From the NCBI GenBank assembly GCA_903876875.1, contig CAIRBT010000166.1, positions 1-42,944 on the forward strand: a stretch of 42,944 nucleotides of DNA, written 5' to 3'. How positions within the stretch are numbered: position 1 is the stretch's first letter; each line of letters begins with the position of its first letter. The stretch comes from an uncultured Geobacteraceae bacterium (GTDB lineage Bacteria > Desulfobacterota > Desulfuromonadia > Geobacterales > Pseudopelobacteraceae). Both the position numbers and the translations under genes were made by a program. Below, one piece after another: positions 1-42,944 of this stretch. Below the pieces are notes generated by a model. That model ran no database searches. It worked only from the letters and a program-made list of their open reading frames with translations, and was not told where the DNA came from.

Positions 1-783
1 AAGGTTTTCTCGGAATGTGTTGCACTGCTTATTATACACCCCCATTTCTATTTGCCACATTTGATATACGTGCTGTGGACAACCGACCTTTGGAGCCATT
101 GGCTTGACTATACTGAACCATTCATGCAGAGCACGGAGAGTAATGAAAGGCGACTTCCGACCAGCCAGGAACATTATCAGACCCTTAATCATCAGATTTT
201 TTTTCGATTGGATGATCTTATGATTGACGATGTAATTTTCTTTCCGACAGCTATCCAGAAATAGACCATCCATTTCTATTACGTGGTGTGCTCCACGACC
301 CCTTATTGGTGACCACTGATAGCTCCGGATAAAATGGAAAGTTTTTTCCGTCCACAGGGTCAGCCGGTCGTCGTGATTTTTTAGGTGAGCAGTAATTTCC
401 GCCAGGACTTCAACAGCATCACGAACAACATGTGTCGTGGAAGAACCCTTGGAAACGCCACAGAATTTACAAAGCTCCCTGTCGGTGGTTGTAATCACAT
501 AGGAGTAGCCAATAACATTTTCATCAATATCCTTAATGTCATTTTTGCGACAATCGCCTGTCATGATTTTGTATTCGTAAAGCTTGATCACTCCAAGAAG
601 AATGGCGGCATCACGGAACGTTGCTCGGGGATTTGTAATTTCAAGAATAAATCCGCCCCGCATATACTTTCTCGTCACCTTAGATTGTTTCAGGTTGAGC
701 GTTTTGAACTCGTAAGACCAAAATGGGTAATGGAGAATGTCGTAATGAACACCGACAATTTCAGGCGTGTATTTTGTGGTCAT
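1..783 (-). CDS. Winged-helix / replication-initiator-like protein, C-terminus off the left edge
   Basis: The frame is open for 261 codons from ATG at 783 down to base 1 with no stop, so the gene is cut by the window edge. The start has a GGAG about 7 bases upstream, and the stop of the preceding gene (789-791) is 5 bases away, so the two are probably co-transcribed. The sequence has the look of tandem winged-helix plasmid initiators. An early LLGVIKLYEYKIMTG stretch precedes RELCKFCGVSKGSST followed by a predicted helix, and near residues 215-240 there is a basic KKNLMIKGLIMFLAGRKSP stretch. Membership in a named Rep family is my inference; I cannot match it to a specific one. Its place inside an integrase-bearing island fits an element-borne replication or regulatory protein. 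An unrelated DNA-binding protein is possible. Confidence 0.6.
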   Translation of the reverse strand, partial: MTTKYTPEIVGVHYDILHYPFWSYEFKTLNLKQSKVTRKYMRGGFILEITNPRATFRDAAILLGVIKLYEYKIMTGDCRKNDIKDIDENVIGYSYVITTTDRELCKFCGVSKGSSTTHVVRDAVEVLAEITAHLKNHDDRLTLWTEKTFHFIRSYQWSPIRGRGAHHVIEMDGLFLDSCRKENYIVNHKIIQSKKNLMIKGLIMFLAGRKSPFITLRALHEWFSIVKPMAPKVGCPQHVYQMWQIEMGVYNKQCNTFRENL

Positions 784-788
784 AATAT

Positions 789-1649
789 TTATCTCCGTGC
801 TTCTGGGCGTCTTTTTTGGCGATATGGATTTGGTAGAAACGGAAAATCCGTCATAAAATCAAACTTCGGATGCTCAACCTTTTTAGGTTTCACGGGCAAT
901 GCCATCATCACCTTAAATGGTTGAACCGCTGGCACCGGAACTATTGCAACATGTGAAAGGGTAGGGGTAACAGGTTCCGCTGGCATTGGTTCAGGTATAG
1001 TTGCCAGGGTAGCTCGATATTTGGCGACAAGCTCTTCAACTGGTATATCGTATTCCGGTTGAAGGGGAGTATTCATTGACCCGTCAAGGTTGTAATAGAC
1101 CGTGTGGTAACAGACATCCAGAATACCGGCGACTTCTTTAATTTCATATCCGTACCGAACAAGCTCGACTATTTTTAGCGCAAATGGTTTGTTCTGCAGT
1201 ATCCGGTAAATCCGTTCGATGTCGGAATTGACTATCTGCGTTTCAACATCTTCAGTAAATCCCAGCGCTTTTATGCAATCATTGTCATCAATAAAATCGT
1301 CAATTGATACAGTTTTAATCGTTCGTGCCGATTTCATTTCGTCCAATTGGAGATTTTCTTCAGTAGTCCGGTCAAGTTTATTTTCCAGCATTCGTTGAGG
1401 TTTAGTTTTCCTGCGGATAATCCACATTTTTTCCGCACGGCTATGAACGCTGTTCAAGATTACTTCATAAGCTGGGTCAGGGGATTTGTCGCAATCGTTA
1501 TGCTTACACAAATGAGTAAACGTATTAAGCGCCAGATCATACTGCTTTTCAGGATCAAGCCAGCCATAATGGTTGCCGACAATAATCTTTGCCATTTTAA
1601 TAATCCGGTCACATTGTGACGCCGAAAATCTGCATACGTTGTTGTTCAT
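789..1649 (-). CDS. Helix-turn-helix protein with proline-rich tail, unknown function
   Basis: This gene encodes 286 residues. The start ATG has GGAG 7 bases upstream. Residues about 150-190 (KIVELVRYGYEIKEVAGIL then DVCYHTVYYNL) resemble a sigma-70 region 4 or transposase-type helix-turn-helix. The N-terminal 100 residues are helical and rich in charged residues and Cys/His. After residue about 205 the protein becomes rich in Pro, Val and Ala and then ends in a basic tail (KRRPEARR). No enzyme motif is visible. It sits between the integrase and the initiator-like gene, which starts 5 bases past its stop, so I infer an island-encoded DNA-binding protein. The family is not recognised. Confidence 0.6.
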   Translation of the reverse strand: MNNNVCRFSASQCDRIIKMAKIIVGNHYGWLDPEKQYDLALNTFTHLCKHNDCDKSPDPAYEVILNSVHSRAEKMWIIRRKTKPQRMLENKLDRTTEENLQLDEMKSARTIKTVSIDDFIDDNDCIKALGFTEDVETQIVNSDIERIYRILQNKPFALKIVELVRYGYEIKEVAGILDVCYHTVYYNLDGSMNTPLQPEYDIPVEELVAKYRATLATIPEPMPAEPVTPTLSHVAIVPVPAVQPFKVMMALPVKPKKVEHPKFDFMTDFPFLPNPYRQKRRPEARR

Positions 1650-1941
1650 GACATTACTCCGGTATCAATTCCGGATGCGTTCCAGAACGATAGGGAGTAA
1701 TCAGCAACATTAATACCAATTTATAATACCAGCGGTGACACCGTGAGAATAATTAATAGTGCAATTCAAATAAATGCTTTGAGTGTCGTTAATTGGCTGT
1801 GAAGTTGACGGGAAATGTCACTGCGGTGGTGTTCAAGTTGAATGGGTGGGGATAGGGACCCAGAATAGAAAACTTGGGGAGGCGAATCGAAATAATAACA
1901 GTCCGCCCCCCTAAATCAGTTTCTTGCCCTTATAGAAAAGA

Positions 1942-3408
1942 CTATTGCTCTCGATTATCTTCTCGGGGCTGTTCAATAGGGTGTATTTCAACAAAATCAT
2001 AATCGATATAACCCTCTAAATCCTCAATCTTTGTAATTTCATTCCGAACTGAGATCCAATCAAGCTGATTAATGTAGAGTTCATTTAGAATGTTTTTCAA
2101 CATTCTAAAATCGTCACTATCAGTGTAGACGGTGTTTGTCATATTAATATTTTCGACGTTACGATGTCCCGCCAAGTAGCTGACAAAATGTTCTTTTACA
2201 TATGGCAGCTTATTCAAATACGTAATAAAATTATGACGGAAACTGTGAAACGTTTTTCTTTCGTCGTTAGTCACTTTTCGGATATATCCACGAGAAGCCC
2301 AGTTTGTGAAATCGTGCGAAAACGACTCACCATTTTTGCGTGGAGTAATTTGATAAAACAATTGAGTATGACCGGCTTTTTTTATTACTTGCGCATATTT
2401 GGCAAGTCCAAGTTCGACTAAAAACGGATGCAAAGGCAAAGTTCTAATATTCTCGCCTTTCACATGGCGACCGCCAGGCTCGTCTTCAAACGTTATCGTT
2501 ATGCAGGGTTCGCCCTTGTTAATAAATATTTCATCAGACCGAAGTTGACATGCCTCTCCAGCACGAATACCGTGACACATCGCTATGAGTGGTACCCATA
2601 ATCGCTCTGGATATTTTGGCTGCCAACGTATGAGGTCTATTAATTTCTGCACCTCTTCAATATCAAATTGAGTTCTCTTTTTACCACCACGTTTAGACCG
2701 TTTCGGGAAGACTGCACTGTCAAAAAGATGTCCAAGTTTTGCATCAGTGAAAGCATCTTTAATCCATATAAGATCTTTAATTACGGTGGTTGTTGACTGC
2801 GGTTTTGGTTTTTGATTTTCAAAGGCGGTGTCATTCAGGTTTAATATTTCTTTAACTGACAAATTTTTATACAGCTTAGAACGTGTAATGTTTTTAGGCA
2901 GGACGCATAAAATTTGAATAAGTCTATCTATATCAGCGGGAACTATTTCATCAACGACAGGATTTTCCAATATCTCGCATGCTAGCCATAGAGCATATAC
3001 CGCATCAGCTTCTGTACCAAACCGCCAGACCTTTGCTATCTTGTGGCGTGTGATGTGAGCGTCAAAAAGCTCTTTTAAGCGTTTTTGTGGAGGTGGTGGA
3101 GGTGCTACTATGGCTACAACGGATTGGGCGGGCTTGGCTTGCTCAGGATAAACGTATTTCACAACCATTCTTTCCTTAAAGTCGTGGTCGTTATCTTCGT
3201 GACGACAATCATAAAAAACTTTATTGATCCGGACATCCCAAACCTGAGCAGCTTCTTGTGCTGCTCTTCTTGCTTTGGCTGAGCCATCATCGGTAATAAA
3301 TAAGCTTTTGAGTATCTCATGACCCTTGAAATATTTTTTATAGAGGTCAACCGGAACTCGTCGTCTATAATAATATTTTCCATCTCTTGAACGCAAACAG
3401 CCCTGCAT
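1942..3408 (-). CDS. Tyrosine recombinase / phage-type integrase of the tRNA-linked island
   Basis: This is a site-specific tyrosine recombinase of 488 residues. An N-terminal arm-binding-like region (RDGKYYYRRRVP) precedes a core-binding domain and the catalytic domain. The catalytic set appears complete: Arg in CHGIRAGEACQL, a beta-hairpin Lys in GGRHVKGENIRTL, HSFRHNF, then LAGHRN and the nucleophile Tyr in NTVYTDSD. The frame also opens at a TTG at 3471, but the ATG at 3408 has a strong GGAGG six bases upstream, so I chose it. The gene begins 95 bases from the 3' end of the tRNA gene and reads away from it, the usual arrangement for an integrase of an element inserted in a tRNA. It would excise or integrate the element extending off the left edge. 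Confidence 0.93.
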   Translation of the reverse strand: MQGCLRSRDGKYYYRRRVPVDLYKKYFKGHEILKSLFITDDGSAKARRAAQEAAQVWDVRINKVFYDCRHEDNDHDFKERMVVKYVYPEQAKPAQSVVAIVAPPPPPQKRLKELFDAHITRHKIAKVWRFGTEADAVYALWLACEILENPVVDEIVPADIDRLIQILCVLPKNITRSKLYKNLSVKEILNLNDTAFENQKPKPQSTTTVIKDLIWIKDAFTDAKLGHLFDSAVFPKRSKRGGKKRTQFDIEEVQKLIDLIRWQPKYPERLWVPLIAMCHGIRAGEACQLRSDEIFINKGEPCITITFEDEPGGRHVKGENIRTLPLHPFLVELGLAKYAQVIKKAGHTQLFYQITPRKNGESFSHDFTNWASRGYIRKVTNDERKTFHSFRHNFITYLNKLPYVKEHFVSYLAGHRNVENINMTNTVYTDSDDFRMLKNILNELYINQLDWISVRNEITKIEDLEGYIDYDFVEIHPIEQPREDNREQ

Positions 3409-3420
3409 AATGACCTCCGT

Positions 3421-3442
3421 CTGTGTGTCAGACTGTGTGTCA
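3421..3442. repeat. Tandem 10-bp direct repeats ahead of the integrase
   Basis: CTGTGTGTCA occurs at 3421-3430 and again at 3433-3442, a 12-bp period. The pair lies just upstream of the integrase ribosome binding site (3413-3417). It could be a binding site for an excisionase or repressor, or simply a chance repeat; if the TTG start were used it would be coding. Confidence 0.5.
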
Positions 3443-3502
3443 ATCGCAGGGCTTGTAATTTCACTTGTCAAAATAGCAGTCCTCTCAACAAGTTATGCGT
3501 AT

Positions 3503-3579
3503 TGGTGGCGGTGCAGAGATTTGAACTCCGGACCTAGCGAATATGAGTCGCTTGCTCTGACCAGCTGAGCTACACCGCC
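3503..3579 (-). tRNA. tRNA with CAT anticodon, probably elongator Met; island insertion site
   Basis: This is a 77-nt cloverleaf. It has a perfect 7-bp acceptor stem (GGCGGTG with CACCGCC), an anticodon stem AGCGA/TCGCT around the loop CTCATAT, a T stem CGGAG/CTCTG that contains one G·U pair, and an encoded CCA. The CAT anticodon fits elongator Met or tRNA-Ile2. The acceptor lacks the C4-G69/C5-G68 pairs described for E. coli lysidine-modified Ile2, so Met is more likely. Base 38 is T where A is usual. The integrase next to the 3' end implies that the tRNA 3' part is the attachment core. Confidence 0.9.
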
Positions 3580-3612
3580 GTGTAAAAGAATCCTTAGTTG
3601 AACGGAATCGAC

Positions 3613-3641
3613 TAATTACCCTATCTGGTTCTAATTGTCAA
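3613..3641 (-). promoter_or_regulatory. Sigma-70 promoter of the CAT tRNA
   Basis: A perfect -35 TTGACA (complement of 3636-3641) is followed after 17 bases by TAATTA (3613-3618). Transcription would begin near 3606, about 27 bases before the tRNA. Confidence 0.65.
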
Positions 3642-3679
3642 TAAAAAACAGAGTTCCCGGTGGTCAAAATGTCGGACAG

Positions 3680-4051
3680 CTACCACGTCTGGGTGACGGA
3701 ATCAATGGCAACGACCATGGAAGCCCGCAGCCATGCAAACTTCTCCTTGAGCAGATCAAAGTCGGGACCGCTTGTCACAAACTGGGCACTCCCCTTGATG
3801 AGAAAACCGGCACCCGGTCCGTGGAGCCCCGTAACCTTACTGCTCCCTAAGGTGATCAGCACATGGGGATTGAACGCGCAATTTGCCTCGGTATGGTGCA
3901 TGTAACCAGCGGGAATCAGCAGTTTGCCGTCTTCTGAAATTTTAAGGTAACTGTTCCACGTGTTGACCATGTGGGGACCCTCCGGTCCTGTGGTGGCGAT
4001 GGCTACTACTCCATCCTGCTTCATAACCTCTTGTAGTGCTTCTGGAACCAT
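3680..4051 (-). CDS. FMN-binding protein, pyridoxamine 5'-phosphate oxidase-like split barrel
   Basis: This gene encodes 123 residues, almost the same length as the 122-residue FMN-binding protein of Desulfovibrio vulgaris, which it resembles along its whole length. Shared blocks include GVVAIATTGPEGPHMVNTWNS, an HHTEAN segment, LITLGSSKV, and GPGAGFLIKGSA. These form the split barrel and the flavin phosphate-binding loop. It is cytoplasmic, and its role is probably electron transfer or flavin-dependent reduction; the physiological partner is unknown. It lies 55 bases downstream of a flavodoxin-fold gene on the same strand, so the two flavin proteins may be co-expressed. Confidence 0.9.
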   Translation of the reverse strand: MVPEALQEVMKQDGVVAIATTGPEGPHMVNTWNSYLKISEDGKLLIPAGYMHHTEANCAFNPHVLITLGSSKVTGLHGPGAGFLIKGSAQFVTSGPDFDLLKEKFAWLRASMVVAIDSVTQTW

Positions 4052-4106
4052 TGTGTACGTCTCCTGTGATTTTGTACCTGCGTAAGATAGTAACTGTACT
4101 TTCTAA

Positions 4107-4742
4107 TCAGTGGATAAAACTGAAGTAGGTTTTCGGTTCCCGCTCCGGTGGGGCTATTGTCCCTTTACCATGTTCAACCAGTTTCATGAGCCATGCCATA
4201 TTTTTTCCCAACACCCGCATGATTTGCTGCCCCTCAAGATCCTGGTTCACTTCTCCCGGAGCCCTGCCGTGAATCACGTTCCAGTAGTTTGAGGTCGGCA
4301 TGAGCATTTCAGCATAGTTCAGGAAGTTGTTCAGCTGTTCAAACGTCGGCACCCCGCCGGAACGGCGCACCGCAACCACCGCGGCCCCCACTTTATGGCG
4401 AAGCATACTGTCATTGACACCGGTCACAAAAAAGGCGCGGTCAAGAAACGATTTCATAGTGCCGCCAATTGCCGCGTAATGTACCGGTGAGCCGAGAATG
4501 AGGCCATCGGCGTACTTCATCTTCTGCACCCATTCGTTGACTTGATCCCCCGGCTGTACGCACTGCTCATTCTTGTTCTTGACACACTGGTAACAGGCGG
4601 CGCACCCTTTGATGGTTTTATTGCCGACATGGACGATCTCGGTGTCAATTCCCTCCGCTTCAAGTGCGTCGGTTACCATTTTGAGTGCGTGCCAGGTGTT
4701 ACCTTCTTTGTTGGGGCTGCCGTTAAATGCGACAACTTTCAT
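4107..4742 (-). CDS. Flavodoxin-fold NAD(P)H-dependent FMN reductase / iron-sulfur flavoprotein-like
   Basis: This gene encodes 211 residues. The N-terminus MKVVAFNGSPNKEGNTWHAL is the phosphate-binding loop of the NADPH-dependent FMN reductase/iron-sulfur flavoprotein family. GLILGSPVHYAAIGGTMKSFLDR is the second flavin-contact region. A Cys cluster (CAACYQCVKNKNEQC, about residues 47-61) resembles the compact 4Fe-4S motif of the iron-sulfur flavoprotein branch, so a cluster is possible but not shown. AAGGAG lies five bases before the ATG. It is soluble, probably moving electrons to quinones, other flavoproteins or small oxidants. The neighbouring FMN-binding protein fits a small flavin redox unit. 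Confidence 0.85.
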   Translation of the reverse strand: MKVVAFNGSPNKEGNTWHALKMVTDALEAEGIDTEIVHVGNKTIKGCAACYQCVKNKNEQCVQPGDQVNEWVQKMKYADGLILGSPVHYAAIGGTMKSFLDRAFFVTGVNDSMLRHKVGAAVVAVRRSGGVPTFEQLNNFLNYAEMLMPTSNYWNVIHGRAPGEVNQDLEGQQIMRVLGKNMAWLMKLVEHGKGTIAPPEREPKTYFSFIH

Positions 4743-4841
4743 AAAAACTCCTTTGTCGTGAGTGTGCTTTTGATATAACGACCACGCATAGTAATCATAC
4801 TCTCGGGAAAGGCAAGAAATATTACTAAAAATAATTGTCAG

Positions 4842-5423
4842 CTACCTCGGTGGCGGGCCGCCCGGTGCGGGGGGAGGTGCTGCCGGTGCATAGGTTGGCG
4901 GTGGCGGCGGAGCATAATAAACCGGCTGCTCCGAGGGCACAAAGATTACCCGTCGTCTCTGATACTGTCTTGGATGAGCCGTGCCTGTGGCGGAGCTTGC
5001 CTGGTTGCCGTGGGAAACCATGCACTGGGCATAGGCACTATCGTACCGCCGTTGTGCCTGGTGTGCAGAAAACTGCCCGGAGTTACTGCCCGCAATGGCA
5101 CCCATAAGCAGTCCGGCTCCCGCGCCGATCGCCGCGCCAGCACCTACGTGACCACTTGCAGAGCCAATAAGTGCTCCCGCACCTGCTCCAATAAGTGTTC
5201 CGGCTGCAGCATCTTTTACTCCTTCATCCCGTGCTGCCGATGAAGGCACCATACCCGCAGATCTGGCTGCCCAATTGCGACAATCGGCATCTTCCTCCCG
5301 AAATGTGGAGAAAGGTTTGCCTGGTGCCGGCAGCACAACCATACTCGGCCCCTGGGGCATGGCAGTTGCGCATCCTGATACCATGTGTGATGTCAGGAGT
5401 AGTAATAGAATTGTCACTTTCAT
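4842..5423 (-). CDS. Glycine-zipper outer-membrane lipoprotein
   Basis: This gene encodes 193 residues. The signal peptide ends in a lipobox (MVSGC, Cys18), so a lipid-anchored envelope protein is expected. Residues about 75-125 form a Gly/Ala-rich glycine zipper (GTLIGAGAGALIGSASG and GAGAAIGAGAGLLMGAIAG), the membrane-packing motif of the OmpA-like/Rcs family. A conserved QAQRRYDSAYAQCMVSHG block follows, and the tail is proline- and tyrosine-rich (YYAPPPPPTY). This arrangement is common in proteobacterial YMGG-type lipoproteins of unknown role. It lies 15 bases downstream of another small secreted protein with similar proline/tyrosine bias, probably in one transcript. Confidence 0.85.
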   Translation of the reverse strand: MKVTILLLLLTSHMVSGCATAMPQGPSMVVLPAPGKPFSTFREEDADCRNWAARSAGMVPSSAARDEGVKDAAAGTLIGAGAGALIGSASGHVGAGAAIGAGAGLLMGAIAGSNSGQFSAHQAQRRYDSAYAQCMVSHGNQASSATGTAHPRQYQRRRVIFVPSEQPVYYAPPPPPTYAPAAPPPAPGGPPPR

Positions 5424-5438
5424 AAATGATTCCCTTGC

Positions 5439-5804
5439 CTACCTCGGCTTGCCCGATGATGGGGGTGGTGTTGGTACCACTTTCATCCAACCGGAAGGAC
5501 ATTCCGTTACATAGGGGTAATATGTCTGTTTTTCCTGACAATAATACCAGTAGGCCTGCTCCGGGGGAGGAGCCTGCTGTTGCGGAGCGGCCTGTATAAT
5601 TACATCCGGTTGTTGCTGGACAATAACTGGTGGTTCTTCAGCATAGGGTGAATAATAGCGGTACGGATACGGCCCCCATCCCCAGCCGGGGCCTATCCAG
5701 ATGCGCCCTCTGTCATGCCACGCATATGCCGATACCGGAGCAAGTGTCTGGAGAACAATTGCCACAAAGAAGCTGACAGCAAGATACTTTCGCATGATAT
5801 GCAT
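5439..5804 (-). CDS. Small secreted Pro/Tyr/Gln-rich protein with conserved C-terminal motif
   Basis: This gene encodes 121 residues. Residues 1-28 are a signal peptide (positive start, hydrophobic core, cleavage after AYA). A Gly/Trp/Tyr-rich segment follows (WIGPGWGWGPYPYRYY), then Gln- and Pro-rich spacers, then YWYYCQEKQTYYPYVTECP and GWMKVVP with two cysteines likely to be disulfide-bonded. This C-terminal motif is widespread in hypothetical exported proteins of proteobacteria; its function is unknown to me. AGGAGG stands seven bases before the ATG. A second Met (MRKYL) could also serve as start. It precedes the glycine-zipper lipoprotein by 15 bases. Confidence 0.8.
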   Translation of the reverse strand: MHIMRKYLAVSFFVAIVLQTLAPVSAYAWHDRGRIWIGPGWGWGPYPYRYYSPYAEEPPVIVQQQPDVIIQAAPQQQAPPPEQAYWYYCQEKQTYYPYVTECPSGWMKVVPTPPPSSGKPR

Positions 5805-5996
5805 ATAAACACCTCCTGTTTACTCAGAATAAGCCATCGAAAATGCTGTTTTCTGAAGATCGTCTGAGGTTAGAATTGCATACCATTATGGAGTGAGTGT
5901 GGAGTGAGTATGGATTAATGTACGTGATTTTAATCTCTTCCGGCATGGGTGGAGAACAGAGGCGGGCGGCAGCCGTTTGTTACTCTCAACGTGTTT

Positions 5997-7361
5997 TTAT
6001 CTCTCACTTTCGTTTTCAAGCTCCTCCGTTTCCTCATCATCTTGCACCAATGAGAGGGGGAGCAAAGTGGTAACATCATTGGCCGGCAGTTCCTGCACGT
6101 CTTTGAGTTTCCTGCCGATGGCCCGGGATCTTATTTTCGCCTTCTCAATAGTGTCTGAGGCCTGGTGTATTTTTTTCTGTACGGCGTCCAGCACATCACC
6201 GTATTTCGTCCACTCGGTTTTAACCGCCGCCAGCAGGTCCCACACCTCGCTGGAGCGTTTTTGAATGGCAAGGGTACGAAAACCCATCTGCAGGCTGTTT
6301 AAAATTGACCACAGAGTGGTCGGGCCGGCGATGACAACCCGATACTCGCGCTGGATAGTCTCTGTCAAGCCGGTGCGGCGGATAACTTCGGCAAAAAGAC
6401 CTTCAATCGGTAAAAAGAGAATCCCAAAATCGGTGGTGTCCGGTGGATTCAGATACTTTTTACAGATATCCTGGGCGCACGCTTTGACACGGGTTTCCAG
6501 CTGTTTGCCCGCCGTTTCCACCCCATCACTATCAGCTCTCTCCTGCGCTTCAAGCAGACGTTGATAATCTTCAATCGGAAACTTGGCATCAATGGGCAGC
6601 CAGACAAGCTCTTCTCTATCACTGCTCTGGCCGGGCAGTTTTACCGCAAACTCCACCCGCTCGCCGCCCCCCTTGGTGGCAACATTGGTCGCGAACTGAT
6701 CGGGGGTAAGTACCTGCTCCAGCAGTGTTCCGAGCTGTACCTCACCCCAGGTGCCCCGTGTTTTGACATTGGTAAGCACTTTTTTAAGATCGCCGACACC
6801 GGTGGCAAGTGCTTGCATCTCACCAAGCCCCTTATGCACCAGCTCAAGACGCTCGCTGACCTGTTTAAAGGACTCTCCCAGGCGTTTCTCCAAGGTGCCC
6901 TGGAGCTTTTCATCAACCGTCTGCCGCATCTGTTCTAGTTGTTTGGCGTTATCTGTCTGTATGCTTTGAAGTTTTGCTTCCACGGTAATTCGCAACGCCT
7001 CAAGCTTTTTTTCATTCGATTCTGAAAGTTTGCCAATTGATGCTGACATCGCTTCCAGTTGCCCCTTTTGAATTCCCCCAACATCCAGTATCCGTTGCGT
7101 CACAGAGCCGCCAAAAGTTTTAAAGGCCTCCGCAAGCTCCTGTCGTTGGATACTCGTTGTTCTCCCCGCTTCATCCCGGCCGAGGGCGAGCTCTTCCCTG
7201 ACGATCCGTTCCATCCTCTCCTGAGCTTTCTCTAAAGTATCAAGGCGGGATGGCAGTACGGAGGTGATATCCGGTTGGGAAGCTCTTTTCAGGAGCATTG
7301 CAATGAGCACGACTACAGCTGCCAGCAGAGCCAGCACCGCACACAACAGTATATTGGTCAC
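5997..7361 (-). CDS. rmuC: DNA recombination protein RmuC
   Basis: This gene encodes 454 residues. RmuC proteins limit recombination at inverted repeats and are thought to act on DNA structures. Residues 3-25 are a membrane anchor (NILLCAVLALLAAVVVLIAMLL). Residues about 35-200 are a long coiled coil. The nuclease-like RmuC core follows, with KTRGTWGEVQLGTLLEQ, DAKFPIEDYQRL and DFGILFLPIEGLFAEV. The frame opens further upstream, but the GTG at 7361 has GGAGG six bases ahead and overlaps the kinase stop codon (GTGA), so I take it as start. This makes rmuC translationally coupled to a sensor kinase, an unusual context that may be operon convenience. Confidence 0.93.
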   Translation of the reverse strand: MTNILLCAVLALLAAVVVLIAMLLKRASQPDITSVLPSRLDTLEKAQERMERIVREELALGRDEAGRTTSIQRQELAEAFKTFGGSVTQRILDVGGIQKGQLEAMSASIGKLSESNEKKLEALRITVEAKLQSIQTDNAKQLEQMRQTVDEKLQGTLEKRLGESFKQVSERLELVHKGLGEMQALATGVGDLKKVLTNVKTRGTWGEVQLGTLLEQVLTPDQFATNVATKGGGERVEFAVKLPGQSSDREELVWLPIDAKFPIEDYQRLLEAQERADSDGVETAGKQLETRVKACAQDICKKYLNPPDTTDFGILFLPIEGLFAEVIRRTGLTETIQREYRVVIAGPTTLWSILNSLQMGFRTLAIQKRSSEVWDLLAAVKTEWTKYGDVLDAVQKKIHQASDTIEKAKIRSRAIGRKLKDVQELPANDVTTLLPLSLVQDDEETEELENESER

Positions 7362-8962
7362 TGAAGACCTCCCTTTGGTTGGGAAGCATCGCCACTCAGC
7401 GGCGTGCATACGGTGAACTCACAGCCGTTGCCCACGTTCTGTGCCGCAAGCGTGCCATTCATGTTGCGCTCGATTATAGTCTTGGACATGTACAGGCCGA
7501 TGCCGGTGCCCATTTTCTTGGTTGAAAAGTACGGCTCGAAGATTTTCTCAATGACTTCGTCGGGAATCCCTCCACCATTATCGAGAATGGTCAGAACGCC
7601 CATGCCATCACGCTTACCTTTGAGGCTGATGGTAATCTGCCCCGGCAAGGATCCGGATTGAACAATGGCATCCCTGGCATTATTCATCAGGTTCAGGAGC
7701 ACTTGGGAGTACTCGTTGGGAAAGCCGTACAGGAGGCAATCGTTGTCGGCTTCAGTGGTAATGGTGATATTATGGTTCGTGAAGGCGGCTTCCAGCAGAG
7801 CCACCGCATGCCCGATCTGCTCCAGGGCGGAAAAAGAGGTTTTTTCCTTGTCCGGGCTGAAAAAATTACTGAAGTCACTGATGGTGGTAGACATTTTCTG
7901 GATGAGCCGGTTGGCTGTATCCACCGACTTGCCCATATACTCTTCGTCAAGTTCATTAAACTGCTGGGCAAATTGAATGTTGGAAATAAGAATGGAGAGG
8001 GCATTCAATGGTTGGCGCCACTGGTGGGCGATATTGCCGATCATCTCCCCCATGGCGGCCTGCCGCCCCTGACTGATGAGCATCTGATCCTTTTGGCGCA
8101 GTTCCGTCACCGCCCCCTCCACCCGCTGCTGCAGTGAACGGTTGAGCGTTTCCAGTTTTTCCTGATGCAGCGCCAGCTGCTCCTGAGCCTGCATCCGCTC
8201 GGCAACCTCTGCTTTGAGAACCGTGGTGGCGGCTTCAGCAATCTCTTTTGCCGTGATAAGTTGCCGTTCATATTCCTGTTGTTGCTGCCGATGTTCCAGA
8301 AGACGGCTGGACATCATATTGAAACCGGTTGCGGCAGCGGCAAGCTCGTCGGTGCCGTTAACCTGCAGTTGATAGCCTAATTCACCAACTGTCAGGCGAT
8401 GTGCCCCCTCTTTCAGCTGTGCCAGTTGCCGGGTAAGATAGGTGCCGAGTATGAATGAAAACAGGGCGACTAACAGCATTTCGAAAGAAGCGATAAGTAA
8501 ACTCCACTTCTTTGCTTTTACCAATGTGGATTGCAGATATGAAACATCAACGCCCAACTCAACCCGGCCAAAAACTTTGCCACCAATCACTATCGGAGTA
8601 TCATCGTCAAACACTCCATCATCAGACCTTAAAAAATCGACATCTTTCTTGAATTTGTGGAGGAGAATTTCAGGATCACCGGCTGAGGCAAGAATCTGGT
8701 TCTCTTCATTGAAAATTCGGACATAGGCAATGCCGGGATTGTGCGCCAGTTGCACGGAGAAGGATTGCAGACGTGCCAAATCCATCCCCAGCACGCTGTC
8801 CTTAATCATTGAGGCAAAGGTTTCAATGGTGGATTTGACGTAGCGGTTCAGCTGCGCTTCGTTTGAATCGCGCAGAAAACCGTTGACACTGACGATTAAC
8901 ACACAGAGGAGAATTGCCTCGATGAAGGCGATCCCCAGTATGGTTTTCAGTCGGAAAGACAC
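7358..8962 (-). CDS. Membrane sensor histidine kinase with HAMP domain
   Basis: This gene encodes 534 residues starting at GTG. Its first base is also the last base of the upstream gene's TAG. Domains: transmembrane helix about 8-28, a periplasmic sensor region 29-150, transmembrane helix 153-175, HAMP 175-228, a coiled coil 228-300, and a phosphoacceptor His313 in IGNIAHQWRQPLNAL. The ATPase lobe shows NLMNNARDAI (N box), DNGGGIPDE (G1), FEPYFSTK (F box) and GTGIGLYMSK (G2). The HQWRQPLN box is typical of the complex-sensor family common in Geobacter. No response regulator gene is intact nearby. The binding protein encoded just upstream is the obvious candidate for its input. Confidence 0.93.
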   Translation of the reverse strand: MSFRLKTILGIAFIEAILLCVLIVSVNGFLRDSNEAQLNRYVKSTIETFASMIKDSVLGMDLARLQSFSVQLAHNPGIAYVRIFNEENQILASAGDPEILLHKFKKDVDFLRSDDGVFDDDTPIVIGGKVFGRVELGVDVSYLQSTLVKAKKWSLLIASFEMLLVALFSFILGTYLTRQLAQLKEGAHRLTVGELGYQLQVNGTDELAAAATGFNMMSSRLLEHRQQQQEYERQLITAKEIAEAATTVLKAEVAERMQAQEQLALHQEKLETLNRSLQQRVEGAVTELRQKDQMLISQGRQAAMGEMIGNIAHQWRQPLNALSILISNIQFAQQFNELDEEYMGKSVDTANRLIQKMSTTISDFSNFFSPDKEKTSFSALEQIGHAVALLEAAFTNHNITITTEADNDCLLYGFPNEYSQVLLNLMNNARDAIVQSGSLPGQITISLKGKRDGMGVLTILDNGGGIPDEVIEKIFEPYFSTKKMGTGIGLYMSKTIIERNMNGTLAAQNVGNGCEFTVCTPLSGDASQPKGGLQ

Positions 8963-9786
8963 TATTCTACCCGGGTGTCGCTATCGGTAATGTTAAGGTG
9001 CCGGATATCGTTCCACTCCGAGTCGCTGGCGGCTTCTATCCCCTTGAAGCCAATTAATTTCAATTTTTGCTGGCCGACAGGGTCACTTGACATCTTCAAA
9101 AAGGTATTGAGCACTTTTTTGGCAACGTCTTGGGATAATTTTGGATGGGTGGCAATGGCATGGGGGGTGAACTGTGGTGTTGTCCAGAGAACTCGCAGGT
9201 TTTGTGAGACGGCTTTGTCCAACATTTCGAAGGTACGTACAATCCCGCCACCAGCCGGATAGAGCCCTTTTTCCACATTGAGATACACCGATTCGTGGGA
9301 AGAAACGAACTTGGTCGTAAAGGTGACCCCGGCCTTCATTAGTGCTGAGCGGGGGAGGATGCTTGCGGCAAACGCTGCAGGGGACGGAAAGATAACGGTC
9401 GAACCGCCAAGTTCTTTGATGGAGTTAATCTTACTATCTTTCCGCACCACCAAAATGCCCTTGAGTTTACGGTCTTTCTCTTTGGCCAGTGCTTTGTATC
9501 CCGGTTTTTTGTGGAATACGGTGTAGTGGTAGGGATTCATATAGGCAAAGTCATAGGCCCCCTCCTTGAGCCTCTTTTCGAAGGTGGGGATGTCCGGTGC
9601 CGTCACAAAACGTAACTGCACACCGCTGTTCTCCGAAACCCACGCAAGGAAGGGTGACCAGGTCTCGGCCATTTCCGAGGCTGCCTGCTGGGGCACCACG
9701 GCGAAGGTATACACTTTGGCACCAGCCATGGATATGCCGGAGAGGGTCAGCAACGTTGCCAGTAAGATGATGGGTATGATTTTCAT
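8962..9786 (-). CDS. PhnD-like periplasmic phosphate/phosphonate-type binding protein
   Basis: This gene encodes 274 residues. Residues 1-23 are a signal peptide ending in AGA. The mature part follows the PhnD/SBP_bac_12 pattern: FAVVPQQAASEMAETWSPFL, FAYMNPYHYTVFH, KLKGILVVRKDS, ELGGSTVIFPSPAAFAAS and RVLWTTPQFTPHAI. The true ligand cannot be read from sequence, because family members bind oxyanions and small organics. No ABC permease or ATPase gene accompanies it. Its stop codon overlaps the start of a histidine kinase, so it more likely presents a ligand to that sensor than feeds a transporter. AGAGG precedes the ATG by seven bases. Confidence 0.88.
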   Translation of the reverse strand: MKIIPIILLATLLTLSGISMAGAKVYTFAVVPQQAASEMAETWSPFLAWVSENSGVQLRFVTAPDIPTFEKRLKEGAYDFAYMNPYHYTVFHKKPGYKALAKEKDRKLKGILVVRKDSKINSIKELGGSTVIFPSPAAFAASILPRSALMKAGVTFTTKFVSSHESVYLNVEKGLYPAGGGIVRTFEMLDKAVSQNLRVLWTTPQFTPHAIATHPKLSQDVAKKVLNTFLKMSSDPVGQQKLKLIGFKGIEAASDSEWNDIRHLNITDSDTRVE

Positions 9787-9949
9787 TGGGTACCTCTAAA
9801 GCGATGTTAATGTGGCTGGTCTTTTTTGCGGAGTTAATAGTACGGTGAGTCTTCAGGTAAAGCAAGATGAAACAACAAAGCAGCTCGTGGTATTTTCAAT
9901 CATCTTTGTTGCTATTTGGTGCCTGACCCCTTTTTACTGGCGGGGGGGC

Positions 9950-10337
9950 TTATACCTGCTCCGCGATGACTGCCCATCGTGCAAGTCCAGCTGCATTGGC
10001 CGCTTCGAGCTTGTTCATCAGGCTGGAACGGTGAGCCACTACGGTTCTCAGGCTGACTCCCAGACGTTTTGCTATCTCTTTGACGTGACACCTTGTCCCA
10101 CTATTTTCAAAACTTCAAGTTCCCGTGCGGTAATTTTCTTACGTAGTTCATTCAGTTCCTTGCGGTCTCTTGTAGTTCTCTGTTCTGTGCCTCGAGTTCA
10201 GTCTGAAGTATCTGCAATTCCTGTAGTAAACGTCTCGCGTCCACTTCTCCAGCCGTTTCGGGGTGTGCAGCGTAACCTACGGTGTTCCCATGGTTCTGTA
10301 TGAGTGAGTCTGTGGTTGTTGCCCATTCGTCATTCAT
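9950..10337 (-). pseudogene. Broken LuxR-type (GerE) DNA-binding regulator
   Basis: The reading starts at ATG 10337 with a good GGGAGG site and gives a helical segment RLLQELQILQTELEAQNREL before a stop at 10152-10154. Shifting frame there gives KKITARELEVLKIVGQGVTS, and a second shift near 10080 gives EIAKRLGVSLRTVVAHRSSL then MNKLEAANAAGLARW, ending at TAA 9950-9952. Together these form an N-terminal coiled coil plus a complete LuxR C-terminal helix-turn-helix of about 125 residues. Each break is explained by one missing base. Two independent frameshifts indicate a decayed gene. It lies upstream of the binding protein/kinase pair and could once have been their output regulator, which is inference. 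Confidence 0.8.
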
Positions 10338-10620
10338 CCTGAAACCTCCCGGTCAACTTAGTAGAACAGTATCAGGCTTTTGCCGAATTCCTGTGGGTAA
10401 TAAATTCAGCATGCAGAAAAAAACCGCGTTTATTCGTGTGGAGCTTCTACTTTATAGGGGGAAGAGGGCGGTGTCTATTGTAGTAAAAGGCAAAAAAAGC
10501 AAGAATTGTGCAAAAGAGGAGCCTGACGGCTGAGAGGGAATCTGCTGCAAATCCCCCTGAACGGATCATATTTTTGGCGATTGTAACACGTACCAAGGAT
10601 GATCGGTGACTATACGGAAG
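10338..10620. other. Intergenic stretch without recognised gene
   Basis: I see no supported gene in this stretch. A CTGAGAGGGAA...CCTGAAC sequence near 10530-10562 only loosely recalls half of a thiamine riboswitch and is not called. Confidence 0.4.
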
Positions 10621-10779
10621 TTAAGGGATCAGCTCATTACCGGGCAGGGGGTGCCGATTTTTAACTTTAGCCAGGGTTGCATGGAATTTGTCAGCAGAAC
10701 CACGAGCAGCAAGGTACGTTTCAGTAGTCAGGGCGGATATTTTTTCTGCCACTGCTGAGGCGCAGTTCTGGTTATTCAT
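10621..10779 (-). CDS. Possible 52-residue protein, unknown
   Basis: A short open frame starts MNNQNCASAVAEKIS and ends KNRHPLPGNELIP. The frame extends upstream to 10854, but that part lies inside the terminator of the initiator tRNA, so the internal Met at 10779 is the only plausible start, and it has no clear ribosome binding site. The composition looks protein-like, but no motif or family is recognised. It may be a gene remnant or a chance frame. Confidence 0.25.
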   Translation of the reverse strand: MNNQNCASAVAEKISALTTETYLAARGSADKFHATLAKVKNRHPLPGNELIP

Positions 10780-10829
10780 TGTAGGTGGGGTTGAGACGTA
10801 ACGGACTGGGTGTGCAAACAAGTTGGTAC

Positions 10830-10860
10830 AAAAAAGGGACATACCGTTAGGCATGTCCCT
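10830..10860 (-). terminator. Rho-independent terminator of initiator tRNA
   Basis: Read on the minus strand, an 11-bp stem (AGGGACATGCC with GGTATGTCCCT, one G·U pair) closes a TAAC loop and is followed by a run of T. It ends 10 bases after the tRNA. Confidence 0.88.
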
Positions 10861-10869
10861 GAAATTGTT

Positions 10870-10946
<77 letters not shown>

Positions 10947-10961
10947 TCAAATTGAATACCT

Positions 10962-10990
10962 TATATAGCCTATGCTGTGAGCCTTGTCAA
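10962..10990 (-). promoter_or_regulatory. Promoter of the initiator tRNA
   Basis: A perfect -35 TTGACA (complement of 10985-10990) is separated by 17 bases from TATATA (10962-10967). Transcription would start near 10955, about nine bases before the mature tRNA end. Confidence 0.8.
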
Positions 10991-11043
10991 TATAAAAATA
11001 ACATGTCTGCTTTTTTATTGTGACAAAGGTGATACACTAAAAA

Positions 11044-11874
11044 CTACTCTTTGTCAGGAATAACAATGGCACTCTTACCCAGCTTGCCTGACAGCTCTTT
11101 TGCTCCGTCGGGCTCCAGGTGTTTACCAACCCGTACCCGATACCAGGTTCCTTTGTCGCCGAGACGGGATTCAACGATATTGACATTGTATCCTTTGGAA
11201 GCCAGTTTGGTGCGTAGAGTCTCGGCTTCTGATCTGAGGCTGAAGGAGGCTACCTGTACGGTGAGTCCGCTGGCGTCACGTCCCCCCTTTGCCGCTGGTG
11301 CGGCCGGGGTTGGTGCCGCCTGGTTTTCATCGCCCGGTTGGGGCACGGGGCGAGCCATGTTGGCCGGGAGGGCTGCCTGGAGTGGCTGCTTTGCCGGCTT
11401 CTCATCCTTGACATTTACACCGCTTCCCATGACGTTGCTTTTTTGCCCACTGGGGAGTGTCTTGTAAAAACTCAGGGGTTGGTCAGCGGTGGCTTTTGCT
11501 CCCGGGGTAGCGGCCGCAGTCGGGTCTGTTGCAGCCGTCTCCGGTTTCTGGGGAGTCGGTGCCTGCTGGGGAACGGCGGCCAGTTGGGGTTTCGGTGGTG
11601 GTGCCACTGCTGCCGGTGAGGTTTCCAGACTTTGCTGCTCCATGGCCGCTTTGAACGCTTTTTTTGCCGAGCGCTGGGAGAGTGTCCAGCCGCCGCCGAA
11701 GCCGACCGCCAGGCAGAGTAGGCCGGTCAATACCGGTGCCATTAGAGAGCTGCCGGAAGTCCCGGAATTGCCGGAACTTCCCGAATTAACCGATGATTCT
11801 CTTCGGTTGCGATTGTGGGGTGATTGTGTGGTACTACTATACGATTTCTTCGGTTCGCTGTAGTCAATACGCAT
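11044..11874 (-). CDS. SPOR-domain membrane protein
   Basis: This gene encodes 276 residues. The cytoplasmic N-terminus is Ser/Gly-rich (NSGSSGNSGTSGSS, about residues 30-43). One transmembrane helix follows (MAPVLTGLLCLAVGFGGGW, about 45-63), then a long Pro/Ala/Gln-rich periplasmic linker, and a C-terminal SPOR domain from about 200 (LTVQVASFSLRSEAETLRTKL, then WYRVRVGKH). SPOR domains bind glycan strands lacking stem peptides, so the protein probably localises to the septum, like FtsN or DedD. GGAG lies in the short gap after argS, which suggests co-transcription with argS and with the divIC gene further upstream. Confidence 0.9.
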   Translation of the reverse strand: MRIDYSEPKKSYSSTTQSPHNRNRRESSVNSGSSGNSGTSGSSLMAPVLTGLLCLAVGFGGGWTLSQRSAKKAFKAAMEQQSLETSPAAVAPPPKPQLAAVPQQAPTPQKPETAATDPTAAATPGAKATADQPLSFYKTLPSGQKSNVMGSGVNVKDEKPAKQPLQAALPANMARPVPQPGDENQAAPTPAAPAAKGGRDASGLTVQVASFSLRSEAETLRTKLASKGYNVNIVESRLGDKGTWYRVRVGKHLEPDGAKELSGKLGKSAIVIPDKE

Positions 11875-11885
11875 GATGTTCTCCG

Positions 11886-13577
11886 CTACATTCGTTCCGG
11901 TGCCGTGATACCAAGGATGGCAAGGGCGTTTTTCAGGGTCTGGGCGGTCCGTTGCAACAGGTACAGACGGGCAGCCGTTAGGGCGGGATCTTCACTGATT
12001 ACCCGGTTCTTGTTATAGAAACTGTGGAAACAGCTGGCCAGCTCGCTTAAATAATAGGTGAGACGGTGTGGTTCAAAGTGAATGGCACAGTCGTCAATGG
12101 TGTCGGGCAGTGCCGTCAGCAGTTTGATCATCTGCAAATCTTCCGGAGTATCCAGGCAGGTAAGCTGGTCTAACAGCGGTGCGACGGGAGCTACAAAGCC
12201 CTTTTCTGCGGCATTTTCAAAAATACTACAGATACGTGCGTGGGCATACTGGACGTAGTAGACCGGGTTTTCGTTGGTCTGCTGCTTGGCCAGGTCGATG
12301 TCGAATACCAGTTGGGCATCGGGTTTGCGCATCAGGAAGAAAAAACGGGTGGCATCCCGTCCCACTTCGTCGATGAGATCCCGCAGGGTGACATAACTAC
12401 CGGCACGTTTGGAAATTTTTACTTCCTCGCCGCCACGCATAACGGTGACCATCTGGTGCAGCACGTATTCGGGCCATCCGGCGGGGATGCCGATATTCAG
12501 AGCCTGAAGACCGGCTCTCACTCTGGTGACGGTGCTGTGGTGATCAGAACCCTGCTCGTTGATGACCCGGGTAAAGCCTCGTTGCCATTTGGCCTGGTGG
12601 TAGGCAACATCCGGGACAAAATAGGTGAAGGTGCCGTCGGCTTTGCGCATGACCCGATCTTTGTCGTCGCCAAAGTCGGTGGAACGGAGCCAGAGGGCGT
12701 TGTCCTGCTCGTAAGTATGCCCGTTGGCGGTCAGTTGCTCGACGACCGCTGCCACTCTCCCTTCGCTGTAGAGGGATGATTCGAGAGTGTAGACATCGAA
12801 CGACACATCGAACGCTGCAAGATCAAGATCCTGCTCACGGCGGAGCCAGGCAACGGCAAAACTGCGGATGCTTTCCAGATTATCCGGGTCGCCCGCAGCC
12901 GTTGTCTGCTGGTCGGTAGCTTCTACGGTTTCTCCGGCACAGTAGGCACGGGCTACATCCTTGATGTACTCCCCTTGGTATCCACCTTCGGGCCACCGGG
13001 GGTCATCCGGTTCAATGCCGAGACAGCGGAACTGTACGGAGAGGGCCAGATTGTTGATCTGTACTCCGGCATCATTATAGTAAAATTCCCGGGTGACATC
13101 CCAGCCGGCGGCATCAAGCACACGGCACAGGGTATCGCCGATGGCGGCACCACGACCATGGCCGATGTGGAGGGGGCCGGTGGGATTAGCACTGACAAAT
13201 TCCACCTGCACTTTTTTTCCCGCCCCACTGGTGGTTCGTCCAAAGTTGCTTCCCGCGGACTCTATCTCACGGAGGGAAGCCTGCCATGCGGCGGTGGCAA
13301 CAAAGAGGTTAATGAAACCGGGGCCGGCGATATCGGTTTTTGCGATGAGACCATCACCGTCGCCAAGATGTCTGATAAGGATTTCTGCCACCTGCCGGGG
13401 GGCTTTCCGCTCGTTTTTGGCGATCTGCATGGCGATGTTGCACGAAAAATCGCCATGTTCCGGGTTGGTCGGATGGCCAAGGATAACCGGAGGGAGCGGA
13501 TAGGTCACCAGCTCGCCCGCACCATGGGCCTTGAGCAGTGCTGATTCCAACAGGGGGATAACTCGGTTTCGCATCAT
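11886..13577 (-). CDS. argS: Arginyl-tRNA synthetase
   Basis: This class I synthetase charges tRNA-Arg with arginine in the cytoplasm. Its 563 residues are near the usual length. The N-terminal Add-1 domain ([20 protein letters not shown]) precedes the HIGH motif in [20 protein letters not shown] at about residues 130-150. The KMSKS-equivalent loop is [21 protein letters not shown]. The C-terminal anticodon-binding helical domain includes [14 protein letters not shown] and ends LGITAPERM. Two adjacent ATG codons exist at the start, and the second (MRNRVIP) is equally possible. It lies between a Cys-rich small protein gene and the SPOR gene, all on the minus strand with short gaps. Confidence 0.98.
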
Positions 13578-13594
13578 AGGGGTACGTATTCTTT

Positions 13595-13744
13595 CTATTC
13601 GGATTGTCTGTCTGTGTCAGCAGGATCTTGTTTGATGCTGACGTCACGGGTATAGTCGGGGCAGCGGGAGCCGCCGTCCGGGATGCAGAAGCGTTTTGAA
13701 CAGTTTTCACGCCAGGCACAGCTGACGCAACTTTGTCGTGACAT
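13595..13744 (-). CDS. Small Cys-rich protein, 49 residues
   Basis: This is a short open frame of 49 codons plus stop. Five cysteines are spaced C-x2-C-x5-C-x4-C-x7-C ([16 protein letters not shown], then GGSRCPDYT), which suggests metal or Fe-S binding, or a zinc ribbon-like knob. It fills the gap between the divIC-like gene (18 bases away) and argS on the same strand. A purine-rich GGGGGA lies about 10 bases upstream. Very similar Cys-rich small proteins are, as I recall, common in Geobacter relatives, but I know no function. Confidence 0.65.
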
Positions 13745-13762
13745 GGGAGTAGTCCCCCTCAG

Positions 13763-14059
13763 CTATTTTTTATCCTGCTGAAACAGGTAGATGACCTCGT
13801 TACTTCGCACCAGACCAAAATCTTTGCGGGCGATGCTTTCAAGGTACCGTCGGTCTGATTTGAGGGCAACTATCTCACGCTTGACTTTCTCATTGTCGCT
13901 TCTGCAGTCGGCCAGGCGCGCTTCAACCTTGTTTTTATCCTGCTTCAGTTCAATAATGCGCAACAATCCCTTGTCACCGAAGACGGTGAAAAAGAGGATG
14001 AATGCCAGGCACCCGGCCGGGATGATGTACATTCTTTTTTGGAAGCGCAGAGTAAACAT
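13763..14059 (-). CDS. Septum formation initiator FtsB/DivIC family protein
   Basis: This gene encodes 98 residues from the ATG at 14059. The frame opens earlier, but that part overlaps the end of the decarboxylase gene. A single transmembrane helix (YIIPAGCLAFILFFTVFG, about residues 10-28) is followed by GDKGLLRIIELKQDKNKVEARL, a coiled coil typical of FtsB/DivIC, and a conserved end SIARKDFGLVRSNEVIYLF. FtsB-type proteins join FtsL and FtsQ in the division complex. Neighbouring SPOR and argS genes lie on the same strand, so a cell-division-linked transcript is plausible. Confidence 0.9.
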   Translation of the reverse strand: MFTLRFQKRMYIIPAGCLAFILFFTVFGDKGLLRIIELKQDKNKVEARLADCRSDNEKVKREIVALKSDRRYLESIARKDFGLVRSNEVIYLFQQDKK

Positions 14060-14073
14060 ATCTCTATCTCTTA

Positions 14074-15003
14074 TTACCTGATCTGTTCTGAAAAATATGC
14101 GGCTGTGGCTCGCAAGCCATCGTCCAGCGCAACCGTCGGTGCCCATGACAGCTTTGCATCGGCTAGGGAGATATCCGGACGTCGCTGTTTCGGGTCGTCC
14201 TGGGGGAGCGGCTGGTATATAATCCGTGACGCCGAACCGGTTATTCTGATGATGGTTTCGGCAAACTCCAGAATGGTATTTTCCACCGGATTACCAAGGT
14301 TGACCGGGCCGATGAAATTATTACACTCCATCATGCGGATCATCCCTTCCACCAGATCCGAAACGTAGCAGAAGGAGCGGGTCTGGGAACCGGTGCCATA
14401 CACCGTGATGTCTTCGTTGCGCAGTGCCTGAAGGATGAAGTTGGATACTACCCGTCCGTCATTTTCGGCCATGCGGGGGCCATAGGTGTTGAAAATACGG
14501 ATGATGCGAATATCGACGTTGTTTTGGCGATGGTAATCCATCATCAGGGTTTCGGCAACCCGCTTCCCTTCATCGTAGCAGCTTCTGATGCCGATGGGGT
14601 TTACGTTGCCCCAGTAATCCTCGGTCTGGGGGTGGACATGGGGGTCACCGTAGACCTCGGAGGTGGAGGCTTGCAGAATACGCGCCTTGACCCGTTTGGC
14701 CAGACCCAGCATGTTGATAGTTCCCATGACGCTGGTCTTGATGGTCTTGACCGGATTGTACTGGTAATGTACCGGAGAGGCAGGGCAGGCAAGGTTGTAG
14801 ATCCGATCCACTTCCAGCAGTATGGGTTCGGTTATGTCATGGCGGATCAGCTCAAAACGATGACTGTCCATGAGATGAATGATGTTGTTTTTGCTGCCGG
14901 TAAAGAAGTTATCCAGGCAGACCACATCATGTCCTTCGTTCAGGAGTCGCTCGCAGAGATGTGAACCAACAAAACCGGCACCGCCGGTAACTAGGATGCG
15001 CAT
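14074..15003 (-). CDS. UDP-glucuronate decarboxylase (UDP-xylose synthase)
   Basis: This gene encodes 309 residues of the extended SDR family. The Rossmann start [20 protein letters not shown] binds NAD. The active site shows [11 protein letters not shown] (Ser/Thr), then [11 protein letters not shown] with the YxxxK pair, and FNTYGPRM. The block [21 protein letters not shown] is characteristic of UXS. It converts UDP-glucuronate to UDP-xylose via an NAD-dependent oxidation, decarboxylation and reduction. The upstream gene, two bases away, is UDP-glucose dehydrogenase, which makes its substrate, so the pair forms a two-step UDP-xylose pathway for cell-surface glycans. Confidence 0.95.
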
Positions 15004-15004
15004 A

Positions 15005-16363
15005 TTATTTCATTCCTCCGCTGATGCCGCTGCTGCTGCGACCTAAGGGGGCATAGTCGAAACCACTGGACGCCATGCGATCCGGTTTGTACAGGTTGCG
15101 GCCATCAACGATCAGCGGGGTGCGCAGGGCACCCTTGATACGCTCGAAATCCGGATTGCGGTATTCGCTCCAGTCGGTGATGATGGCCAGGGCGTCGGCA
15201 CCATCAAGGATGGCGTACTGGTTGCTGCTGTATTCGATGCGGTCGCCGAAATAGTGATGGGCTTCTTTGAGTGCTTCCGGGTCGTGGGCACGGACGGTGG
15301 CACCGGCGGAGAGCAGCCGTTCGATGATGGTGAGAGCCGGTGCTTCACGCATGTCATCGGTGCGTGGCTTGAACGCCAGTCCCCAGCAGGCGATGATGCG
15401 ACCGGTGAGGGGTTGCTCTTCGTCCGGGGTGCCGAGCTTCTTGATGAGTTTGCCAGCCAGCACTTCTTTCTGAAGCTCATTGACCTCTTCCACCGATTTG
15501 AGCAGCAGGAAGTCGTAATTTGCCTCTTCTGCTGTCTTGATGAGGGCTTTCACATCTTTCGGGAAACAGGAACCACCGTAGCCGGGACCGGGGAACAGAA
15601 AGTCGTAGCCGATGCGGGAGTCGGAACCGATCCCTTCCCGTACCGCCATCACATCGGCGCCCATTCGCTCACAGAGACCGGCGATCTGGTTCATGAAAGA
15701 GATGCGGGTGGCGAGCATGGCGTTGGCGGCGTATTTAGTCATTTCTGCACTGCGGATATCCATGACGATCATGCGGTTCTGCTTGCGCATAAAGGGGTCG
15801 TACAACTCTTTCATGATCTCGGCGGTGCGGACGTTATCGCAACCGATGACCACCCGATCCGGCTTCATGAAGTCTTCAATGGCGGCCCCCTCCTTGAGAA
15901 ACTCGGGGTTGGAAACTACGTCATATTCGAAATCAACGGCACGCAGTGCCAGTTCTTCGCCAATGGCAGCACGGACTTTGTCGGCGGTGCCGACCGGAAC
16001 CGTGGATTTGTCAACAATAATTTTATAGCCATCCATGGAGCGACCGATATCACGGGCCACGCCCAGCACATATTTGAGGTCTGCCGAACCATCTTCTCCC
16101 GGTGGGGTGCCGACGGCAATGAAGCAGACCAGGGATGCCTTGATGGCCGCTTCTTTGTCCAGGGTAAAGGAGAGTCTCCCCTCGGACTGGTTCCGCAGGA
16201 TCATCTCTTTAAGCCCCGGCTCGTAGATGGGGATTATTCCTTTGGTAAGGTTGTCTATGCGGGTACAGTCAATGTCAACGGCAATGACGCTGTTACCGCT
16301 TTCGGCAAAGCAGGCGGCTGCCACCAGTCCCACATAACCGGCACCAAAAATACAAATTTTCAC
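15005..16363 (-). CDS. UDP-glucose 6-dehydrogenase
   Basis: This gene encodes 452 residues. It oxidises UDP-glucose to UDP-glucuronate with two NAD+. The N-terminal Rossmann motif is [35 protein letters not shown] is the substrate-binding signature, and [16 protein letters not shown] holds the catalytic Cys. The C-terminal domain contains [19 protein letters not shown]. The frame begins at a TTG at 16375, but the GTG at 16363 has GGAG six bases ahead and directly precedes KICIF, so I chose it. It is followed after two bases by UDP-glucuronate decarboxylase. Confidence 0.96.
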
Positions 16364-16428
16364 GGCGTGCTCCAAAATGGTAGATATTCGACACTGTATA
16401 CCACACTATCCATCTGAATTTCCATGTT

Positions 16429-17277
16429 TTAAGCACTGACCCTGTTATTTTTTAACCTGAGAGCTTCCTGATAGGCCTCACTTCGCGAAATTCCGGTAAT
16501 GGTGGCAGCTTCCCGCGCACAATCCCTGAGCGAAAGGGTAGGGTCGGCCATGAGCCTTGCCAGCACCGATTCCAGGCTTTCGTGCTCCGGTTCTGGCTGT
16601 TCCCCGGGGGCGATGAGCAGGGCAACTTCACCCCGTATGGCTTCGGGGTCAAGGGACCTCATGACCTCCGATACGGTGCCACGGATAAATTCCTCATAAA
16701 TCTTGGTAAGTTCCCGTGCTACAATGATATGACGTTCACCCAGCAGCTCTTTGACGTCCTGCAGGGTCTGCAACAGTCGGTGGGGAGCCTCGTAGAGGAT
16801 GAGGGTGCCGGGAAGAGTTGCCATGCCGGTGAGGAACGTCCGCCGTTTGCCTTGACGGGAGGGGGGGAAACCGGCAAAGGTAAACGTATCGCTCGGCAGT
16901 CCCGAAGCCGAAAGAGCAGTAATGGCGGCACAGGAGCCGGGCAGGGGAATGACCCGGATCTGTTCGGCAACCGCATCACGAACCAGTTGGTATCCCGGAT
17001 CGGACACGCAGGGGGTTCCGGCGTCAGAGATGAGCGCCACCGATTTCCCCTGGCGCAGGGCGTTGAGAATCCGCTCCCCTTTGAGCTGCTGGTTATGGTC
17101 GAAATAGGAGGTCAGTGGTTTTGAAATGCCGAAGTGATTGAGCAGTTTCAACGAATGCCGGGTATCTTCGGCGGCGATAAGATCAACTTCGCCAAGAATG
17201 CGTACGGCTCGATAGGTCATATCTTCGAGATTACCGATGGGTGTGGCGATGATGTACAGGGTGGCGGCTTGTGTCAT
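16429..17277 (-). CDS. rsmI: 16S rRNA (cytidine1402-2'-O)-methyltransferase
   Basis: This gene encodes 282 residues of the tetrapyrrole-methylase fold. It 2'-O-methylates C1402 in the 16S rRNA decoding centre using S-adenosylmethionine. Motifs: LYIIATPIGNLEDMTYRA at the N-terminus, AAEDTRHSLKLLNHF, SDAGTPCVSDPGYQLV (the family signature), and GEVALLIAP near residue 215. The C-terminal part adds a small helical domain (TLSLRDCAREAATITGISRSEAY). It is divergent from an rRNA methyltransferase gene across about 100 bases. The length matches the family. Confidence 0.96.
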   Translation of the reverse strand: MTQAATLYIIATPIGNLEDMTYRAVRILGEVDLIAAEDTRHSLKLLNHFGISKPLTSYFDHNQQLKGERILNALRQGKSVALISDAGTPCVSDPGYQLVRDAVAEQIRVIPLPGSCAAITALSASGLPSDTFTFAGFPPSRQGKRRTFLTGMATLPGTLILYEAPHRLLQTLQDVKELLGERHIIVARELTKIYEEFIRGTVSEVMRSLDPEAIRGEVALLIAPGEQPEPEHESLESVLARLMADPTLSLRDCAREAATITGISRSEAYQEALRLKNNRVSA

Positions 17278-17385
17278 GGGGCCCTCTGCGGTTTCCGGGA
17301 GTATTTTCCTCCATAATGGTGTACAAGGGGAGGGGTGTCAAGAACGACATGCGAAAATAAATCCGTAATCTGCCGAGGAGTGATG

Positions 17386-18561
17386 ATGACCAGAATTACC
17401 CTACATAAAAATGAAGAGCGTCGTATCAAGGGGGGACACCCCTGGGTGTTCAGTAACGAAATCCGGGAGGTGAAGGGTGAAAAGGTCGCCGGTATCGGTG
17501 CCGAGTTGTACGATGCGGCCGGTGGTTTTATCGGTGTTGGTCACTACAATCCCCACTCGCTGATTGCCGTTCGCCTCCTGTCCCGGCAACGGGAAGATAT
17601 CGAAACAGTGGCGTTTTTTGAACAGAGGATCGCTTCCGCTGTTGCCATGCGTTCCCGTTGCTATCCCGGCCTTGAAACCTTCCGGGCGGTCTATGGGGAA
17701 AGTGATTTTCTACCTGGCTTGGTGGTAGACAGGTATGGGGAGTACCTGTCGGCGCAGTTTCTGTCTGCCGGAATGGACGTGCGGCGCAGCCTGATTGTGG
17801 AGGCACTCCGGAACATATTTACTCCGAAGGGGATTATTGCCCGTAACGATGTGGGGGTGCGTACCCTTGAAGGAATGGTAGAAAAAATCGAACTGCTGTG
17901 GGGCGATATCCCGGAACGGGTTGAAATGGTGGAAAACGGTCTCTGTTTTCAGGTGAATTTGCGGGAAGGGCAAAAGACCGGTACCTTCCTCGATCAAAAA
18001 GAGAATCATCAACTGCTCCGCGATATCTGTGCCGACAAGAGTCTCCTCGATTGCTTCTGTTACACCGGTGGTTGGGGGATTCATGGGGCAGCATTCGGTG
18101 CCCGTGCCGTGCTGGGGTTGGATATTTCCGACCGGGCCATCGGTCAGGCGTGCAGCAACGCCCGTCTGAATAAGGTTGCCGACCGGGTGCGTTTTGAGGA
18201 GTGTGATGTGTTTGAACGCCTCCGTTCCCTTAATCAGGAGGGGCAGCGGTTCGGAGTCATCGTCATGGACCCTCCGGCATTCGTTAAAAGCCGTAAAAAC
18301 ATCGCCGAAGCCACCAAAGGGTATCTAACCGTCAATCGGCGTGCCCTGGAACTGCTGGAGCCGGGTGGCTATCTGATTACCTGCTCCTGCTCCTATCTCA
18401 TGGGGCGGGAGGCGTTTCGGGATATGCTGATTCAGGCCGCCCGCCTTGCCAAACGTGAAGTCCGCCTGGTGGAAACCCGCTTTCAGGCGGCCGATCATCC
18501 GGTGCTGCTGACCTTTCCCGAATCGGAATATCTCAAATGTTTTGTGTTGCAGGCGGTCTGA
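17386..18561 (+). CDS. SAM-dependent 23S rRNA cytosine methyltransferase, RlmI type
   Basis: This gene encodes 391 residues. The N-terminal PUA-like domain (HKNEERRIKGGHPWVFSNEI) binds RNA. A central EEHEE-like insert is followed by the Rossmann methyltransferase domain with LLDCFCYTGGWGIHGAAFGA (SAM loop), VIVMDPPAFVKSR (DPP motif), and LITCSCSYLM with a catalytic-type Cys, as in m5C enzymes. RlmI methylates C1962 of 23S rRNA in E. coli; the exact target here is inferred. The frame opens at 17335, but GAGGAG at 17375-17380 fits the ATG at 17386 (or at 17383). It converges with the RRM gene, 16 bases away. Confidence 0.9.
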   Translation: MTRITLHKNEERRIKGGHPWVFSNEIREVKGEKVAGIGAELYDAAGGFIGVGHYNPHSLIAVRLLSRQREDIETVAFFEQRIASAVAMRSRCYPGLETFRAVYGESDFLPGLVVDRYGEYLSAQFLSAGMDVRRSLIVEALRNIFTPKGIIARNDVGVRTLEGMVEKIELLWGDIPERVEMVENGLCFQVNLREGQKTGTFLDQKENHQLLRDICADKSLLDCFCYTGGWGIHGAAFGARAVLGLDISDRAIGQACSNARLNKVADRVRFEECDVFERLRSLNQEGQRFGVIVMDPPAFVKSRKNIAEATKGYLTVNRRALELLEPGGYLITCSCSYLMGREAFRDMLIQAARLAKREVRLVETRFQAADHPVLLTFPESEYLKCFVLQAV

Positions 18562-18577
18562 AACAGTATCCCTGCTG

Positions 18578-19144
18578 TTAGCCGCGTCCCCTACTGGGGG
18601 GGCGGCTGGTGGCTCTGCCGGGACCACTGGCCGGTCGGGGTGAACGGGGAGCCGCTGCGGCGGGGCGCCCCTTTTTCGGAGCCTCCGGGGGAGCCGCCGG
18701 TCTCCGTTTCGCGGTGGCCTCTTTGGCTGCCGAGGAGCGACCGGTTTGTCCCGCTTCCTTCTGTGCCGGGCGGGCTGTTTTATGCTTCTTTTCCGCCACC
18801 GGACGCTTGCCGGCCGCCGCAGGGGCACCCTCCGGTGCTGCCGGGCGCGGTGCCAGTTGCCGCCGCTTGATATAGGGCGTTTTGGCCGGGCGTTCTTTCT
18901 GCGGTTTGGCGATGCTCACGACGATGCAGCGGTCGATCAGCCAGGTGCCGTCAAGAGTTTCCACCACCTCATTCAGATTCACTTCGGAGAGCATCCGCAC
19001 ATAGCCGCACCGCTTGAACTCACCGGTATCCTGATCCACAATCAGGTGTACCGAGGTGACAACCCCCATCACTTCGAACAGTTTGCGAAGATCCTGTTCC
19101 GTTGCCTGTTCAGAAATATGTCCGACGTACAGCTCTTTAGCCAT
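18578..19144 (-). CDS. RRM-type RNA-binding protein with basic low-complexity tail
   Basis: This gene encodes 188 residues. Residues 1-80 are one RNA recognition motif: RNP2 is LYVGHI, and RNP1 is the variant KRCGYVRM rather than the usual KGFGFV. The remaining 100 residues are a Pro/Ala/Arg/Lys-rich disordered tail (RRPAAPPEAPKKGRPAAAA, then SRGRG), resembling RGG-type tails. Bacterial single-RRM proteins of this type are thought to bind RNA, often in the cold-shock response; targets are unknown. The tail is very GC-rich, so indels there are likely between strains. It follows the SDR gene by 20 bases. Confidence 0.9.
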   Translation of the reverse strand: MAKELYVGHISEQATEQDLRKLFEVMGVVTSVHLIVDQDTGEFKRCGYVRMLSEVNLNEVVETLDGTWLIDRCIVVSIAKPQKERPAKTPYIKRRQLAPRPAAPEGAPAAAGKRPVAEKKHKTARPAQKEAGQTGRSSAAKEATAKRRPAAPPEAPKKGRPAAAAPRSPRPASGPGRATSRPPSRGRG

Positions 19145-19164
19145 GGTGAATTCCTTATTATAAT

Positions 19165-19929
19165 TTAATTGGTCTGCCGGTTAATGGCGAAGGGGCCCCA
19201 GCATTGGTCGATGGACATCAGTTCAATGGTGTTAATATTGACGTGGGACGGTTGGCTGATGACCCAGCGCACCGTTTCGGCAATATCTGTCGCCGTCAAA
19301 GGAGCGGTGCCCCGGTACACACCGGCGGCCAGTTCCGTATCCCCCTTGAAGCGAACCTGGGAAAATTCGGTTTCCGCCATGCCGGGCTGGATGCAGGTAA
19401 CCCGTACCCGGGTGCCGAGCAGGTCGCAGCGCAGGTTGCGGGAAAACTGGCTGACGAAGGCCTTGGTGCCGCCATAGACGTTGCCGCCGGCATAGGGCCA
19501 GGCTCCGGCAGTGGAGCTGATGTTGATGATATGCCCGCTGTTGCGTGACACCATGCCGGGCAGCATAAAGCGGGTACAGTACATGAGCCCTTTGATATTG
19601 GTATCCACCATGGTTTCCCAGTCATCCAGATCCACCTGGTGAGCCGGTTCCAGTCCCAGTGCCAACCCGGCGTTGTTGAGTAGAACATCAATGGCTCGAA
19701 AGCGTTCCGGCAGCCCTTCCACCGCCCCCTGCACCGCTTGCCGATCCCGCACATCCAGGGGAATAATATGGATATCGGCCAGCGTCCCAAGCTCATCCTG
19801 CAGCCGCAGGAGCGGATCAATGCGCCGGGCAGTCAGTATAAGCCGGTTCCCTTCGGTGGCAAACATGCGGGCAGTGGCCGCTCCAAAACCGGCCGATGCA
19901 CCGGTGATAAAAATAGTTTTACCTGACAT
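19165..19929 (-). CDS. Short-chain dehydrogenase/reductase (YdfG-like)
   Basis: This gene encodes 254 residues of the classical SDR family. The cofactor loop is FITGASAGFGAATARMF, followed by LNNAGLAL and the catalytic triad Ser in NISSTAGAWPYAGGNVYGGTKAFVSQF (Tyr and Lys of YxxxK). Its similarity is to the YdfG/serine 3-dehydrogenase group, which oxidises 3-hydroxy acids with NADP, but the substrate cannot be assigned. The frame opens at 19968 within reach of the upstream gene's stop, but GGAAAGG precedes the ATG at 19929 and MSGKTIFITG is the usual N-terminus. It lies between a pseudouridine synthase and the RRM gene in one gene string. Confidence 0.9.
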   Translation of the reverse strand: MSGKTIFITGASAGFGAATARMFATEGNRLILTARRIDPLLRLQDELGTLADIHIIPLDVRDRQAVQGAVEGLPERFRAIDVLLNNAGLALGLEPAHQVDLDDWETMVDTNIKGLMYCTRFMLPGMVSRNSGHIINISSTAGAWPYAGGNVYGGTKAFVSQFSRNLRCDLLGTRVRVTCIQPGMAETEFSQVRFKGDTELAAGVYRGTAPLTATDIAETVRWVISQPSHVNINTIELMSIDQCWGPFAINRQTN

Positions 19930-19969
19930 ATCAAACCTTTCCAAAGTAGAATGTATCTGCTGAGTCATT

Positions 19970-20848
19970 CTACATCAATCCGGCAAGCGATGCCAACAGC
20001 TCGTCACCGGTAATGCCACTTTTTTCACACAGCTCCGCAAATTCATCGCTAATCGGTGCGTACACGGTCAGGCGCTCCGTTTCGGTGAGTGCCAGGGCGG
20101 TGCGGAAGGAGTGGAGGGCAAAACCGGCACAATCGGCCAGTTCCCCACCGTCATAGCGTTTGTCACCGATAATCGGGTGCCCGATGGCCGACAGATGACG
20201 GCGAATCTGATGCATTCTGCCGCTGATGGGGGTGACGGCCAGGAGCGATGCCTGGCTGCCCGATAGTAGAGTGCGATAGCGGGTCTCCGACTCTTTGCCA
20301 TCAAGAGGGGTGGTGATGATGCCGCTCTCAGCAGGAATTCCCCGTACCAGAGCCAGATAGAGCTTGTCCAGTCCGGTTTCCTTGACCTGGCGGCCAAAGA
20401 TGCCGGCGGCGCGGGAGCTTTTAGCCAGAATGACCGCACCGGAGGTGCCTAGGTCCAGCCGGTTGACCGGATACAGTTTGCACGGGGTTTCCCGCTGTTC
20501 CAGAGCCGCCATGGCACTGTCAACCAGATTGTCTCCCCGTTCTGCGGTGCGGTGCATCGGCATTCCGGCAGGCTTGTTGGCGATCAGGAGTAGACTATCC
20601 TCAAAGAGAATGTCAAGGGGAAAGGGAGCGGATGACAGGTACGACAGGGTGGTGCCGCTCTCTTTTAAGGTAATGATGTCGTGGAGTAGGAGGAAACTGT
20701 CGGCCGTAGCCGGGGTTCCCCTCCGTGTGGCGGCACCGCTTTTGATAAGTTTGCGTGCATAGCCGGGGGGGGAAGCCGGTAGACGGCCGCGCAGAAAACT
20801 TTCAAAGCGACGGCCGTGATCCCGGTTGCCTATTTCAAAGGTGAGCAT
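19970..20848 (-). CDS. RluA-family pseudouridine synthase
   Basis: This gene encodes 292 residues. The catalytic Asp is in VNRLDLGTSGAVILAKSS, the RLDxxTSG signature. LYLALVRG and GRMHQIRRHLSAIGHPIIGDKRY are further family blocks. The first 75 residues form a short S4-like RNA-binding portion (FLRGRLPASPPGYARKLIKSGAA). It isomerises uridine to pseudouridine in rRNA or tRNA; the exact position cannot be read from sequence. GAGGAA precedes the ATG. It follows the DUF1385 gene by 25 bases and shares its strand. Confidence 0.93.
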   Translation of the reverse strand: MLTFEIGNRDHGRRFESFLRGRLPASPPGYARKLIKSGAATRRGTPATADSFLLLHDIITLKESGTTLSYLSSAPFPLDILFEDSLLLIANKPAGMPMHRTAERGDNLVDSAMAALEQRETPCKLYPVNRLDLGTSGAVILAKSSRAAGIFGRQVKETGLDKLYLALVRGIPAESGIITTPLDGKESETRYRTLLSGSQASLLAVTPISGRMHQIRRHLSAIGHPIIGDKRYDGGELADCAGFALHSFRTALALTETERLTVYAPISDEFAELCEKSGITGDELLASLAGLM

Positions 20849-20873
20849 GGTTCCTCAGAGGTGATGACCCGGC

Positions 20874-21812
20874 TCAGACAACTATCCGGTCATCGGCGAA
20901 ACCTGCATTGACGGCAAGTGCTTCGTTCATTGCGGTGATGGCTACTTCGAGCTGGCTGTCATCCGGTTCGCGGGTAGTCAGTTTTTGCAGGGCCAGGCCG
21001 GGGGCGATGACCATTTTAACCAGGGGGTGACCATCGTGCTGGGAGCTCCATTTGAGGAATTCGTAGGAGATGCCGGCAATCATCGGCAGCAGTACAATTC
21101 GTGATCCCGCTTTGAGATAGAAAGGCCACAGCTTGGGAATCAGGGAGAATACGGCAATGCTCACCAGCATGACGATAAGCAGGAAGCTGGTGCCGCAGCG
21201 GGGATGCAGGCGGCTGTAGCGCCGCACATTTTCCACGGTCAGTTCGACACCATCCTCAAAAGCAAAAATGGATTTGTGTTCCGCTCCATGGTACTGAAAG
21301 ACCCGCTGGATATCTTCCATACGGGAAATGATCCAGATATAGGCAAGGAACACGATGACCCGGATAACCCCATCCACCAGGTTAAAGACGATATTGTTGT
21401 CACCGATAATGGGGGTCAGCATTTTGGTCAAGTAGAGCGGGAAAAGAAAAAACAGGCAGATGCCGAAGCCGAAGGCGATGGACATGGTGCCGGCCATTGC
21501 CCATGAAGAGATTTCGCTGCCGGAATCCTTGCCCCCTGTAGCGTTTTCCTGCACTTTCTCCTCTTCAGTCATGGCTTCGGTGGCGGAAAAATTAAGGGCC
21601 TTAATGCCGATGATCAGCGAGGTGAAAAGTGCCACAGCTCCACGAATAATGGGCAGTTTGACGATCGGAAACCGTTCTGACAGTGGTATGGCCAGCTCTT
21701 TTTTGACCACAATTTCGCCATCGGGACGACGCACAGCAATGGCAATGGAGCGGGGGGCGCGCATCATGACCCCTTCGATAACCGCCTGACCACCTACATG
21801 TATTTTACTCAT
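20874..21812 (-). CDS. DUF1385 integral membrane protein
   Basis: This gene encodes 312 residues. The N-terminus GGQAVIEGVMMRAPRSIAIAVR and the block YHGAEHKSIFAFEDG followed by HPRCGTSFLLIVML are hallmarks of DUF1385, found mostly in Geobacter relatives, Firmicutes and Thermotoga. Four or five hydrophobic helices are visible (GTMSIAFGFGICLFFLFPLY; VIRVIVFLAYIWII; FLLIVMLVSIAVFSLI). The role is unknown; the conserved His and Cys suggest metal binding. The start ATGA overlaps the thyX stop codon, so the two are translationally coupled. The same pairing occurs in Geobacter genomes as I know them. Confidence 0.93.
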   Translation of the reverse strand: MSKIHVGGQAVIEGVMMRAPRSIAIAVRRPDGEIVVKKELAIPLSERFPIVKLPIIRGAVALFTSLIIGIKALNFSATEAMTEEEKVQENATGGKDSGSEISSWAMAGTMSIAFGFGICLFFLFPLYLTKMLTPIIGDNNIVFNLVDGVIRVIVFLAYIWIISRMEDIQRVFQYHGAEHKSIFAFEDGVELTVENVRRYSRLHPRCGTSFLLIVMLVSIAVFSLIPKLWPFYLKAGSRIVLLPMIAGISYEFLKWSSQHDGHPLVKMVIAPGLALQKLTTREPDDSQLEVAITAMNEALAVNAGFADDRIVV

Positions 21813-22510
21813 ACCGCCTCACTCAGGTTCCGGTAAAATGCCCTGACGTTTTCCGTCTCTCCGCAGCAGAATTTCCCCTCCGGGCAGGGGCCGGAGACAC
21901 ACCCCGGGCCAGCTTTGCCAAAGATAACCGGTGATACCGGTTGTACCAGGCGGAGCATGGCGACGGCCATGTCACGAATTTCCCACTGAGCCCGCTGGCA
22001 GCAGCGGAGCTCAAAAAAATGGAGCAGCTCCCGGGCGTTCATGGTCATGACCAGCTTGGTCTCCGTGGCATTGGGCAGCAGATAGCGGGCATCTTCGGGC
22101 GGAATGCCCATGTCGATCAGCTGGGCGTAGGCTTTGTGAACCGCCTCGGACATGAAGTCGAAAATCTGCCGCGCCTCACTGTTTTCGGCAATGCTGTTGG
22201 GCATTATGGAAAGGAAATTATCCTTATGGGACACATAGCGCTGGGACTGCTGGGAAAAGGAGGCGATACGGTGCCGCACCAGTTGGTGGGACGTCACCCG
22301 TGAAATTCCCTCGATGCCGAAGGTGAACGAGGCGTGCTCAAGTACGGAGTGGTGCCCCAGGGTCATGATCTTGTCCAGAAAGGCTTCGATATCCGTCTCT
22401 GCCAATTTGTCACGCAAGCCGTCTATGGAAATGGGGGAATAGCAGAGGCGGGCGGCCAGTGCCACCGTACGCTCAGGATTGGGTGTGTGTTCGATCAGGG
22501 TAACGTTCAT
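21809..22510 (-). CDS. thyX: Flavin-dependent thymidylate synthase
   Basis: This gene encodes 233 residues. ThyX methylates dUMP to dTMP using methylenetetrahydrofolate, FAD and NADPH, and replaces ThyA. The signature RHRIASFSQQSQRY is present, preceded by HHSVLEHASFTFGIEGISR, and followed by LLPNATETKLVMTMNARELLHFF and QRAQWEIRDMA. The frame opens at 22564, but the internal ATG at 22510 gives the usual N-terminus MNVTLIEHTPNPERTVALAA. The stop overlaps the DUF1385 start. Confidence 0.97.
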   Translation of the reverse strand: MNVTLIEHTPNPERTVALAARLCYSPISIDGLRDKLAETDIEAFLDKIMTLGHHSVLEHASFTFGIEGISRVTSHQLVRHRIASFSQQSQRYVSHKDNFLSIMPNSIAENSEARQIFDFMSEAVHKAYAQLIDMGIPPEDARYLLPNATETKLVMTMNARELLHFFELRCCQRAQWEIRDMAVAMLRLVQPVSPVIFGKAGPGCVSGPCPEGKFCCGETENVRAFYRNLSEAV

Positions 22511-22617
22511 GGTATCCTGTGTGAGCCATGCCCGGATGTAACAAAGTGGCACGGAAACCGGCATGCTCCGAAGTAGTATGGTTTCTCCCGGTGTCCGTCA
22601 GCTAAGAGCGGTGTCCG

Positions 22618-22652
22618 AAAAAAAGGGGATTTGCCTTACGACAAAGCCCCTT
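22618..22652 (-). terminator. Rho-independent terminator downstream of rpmE
   Basis: Read on the minus strand, AAGGGG-C-TTTG pairs with CAAA-T-CCCCTT around an 8-base loop, followed by a run of seven T. It lies about 25 bases after the rpmE stop and separates rpmE from thyX. Confidence 0.8.
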
Positions 22653-22675
22653 CTCTGTTGCTGAAAAACGAAAAT

Positions 22676-22876
22676 CTACAGTTGGCCGTAGCGTTTTTTG
22701 TAGCGATCGACGCGCCCGGCCGTATCAATCAGTTTCTGCTTACCGGTGTAAAAAGGGTGGCAGGCCGAACAGATTTCGGTGTTGATTTCCTTTTTGGTGG
22801 AGCGTGTCAGGAATGTGTTACCGCACAGGCACTTAACGGTAATTTCGGAATAATCTGGGTGAATACCTTCTTTCAT
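22676..22876 (-). CDS. rpmE: 50S ribosomal protein L31
   Basis: This gene encodes 66 residues. [20 protein letters not shown] is the typical L31 start. The zinc-binding form is kept: Cys at KCLCGNTF and again at [12 protein letters not shown]. It sits on the outside of the large subunit between the central protuberance and the small subunit. It lies immediately downstream of rho, which is the usual Geobacter order, and ends at a strong terminator. AGGAGGAAGAG precedes the ATG. Confidence 0.97.
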
Positions 22877-22942
22877 CTCTTCCTCCTCTCTATGCGTTAC
22901 GACGATTACAAGATAATCGGCAATTTTCTATAGTAAAGAATC

Positions 22943-22971
22943 AGTTTAACTATTTTGATAATTTATTGCAA
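22943..22971 (-). promoter_or_regulatory. Candidate rpmE promoter
   Basis: In the rho-rpmE gap, TTGCAA (22966-22971) is followed after 17 bases by TAAACT (complement of 22943-22948). The match is moderate and the site may not be used. Confidence 0.35.
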
Positions 22972-22981
22972 CAAAAATTTA

Positions 22982-24229
22982 CTATTTTGACATTGAGTCA
23001 AGAAAAGACTGGTTGGTCTTGGCTTCCGAGAGCTTGTCCAGGAGGAACTCCATGCTGTCCACCACGTTCATCGGGTGGATTACTTTGCGGAGAATCCAGA
23101 TGCGATTCAGTGAGGCACGCTCCACCAGCAGCTCTTCCTTACGGGTGCCGGACTTGTTGATATCAATGGCCGGGAAGGTGCGCTTTTCAACCAGTTTACG
23201 ATCAAGGTGCAGCTCCATGTTGCCGGTTCCCTTGAACTCTTCAAAGATAACCTCATCCATTTTACTACCGGTATCAACCAGTGCGGTGGCGATGATGGTC
23301 AGGGAGCCCCCCTCTTCGATATTACGCGCCGCACCAAAGAAGCGTTTCGGCTTTTGCAGGGCGTTAGCATCCACACCACCGGTGAGAATTTTGCCCGATG
23401 GTGGCAATACGGTATTATAGGCTCGGGCCAGACGGGTAATGGAGTCAAGAAGAATGACCACATCCTTTTTATGTTCAACCAGTCGCTTGGCCTTTTCAAT
23501 AACCATTTCAGCAATCTGCACGTGGCGGGTTGCCGGTTCGTCAAAGGTTGAAGAGACCACTTCGCCATTAACCGACCGCTGCATATCGGTAACCTCTTCA
23601 GGCCGCTCGTCAATCAGCAGTACGATGAGGTAAACTTCAGGGTGGTTGGCTGCGATGGAGTTGGCTATATTCTGGATCAGTACGGTCTTGCCGGTACGGG
23701 GTGGTGCCACAATCAGGCCGCGCTGCCCTTTACCGATGGGGGCGACCAGTTCGATCACGCGCATCGGCATATTGTCCGGGGTGGTTTCCAGGGTGAGTTT
23801 CTCCTGGGGGTAGAGCGGTGTCAGGTTGTCAAAGAGGATCTTGTCACGGGCAATTTCCGGTGATTCATGGTTGACCGACTCCACCTTGAGCAGGGCAAAA
23901 TAGCGTTCACCCTCTTTAGGGGGTCTGATCTGTCCCGAGACTGTGTCGCCGGTGCGCAGGTTAAAGCGTCTGATCTGGCTGGGGGAGACGTAAATGTCAT
24001 CGGGACCCGGCAGATAGTTGTAGTCGGTTGCCCGGAGAAAGCCGAAGCCGTCCTGAAGCGTTTCCAGAACTCCTTCGCCAAAAATGGAACCGTTCTGTTC
24101 CGTCTGGGCGTTCAGGATGGCAAAAATGAGATCCTGCTTGCGGAGGCTCGAAGCCCCTTCAATGTTAAGATCCCGGGCAATGGTGTTAAGATCGCTGATT
24201 TTTTTACCTTTAAGCTCTTGTAGATTCAT
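22982..24229 (-). CDS. rho: Transcription termination factor Rho
   Basis: This gene encodes 415 residues, close to the E. coli length. The N-terminal domain ([20 protein letters not shown]) is followed by the cold-shock/OB RNA-binding domain ([22 protein letters not shown]). The ATPase has Walker [10 protein letters not shown] at about residues 174-182, Walker [17 protein letters not shown], and [25 protein letters not shown]. It is a hexameric RNA helicase that ends transcription. AGGAG lies five bases before the ATG. A leader of up to about 250 bases precedes it, consistent with autogenous control known for rho in other bacteria. Confidence 0.98.
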
Positions 24230-24528
24230 CGGTTCTCCTGAGTGCTGCGTTATCTATGGTGTGAGGATATACATTTTTGAACCCGCATTTCCGGGGAAGT
24301 GAGTGAAGTGGCGGTTGTCTGGGGTCAAGCAGGCCGGTTTTGCGACCCGATGCAGCAGAATGTTGGATTTTGAGGTTCGCTATATATTTAAATTACGTAC
24401 GAAGATGTCTAGGGATCTGTTTGGATGCCAGAATGATACGTATGAGGTAAGGTGACGTTACCTTTTATTTTCAGGGCTTGTCAATAGAAAAAACGTATCT
24501 TGAAAAAAATAATATGCCGCTCTTCGCC
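24230..24528 (-). promoter_or_regulatory. rho leader/promoter region
   Basis: About 300 bases without a gene lie between tcdA and rho. TTGACA (complement of 24479-24484) could be a -35 element, but the -10 match 17-18 bases on (TAACGT) is weak. A small inverted repeat GGTAA...TTACC lies near 24446-24461. I see no recognisable riboswitch. Confidence 0.35.
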
Positions 24529-25302
24529 TTACGTTCGTCGTTCCAAGAGCTGATTAATGACCGCTCCGGCCATGGTGAGGCCGAAGAGAGAGGGGATGTA
24601 GGAAATACTCCCCAGTATTACCCGGCGATGTTCACAGCGGAATGTCTGCTCGGAGCGGTTAGGACAAATACAATCGCTGCCGCAGGCCGCCCCCGAGGCA
24701 GCATCCAGTTCCCGGTGCAGTTCGGTGGAATAGACCACCGGAACCCCCGACGTAATACCGGCGTTTTTGAGGATTTTCCGCATGCTGCGGGCCATGCGGC
24801 AGTTACGGGTTGCCGAGATATCGGCCAGCTCGATTTTTGTCGGATCAAGCTTATTGGCCGCTCCCATACTTGAGATGATCGGAATGTTCCGTTGGCGGCA
24901 GGTGGCTATTAACGAGGCCTTGGCGGTGAAGTGATCGATGGCGTCAAGCACATAATCGGGGTGTGGTTCGAGAAGTTCTGCGGCATTTTCCGGGGAGAAG
25001 AAGGCTTTTACCGGTATGATGGTGGCAGCCGGATTGATGTCACGCAGTCGCTGCGCCATGGCGTCAACCTTTGACATGCCGACGGTGCTGGAAAGGGCAT
25101 GAATCTGTCGGTTGATATTGGTCAGGCAGATGTCGTCAAAATCAATGAGGGTAATGCGACCGACACCGGCACGCCCCACCGCTTCGGCGGCATAGCTGCC
25201 GACGCCGCCAATGCCGCAGATCATGACGTGGCTGTTGGCCAGAAGGGAGAGCCCTTCGCTGCCGATTAACAGCTCGGCGCGGGAAAAACGGTGGAGTGTC
25301 AT
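24529..25302 (-). CDS. tcdA: tRNA threonylcarbamoyladenosine dehydratase
   Basis: This gene encodes 257 residues of the E1-like ThiF/MoeB fold. The nucleotide-binding loop is CGIGGVGSYAAEAVGRAGVGRITLIDFDDICLTNINRQ (residues about 30-67), and VLDAIDHFTAK and GAANKLDPTKIELADIS follow. GSISYIPSLFGLTMAG is a TcdA/YgdL signature. It cyclises t6A37 of tRNA to ct6A with ATP. A Cys pair in GSDCICPNRSEQTFRC lies in the insert near residue 215. Interestingly, t6A occurs at position 37 of ANN-decoding tRNAs such as the CAT-anticodon tRNA in this window. The ribosome binding site is weak. Confidence 0.92.
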   Translation of the reverse strand: MTLHRFSRAELLIGSEGLSLLANSHVMICGIGGVGSYAAEAVGRAGVGRITLIDFDDICLTNINRQIHALSSTVGMSKVDAMAQRLRDINPAATIIPVKAFFSPENAAELLEPHPDYVLDAIDHFTAKASLIATCRQRNIPIISSMGAANKLDPTKIELADISATRNCRMARSMRKILKNAGITSGVPVVYSTELHRELDAASGAACGSDCICPNRSEQTFRCEHRRVILGSISYIPSLFGLTMAGAVINQLLERRT

Positions 25303-25417
25303 AAAAATGTGTACCTTATCACGGAAATAATGGCTATCTCCATGGTGTAATTGAAATATCTTTTGACGATACGGGCATAACGATGGTACGCTATGAGATT
25401 GTCACGCACGCAAGAGC

Positions 25418-26407
25418 ATGAATACTAACAGAGTTGCAGAAGGAATACAATTGGTACCGTCTTTACTACCCACTGACGTAAAGCACTCCTGGGAACCTCG
25501 CAGCAGTTTTGTGGCTCGGCAGGCCTGGGCACTTGCTACCGCTCTCTATTCCGGGGAGTCACCCGCCGAATTGTTCAAACAGCAGTTTCGCTGGGCTTTT
25601 TGCGCTACCCTGCATGCACAGGCGATTTATGGGTGGTTTCAGGCTCTTCAGAAGCCGGAAATGCAGCTGTTTGCCGAGTTGAACCCAGGACTGATGTTGA
25701 AGCCGCTGCGTGTGTATGTGTCGGTTCGGTGGAGTATTAACCGGAAAATAAAAATAATGACCGATACCTACGCCTTTATACGTACGCACCGTGCGCTACT
25801 TGATGCCCTGGTGCGTCCGGACGGCATTACTCTGGCTCAATTCGATATTGCTGACTATGCGGGGGTTCGCGTGGTTCTTGATTACGACAACCGCTATCGG
25901 AAAGAGGGGGAACTGGTGGTATCCCTTTACCATGAGGCGTTAGGCGGGCCGGTAATAGCCCTGGCGTTTGCCCTGGAGCGGCTGCAGAATGGAGAGTGGG
26001 CCATGTACATCGGCTGCATTCAGGGGTTAAGCGGTGTTGACAACAAAAGTATTTCAAAGGCTATGCACGGGCTCTGGCCGAAAATATTTATTGTCTCTGC
26101 CGCCCAGGAGATCGCCCGGAAACTCGGTGTCAGTCATGTGTACGGAATCAGTGACGCAATCCACTCTCACCGCAAGAAGAGGTTGGTCTATATCCCGTCT
26201 CGCCATGCGCTGGCCTTTGATTATAATGGTCTTTGGGAGGAGGTTGGCGGAGTTGCCGCCCGTGAAGGGTGGTATGAACTTCCTCTCACCATGGAACGCC
26301 GCCCTTACGAAGAGATGAAATCCAACAAAAGAGCGATGTATAAACGACGTTACGCACTGCTTGATGACATATCGGAGCAGTTGGGCACCGCATTGCAACA
26401 TTCCTGA
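25418..26407 (+). CDS. DUF535 (VirK/YbjX family) protein
   Basis: This gene encodes 329 residues. FVARQAWALATALYS at the N-terminus, then YHEALGGPVIALAFALER, EWAMYIGCIQGLSGVDN, and the C-terminal KSNKRAMYKRRYALLDDISEQL match the DUF535 pattern, as in VirK of Shigella and YbjX of Salmonella. Those proteins are linked to virulence-protein export and outer-membrane lipid modification; the biochemistry is unknown. The gene converges with a second DUF535 gene across 24 bases, and the two share the C-terminal KSxKRxxYxxR block, so they are diverged paralogs in inverted orientation. Both adjoin the LPS cluster, supporting an envelope role. Confidence 0.85.
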   Translation: MNTNRVAEGIQLVPSLLPTDVKHSWEPRSSFVARQAWALATALYSGESPAELFKQQFRWAFCATLHAQAIYGWFQALQKPEMQLFAELNPGLMLKPLRVYVSVRWSINRKIKIMTDTYAFIRTHRALLDALVRPDGITLAQFDIADYAGVRVVLDYDNRYRKEGELVVSLYHEALGGPVIALAFALERLQNGEWAMYIGCIQGLSGVDNKSISKAMHGLWPKIFIVSAAQEIARKLGVSHVYGISDAIHSHRKKRLVYIPSRHALAFDYNGLWEEVGGVAAREGWYELPLTMERRPYEEMKSNKRAMYKRRYALLDDISEQLGTALQHS

Positions 26408-26431
26408 CGATCCAACCGCGTTTACTTCCCT

Positions 26432-27331
26432 TTATCCTTCCTTCAGGGCGTTTTTTAGTACCCCGCCGACGCTTGCATCAAAATCGTCGAACATGGCAAA
26501 ACGCTTCCGGTACTGACTTCGCTTACTTGATTTAATTTCTTCGATGTTTTTTTGCGGTTCAACCTTGTCGAGTTCGAAAAAGCGGGGGTCTGGCAACAGA
26601 TTCCCGCCGGTTTCTGACCAGAACTTGTCAAAGGAGGTTTTAACTTTCTTGTCGAGTCGGACATGGTTGTTTGTATGGTGTCCTCCGTCGGAAACAGCGA
26701 AAATGCGGTCAATTTTAAGCTGCAGAGCCAGCTGCCGGACGGCACGCAGAATGAGATTTTTGGGGCGGTAGCCATTGAAGTGTTTGCCCAGGGCACCGAG
26801 CAGTGGCAGCCCCTCCTCAATCCCCTGCAGGGCTCCTATGTGAAGTGACCTGCTACCATCCGCCGCTTCGTCAAGCCAGAAATCAATGTGATACAACCTG
26901 GTTTCACCCAGGTTGAGGGACATAACCATCACCCCTTCTTTTTTCAGGCTGCTGTTGAAGAGAAGGCGAAAAGACAGGGTGTCATCCTGAAAAGGCTCGC
27001 TCCAGATGGTCATGCCACCCTGCAGGTAGATCTGACGGAACGCTTCTTCGGTAAAAGTGGTTGTGCAAAACTGGAGGTGCTTGATGATCAAGTTCACCCG
27101 TTCGGCCGGTGTGGAACCACGATAGAAAAACTGACGGGTCGCCTGTTCGTAGACACAGGGGTGGGTTTCGGAAAATACTTGCAGGAGCGGTGATGACGCC
27201 AAAAAAGTGGTCAGGTGGCGAAGTTGGCCATGGTTCATCCGGGCTCTGACAATAAAAACGGAAAAACGCCAGTAGTCGATCACTTTTTTCATGCGAAACA
27301 ATCGACCGGCGACATGAGAATACGAGGTCAT
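26432..27331 (-). CDS. DUF535 (VirK/YbjX family) protein, second copy
   Basis: This gene encodes 299 residues. Shared blocks with the convergent neighbour include LYHIDFWLDEAADGSRSLHIGALQG (the counterpart of the 'IGCIQG' block), DRIFAVSDGGHH, and KSSKRSQYRKRFAMFDDFDASV. No signal peptide or membrane helix is seen, so it is probably cytoplasmic or peripheral. TTGGAG precedes the ATG by five bases. The gene is the last of the minus-strand polysaccharide gene string, 74 bases after the GT25 gene, with a strong hairpin in that gap. Confidence 0.85.
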   Translation of the reverse strand: MTSYSHVAGRLFRMKKVIDYWRFSVFIVRARMNHGQLRHLTTFLASSPLLQVFSETHPCVYEQATRQFFYRGSTPAERVNLIIKHLQFCTTTFTEEAFRQIYLQGGMTIWSEPFQDDTLSFRLLFNSSLKKEGVMVMSLNLGETRLYHIDFWLDEAADGSRSLHIGALQGIEEGLPLLGALGKHFNGYRPKNLILRAVRQLALQLKIDRIFAVSDGGHHTNNHVRLDKKVKTSFDKFWSETGGNLLPDPRFFELDKVEPQKNIEEIKSSKRSQYRKRFAMFDDFDASVGGVLKNALKEG

Positions 27332-27356
27332 TTATACTCCAAAGTAATAATCGGCA

Positions 27357-27408
27357 TGGCTGTGTACCAAGACAATACCGGGTGCGGTATTGTCTTGGTA
27401 CACAGTCA
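27357..27408. repeat. Perfect 21-bp inverted repeat (hairpin) between GT25 and DUF535 genes
   Basis: Arms at 27360-27380 and 27385-27405 are exact reverse complements (CTGTGTACCAAGACAATACC, plus one more G-C pair) with a 4-base loop. It begins next to the stop codon of the GT25 gene (27406-27408). There is no T run after it on either strand, so it is not a standard intrinsic terminator. Confidence 0.9.
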
Positions 27409-28146
27409 GCGGAACAGACGGGTTATATACATTTTTACGAACTTCTGACTGAGCCAGCGAAATCGGCGTATGGTGCCATTGTTTCTTATTGAGATAGATG
27501 ATGCTAATGTGCCGTTGAAGGAACCCTGCTCGGTAAGCGGTGGGTGAGCCCAGTACATTTTCAAGGCTCCCTTCTGTACCATGATGTTATGCCACCAATC
27601 AATAACAACATGACATTTGTTGATCTTAAGGTCATCGAGCATGATCTGTGCCGCTTTACGGTCAATCAGGTAAGCACCGGCACAGCGCCCTTTGGTGGCT
27701 CTGTAGAGAAATTTCCCTTTTTTGACATTTCGCCAGGGGGGGAAAAGCAGGGTAGAATTTTCCAGGGATATGATGAAGCCCTCTTCCAGTTGTTCCGCTT
27801 CCTGCGCCACTAACGCAATATTTTCCAGAAACTTTTTACCGATGAAACAGATATCATTTTCAAAGATGATGGCAAATCTATCATTGTTACTGAGAATCTT
27901 CTCGTAGATACGGAAATGCACCAGTGTGCAGTATGTGCTGCCTTTCTGAAGATTCTTTTTGATCTCCGGCTCAAAGTATTTCTCAAGCCAGGCATCGTTC
28001 TCAACCTGGTCAGCCGATTCGGTAACCAGCTCATATTCAAGACCATGCTGGGTCAAGAGCAGCTCTTTCATGAGTGGTTCCCGCGCTTCGTAGCCACTGA
28101 TGCCGTGGACAATGTAAATATGGTCGATGGAGGTGCCGGGGATCAT
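27406..28146 (-). CDS. Glycosyltransferase family 25 (LPS biosynthesis)
   Basis: This gene encodes 246 residues. IDHIYIVHGISGYEAR opens the protein, RFAIIFENDICFIGKKF replaces the usual EDD metal-binding loop with END, and CAGAYLIDRKAAQIML with KCHVVIDWWHN completes the GT25 pattern. It transfers a hexose, often galactose, to lipooligosaccharide cores. The open frame starts six bases earlier, but the ATG at 28146 overlaps the upstream stop codon (ATGA) and has AGGAG eight bases ahead. A perfect hairpin follows immediately. Confidence 0.85.
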   Translation of the reverse strand: MIPGTSIDHIYIVHGISGYEAREPLMKELLLTQHGLEYELVTESADQVENDAWLEKYFEPEIKKNLQKGSTYCTLVHFRIYEKILSNNDRFAIIFENDICFIGKKFLENIALVAQEAEQLEEGFIISLENSTLLFPPWRNVKKGKFLYRATKGRCAGAYLIDRKAAQIMLDDLKINKCHVVIDWWHNIMVQKGALKMYWAHPPLTEQGSFNGTLASSISIRNNGTIRRFRWLSQKFVKMYITRLFR

Positions 28147-28967
28147 GGGCATGTCTCCTGATTGTTCTCAACCGCTATCGTTTCTGTGACTATACCACAA
28201 GAACAGCGGAATGTCTGGGAAACCACTGTTTCTACGAGAATACGGTCATTTTCGGCCAGATTATCACGGTTATTTGCCGGGTGCCAGAGATGGAACAACA
28301 ATGCAGAAAACGGTAAATCATGTCGTTTGATACCATAGACGAACAGACGAGCGACAAATTCCGAGTCTTCCCGACCCCAGCCAACAAATGCTTCGTTGAA
28401 GCCATTTACTGCTATTGCCACATCTCGATGTAAGGCGAAATTACAGGTTTTGATGCCACGTAGGCCATGTTTTTCCAGTGTGAACCAAGGTATGCGCAGA
28501 AGGTGGTGGGCACCACTAATATTTCTTGCAAGGCAGTGACCAAGGAGATTGAGGCGGGATGTGAAAGAAAATGTATCGGAAACCAGTCTGCCTACCAGCA
28601 TCCGAGTTCCCTGTACGAAATACCCTGATTTGGCACGTGCCCCATGGTCTGCCACGAAATCCCTATGGGGGATGCAATCACCGTCACTGAAAATCAGATA
28701 TTCACCCTGACTGACTTTGATTGCCTCGTTGCGGATCTTTGCTACCCGGAAACCGAGATCTTCATGCCAGACATGCTTTATCGGAAAAGGAGCCATCCGA
28801 CTGAACTCATCAATCACTGTACCAGTGTCTGCCGTGGAGCCGTCATCGGCGACTATCAGTTCCGTGGGGAAAAGGGTCTGTTGGGAATAGGCATAAAGGA
28901 CACGGCACAGGTATGACGGAGCATTATAGGTCGTGATAATTACGGTAATGGTCATTTGCACTGTCAT
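28143..28967 (-). CDS. Glycosyltransferase family 2
   Basis: This gene encodes 274 residues. The GT-A start TVIITTYNAPSYLCRVLYAY binds the nucleotide sugar. EYLIFSDGDCIPHRDFV contains the metal-binding DGD. WGREDSEFVARLFVYG and LFHLWHP with several His residues resemble the galactosyltransferase/chondroitin-type GT2 branch. It is soluble or peripheral on the cytoplasmic membrane face, adding a sugar to a glycolipid; the donor is unknown. An internal ATG (MTITVI) is also a possible start. It lies in the compact operon, three bases after the next gene upstream. Confidence 0.9.
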   Translation of the reverse strand: MTVQMTITVIITTYNAPSYLCRVLYAYSQQTLFPTELIVADDGSTADTGTVIDEFSRMAPFPIKHVWHEDLGFRVAKIRNEAIKVSQGEYLIFSDGDCIPHRDFVADHGARAKSGYFVQGTRMLVGRLVSDTFSFTSRLNLLGHCLARNISGAHHLLRIPWFTLEKHGLRGIKTCNFALHRDVAIAVNGFNEAFVGWGREDSEFVARLFVYGIKRHDLPFSALLFHLWHPANNRDNLAENDRILVETVVSQTFRCSCGIVTETIAVENNQETCP

Positions 28968-28970
28968 TGG

Positions 28971-29741
28971 TTATTTCCGTACATGTCTGCCAAACAGACG
29001 CTGTAGTGGCAGCTTTACCTTCTTTTTAAATTGTGTTTTGATGTATTTAATAAAAATATAATGTTCTTTGCCAATGTGCCGATAAAACTCATTCTGCTCA
29101 GCGTGTAGAGCTGCATCGGTAAAGCTATTGCTGAAACCACCTTCATAGTAATTAACGAGTGTACAATCAACAAAACAGGTCTGTTGAAGACCACATTGAC
29201 TTAAAAGGTGATAGGTAAGTGCCCGATCTGCATAGACCCGGTAGCGTAGGTCATAAAAGGGAATGCTGTCGCGTCGGTAGATAATGGCCTGGTGGCAGAG
29301 AGGCATCCCTTTGAGAAACTGGTTGTTGCTTTTGAGCCGTTTCCCTTTGATATAAAGTAACCTGCCGTCGGGGTTGTACATGTTGGCTTTACCGTAAATC
29401 AATACCGGGAAATTTGGTGTTGTGTCCACCAGTTCTTCAACATTGGTCAGCAGCTCGTCACCTGCGTTGAGAAACAACAGGTATGTACCGCTGGCCAGAG
29501 CGATGCCCTTGTTCATGGCATCGTATATACCTTTGTCCGGTTCGCTGATAAAACGGTCTATGATGTCACCGTTGTTTTTGATAACCTCGAGAGTGCTATC
29601 ATTTGAATCACCGTCGATCACAATATGTTCCGTGCGTGCCCCTTTGAAACGAGCCGCCAGGGTAAGCGTATGTTGCAGGCGTTCAGCGTCGTTACGTACA
29701 ACGGTGATTATGGATATGATGGGAGTGCGAGTATCAATCAT
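28971..29741 (-). CDS. Glycosyltransferase family 2 (WcaA/PglI-like)
   Basis: This gene encodes 256 residues. ISIITVVRNDAERLQHTLTLA is the nucleotide-binding start, EHIVIDGDSNDSTLEVIK holds the first Asp, and RFISEPDKGIYDAMNKGIALASG is a well-known block of colanic acid/exopolysaccharide GT2 enzymes. YLLFLNAGDEL follows. The C-terminal 60 residues are basic and probably touch the membrane. Its start base is the last base of the upstream aminotransferase stop codon, so the two are translationally coupled. Confidence 0.9.
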   Translation of the reverse strand: MIDTRTPIISIITVVRNDAERLQHTLTLAARFKGARTEHIVIDGDSNDSTLEVIKNNGDIIDRFISEPDKGIYDAMNKGIALASGTYLLFLNAGDELLTNVEELVDTTPNFPVLIYGKANMYNPDGRLLYIKGKRLKSNNQFLKGMPLCHQAIIYRRDSIPFYDLRYRVYADRALTYHLLSQCGLQQTCFVDCTLVNYYEGGFSNSFTDAALHAEQNEFYRHIGKEHYIFIKYIKTQFKKKVKLPLQRLFGRHVRK

Positions 29742-30859
29742 TACCGGTTATAAAACGTGCAGATAACATTAATTACGTGTCGCTGCTCATCATCTGTAAG
29801 TACCGGAGACAGAGGTAGTGACATGATCCGCTGTGCCATTTTCTCGGTAATTGGCAACCCGTCATGACGCGCTGCCGTAAAAGCAGCCTGCAGGTGACAG
29901 GGAATCGGATAGTGGATCAGGGTTTGAATGCCCGCTTGTCCAAGGTGCTGTTGTAGTTGCTCACGCTGTTGGCTGTTTTCTAACGCTATAACACACAGGT
30001 GCCAGGCAGGCGTACAGCCGGGCGTTATACCCTGGAAAGTAAGCGGCAGATTGGCAAGCTCCCGACGGTAGGTCTCCATCAATTCCGCTTTTCGCCTGTT
30101 CCACGTATCCAACAATGGCAGCTTCTCAGTAATGATAGCCGCTTGAACTTCATCAAGCCGACTATTTATGCCCCGCTTGGTCTCGGCGTGGTAGCGATCC
30201 TTCTGACCGTAGTTTCTTAGCTCCCTGACGAGAACACTATCAGAGTCAGAACTACAGTGCACGGCTCCACCGTCGCCGAGTGCCCCGATATTTTTGCTTG
30301 GATAGAAGCTAAAGGCGCCGAAACGGCCAAGGATTCCAGAGCTCAAACCGTTGAGGGTAGCACCCTGTGCCTGTGCAACATCTTCAATTATAGCAACATC
30401 CTCTCGCCCTGCGGCATGTAGCTCTTTGACAAGTTTATTAATGTCAGCCATATTGCCGAACAGGTGTACCGCAATAACCGCCTTGGTCCGTACGGTAAGT
30501 GCGGCCGCAACAAGTGCTGAGTCCAATAGCCATGTTGTAGGGTCAATATCCACAAAGACCGGTGTAGCACCGGTTGCACAGATTGCTGCTACAGTGGGGA
30601 TCGCGGTGTTTGCGACGGTAATGACCTCATCACCATGACTGACCCCGGCGGCAAGCAGCGACAGTATCAGTGCGTCAGTTCCTGAGTTACAGCCGACAAG
30701 AGATTTCCCCTTGAGCTGTAACGTCATAACCTGTTCTAACTTTGAGCATTCATTGCCAAGAATGTACCATCCGCTCTCAAGAACTCTCATGATGGCAGTG
30801 TGGATCTTTGAATCAATAGTGTGATTAAGCCTACCGATGTCGAAGAATGGTACGTTCAT
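29741..30859 (-). CDS. DegT/DnrJ/EryC1 PLP-dependent sugar aminotransferase
   Basis: This gene encodes 372 residues. It transfers an amino group, usually from glutamate, to a nucleotide keto-sugar. Motifs: LVGCNSGTDALILSLLAAGV (PLP phosphate site), AIIEDVAQAQGATLNG with the PLP-stacking Asp, FSFYPSKNIGALGDGGAV with the Schiff-base Lys, and RGINSRLDEVQAAIITEKLPLL. The length is normal. Its ATG overlaps the stop of the upstream SDR gene (ATGA), so the two probably act in one pathway making an amino sugar donor for this cluster. The specific sugar cannot be assigned. Confidence 0.94.
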   Translation of the reverse strand: MNVPFFDIGRLNHTIDSKIHTAIMRVLESGWYILGNECSKLEQVMTLQLKGKSLVGCNSGTDALILSLLAAGVSHGDEVITVANTAIPTVAAICATGATPVFVDIDPTTWLLDSALVAAALTVRTKAVIAVHLFGNMADINKLVKELHAAGREDVAIIEDVAQAQGATLNGLSSGILGRFGAFSFYPSKNIGALGDGGAVHCSSDSDSVLVRELRNYGQKDRYHAETKRGINSRLDEVQAAIITEKLPLLDTWNRRKAELMETYRRELANLPLTFQGITPGCTPAWHLCVIALENSQQREQLQQHLGQAGIQTLIHYPIPCHLQAAFTAARHDGLPITEKMAQRIMSLPLSPVLTDDEQRHVINVICTFYNR

Positions 30860-31842
30860 GGTGCCTCCAGATAATTGGCGTACTGTTGAGCATAGTAGTT
30901 AAAAGTAGATTGTAACCCAGCAGGTAAGTTGATAGTAGGCTGCCAGCCGGTAACAGAGCGGAACCGGTCAGAGCAACCCCAGAAATTACCGATGTCAATC
31001 TTTTTACGCTCCTCCGGAAAGGGAATCTGCTCAACGCCGCCTCTACCACCGGCAGAGACAAGAGTCTGAGCCACTTCATAGAGAGAAGCCTTCTCACCAC
31101 TCAGATTAAAATACTGCCCGTAACAGGCCGGTGTGCGTGCTGCAAGAAGAAACGCTTCAACAACGTCATCAACATGGTTGAAATCACGAAGTTGATCACC
31201 ACCGCCAAACAATTGAATGGTGTTGCCGGTTACCGCCCGGTTGATAAACCAGCCGACAAAGCCCTGGCGGGAGTTTTTGATCAGCAGGCGCGGGCCGTAG
31301 GTATTGGTCAAACGGAGCGAAACGGTTTTCAAACCGTGAACCTTGCTGTACAGTGTATGATACTGCTCGCCGGCCAGCGTGTTGATACCGTTGACATCGG
31401 GTGGATTGATCGGATGCCGTTCATCAACCGGGAGGTATTCCGGTGCACCGTAAAACTGGCGGGTACTGGCATAGACTATGACCGCATCCGGATTGGCATG
31501 CCGGCACGCTTCCAGCAGAACCAGCTGTGCCCGGACATTGATCTCCATGTCCATGAGCGGATCATTCATGCTGTCCTGGTGACTGACCTGGCCGGCCAGA
31601 TTAAAAATGTAATCTTTCCCCTGCACCAGATAGGAGAGGCTGTGCGGATCGCGCATATCGGAAAAGTTGATGGCAATGGCATTTTTAACCGGTTCAAGGT
31701 TGAACATGTTGCCGCCATAGCCGGGGAGCATGGAGTCCATAACTGTAACATGAGCGCCCAGTTCAGCGAGGCGGATCGCCATGTTGCTGCCGATGAAACC
31801 GGCACCGCCGGTAATAAGTACCTGTTTGTTAGCGAATGACAT
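30856..31842 (-). CDS. NAD-dependent nucleotide-sugar epimerase/dehydratase lacking the Tyr-Lys pair
   Basis: This gene encodes 328 residues of the extended SDR family. The Rossmann loop VLITGGAGFIGSNMAIRLAE is intact, and VYASTRQFYGAPEYLP supplies the Ser/Thr of the active site (residues 126-127). About 25 residues later, where YxxxK is expected, the sequence is NGINTLAGEQYH, placing Asn151 and Thr155 at the catalytic Tyr and Lys positions. SLRLTNTYGPR and LRDFNHVDDVVEAF are typical. It may use a nearby Tyr (161 or 165) and Lys167, bind sugar without full activity, or have a different mechanism. It sits between GT-like and aminotransferase genes with overlapping starts and stops. Confidence 0.9.
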   Translation of the reverse strand: MSFANKQVLITGGAGFIGSNMAIRLAELGAHVTVMDSMLPGYGGNMFNLEPVKNAIAINFSDMRDPHSLSYLVQGKDYIFNLAGQVSHQDSMNDPLMDMEINVRAQLVLLEACRHANPDAVIVYASTRQFYGAPEYLPVDERHPINPPDVNGINTLAGEQYHTLYSKVHGLKTVSLRLTNTYGPRLLIKNSRQGFVGWFINRAVTGNTIQLFGGGDQLRDFNHVDDVVEAFLLAARTPACYGQYFNLSGEKASLYEVAQTLVSAGGRGGVEQIPFPEERKKIDIGNFWGCSDRFRSVTGWQPTINLPAGLQSTFNYYAQQYANYLEAP

Positions 31843-32773
31843 GAAATTTCCCTTTTATTTTGTGTTCAAGAGAACGCCAAAAAGGCCGTTTTTTATCAGG
31901 ACAGGGTACTTTGCCGCCGGTGAAGCCGGGATAAAGCTGCTGCACTGTGTGCAGTTGTTTTTTTAGTTCGTCGATATAGGGGCGATAGATATGGTTAACC
32001 GCCGCTGTGCTGATCCGGTAGCGACCCAGCATGAAGCTGTCATCTTCATACCAGGCAAGATTATGAAAGTGGAAGAAAACCACCGGAGTGCCATTTACCA
32101 ATGGATCCGCAGCGGTGCTGAACTGCTGGATATTCCACGGAGCTATGCCGCCGCCCGGATGCTGAAGGACGTGGACACCGGCAAAACGGGTCAGCCAGTC
32201 ATCGAGATATTTCTGATCGCCAAACTTACCCTCTTCGTGGCGGTTGTAGCACCATTCCAGAGTACGCTCACACCACCAGTCCAGTGCAGCCATGCCGCGG
32301 GCATCAGCGGTAAAGGTCATGAACTGTACGCAGTATCTGCCGCTTGCCGAGCTTTGATCGTAGCGTGGAGTATAGTTATGTTCAGTAAGCAGGATTGAGC
32401 CATCGGATGCGGCAAATTCCTGCATCAGCAGTTCCGGAGCTGCAAAAAAATACAGATCGGCATCCAGATAGGTGACTTCCAACAGAGTAAACCTAGTAAT
32501 GGCATCGCGGATAACGTGGGATGTGCAAGTCCAACAGTATTCGCCGCGGCTCCGTTCAGTTTTTACCGCCAGTAGTTCTGCAGTTTCAAACTCTGACAGA
32601 GCAACCGGGGTCAGGCCGGACAAAGCCAGTTTTGTAAGCATGTCGTACGCTGTCTCGTCAAAACAGTAGACGTATAGTGTGAAATCTCCTGCATGTCTTT
32701 GAAGCGAGTGGTACAGGCAAAGGCCACGCGTTAAATAATGTGCATCAAAGAGGGTGCAAAAGTTGCTCATCAC
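31829..32773 (-). CDS. Putative glycosyltransferase, GT-A fold (GT8-like)
   Basis: This gene encodes 314 residues. The N-terminus FCTLFDAHYLTRGLCLYHSL resembles glycosyltransferases that process a nucleotide sugar, and FTLLEVTYLDADLYFFAAPE carries the DxD metal site. FGDQKYLDDWLTRFAGVHVL followed by PGGGIAPWNIQQF and VVFFHFHNL resembles the GT8-type acceptor half. The family assignment is inferred. No membrane helix is seen. The start ATGA overlaps the stop codon of the GT4 gene, and its end overlaps the start of the SDR gene. Confidence 0.75.
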   Translation of the reverse strand: MMSNFCTLFDAHYLTRGLCLYHSLQRHAGDFTLYVYCFDETAYDMLTKLALSGLTPVALSEFETAELLAVKTERSRGEYCWTCTSHVIRDAITRFTLLEVTYLDADLYFFAAPELLMQEFAASDGSILLTEHNYTPRYDQSSASGRYCVQFMTFTADARGMAALDWWCERTLEWCYNRHEEGKFGDQKYLDDWLTRFAGVHVLQHPGGGIAPWNIQQFSTAADPLVNGTPVVFFHFHNLAWYEDDSFMLGRYRISTAAVNHIYRPYIDELKKQLHTVQQLYPGFTGGKVPCPDKKRPFWRSLEHKIKGKFHVIR

Positions 32774-33969
32774 AACGTACTCTGATAGTCTGAGAGATTT
32801 TTTTTGGCAAGAGCTATCCAGCTGTATCGTTCAAACACTTTCTTTGCTGCTGTTTCTCCGTAGCCGTTACGAAGAATTTGCTGCTCTAACTGCACCAGTT
32901 TTGCTGCTAAATCATGGTGATTGTTTTCTTCATAAAGACAGCCGTTGCCTTCAATGCGTTCCACCACCTTAATTCTGTCACTTAGCACCAGGGGGAGTCC
33001 GCATGCCATGGCATCCAACTGGCTTGTCGACTCCTGCTTTGGCCAGACAGCAATATCGGCAGCCCAATAGAAGTTGCGCAATTCGTTGACACTGACAAAG
33101 GGGTGTATAACGCAGGCAGTGCACGTTCGCACTGCTTCAATGTCTTCGGGAGACCCATTGCCAACAAACAAGCCCTTATAGTGCTGATGGGTCTTCTGTA
33201 ACTCTGCAATGGCCTGTGCCAGGCATTGCGGATTTTTGTCTGCCGAAAATCGGCCGGTATAGATGCACACCACGTCATCTGCACCGAAGCCTAAGCGTGT
33301 ACGCAGTTGCTCTCTCGTTTCAAAATCAACCGATTCCTTTTTCGGTCGGAAGAGTTCAGTATCAACTCCCAACGATTGCACAACCAGTTTCTGTTCTGAC
33401 AAGCCAAGCTCTCGAACCGCTATTTCAGCAACGTCCTGTGCGATAGCATAGCATTTTACGGTGGCATTATTTACCACCTGTAACTTTTCTTTAGAGCGAT
33501 TGGCGCCTTTCAGCCAGTCTTTGACTCTTCGGATCATCCCTTTTTTCTTGCCTTTGAAAACAGAAGCATGCAGCGAACTGCCGGTAAACAGGGCAGCTTT
33601 GTGTGAACGGCAATACAGTGCCGCCTCGTAGGTAGCCGGAGACTGAATATCAAGGGTTTGTACAATATCTGGTGCCAGGGTCGTCAGGAATTCCTGCAGT
33701 CCTTTAATACCTGGCAGATTTTTGCCTTCTTTAATATGTGGCAGCCGATGGAGTGTAAAGCCATGTATCTGCTTGGAGCCGCAGGGAACAATGTTAGGAC
33801 CGATAAATGGCTCGTAAATATCTTTATAATCTTTGGAAAGATAGTAAATCTGGGCATCAGATGTTACTACGTGAACCTCATGTCCCAGGCTGGCAAGAGC
33901 TTTTGGTAGCAGATTTTCTGAATAGCCCATATTCTCTGAAAACCATGGATTGATGACCACTATTTTCAT
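32770..33969 (-). CDS. Glycosyltransferase family 4
   Basis: This gene encodes 399 residues. KIVVINPWFSENMGYSENLLPKALASLGHEVHVV is the GT-B acceptor half. VVCIYTGRFSADKNPQCLAQAIAEL and YWAADIAVWPKQESTSQLDAMACGLPLVLSD form the nucleotide-sugar donor half with its EST-type Glu motif. The frame opens at 34035, but AGGAG precedes the ATG at 33969 and KIVVINPWF is a classic start. It would transfer a sugar in a retaining reaction to the growing glycan on the cytoplasmic face. Confidence 0.93.
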   Translation of the reverse strand: MKIVVINPWFSENMGYSENLLPKALASLGHEVHVVTSDAQIYYLSKDYKDIYEPFIGPNIVPCGSKQIHGFTLHRLPHIKEGKNLPGIKGLQEFLTTLAPDIVQTLDIQSPATYEAALYCRSHKAALFTGSSLHASVFKGKKKGMIRRVKDWLKGANRSKEKLQVVNNATVKCYAIAQDVAEIAVRELGLSEQKLVVQSLGVDTELFRPKKESVDFETREQLRTRLGFGADDVVCIYTGRFSADKNPQCLAQAIAELQKTHQHYKGLFVGNGSPEDIEAVRTCTACVIHPFVSVNELRNFYWAADIAVWPKQESTSQLDAMACGLPLVLSDRIKVVERIEGNGCLYEENNHHDLAAKLVQLEQQILRNGYGETAAKKVFERYSWIALAKKNLSDYQSTL

Positions 33970-34056
33970 TGGTGCACTCCTGTGTAATACGTATGTTGCT
34001 GCTATCCTAAGAACAGTTTTGAAAACATCCGGCAAAGAAAGGCAAAATGGTGTAAG

Positions 34057-35001
34057 TCACTGCTCGTTACGTAGATATTGCCAAAGATTATAATGATTAA
34101 ATACAGCGTTCACTTGCTCATCATTTCTATTAACGTTGACTGACCAGAGACTGTCCGCTTGAAGATTGGCCAGCACGGTAAAGTCTCTTTCAAAGCTGTT
34201 CAGTGACGGTACAACATTGCATAATGTCTCTTTTTTCAGGCTCATGGCCTTGAACCAGATGTCATCGCCTGTCGGAGCAAGTGTCGTGAAGCACTCTTCA
34301 TTGGCTACGTCTGCGTCGAAGCAGCCGGGAAAATACAGAATGCCCCCGCAACCTATAGGAAAGGTTAGTAGTGATGGGGTGTTGGATGCTGCGTCTGGCC
34401 ATTTTACATATTGTTCCAATGATGTGGCCGAGTTAACGATGATTCGGGAAGCATTAAAGCAATGGATCATACGTGGTTCATTGATATGAGCCATATAGAG
34501 TTTTTCGATAAAATATTCAGGATATAAAATGTCATCATCGATAGTGATGACCAGATCATCAGGGTATTTGCCAAGTGTTGGAATGAGTTTCTTGTATGAG
34601 CGAATGTTCTTGCAAAAGCAGATTTCCACGCCTCGTTTTTCCAGACGCTTAAGAATGTTTGGCATTGTTGTTGGAGTAAATTCCTGCTCGTCAAGCCACA
34701 AGATTATTTTATCAGCTCTCATGGTTTGGAAAAACAGGCTTTCTAGTGTCAAGTAAACCTGTTCAGCCCTGATGCCATAGGTGGTGAGCGAGACAATAAT
34801 TTTTTGCTTTCGGTCAGACGGCTCTGTCAGAGGTTCGGTTGAGGAAAGAGCATGATTGCGGTACGCAAGGCGCAGGTCATCAGAAACAGTGCGCAGCAGC
34901 AAGGATTCGAGATGCTTACACTTCTTGTAGACCGGATACACATAATACGGGCTAACTAGAAGATCGTGAACAATTTGGCTGATTTTTTTAATGGCTTTCA
35001 T
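34057..35001 (-). CDS. Putative glycosyltransferase
   Basis: This gene encodes 314 residues. KIIVSLTTYGIRAEQVYLTL then FFQTMRADKIILWLDEQEF and DDLVITIDDDILYPEYF form a GT-A pattern, with the DDD motif as metal site. CGGILYFPGCF and TLAPTGDDIWFKAMSL follow. Such enzymes occur in capsule and O-antigen clusters, but donor and acceptor are unknown. It is soluble apart from a hydrophobic patch near residues 10-25. The gap to the WecC gene upstream is about 50 bases. Confidence 0.8.
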   Translation of the reverse strand: MKAIKKISQIVHDLLVSPYYVYPVYKKCKHLESLLLRTVSDDLRLAYRNHALSSTEPLTEPSDRKQKIIVSLTTYGIRAEQVYLTLESLFFQTMRADKIILWLDEQEFTPTTMPNILKRLEKRGVEICFCKNIRSYKKLIPTLGKYPDDLVITIDDDILYPEYFIEKLYMAHINEPRMIHCFNASRIIVNSATSLEQYVKWPDAASNTPSLLTFPIGCGGILYFPGCFDADVANEECFTTLAPTGDDIWFKAMSLKKETLCNVVPSLNSFERDFTVLANLQADSLWSVNVNRNDEQVNAVFNHYNLWQYLRNEQ

Positions 35002-35053
35002 AGCTGCCTTTACACAGGGACAGATTTTCTAGAGGCAAAAAGCAGTTCTTGCC

Positions 35054-36283
35054 CTACATGATTTTCCAGATCCCCCGAGTATCGATCACTACTTTTTCTT
35101 TTAAAATGCTAGGATCAACAGATCGGAACTCTTCATGGTCTACCAGTACAACCAGTATGTCAGCCTTACGGAGAACGTCTGCCAGTGGAAAACACGGAAA
35201 TTCACTGAATTCAGAATTCAGGTTTGGTTCGCAAGGCATGAGCGTGCCAACGCCAAGGGCAGCAAGTGCTCTGGTGATTTCCAGTGCCGGTGACTCTCTC
35301 AGGTCGTCAATGTTGGCTTTGAATGCCAGTCCCAGGCAGCCTATCACCGGGTTTTTAAAGCGTGCCGCCTTTGCCTTGATCTTGTCAAGAACCCAATGAG
35401 GTTTGCTGTCATTAACCTCGCGGGCGGTGCGGATGAGTTTTGCTTCTTCCGGTACCGCTGCCACCACAAACCAGGGATCTACGGCAATACAGTGCCCCCC
35501 GACTCCCGGCCCCGGTTGGAGAATATTGACGCGAGGATGTTTGTTTGCCAACTCGATAAGTTCCCATACATTGATGTCTAACTTTTCACAGATGATCGAC
35601 AATTCATTGGCAAAGGCTATATTGACATCACGGTAAGAATTCTCAACCAGCTTTGCCAATTCCGCTGTTTTGCTGGTGGTCAGATAGATGTTGCCGTTAC
35701 AGAACGACTTGTACAAATCACGAGCCTTTTCTGCAGAGGGTTTGTTGATTCCACCAATAATCCGGTCATTGTCGACAAGCTCCCGGATAATGTGTCCGGG
35801 CAGAACTCTTTCCGGGCAATGAGCAATGTATATCTGTTGCTGTCTGAGGTCAGGGCGGAGTTCAGCAATGATTTCAGCAATCCGGTCAGTGGTTCCGACC
35901 GGTGAGGTTGACTCCAGGATAATAAGGTTTCCTTCTCGCAAAAATGGAGCAACCGCTGCGCTTGCAGCTTCAACATAGGTCAGGTCAGGAGCTTTAGGAT
36001 TTGTTGCGGTTATTTTGAACGGAGTAGGTACCGCAATTATAAAGGTGTCAGCTTCTTCCGGTGTGATGGATGCTTTAAACTTGCCGCTGTTTACCGCAGA
36101 TTTGACAAGAATATCCAGGTCGGGTTCGACTATGTGGATGTTGCCGGAATTTATGGTTGTTACAACATCATGATTTACGTCGACTCCCAATACCTGATGA
36201 CCTTTGGTTGCCAGCATTGATGCGGTTGGCAGACCAATATAGCCGAGTCCCATTACAACTATTTTTTGCATGCATTTTGCCAT
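35054..36283 (-). CDS. wecC: UDP-N-acetyl-D-mannosamine dehydrogenase
   Basis: This gene encodes 409 residues. It oxidises UDP-ManNAc to UDP-ManNAcA with NAD. IVVMGLGYIGLPTASMLA is the NAD loop, FIIAVPTPFK and ILESTSPVGTTDRIAE are family blocks, and GPGVGGHCIAVDPWFVV holds the catalytic Cys. LGLAFKANIDDLRESPALEI marks the C-terminal domain. The frame begins at TTG 36295, but the ATG at 36283 has GGAG six bases ahead. It lies 12 bases after wecB, which makes its substrate. Confidence 0.95.
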   Translation of the reverse strand: MAKCMQKIVVMGLGYIGLPTASMLATKGHQVLGVDVNHDVVTTINSGNIHIVEPDLDILVKSAVNSGKFKASITPEEADTFIIAVPTPFKITATNPKAPDLTYVEAASAAVAPFLREGNLIILESTSPVGTTDRIAEIIAELRPDLRQQQIYIAHCPERVLPGHIIRELVDNDRIIGGINKPSAEKARDLYKSFCNGNIYLTTSKTAELAKLVENSYRDVNIAFANELSIICEKLDINVWELIELANKHPRVNILQPGPGVGGHCIAVDPWFVVAAVPEEAKLIRTAREVNDSKPHWVLDKIKAKAARFKNPVIGCLGLAFKANIDDLRESPALEITRALAALGVGTLMPCEPNLNSEFSEFPCFPLADVLRKADILVVLVDHEEFRSVDPSILKEKVVIDTRGIWKIM

Positions 36284-36295
36284 GATTCTCTCCAA

Positions 36296-37426
36296 TTATG
36301 AACACGCAGACAGGATTTCTTCAATTCGCTGTGAAGCAAGACCATCGCCATATGGATTATGTGTCTTGCACATTTCGCGATATCTGTTTTCATCTTCCAG
36401 AAGTGCCATAGCTTCAGACACAATTTTTTGTTTATTCGTCCCCACCAGTTTGACTGTTCCTGCTGCTACGGCATCCTGGCGTTCTGTGGTGTCTCGCATG
36501 ACCAGAACCGGTTTACCCAGCGAAGGCGCTTCTTCCTGTATGCCGCCAGAATCAGTGATTATGAAATGACAGCGGGTCATACTATAGACAAACGGAAGAT
36601 AGTCGAGCGGCTCAATCAGATGAATGTTTGCCAATTCACTGGAGCCGAGTATGCGCTTGACCGGTTCCTGTACATTCGGATTGAGGTGTACTGGGTAGAG
36701 AATGTCCACGTCAGGATGAGTCTGGGCAATTTCGGCTAGTGCACGACAGATATTCTCAAAACCATCACCGAAGTTTTCCCGGCGGTGTCCTGTTACCAGG
36801 ATTAATTTCTTATCTGGAGACAAAAATGAAAATTGCTCATCCAGTTTGTCTTTTAGCTCAGGTTGGTGCTGTAACATGCGGGATGTTTCCAGCAGGGCAT
36901 CCACCACAGTATTGCCGGTTATAAAAATATTGTCAGGGCACACCCCTTCTCTGACAAGATTGTTGTAAGCTGTCTCCGTGGGAGCGAAATGAATATCTGC
37001 GAGTGCCGCTGTCAATCTCCTGTTAATTTCTTCGGGGTACGGTGCAAATTTATTGTGGGTGCGAAGCCCTGCCTCAACATGGCCAACTCTAATACGGCAG
37101 TAGTAGGCGGCCAGGGCTGTTGCCATGGTGGTTGTCGTATCGCCGTGAACCAGGATAATGTCCGGGGTTTCCTTCTCAAAAATCGGCTGTAAGCCCTGTA
37201 GCACTCGGCAGGTTATATCAGACAGGCTTTGCCCTGATTTCATGATGTCCAAATCATAGTCTGGTGCAATATCAAAAAGAGCAAGTACCTGATCAAGCAT
37301 TTCCCTGTGCTGAGCGGTGACACAAACCATGCTTTTAAAGTGTTGGTTCACAGCCAGCCGTTTTATTATGGGTGCCATTTTTATTGCTTCAGGGCGTGTG
37401 CCGAAGACTGACATGACCTTTATCAT
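36296..37426 (-). CDS. wecB: UDP-N-acetylglucosamine 2-epimerase (non-hydrolysing)
   Basis: This gene encodes 376 residues of the GT-B-like epimerase family. It converts UDP-GlcNAc to UDP-ManNAc. [19 protein letters not shown] is the N-terminal signature, [15 protein letters not shown] and [17 protein letters not shown] follow, and [18 protein letters not shown] is conserved. [11 protein letters not shown] and [27 protein letters not shown] contact the substrate. The length is typical. It is followed by wecC, giving the UDP-ManNAcA pathway. Confidence 0.97.
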
Positions 37427-37459
37427 TGGTTACAATAGCCTTTCTGGCGTATGAATACG

Positions 37460-39178
37460 TTAGTTGCCAAACTGCTGAGTACACAATCTGCTGTACAGAC
37501 CATTTCCTGCCAACAGTGCCTGATGCGTGCCAATCTCAACGATTTTTCCATTTTCAAGTACAACAATTTTATCAGCATTCACCACCGTCGAAAGCCGGTG
37601 GGCGATCACAAACGTCGTACGATTAACCATAAGATTCTCCAGTGCCCTCTGAACCATCTGTTCGCTTTCCGTATCAAGGGCACTGGTCGCTTCGTCAAGA
37701 ATCAGGATCGGGGCATTTTTCAGGAGTGCCCGGGCAATGCAGATTCTCTGCCGCTGACCACCGGAAAGGCGGACGCCCCGGTCGCCGATACTGGTCTGGT
37801 ACCCCTCCGGCATGGTGGTAATGAAGTCATGGGCATATGCGGCTGTCGCTGCTTTCATGACGTCTTTATCACTGGCACCCGGCCTGCCGTAACGGATGTT
37901 GTTAGCCACCGTGTCGTGAAACAGGATGGTCTCCTGATCCACCAAGGCGATATGCCCCATCAGACTTTCTTTGGCAATGTCGCGGACATTGTGAGAACCA
38001 ACAATCACTTCTCCTTCATTGGCATCAAAATAACGGGCAATCAAAGAAACCAGAGTGCTTTTACCACCACCCGATGGGCCAACCAGTGCGACTATCTCCC
38101 CTTTTTTGGCAACCAGATTTACCCCATGCAAAACTATGTCATCCTGATATTTGAAGGTGACATTCCTGAATTCAACCCGACCGTCATCTGGGGTGAGTTG
38201 GTATCCTGCCGCCGGTTCAACAACCTTAGAGGTGGCGTCAATAATCTCAAAAACCCGTTCTGAAGCACCGATACAGCGTTGTACGTTGCCATAGGAAGCA
38301 AGTAGTTTTTTTAAGGGTGAATAGAGCATGGCCATGGCGGTGATGAAGGAGAAAAACTCAGCAGCAGTAAGCTTGGCGGCCATAACTTTACTGCCACCAA
38401 AGAAGACTACGGCAGCAATGCCGAGGGACGTAATTACCTCTGAAACCGGCGATGAGAGTGCATCATATTTTGCCATTTTGCGGGCAAACTCGTAGCAGTT
38501 GAGGTTGGCCTGGCGAAAACGGTCAACCATAGTGTTTTCCAGGGAAAAAGCTTTCACAATTTTTATGCCGCTGAAGGTCTCTTGGAGTATGTTGGCGAAT
38601 GCTCCCGCTTCTTCTTGACCACGCCGGGCTGCGTATTTCATCTTTTTCCCAAGAATGCTGGCCGGGTACGCCGTAAGTGGAATAACGGTCAGGGAGAGTA
38701 GTGCCAATTGCCAGTCCCGGTAAAAAATTACGCCGAGCAGTGAGACAAAGCCGATCATATCACGAAATAAGCCGGCGATAATAGCTGCCACGCTGTTCTG
38801 CATTGCGGCAACGTCGTTCACCACACGGGACATGAGAGAACCGGTCTGGTTGCGGTGAAAAAAATTCAGATCCAGAAGGATATTCTTTCGGAAAATTTCA
38901 TTGCGCACATCCTGAACAGCCAGTTGTGCCGCCGTCCCCATAAAATAATCACTGATATAGCGGGTAATGCCGCGAAAGATGAATATCAGAACTATTGCTA
39001 CCGGAAGAAACGAAAATATGAAGGTGTCTTTTGTGGAGAATATCTTTTTGAGCAACGGCTCTACCATATAGGCAAAGGCAGCATCAAGCCCGCCATAGAT
39101 GGCAGATGCAACCGCAGCGAGCACAATGCGTCCCCAGTATGGTTTGAGGTAGAGGATAAGTCTTTTGAAAACAGGCAT
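37460..39178 (-). CDS. msbA: Lipid A export ATP-binding/permease protein MsbA
   Basis: This gene encodes 572 residues, the size of MsbA half-transporters. The first 320 residues hold about six transmembrane helices. The ATPase has Walker A VGPSGGGKS at residues 367-375, signature LSGGQ at 471-475, and Walker B ILILDEA at 491-497. MsbA flips lipid A-core across the inner membrane; its place beside waaF supports this over export of an unrelated substrate. AAGGA precedes the ATG. It lies between wecB and a glycosyltransferase gene. Confidence 0.93.
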   Translation of the reverse strand: MPVFKRLILYLKPYWGRIVLAAVASAIYGGLDAAFAYMVEPLLKKIFSTKDTFIFSFLPVAIVLIFIFRGITRYISDYFMGTAAQLAVQDVRNEIFRKNILLDLNFFHRNQTGSLMSRVVNDVAAMQNSVAAIIAGLFRDMIGFVSLLGVIFYRDWQLALLSLTVIPLTAYPASILGKKMKYAARRGQEEAGAFANILQETFSGIKIVKAFSLENTMVDRFRQANLNCYEFARKMAKYDALSSPVSEVITSLGIAAVVFFGGSKVMAAKLTAAEFFSFITAMAMLYSPLKKLLASYGNVQRCIGASERVFEIIDATSKVVEPAAGYQLTPDDGRVEFRNVTFKYQDDIVLHGVNLVAKKGEIVALVGPSGGGKSTLVSLIARYFDANEGEVIVGSHNVRDIAKESLMGHIALVDQETILFHDTVANNIRYGRPGASDKDVMKAATAAYAHDFITTMPEGYQTSIGDRGVRLSGGQRQRICIARALLKNAPILILDEATSALDTESEQMVQRALENLMVNRTTFVIAHRLSTVVNADKIVVLENGKIVEIGTHQALLAGNGLYSRLCTQQFGN

Positions 39179-39213
39179 GTTATGTCCTTGGTGCGTATGG
39201 ATGTCGTGAAGGT

Positions 39214-40047
39214 TTATTCAGCCAGGGTAAAGTGCTTTTTCCCGATGGTGCGCCCGGTGAGCCGTTCTATATAAAGTGCAATACGGTGTTTGTACTCTCG
39301 CAGTGTCAGTTTGTAGCTTGGGTCGGCCGCAAATAGTTCCGTTATCTCCAGTTTGAGCAGGTCGTGCATGGCGCGTGGGTGCGTACCTGTGAACGGGATG
39401 AGGGTCGTTGGATCTGTCTGATCACAGTTGGGAGCAGGATGACACCCGCCACTGGTCAAAAATTCACTCTGTACCCATCCGTAATGGTACATTGAAGCAC
39501 CGCACATGGCCGCTTTCAGATAACGGGAACGCTTATTATTCAGGAGCAAAATCGGGTACTGGGCGTCATTGGGGAAAATGACCCGCAGGTTGTTTCGCAC
39601 GATACGCACTTCCTGACGATACCAGCGGGGACTCCATGCTTGCGTGTTATGGTTACCGTAAAAATGCACATAGTCAAAAGCCAGTGCTTCTACCTCCGGG
39701 TTGTCCAGATGTTTCTGCATACTGACCCGGAGTACGTCATAATCCTTTTCGTGGAGGATTTCATCGCCCTGAATATAAAAAGCCCAGTCACCGGTACAGT
39801 TAAACAGTGCGATGTTGGCCTGCTGGCCATAGACATACCAGTTCCGGAAATTCGGATTCCACATGCTGCGATAGATGCTGATCTTTGGCTCGTTGAGCTC
39901 GCGCAGTGCTTCGACCGTACCGTCTTCCGCCGGGCCGACAACCACGACAAACTCATCGCAGACAGGAAGTGCGGAACGGATCGATTCTCGAAAAGGGTAG
40001 CCACGCTTGACCGCTTCGTTCAGGAATGTAAAACAGCTGACTTTCAA
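39214..40047 (-). CDS. Putative glycosyltransferase family 2-like protein
   Basis: This gene encodes 277 residues starting at TTG, with GGGGAG seven bases ahead. KVSCFTFLNEAVKRGYPF, then DEFVVVVGPAEDGTVEAL and IALFNCTGDWAFYIQGDEI, follow the GT-A pattern with a GDE rather than a DxD metal site. EVEALAFDYVHFYGNH and QEVRIVRNNLRVIFPNDAQYP are further conserved blocks. Related genes are common near msbA and waaF in LPS clusters, so a role in core or O-chain assembly is likely. Donor sugar is unknown. Confidence 0.75.
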   Translation of the reverse strand: MKVSCFTFLNEAVKRGYPFRESIRSALPVCDEFVVVVGPAEDGTVEALRELNEPKISIYRSMWNPNFRNWYVYGQQANIALFNCTGDWAFYIQGDEILHEKDYDVLRVSMQKHLDNPEVEALAFDYVHFYGNHNTQAWSPRWYRQEVRIVRNNLRVIFPNDAQYPILLLNNKRSRYLKAAMCGASMYHYGWVQSEFLTSGGCHPAPNCDQTDPTTLIPFTGTHPRAMHDLLKLEITELFAADPSYKLTLREYKHRIALYIERLTGRTIGKKHFTLAE

Positions 40048-40105
40048 ACTATTACTCCCCGGTACGATGCATTACTTAGGATTCTACGGCAAACGCGTCA
40101 TCAAT

Positions 40106-40141
40106 TCAGTATGACACAACTGCGGTTGGTTTTGAAGTGAT
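40106..40141. repeat. Direct repeat copy A, at the waaF 3' end
   Basis: TCAGTATGACACAACT, 8 variable bases, then TTTTGAAGT. The copy covers the waaF stop codon and last residues. Copy B lies 1,098 bases to the right with the same internal spacing. Confidence 0.75.
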
Positions 40142-41197
40142 TTCCAGGTTCTCGATGCAGCTCCGCAGGCCATTCGCCGCATCAAGCACCATGTCCACAG
40201 TCACCCCGGTCATGCAGCGGTGGTCGGTCGGGCATTTCCGTAATTTACAGGGAGCACACTCCACATTACTCCGCACTACCACAGCATCTTTGTGGTAGGG
40301 TGAGGTGCCGGTGTGATCGGTGGAACCGAAAATTGCCACCAGGGGGACGGCACAGGCGGCGGCAATGTGCATGGGGCCCGAATCGTTGGTAATGAAAAAA
40401 TTGCAGCGACTGATCAGTGCCATCAATTGGCGCACGGTGGTTTTGCCGGCCAGATTGATGGAGCGAGTGCCGAGGTTGCGTTCGATATCCCCCGCAATAG
40501 CGGTTTCCTCCGGTCCCCCAAAAATGACGACTTTTGCTCCCCATGTTGCGGTCAACTGCCGGCCGACTTTGGCAAACCGGTCAGGGTACCACCGTTTTGC
40601 CGAACCATAACTGGCTCCCGGGTTAATGCCAAGTACAAAATCATCCTTCTGTATGCCATGGTGTGCCAACAGTTCGTCCGCCTCTTGTCTTTCCTCTCCG
40701 GTGATAGAGAGACGAAGAGGGGTGGCGGTGCCGGTTATGCCAAAGGTCTGCAGTAGATGGAGATAGTATTCCACTTCGTGCCCCGTTCGTTTATGCTGCT
40801 CAGGATGGTACCGGCCATTCAACAAAAGCGTACGGCCATCGCTGCACTTACCAAGTCGTCGGGGGATTCCCGCCAGCCAGGGAACAAGAGCCGAATCAAA
40901 GGAATTCGGGAACATAATGGCAAGATCGAACCGTTGTCTGCGCAGTTCGGCCGCAAGCTTCAGCCTGCCTGAAATTCCCCGGTGTACACCGTTACGATCA
41001 AAGGTTATGATCGCATCCAGTGCCGGATGCCCTTGCAGCAGAGTCGATACCATGGGGTTTCCCAGAAGGGTTATCCGGGCGTCGGGAAAATGCTGCCGTA
41101 TAACCGAGAGAGCCGGAGTGGACATCACGGCGTCTCCGACCCAGTTAACCGAACGTATCAAGATGTTTTTTATGTCGCTATGGGTGAGTTTGATCAT
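40106..41197 (-). CDS. waaF: Lipopolysaccharide heptosyltransferase II
   Basis: This gene encodes 363 residues of GT family 9. It adds the second L-glycero-D-manno-heptose from ADP-heptose to the LPS inner core. ILIRSVNWVGDAVMSTPALSVI and MFPNSFDSALVPWLAGIPRRLG are N-terminal signatures, LGINPGASYGSAKRWYPDRF and ITNDSGPMHIAAACAVPLVAIFGSTD bind the donor, and CAPCKLRKCPTDHRCM is the family's Cys-rich end. The last codons (VVSY) lie in a repeat also found just upstream of the gene. No strong ribosome binding site is seen before the ATG. Confidence 0.95.
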   Translation of the reverse strand: MIKLTHSDIKNILIRSVNWVGDAVMSTPALSVIRQHFPDARITLLGNPMVSTLLQGHPALDAIITFDRNGVHRGISGRLKLAAELRRQRFDLAIMFPNSFDSALVPWLAGIPRRLGKCSDGRTLLLNGRYHPEQHKRTGHEVEYYLHLLQTFGITGTATPLRLSITGEERQEADELLAHHGIQKDDFVLGINPGASYGSAKRWYPDRFAKVGRQLTATWGAKVVIFGGPEETAIAGDIERNLGTRSINLAGKTTVRQLMALISRCNFFITNDSGPMHIAAACAVPLVAIFGSTDHTGTSPYHKDAVVVRSNVECAPCKLRKCPTDHRCMTGVTVDMVLDAANGLRSCIENLEITSKPTAVVSY

Positions 41198-41203
41198 GAT
41201 CTG

Positions 41204-41239
41204 TCAGTATGACACAACTTGAGCCTATTTTGAAGTAAA
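41204..41239. repeat. Direct repeat copy B, just upstream of waaF
   Basis: This has the same 16-base block and 9-base block as copy A, 6 bases ahead of the waaF ATG. Read on the minus strand in the waaF frame it gives TSK, stop, AQVVSY, stop, which resembles the TSKPTAVVSY end of WaaF. Confidence 0.75.
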
Positions 41240-41348
41240 TTGCGTATTTTACCGTTGATTTCATTCCAGTTTCATGTTGACGATTCTTTGGCTTGAGTGA
41301 TATTTATATGAATCACTTTTGCAGGGGCGTGAACAAGGATGAAAAACT

Positions 41349-41586
41349 ATACAGAGGAACCGCAGACGCACGCCGATGAACGCAGAGAACATCTCTAAAA
41401 TCTGATTATCCGGAAAGGTACTATTATGCAGGAACGACTGGTACGATTTGACTGGGCGATGAAGAAGCTGCTGAGAAACAAAGCTAACTATGAAATATTG
41501 GAAGGCTTTCTTTCTGAATTGATTGGACAGGATGTCAAAATCCAGAACATTCTTGAAAGTGAGAGCAATAAACAGAATGCCAAGGA
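41349..41586. repeat. 238-bp direct repeat, copy 1
   Basis: The copy covers an ACAGAGGAACCGCAGACGCA leader and the first 54 codons of the intact Rpn gene. It is nearly identical to copy 2 at 42404-42642. Confidence 0.92.
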
Positions 41587-42334
41587 CAAGCAGAACCGGG
41601 TTGATCTGTTGACTGAAATAGATGGTGGTGAACTGGTATTGATTGAGTTGCAGGTCGAAGGCCAGTACGACTATTTTCACCGGATGCTCTATGGTACAGC
41701 GAAACTGATAACCGACCATATGGATGCGAGCTTCAACTATAATAAAGTGCGTAAGGTTTTATCCATAAATATCGTCTACTTTGACCTTGGTCATGGTGAG
41801 GATTATGTTTATAAAGGTCTTACTGATTTTAGGGGAATCCATAAAAATGATCTTCTGAGCCTGTCCGCTCTGCAGAAAAAAGAATTTACACAATTGAAGG
41901 TGGTCTCAGAGATTTTTCCCGAATACTACATTCTCAAAGTAAATGGCTTTAACGATATTGCTAAAGATACCCTTGATGAGTGGATGTATTTCCTGAAAAA
42001 CTCAGCTATAAAAAGTGAATTCAAGGCAAAAGGTCTGGTAAAGGCTTCAGTCGAACTGGATATCATGAAACTTTCCAAAGAAGATCGTGAAGATTATGAA
42101 AGTTATATAGAAGACCGCCGTATTACGGAGAGTTCTGTAAAAACATCATGGATCGAGGGTAAGATTGAGGGTAAAGCTGAGGGTAAGCTTGAGGGTAAGA
42201 TTGATGGTAAGATTGAAGGTAAGATTGAAGGTAAGATTGAGGTTGGCAAGCGATTGCTGCAGAGAGGGATGAGTGCTGAAGAAGCTGCCGAGGTTGCCGG
42301 GGTGGCTGTGGAGCTGTTGCGGGGGAACCGGTAG
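41426..42334 (+). CDS. Rpn-type recombination-promoting nuclease / PD-(D/E)XK transposase
   Basis: This gene encodes 302 residues. The N-terminus RFDWAMKKLLRNKANYEILEGFLSELIGQDV is the PDDEXK_2/Rpn signature. The nuclease site is RVDLLTEIDGGELVLIELQVEGQYDYFHRML, with D and ExQ catalytic residues. FPEYYILKVNGFND and DTLDEWMYFLKNS follow. Residues about 244-271 are seven EGKI-type 4-residue repeats, then GMSAEEAAEVAGV. Rpn proteins promote recombination and have DNA endonuclease activity; several are toxin- or phage-linked. A truncated second copy follows directly. Confidence 0.92.
   Translation: MQERLVRFDWAMKKLLRNKANYEILEGFLSELIGQDVKIQNILESESNKQNAKDKQNRVDLLTEIDGGELVLIELQVEGQYDYFHRMLYGTAKLITDHMDASFNYNKVRKVLSINIVYFDLGHGEDYVYKGLTDFRGIHKNDLLSLSALQKKEFTQLKVVSEIFPEYYILKVNGFNDIAKDTLDEWMYFLKNSAIKSEFKAKGLVKASVELDIMKLSKEDREDYESYIEDRRITESSVKTSWIEGKIEGKAEGKLEGKIDGKIEGKIEGKIEVGKRLLQRGMSAEEAAEVAGVAVELLRGNR
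42155..42238 (+). repeat. Seven tandem 12-bp repeats inside the Rpn gene
   Basis: GAGGGTAAGATT and variants repeat seven times and encode EGKI, EGKA, EGKL, EGKI, DGKI, EGKI, EGKI. Because the unit is a multiple of three, copy-number changes would alter length without frameshift. Confidence 0.9.
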
Positions 42335-42403
42335 CTCCGGTTCGTTCGGGCGGGGAAAACATGAAAACTGCTGCGGGTTCGTTCCCGAATATTCAAAAAG
42401 TCC

Positions 42404-42642
42404 ATACAGAGGAGCCGCAGACGCGCGCCGATGAACGCAGAGAACATCTCTAAAATCTGATTATCCGGAAAGGTACTAATTATGCAGGAACGACTGGTAC
42501 GATTTGACTGGGCGATGAAGAAGCTGCTGAGAAACAAAGCTAACTATGAGATATTGGAAGGCTTTATTTCTGAATTGATTGGACAGGATGTCAAAATCCA
42601 GAACATTCTTGAAAGTGAGAGCAATAAACAGAATGCCAAGGA
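42404..42642. repeat. 239-bp direct repeat, copy 2
   Basis: This is the second copy of the Rpn 5' region, with one extra A before the ATG. Homology to copy 1 stops abruptly at AAGGA (42642). Confidence 0.92.
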
Positions 42643-42808
42643 GTTTTATCATGAGTTATCAAAAAGAATTTCTGCAATTGCAGGAAGGTCGAATAGCAGA
42701 CGTTTACTTCAAGTTCCCTACCGGATTGCAAAAGGACGGTCAATATGGAGTGTATTTCTTATACACTATCGTTCACGAAGGAAAAGAAAAAATCCTCAAA
42801 GTGACTGA
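42482..42808 (+). pseudogene. Truncated Rpn-type nuclease fragment
   Basis: The first 53 residues copy the intact Rpn N-terminus with one clear change (F to I in EGFLSEL). After the repeat ends at 42642 the frame reads on into unrelated sequence, out of frame with the next gene, for 55 non-homologous residues. The nuclease residues (the RVDLLTE and ELQVE region) are absent, so the product would be inactive. Confidence 0.85.
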
Positions 42809-42944
42809 GCGATTCGAAAAAGAGTTGCGAAAGTTGAACATCAACACGAAACAAGCGTACAGCTTGTTCATAGAAACCATTCACCCTCCAAAAAGCGAGC
42901 CTTATACGCTTTTCAGAATTGTGGAAAACAAGAATCCACAACAC
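42651..42944 (+). CDS. Unknown protein, runs off the right edge
   Basis: From ATG at 42651 the frame is open for 98 codons to the window end: MSYQKEFLQLQEGRIADVYF, then KFPTGLQ and VYFLYTIVHEG. AAGGAG at 42638-42643 lies seven bases upstream, and four or five of its bases come from the end of repeat copy 2. The frame is charged, with a Lys/Glu-rich middle (KVTERFEKELRKLNINTKQAY). I do not recognise the family. It is real on the basis of a long frame, good ribosome binding site and protein-like composition. Confidence 0.6.
   Translation, partial: MSYQKEFLQLQEGRIADVYFKFPTGLQKDGQYGVYFLYTIVHEGKEKILKVTERFEKELRKLNINTKQAYSLFIETIHPPKSEPYTLFRIVENKNPQH

Follow-up and report, generated by a model that had tools for sequence, protein, structure and literature searches.

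A perfect 21-bp hairpin at the GT25 stop codon: a candidate intercistronic mRNA 3'-end stabilizer or processing hairpin in a putative polysaccharide gene cluster of an uncultured Geobacteraceae bacterium

The hairpin described here lies in a 42,944-nucleotide stretch of DNA from an uncultured Geobacteraceae bacterium (the window, meaning the whole stretch that was analyzed), between the gene of a GT25-family glycosyltransferase and a DUF535 gene (Table 1). These two are the thirteenth and the last of 14 co-directional minus-strand genes, which run from 41197 down to 26432. The run looks like a polysaccharide cluster of the LPS or O-antigen type, judging from four genes checked against Pfam (GT25, DUF535, and two family-2 glycosyltransferases) and from the translations of the others. 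The hairpin fills the largest intergenic gap of the run, which measures 74 bp, while the other spacings range from -14 to 58 bp. Beyond the end of the run, a second DUF535 gene (25418-26407, plus strand) converges on the first; the two are 26% identical, and their ends are 24 bp apart. Elsewhere in the window, positions 1-4000 form a low-GC end (about 43%, against 46-59% in the rest) that carries a tyrosine integrase with DUF6538 (1942-3471) and may be an integrated element, and a 12-bp tandem repeat of 7.7 copies (42151-42242) is located toward the end of a transposase-like gene of the PDDEXK_2 type (41426-42334).

Table 1. Features of the hairpin locus and related genes
Feature	Position	Strand	Basis
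Perfect 21-bp stem with 4-nt loop	27360..27405	(-), the sense strand of the genes	Inverted-repeat search and sequence reading
GT25-family glycosyltransferase gene	27406..28152	(-)	PF01755, 7.9e-11
DUF535 gene, last of the co-directional run	26432..27331	(-)	PF04393, 1.3e-63
DUF535 Shine-Dalgarno-like GGAG (27340-27337) and start codon (27331-27329)	27329..27340	(-)	Sequence reading
Gap to the convergent second DUF535 gene, 24 bp	26408..26431		No terminator-like hairpin listed on either strand
rho gene	22982-24229		Named by reading the sequence
RNase III gene (rnc)	G000:C191:2536-3189		220 bits vs cut-off 166.25

When one mismatch is allowed, the stem grows to 24 bp and spans 27357-27408, with 24-nt arms (27357-27380 and 27385-27408) that are 96% complementary and spaced by 4 nt. 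Among the nine inverted repeats listed for the window (copies no more than 60 bases from each other), no near-perfect pair is longer. The GT25 stop codon TGA (27406-27408, minus strand) forms the foot of this 24-bp form. A sequence-only reading of the locus had described a perfect 21-bp hairpin with a 4-base loop directly after the stop codon. Its description of the stem and loop was borne out, while the placement needs a correction: the span it quoted, 27357-27408, is the 24-bp form, in which the stop codon is itself the foot, and the perfect stem begins at the next base. Folded as RNA, the 52 nt of the minus (sense) strand reach -36.7 kcal/mol (z -9.7), and those of the plus (antisense) strand, where the sole mismatch of the 24-bp stem turns into a G-U pair, reach -42.7 kcal/mol (z -10.6); none of 200 shuffles was as low in either case. 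On the plus strand, a weak sigma-70-like match (9 of 12) at 27309-27338 stands just before the hairpin, and a promoter there would yield an antisense RNA with this even better fold; such matches are common by chance, with 24 found and 15 expected in the region.

The sequence-only reading had also pointed out that a T run is absent, and this was confirmed on both strands, with 1 T in the 9 bases past the stem. The hairpin was not among the predictions of the terminator scan of the window, and, with no T run in or after the stem, an intrinsic terminator was rejected. An Rfam search of the hairpin returned no family at or above its gathering score; the sole match, MIR6019 (21.5 bits against a cut-off of 100, E 0.068), was attributed to a long hairpin matching by chance and rejected as a known RNA family. 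Assembly fold-back is an unlikely source of the hairpin, as the flanks beyond the 24 bp do not read as mirror images. Toward the next gene, the GGAG lies five bases upstream of the DUF535 start, at a distance of 16 nt from the foot of the 24-bp form and of 19 nt from the 21-bp stem. The long stem thus does not include it, although, when 121 nt are folded, the minimum-energy structure shows a weak pairing between part of the GGAG and the final codons of GT25. Ribosomes finishing GT25 would presumably open this pairing, and DUF535 might in addition be translationally coupled to GT25.

A stem of this length is not due to chance. In a 990,031-base sample of the genome searched with loops of 3-10 bases, the longest perfect stem in five first-order Markov copies was 12 bp, whereas the real sample held 11 perfect stems of at least 16 bp (three of 16, four of 17, one of 20, two of 21, and one of 24 bp), that at 27360-27405 included. 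Long perfect stems are therefore a real feature of this genome, and the present one is among the longest in the sampled quarter of it. A census of the genus covered 2,029,159 bases from five genomes. The own genome, 3,930,294 bases in total, contributed 990,031 of them in 81 loci, the window being one, and four relatives contributed 1,039,128 in 60 loci. The census yielded 26 perfect hairpins of at least 16 bp. By a strict rule (5 T of 6 bases), 15 of these carry a T run, compared with 13% of random places, and by a loose rule (at least 4 T among 6 bases close to the end of the stem, on either strand) 23 do, compared with 43%; the random places for both rules were drawn from all DNA, intergenic or not, and intergenic DNA is probably richer in T. 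Convergent gene pairs flank 13 of the 23. Only three hairpins are T-poor by both rules: that at 27360-27405, another that falls within an open frame (L104:19205-19244), and a third close to the end of its contig, for which no open frame was called on the far side (L145:12346-12387). Among the three, the hairpin at 27360-27405 alone separates two co-directional genes.

Two further hairpins of the census follow a stop codon closely; the gene distances are rough, as open frames were defined simply by taking the longest frame. The hairpin at L033:6587-6638, perfect over 24 bp and with a loop of 4 nt, stands 1 nt after a stop and 130 bp before the next gene, which we take to encode a hydrogenase small subunit; its T content is 3 of 6 on the sense strand (no run) and 5 of 6 on the antisense strand (a run). 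In another species, the 17-bp hairpin at L104:15051-15090 stands 1 nt after a stop and 257 bp before the next frame, with 4 T of 6 on the antisense strand. Together with 27360-27405, these are the three examples seen of a candidate class, by which the genus might use long perfect hairpins of unrelated sequence, placed 0-1 nt after stops before co-directional genes and apart from terminators, to fix mRNA 3' ends. We consider such a class quite improbable: the antisense strands of the other two examples have T-rich stretches, and the stop-codon-touching hairpins at L153:10135-10172 and L161:1878-1921 lie between convergent genes and are terminator-like. An identical 13-bp perfect hairpin with identical tails occurs at L030:60-88 and at L030:3963-3991, 3.9 kb apart, and is apparently a repeat.

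In shape, a palindrome with a short loop could be the remnant of a mobile repeat, such as a REP, a MITE, or joined insertion-sequence ends, and the sequence-only reading had raised a minimal mobile repeat as one meaning, to be checked by a search for other copies of the arm. With a 20-base piece and up to 3 mismatches, this search found the two arms themselves in the own genome and nothing more. The 57 relatives gave one single-arm match at 3 mismatches, in G031 (L039), which was taken as chance, compared with two matches for the reversed control. Public collections stayed at chance level as well, with no exact arm match in genome_contigs (21 bases) or viral_contigs (19 bases) and arm matches only at E values of 8-9 in the plasmid and phage collections. 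On copy number, a mobile repeat was thus rejected, and the remnant reading is largely refuted and hardly tenable. More weight belongs to a neutral origin, in which a replication template switch would have copied one arm from the other in the noncoding gap and left a functionless palindrome that will decay. Template switching is able to create a perfect stem in a single event, according to PMC8794818, and the perfect pairing, which has no wobble pair, suggests a young structure that arose in this way. Relatives of GT25 are rare: at E ≤0.001 one was found in 1 of 38 other genomes of the genus (L004, 49-50% identity), at the stricter E of 1e-20 the gene was found in 2 of 244 genomes of the class (the own genome and the same relative), and none was found in genome_contigs. 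No hairpin was found in the 3.7 kb surrounding the L004 relative, where the following gene overlaps it, so nothing marks the hairpin as an old companion of GT25. The C-termini of the two GT25 proteins align end to end, so the hairpin has not visibly shortened GT25, and truncation by an inserted palindrome was rejected on this ground. DUF535 relatives, found in 10 of 57 other genomes at 26-34% identity, were left out of the conservation comparison. The perfect arms, the single copy, and the lack of visible conservation all agree with a neutral palindrome. What speaks against this origin is the exact position of the hairpin, with a natural stop codon on one side and a ribosome-binding site on the other, since functional hairpins are expected at such places; these are, however, also the places where a neutral insert would survive best. 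On balance, a neutral palindrome is possible, and we hold it to be rather doubtful.

The strong stem at the stop codon might also end the transcript after GT25 as a U-less terminator, and no other terminator-like hairpin stands at the end of the gene run. Such terminators, called I-shaped, have been described as a predicted class (PMC7406221), and they share with our element a hairpin without a U tract near a stop codon. The hairpin at 27360-27405 differs in sitting inside a co-directional gene run and not at its end. Against termination at this site, the long hairpins of the genus tend toward T runs, DUF535 follows in the same direction, and for the gap between GT25 and DUF535 no promoter-like site was listed on the minus strand. 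The foot of the stem is, moreover, the stop codon and lies within reach of the ribosome, given its footprint. Taken together, these points make termination here unlikely. As for a site acting at the DNA level, either a cruciform, as the sequence-only reading had also proposed, or a protein-binding palindrome, the perfect symmetry of the DNA and the even better pairing of the antisense strand would suit it. Usual operators are shorter than this near-perfect palindrome of 46 bp, however, the genome holds no second site, and nothing specific favors a cruciform; we therefore regard a DNA-level role as very unlikely.

We favor, at a probability of about 0.5, the reading of the hairpin as an intercistronic mRNA 3'-end stabilizer or processing hairpin of the polysaccharide gene cluster, probably created recently by a template switch. 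Of the three options raised by the sequence-only reading, a processing or stability element set between the two genes fits best by position and by the missing T run, and the RNA role itself is a prediction. The stem is far beyond chance, occupies the largest gap of the 14-gene run, and is T-less as are only 3 of the 26 long hairpins of the census. As in protective hairpins, a stable structure without a U tract follows one gene and precedes another read in the same direction, and the two genes would share a transcript. RNase III substrates are double helices of about two turns, which is roughly the length of the 21-bp stem, and an rnc gene is at hand. In E. coli, the 3' end of 26 of 34 operon segments was described as lying shortly beyond a stable hairpin that lacks a uridine tract, and the protective structures generally lie inside coding regions, that of malE-malF being an intergenic one (PMC5927463). 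Their mostly coding location, unlike the intergenic 27360-27405, would count against a stabilizer here. With malE-malF and similar operon 3' stabilizers, our element has in common a stable stem after the upstream gene, no U tract, and a co-directional downstream gene. The malE-malF elements are REP repeats, whereas the candidate here is a single perfect 21-bp helix of unique sequence.

Two other hairpins bear on the comparison. The galE hairpin of E. coli stops exonuclease once Rho has terminated transcription or RNase E has cut the RNA and, according to the same account (PMC11925234), was shown to fix the RNA 3' end; it too has a 4-nt loop and marks the end of an operon gene, but its 8-bp stem was tested by mutation, whereas ours is a predicted element of 21 bp. 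The intercistronic rpsO-pnp hairpin is cut by RNase III and has internal loops near the cuts (PMC10126417). Ours is likewise intercistronic, in a genome with an RNase III gene, and its 21-bp stem has no internal loop of the kind described at those sites, which may argue against processing by RNase III.

According to the favored reading, GT25 and DUF535 would lie within one transcript, and RNA polymerase would pass the hairpin from GT25 into DUF535, because there is no U run. The downstream part would then be cut, or its synthesis terminated by Rho, and 3'-to-5' exonucleases would digest back and halt at the foot of the stem, which would leave the message of GT25 and the upstream genes intact and that of DUF535 less abundant. 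RNase III may also cut the 21-bp duplex and split the two messages. Since no terminator-like hairpin is listed in the 24-bp gap at the run end, Rho-dependent ending followed by digestion back to the hairpin is a natural hypothesis. What reads as a rho gene is close by, at 22982-24229. The observations behind this reading are the hairpin itself, its position at the stop codon, the missing T run, the downstream ribosome-binding site outside the long stem, the run end with no terminator hairpin listed, and the RNase III gene. Several points weigh on the other side. No conservation was seen, the GT25 relative in L004 appearing to have no hairpin nearby and an overlapping next gene; a perfect stem with neither G-U pair nor bulge exceeds what the job needs; and the predicted antisense fold is better than the sense fold, contrary to what selection on the sense RNA alone would be expected to give.

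The hairpin is a real element of a known kind and of modest interest, and neither of the meanings proposed for it would surprise a specialist. If the mechanism holds, the hairpin would tune the amount of DUF535 relative to the glycosyltransferases made from one mRNA. It also offers a clean natural case for asking whether the perfect stems that template switching makes come to serve as RNA elements.
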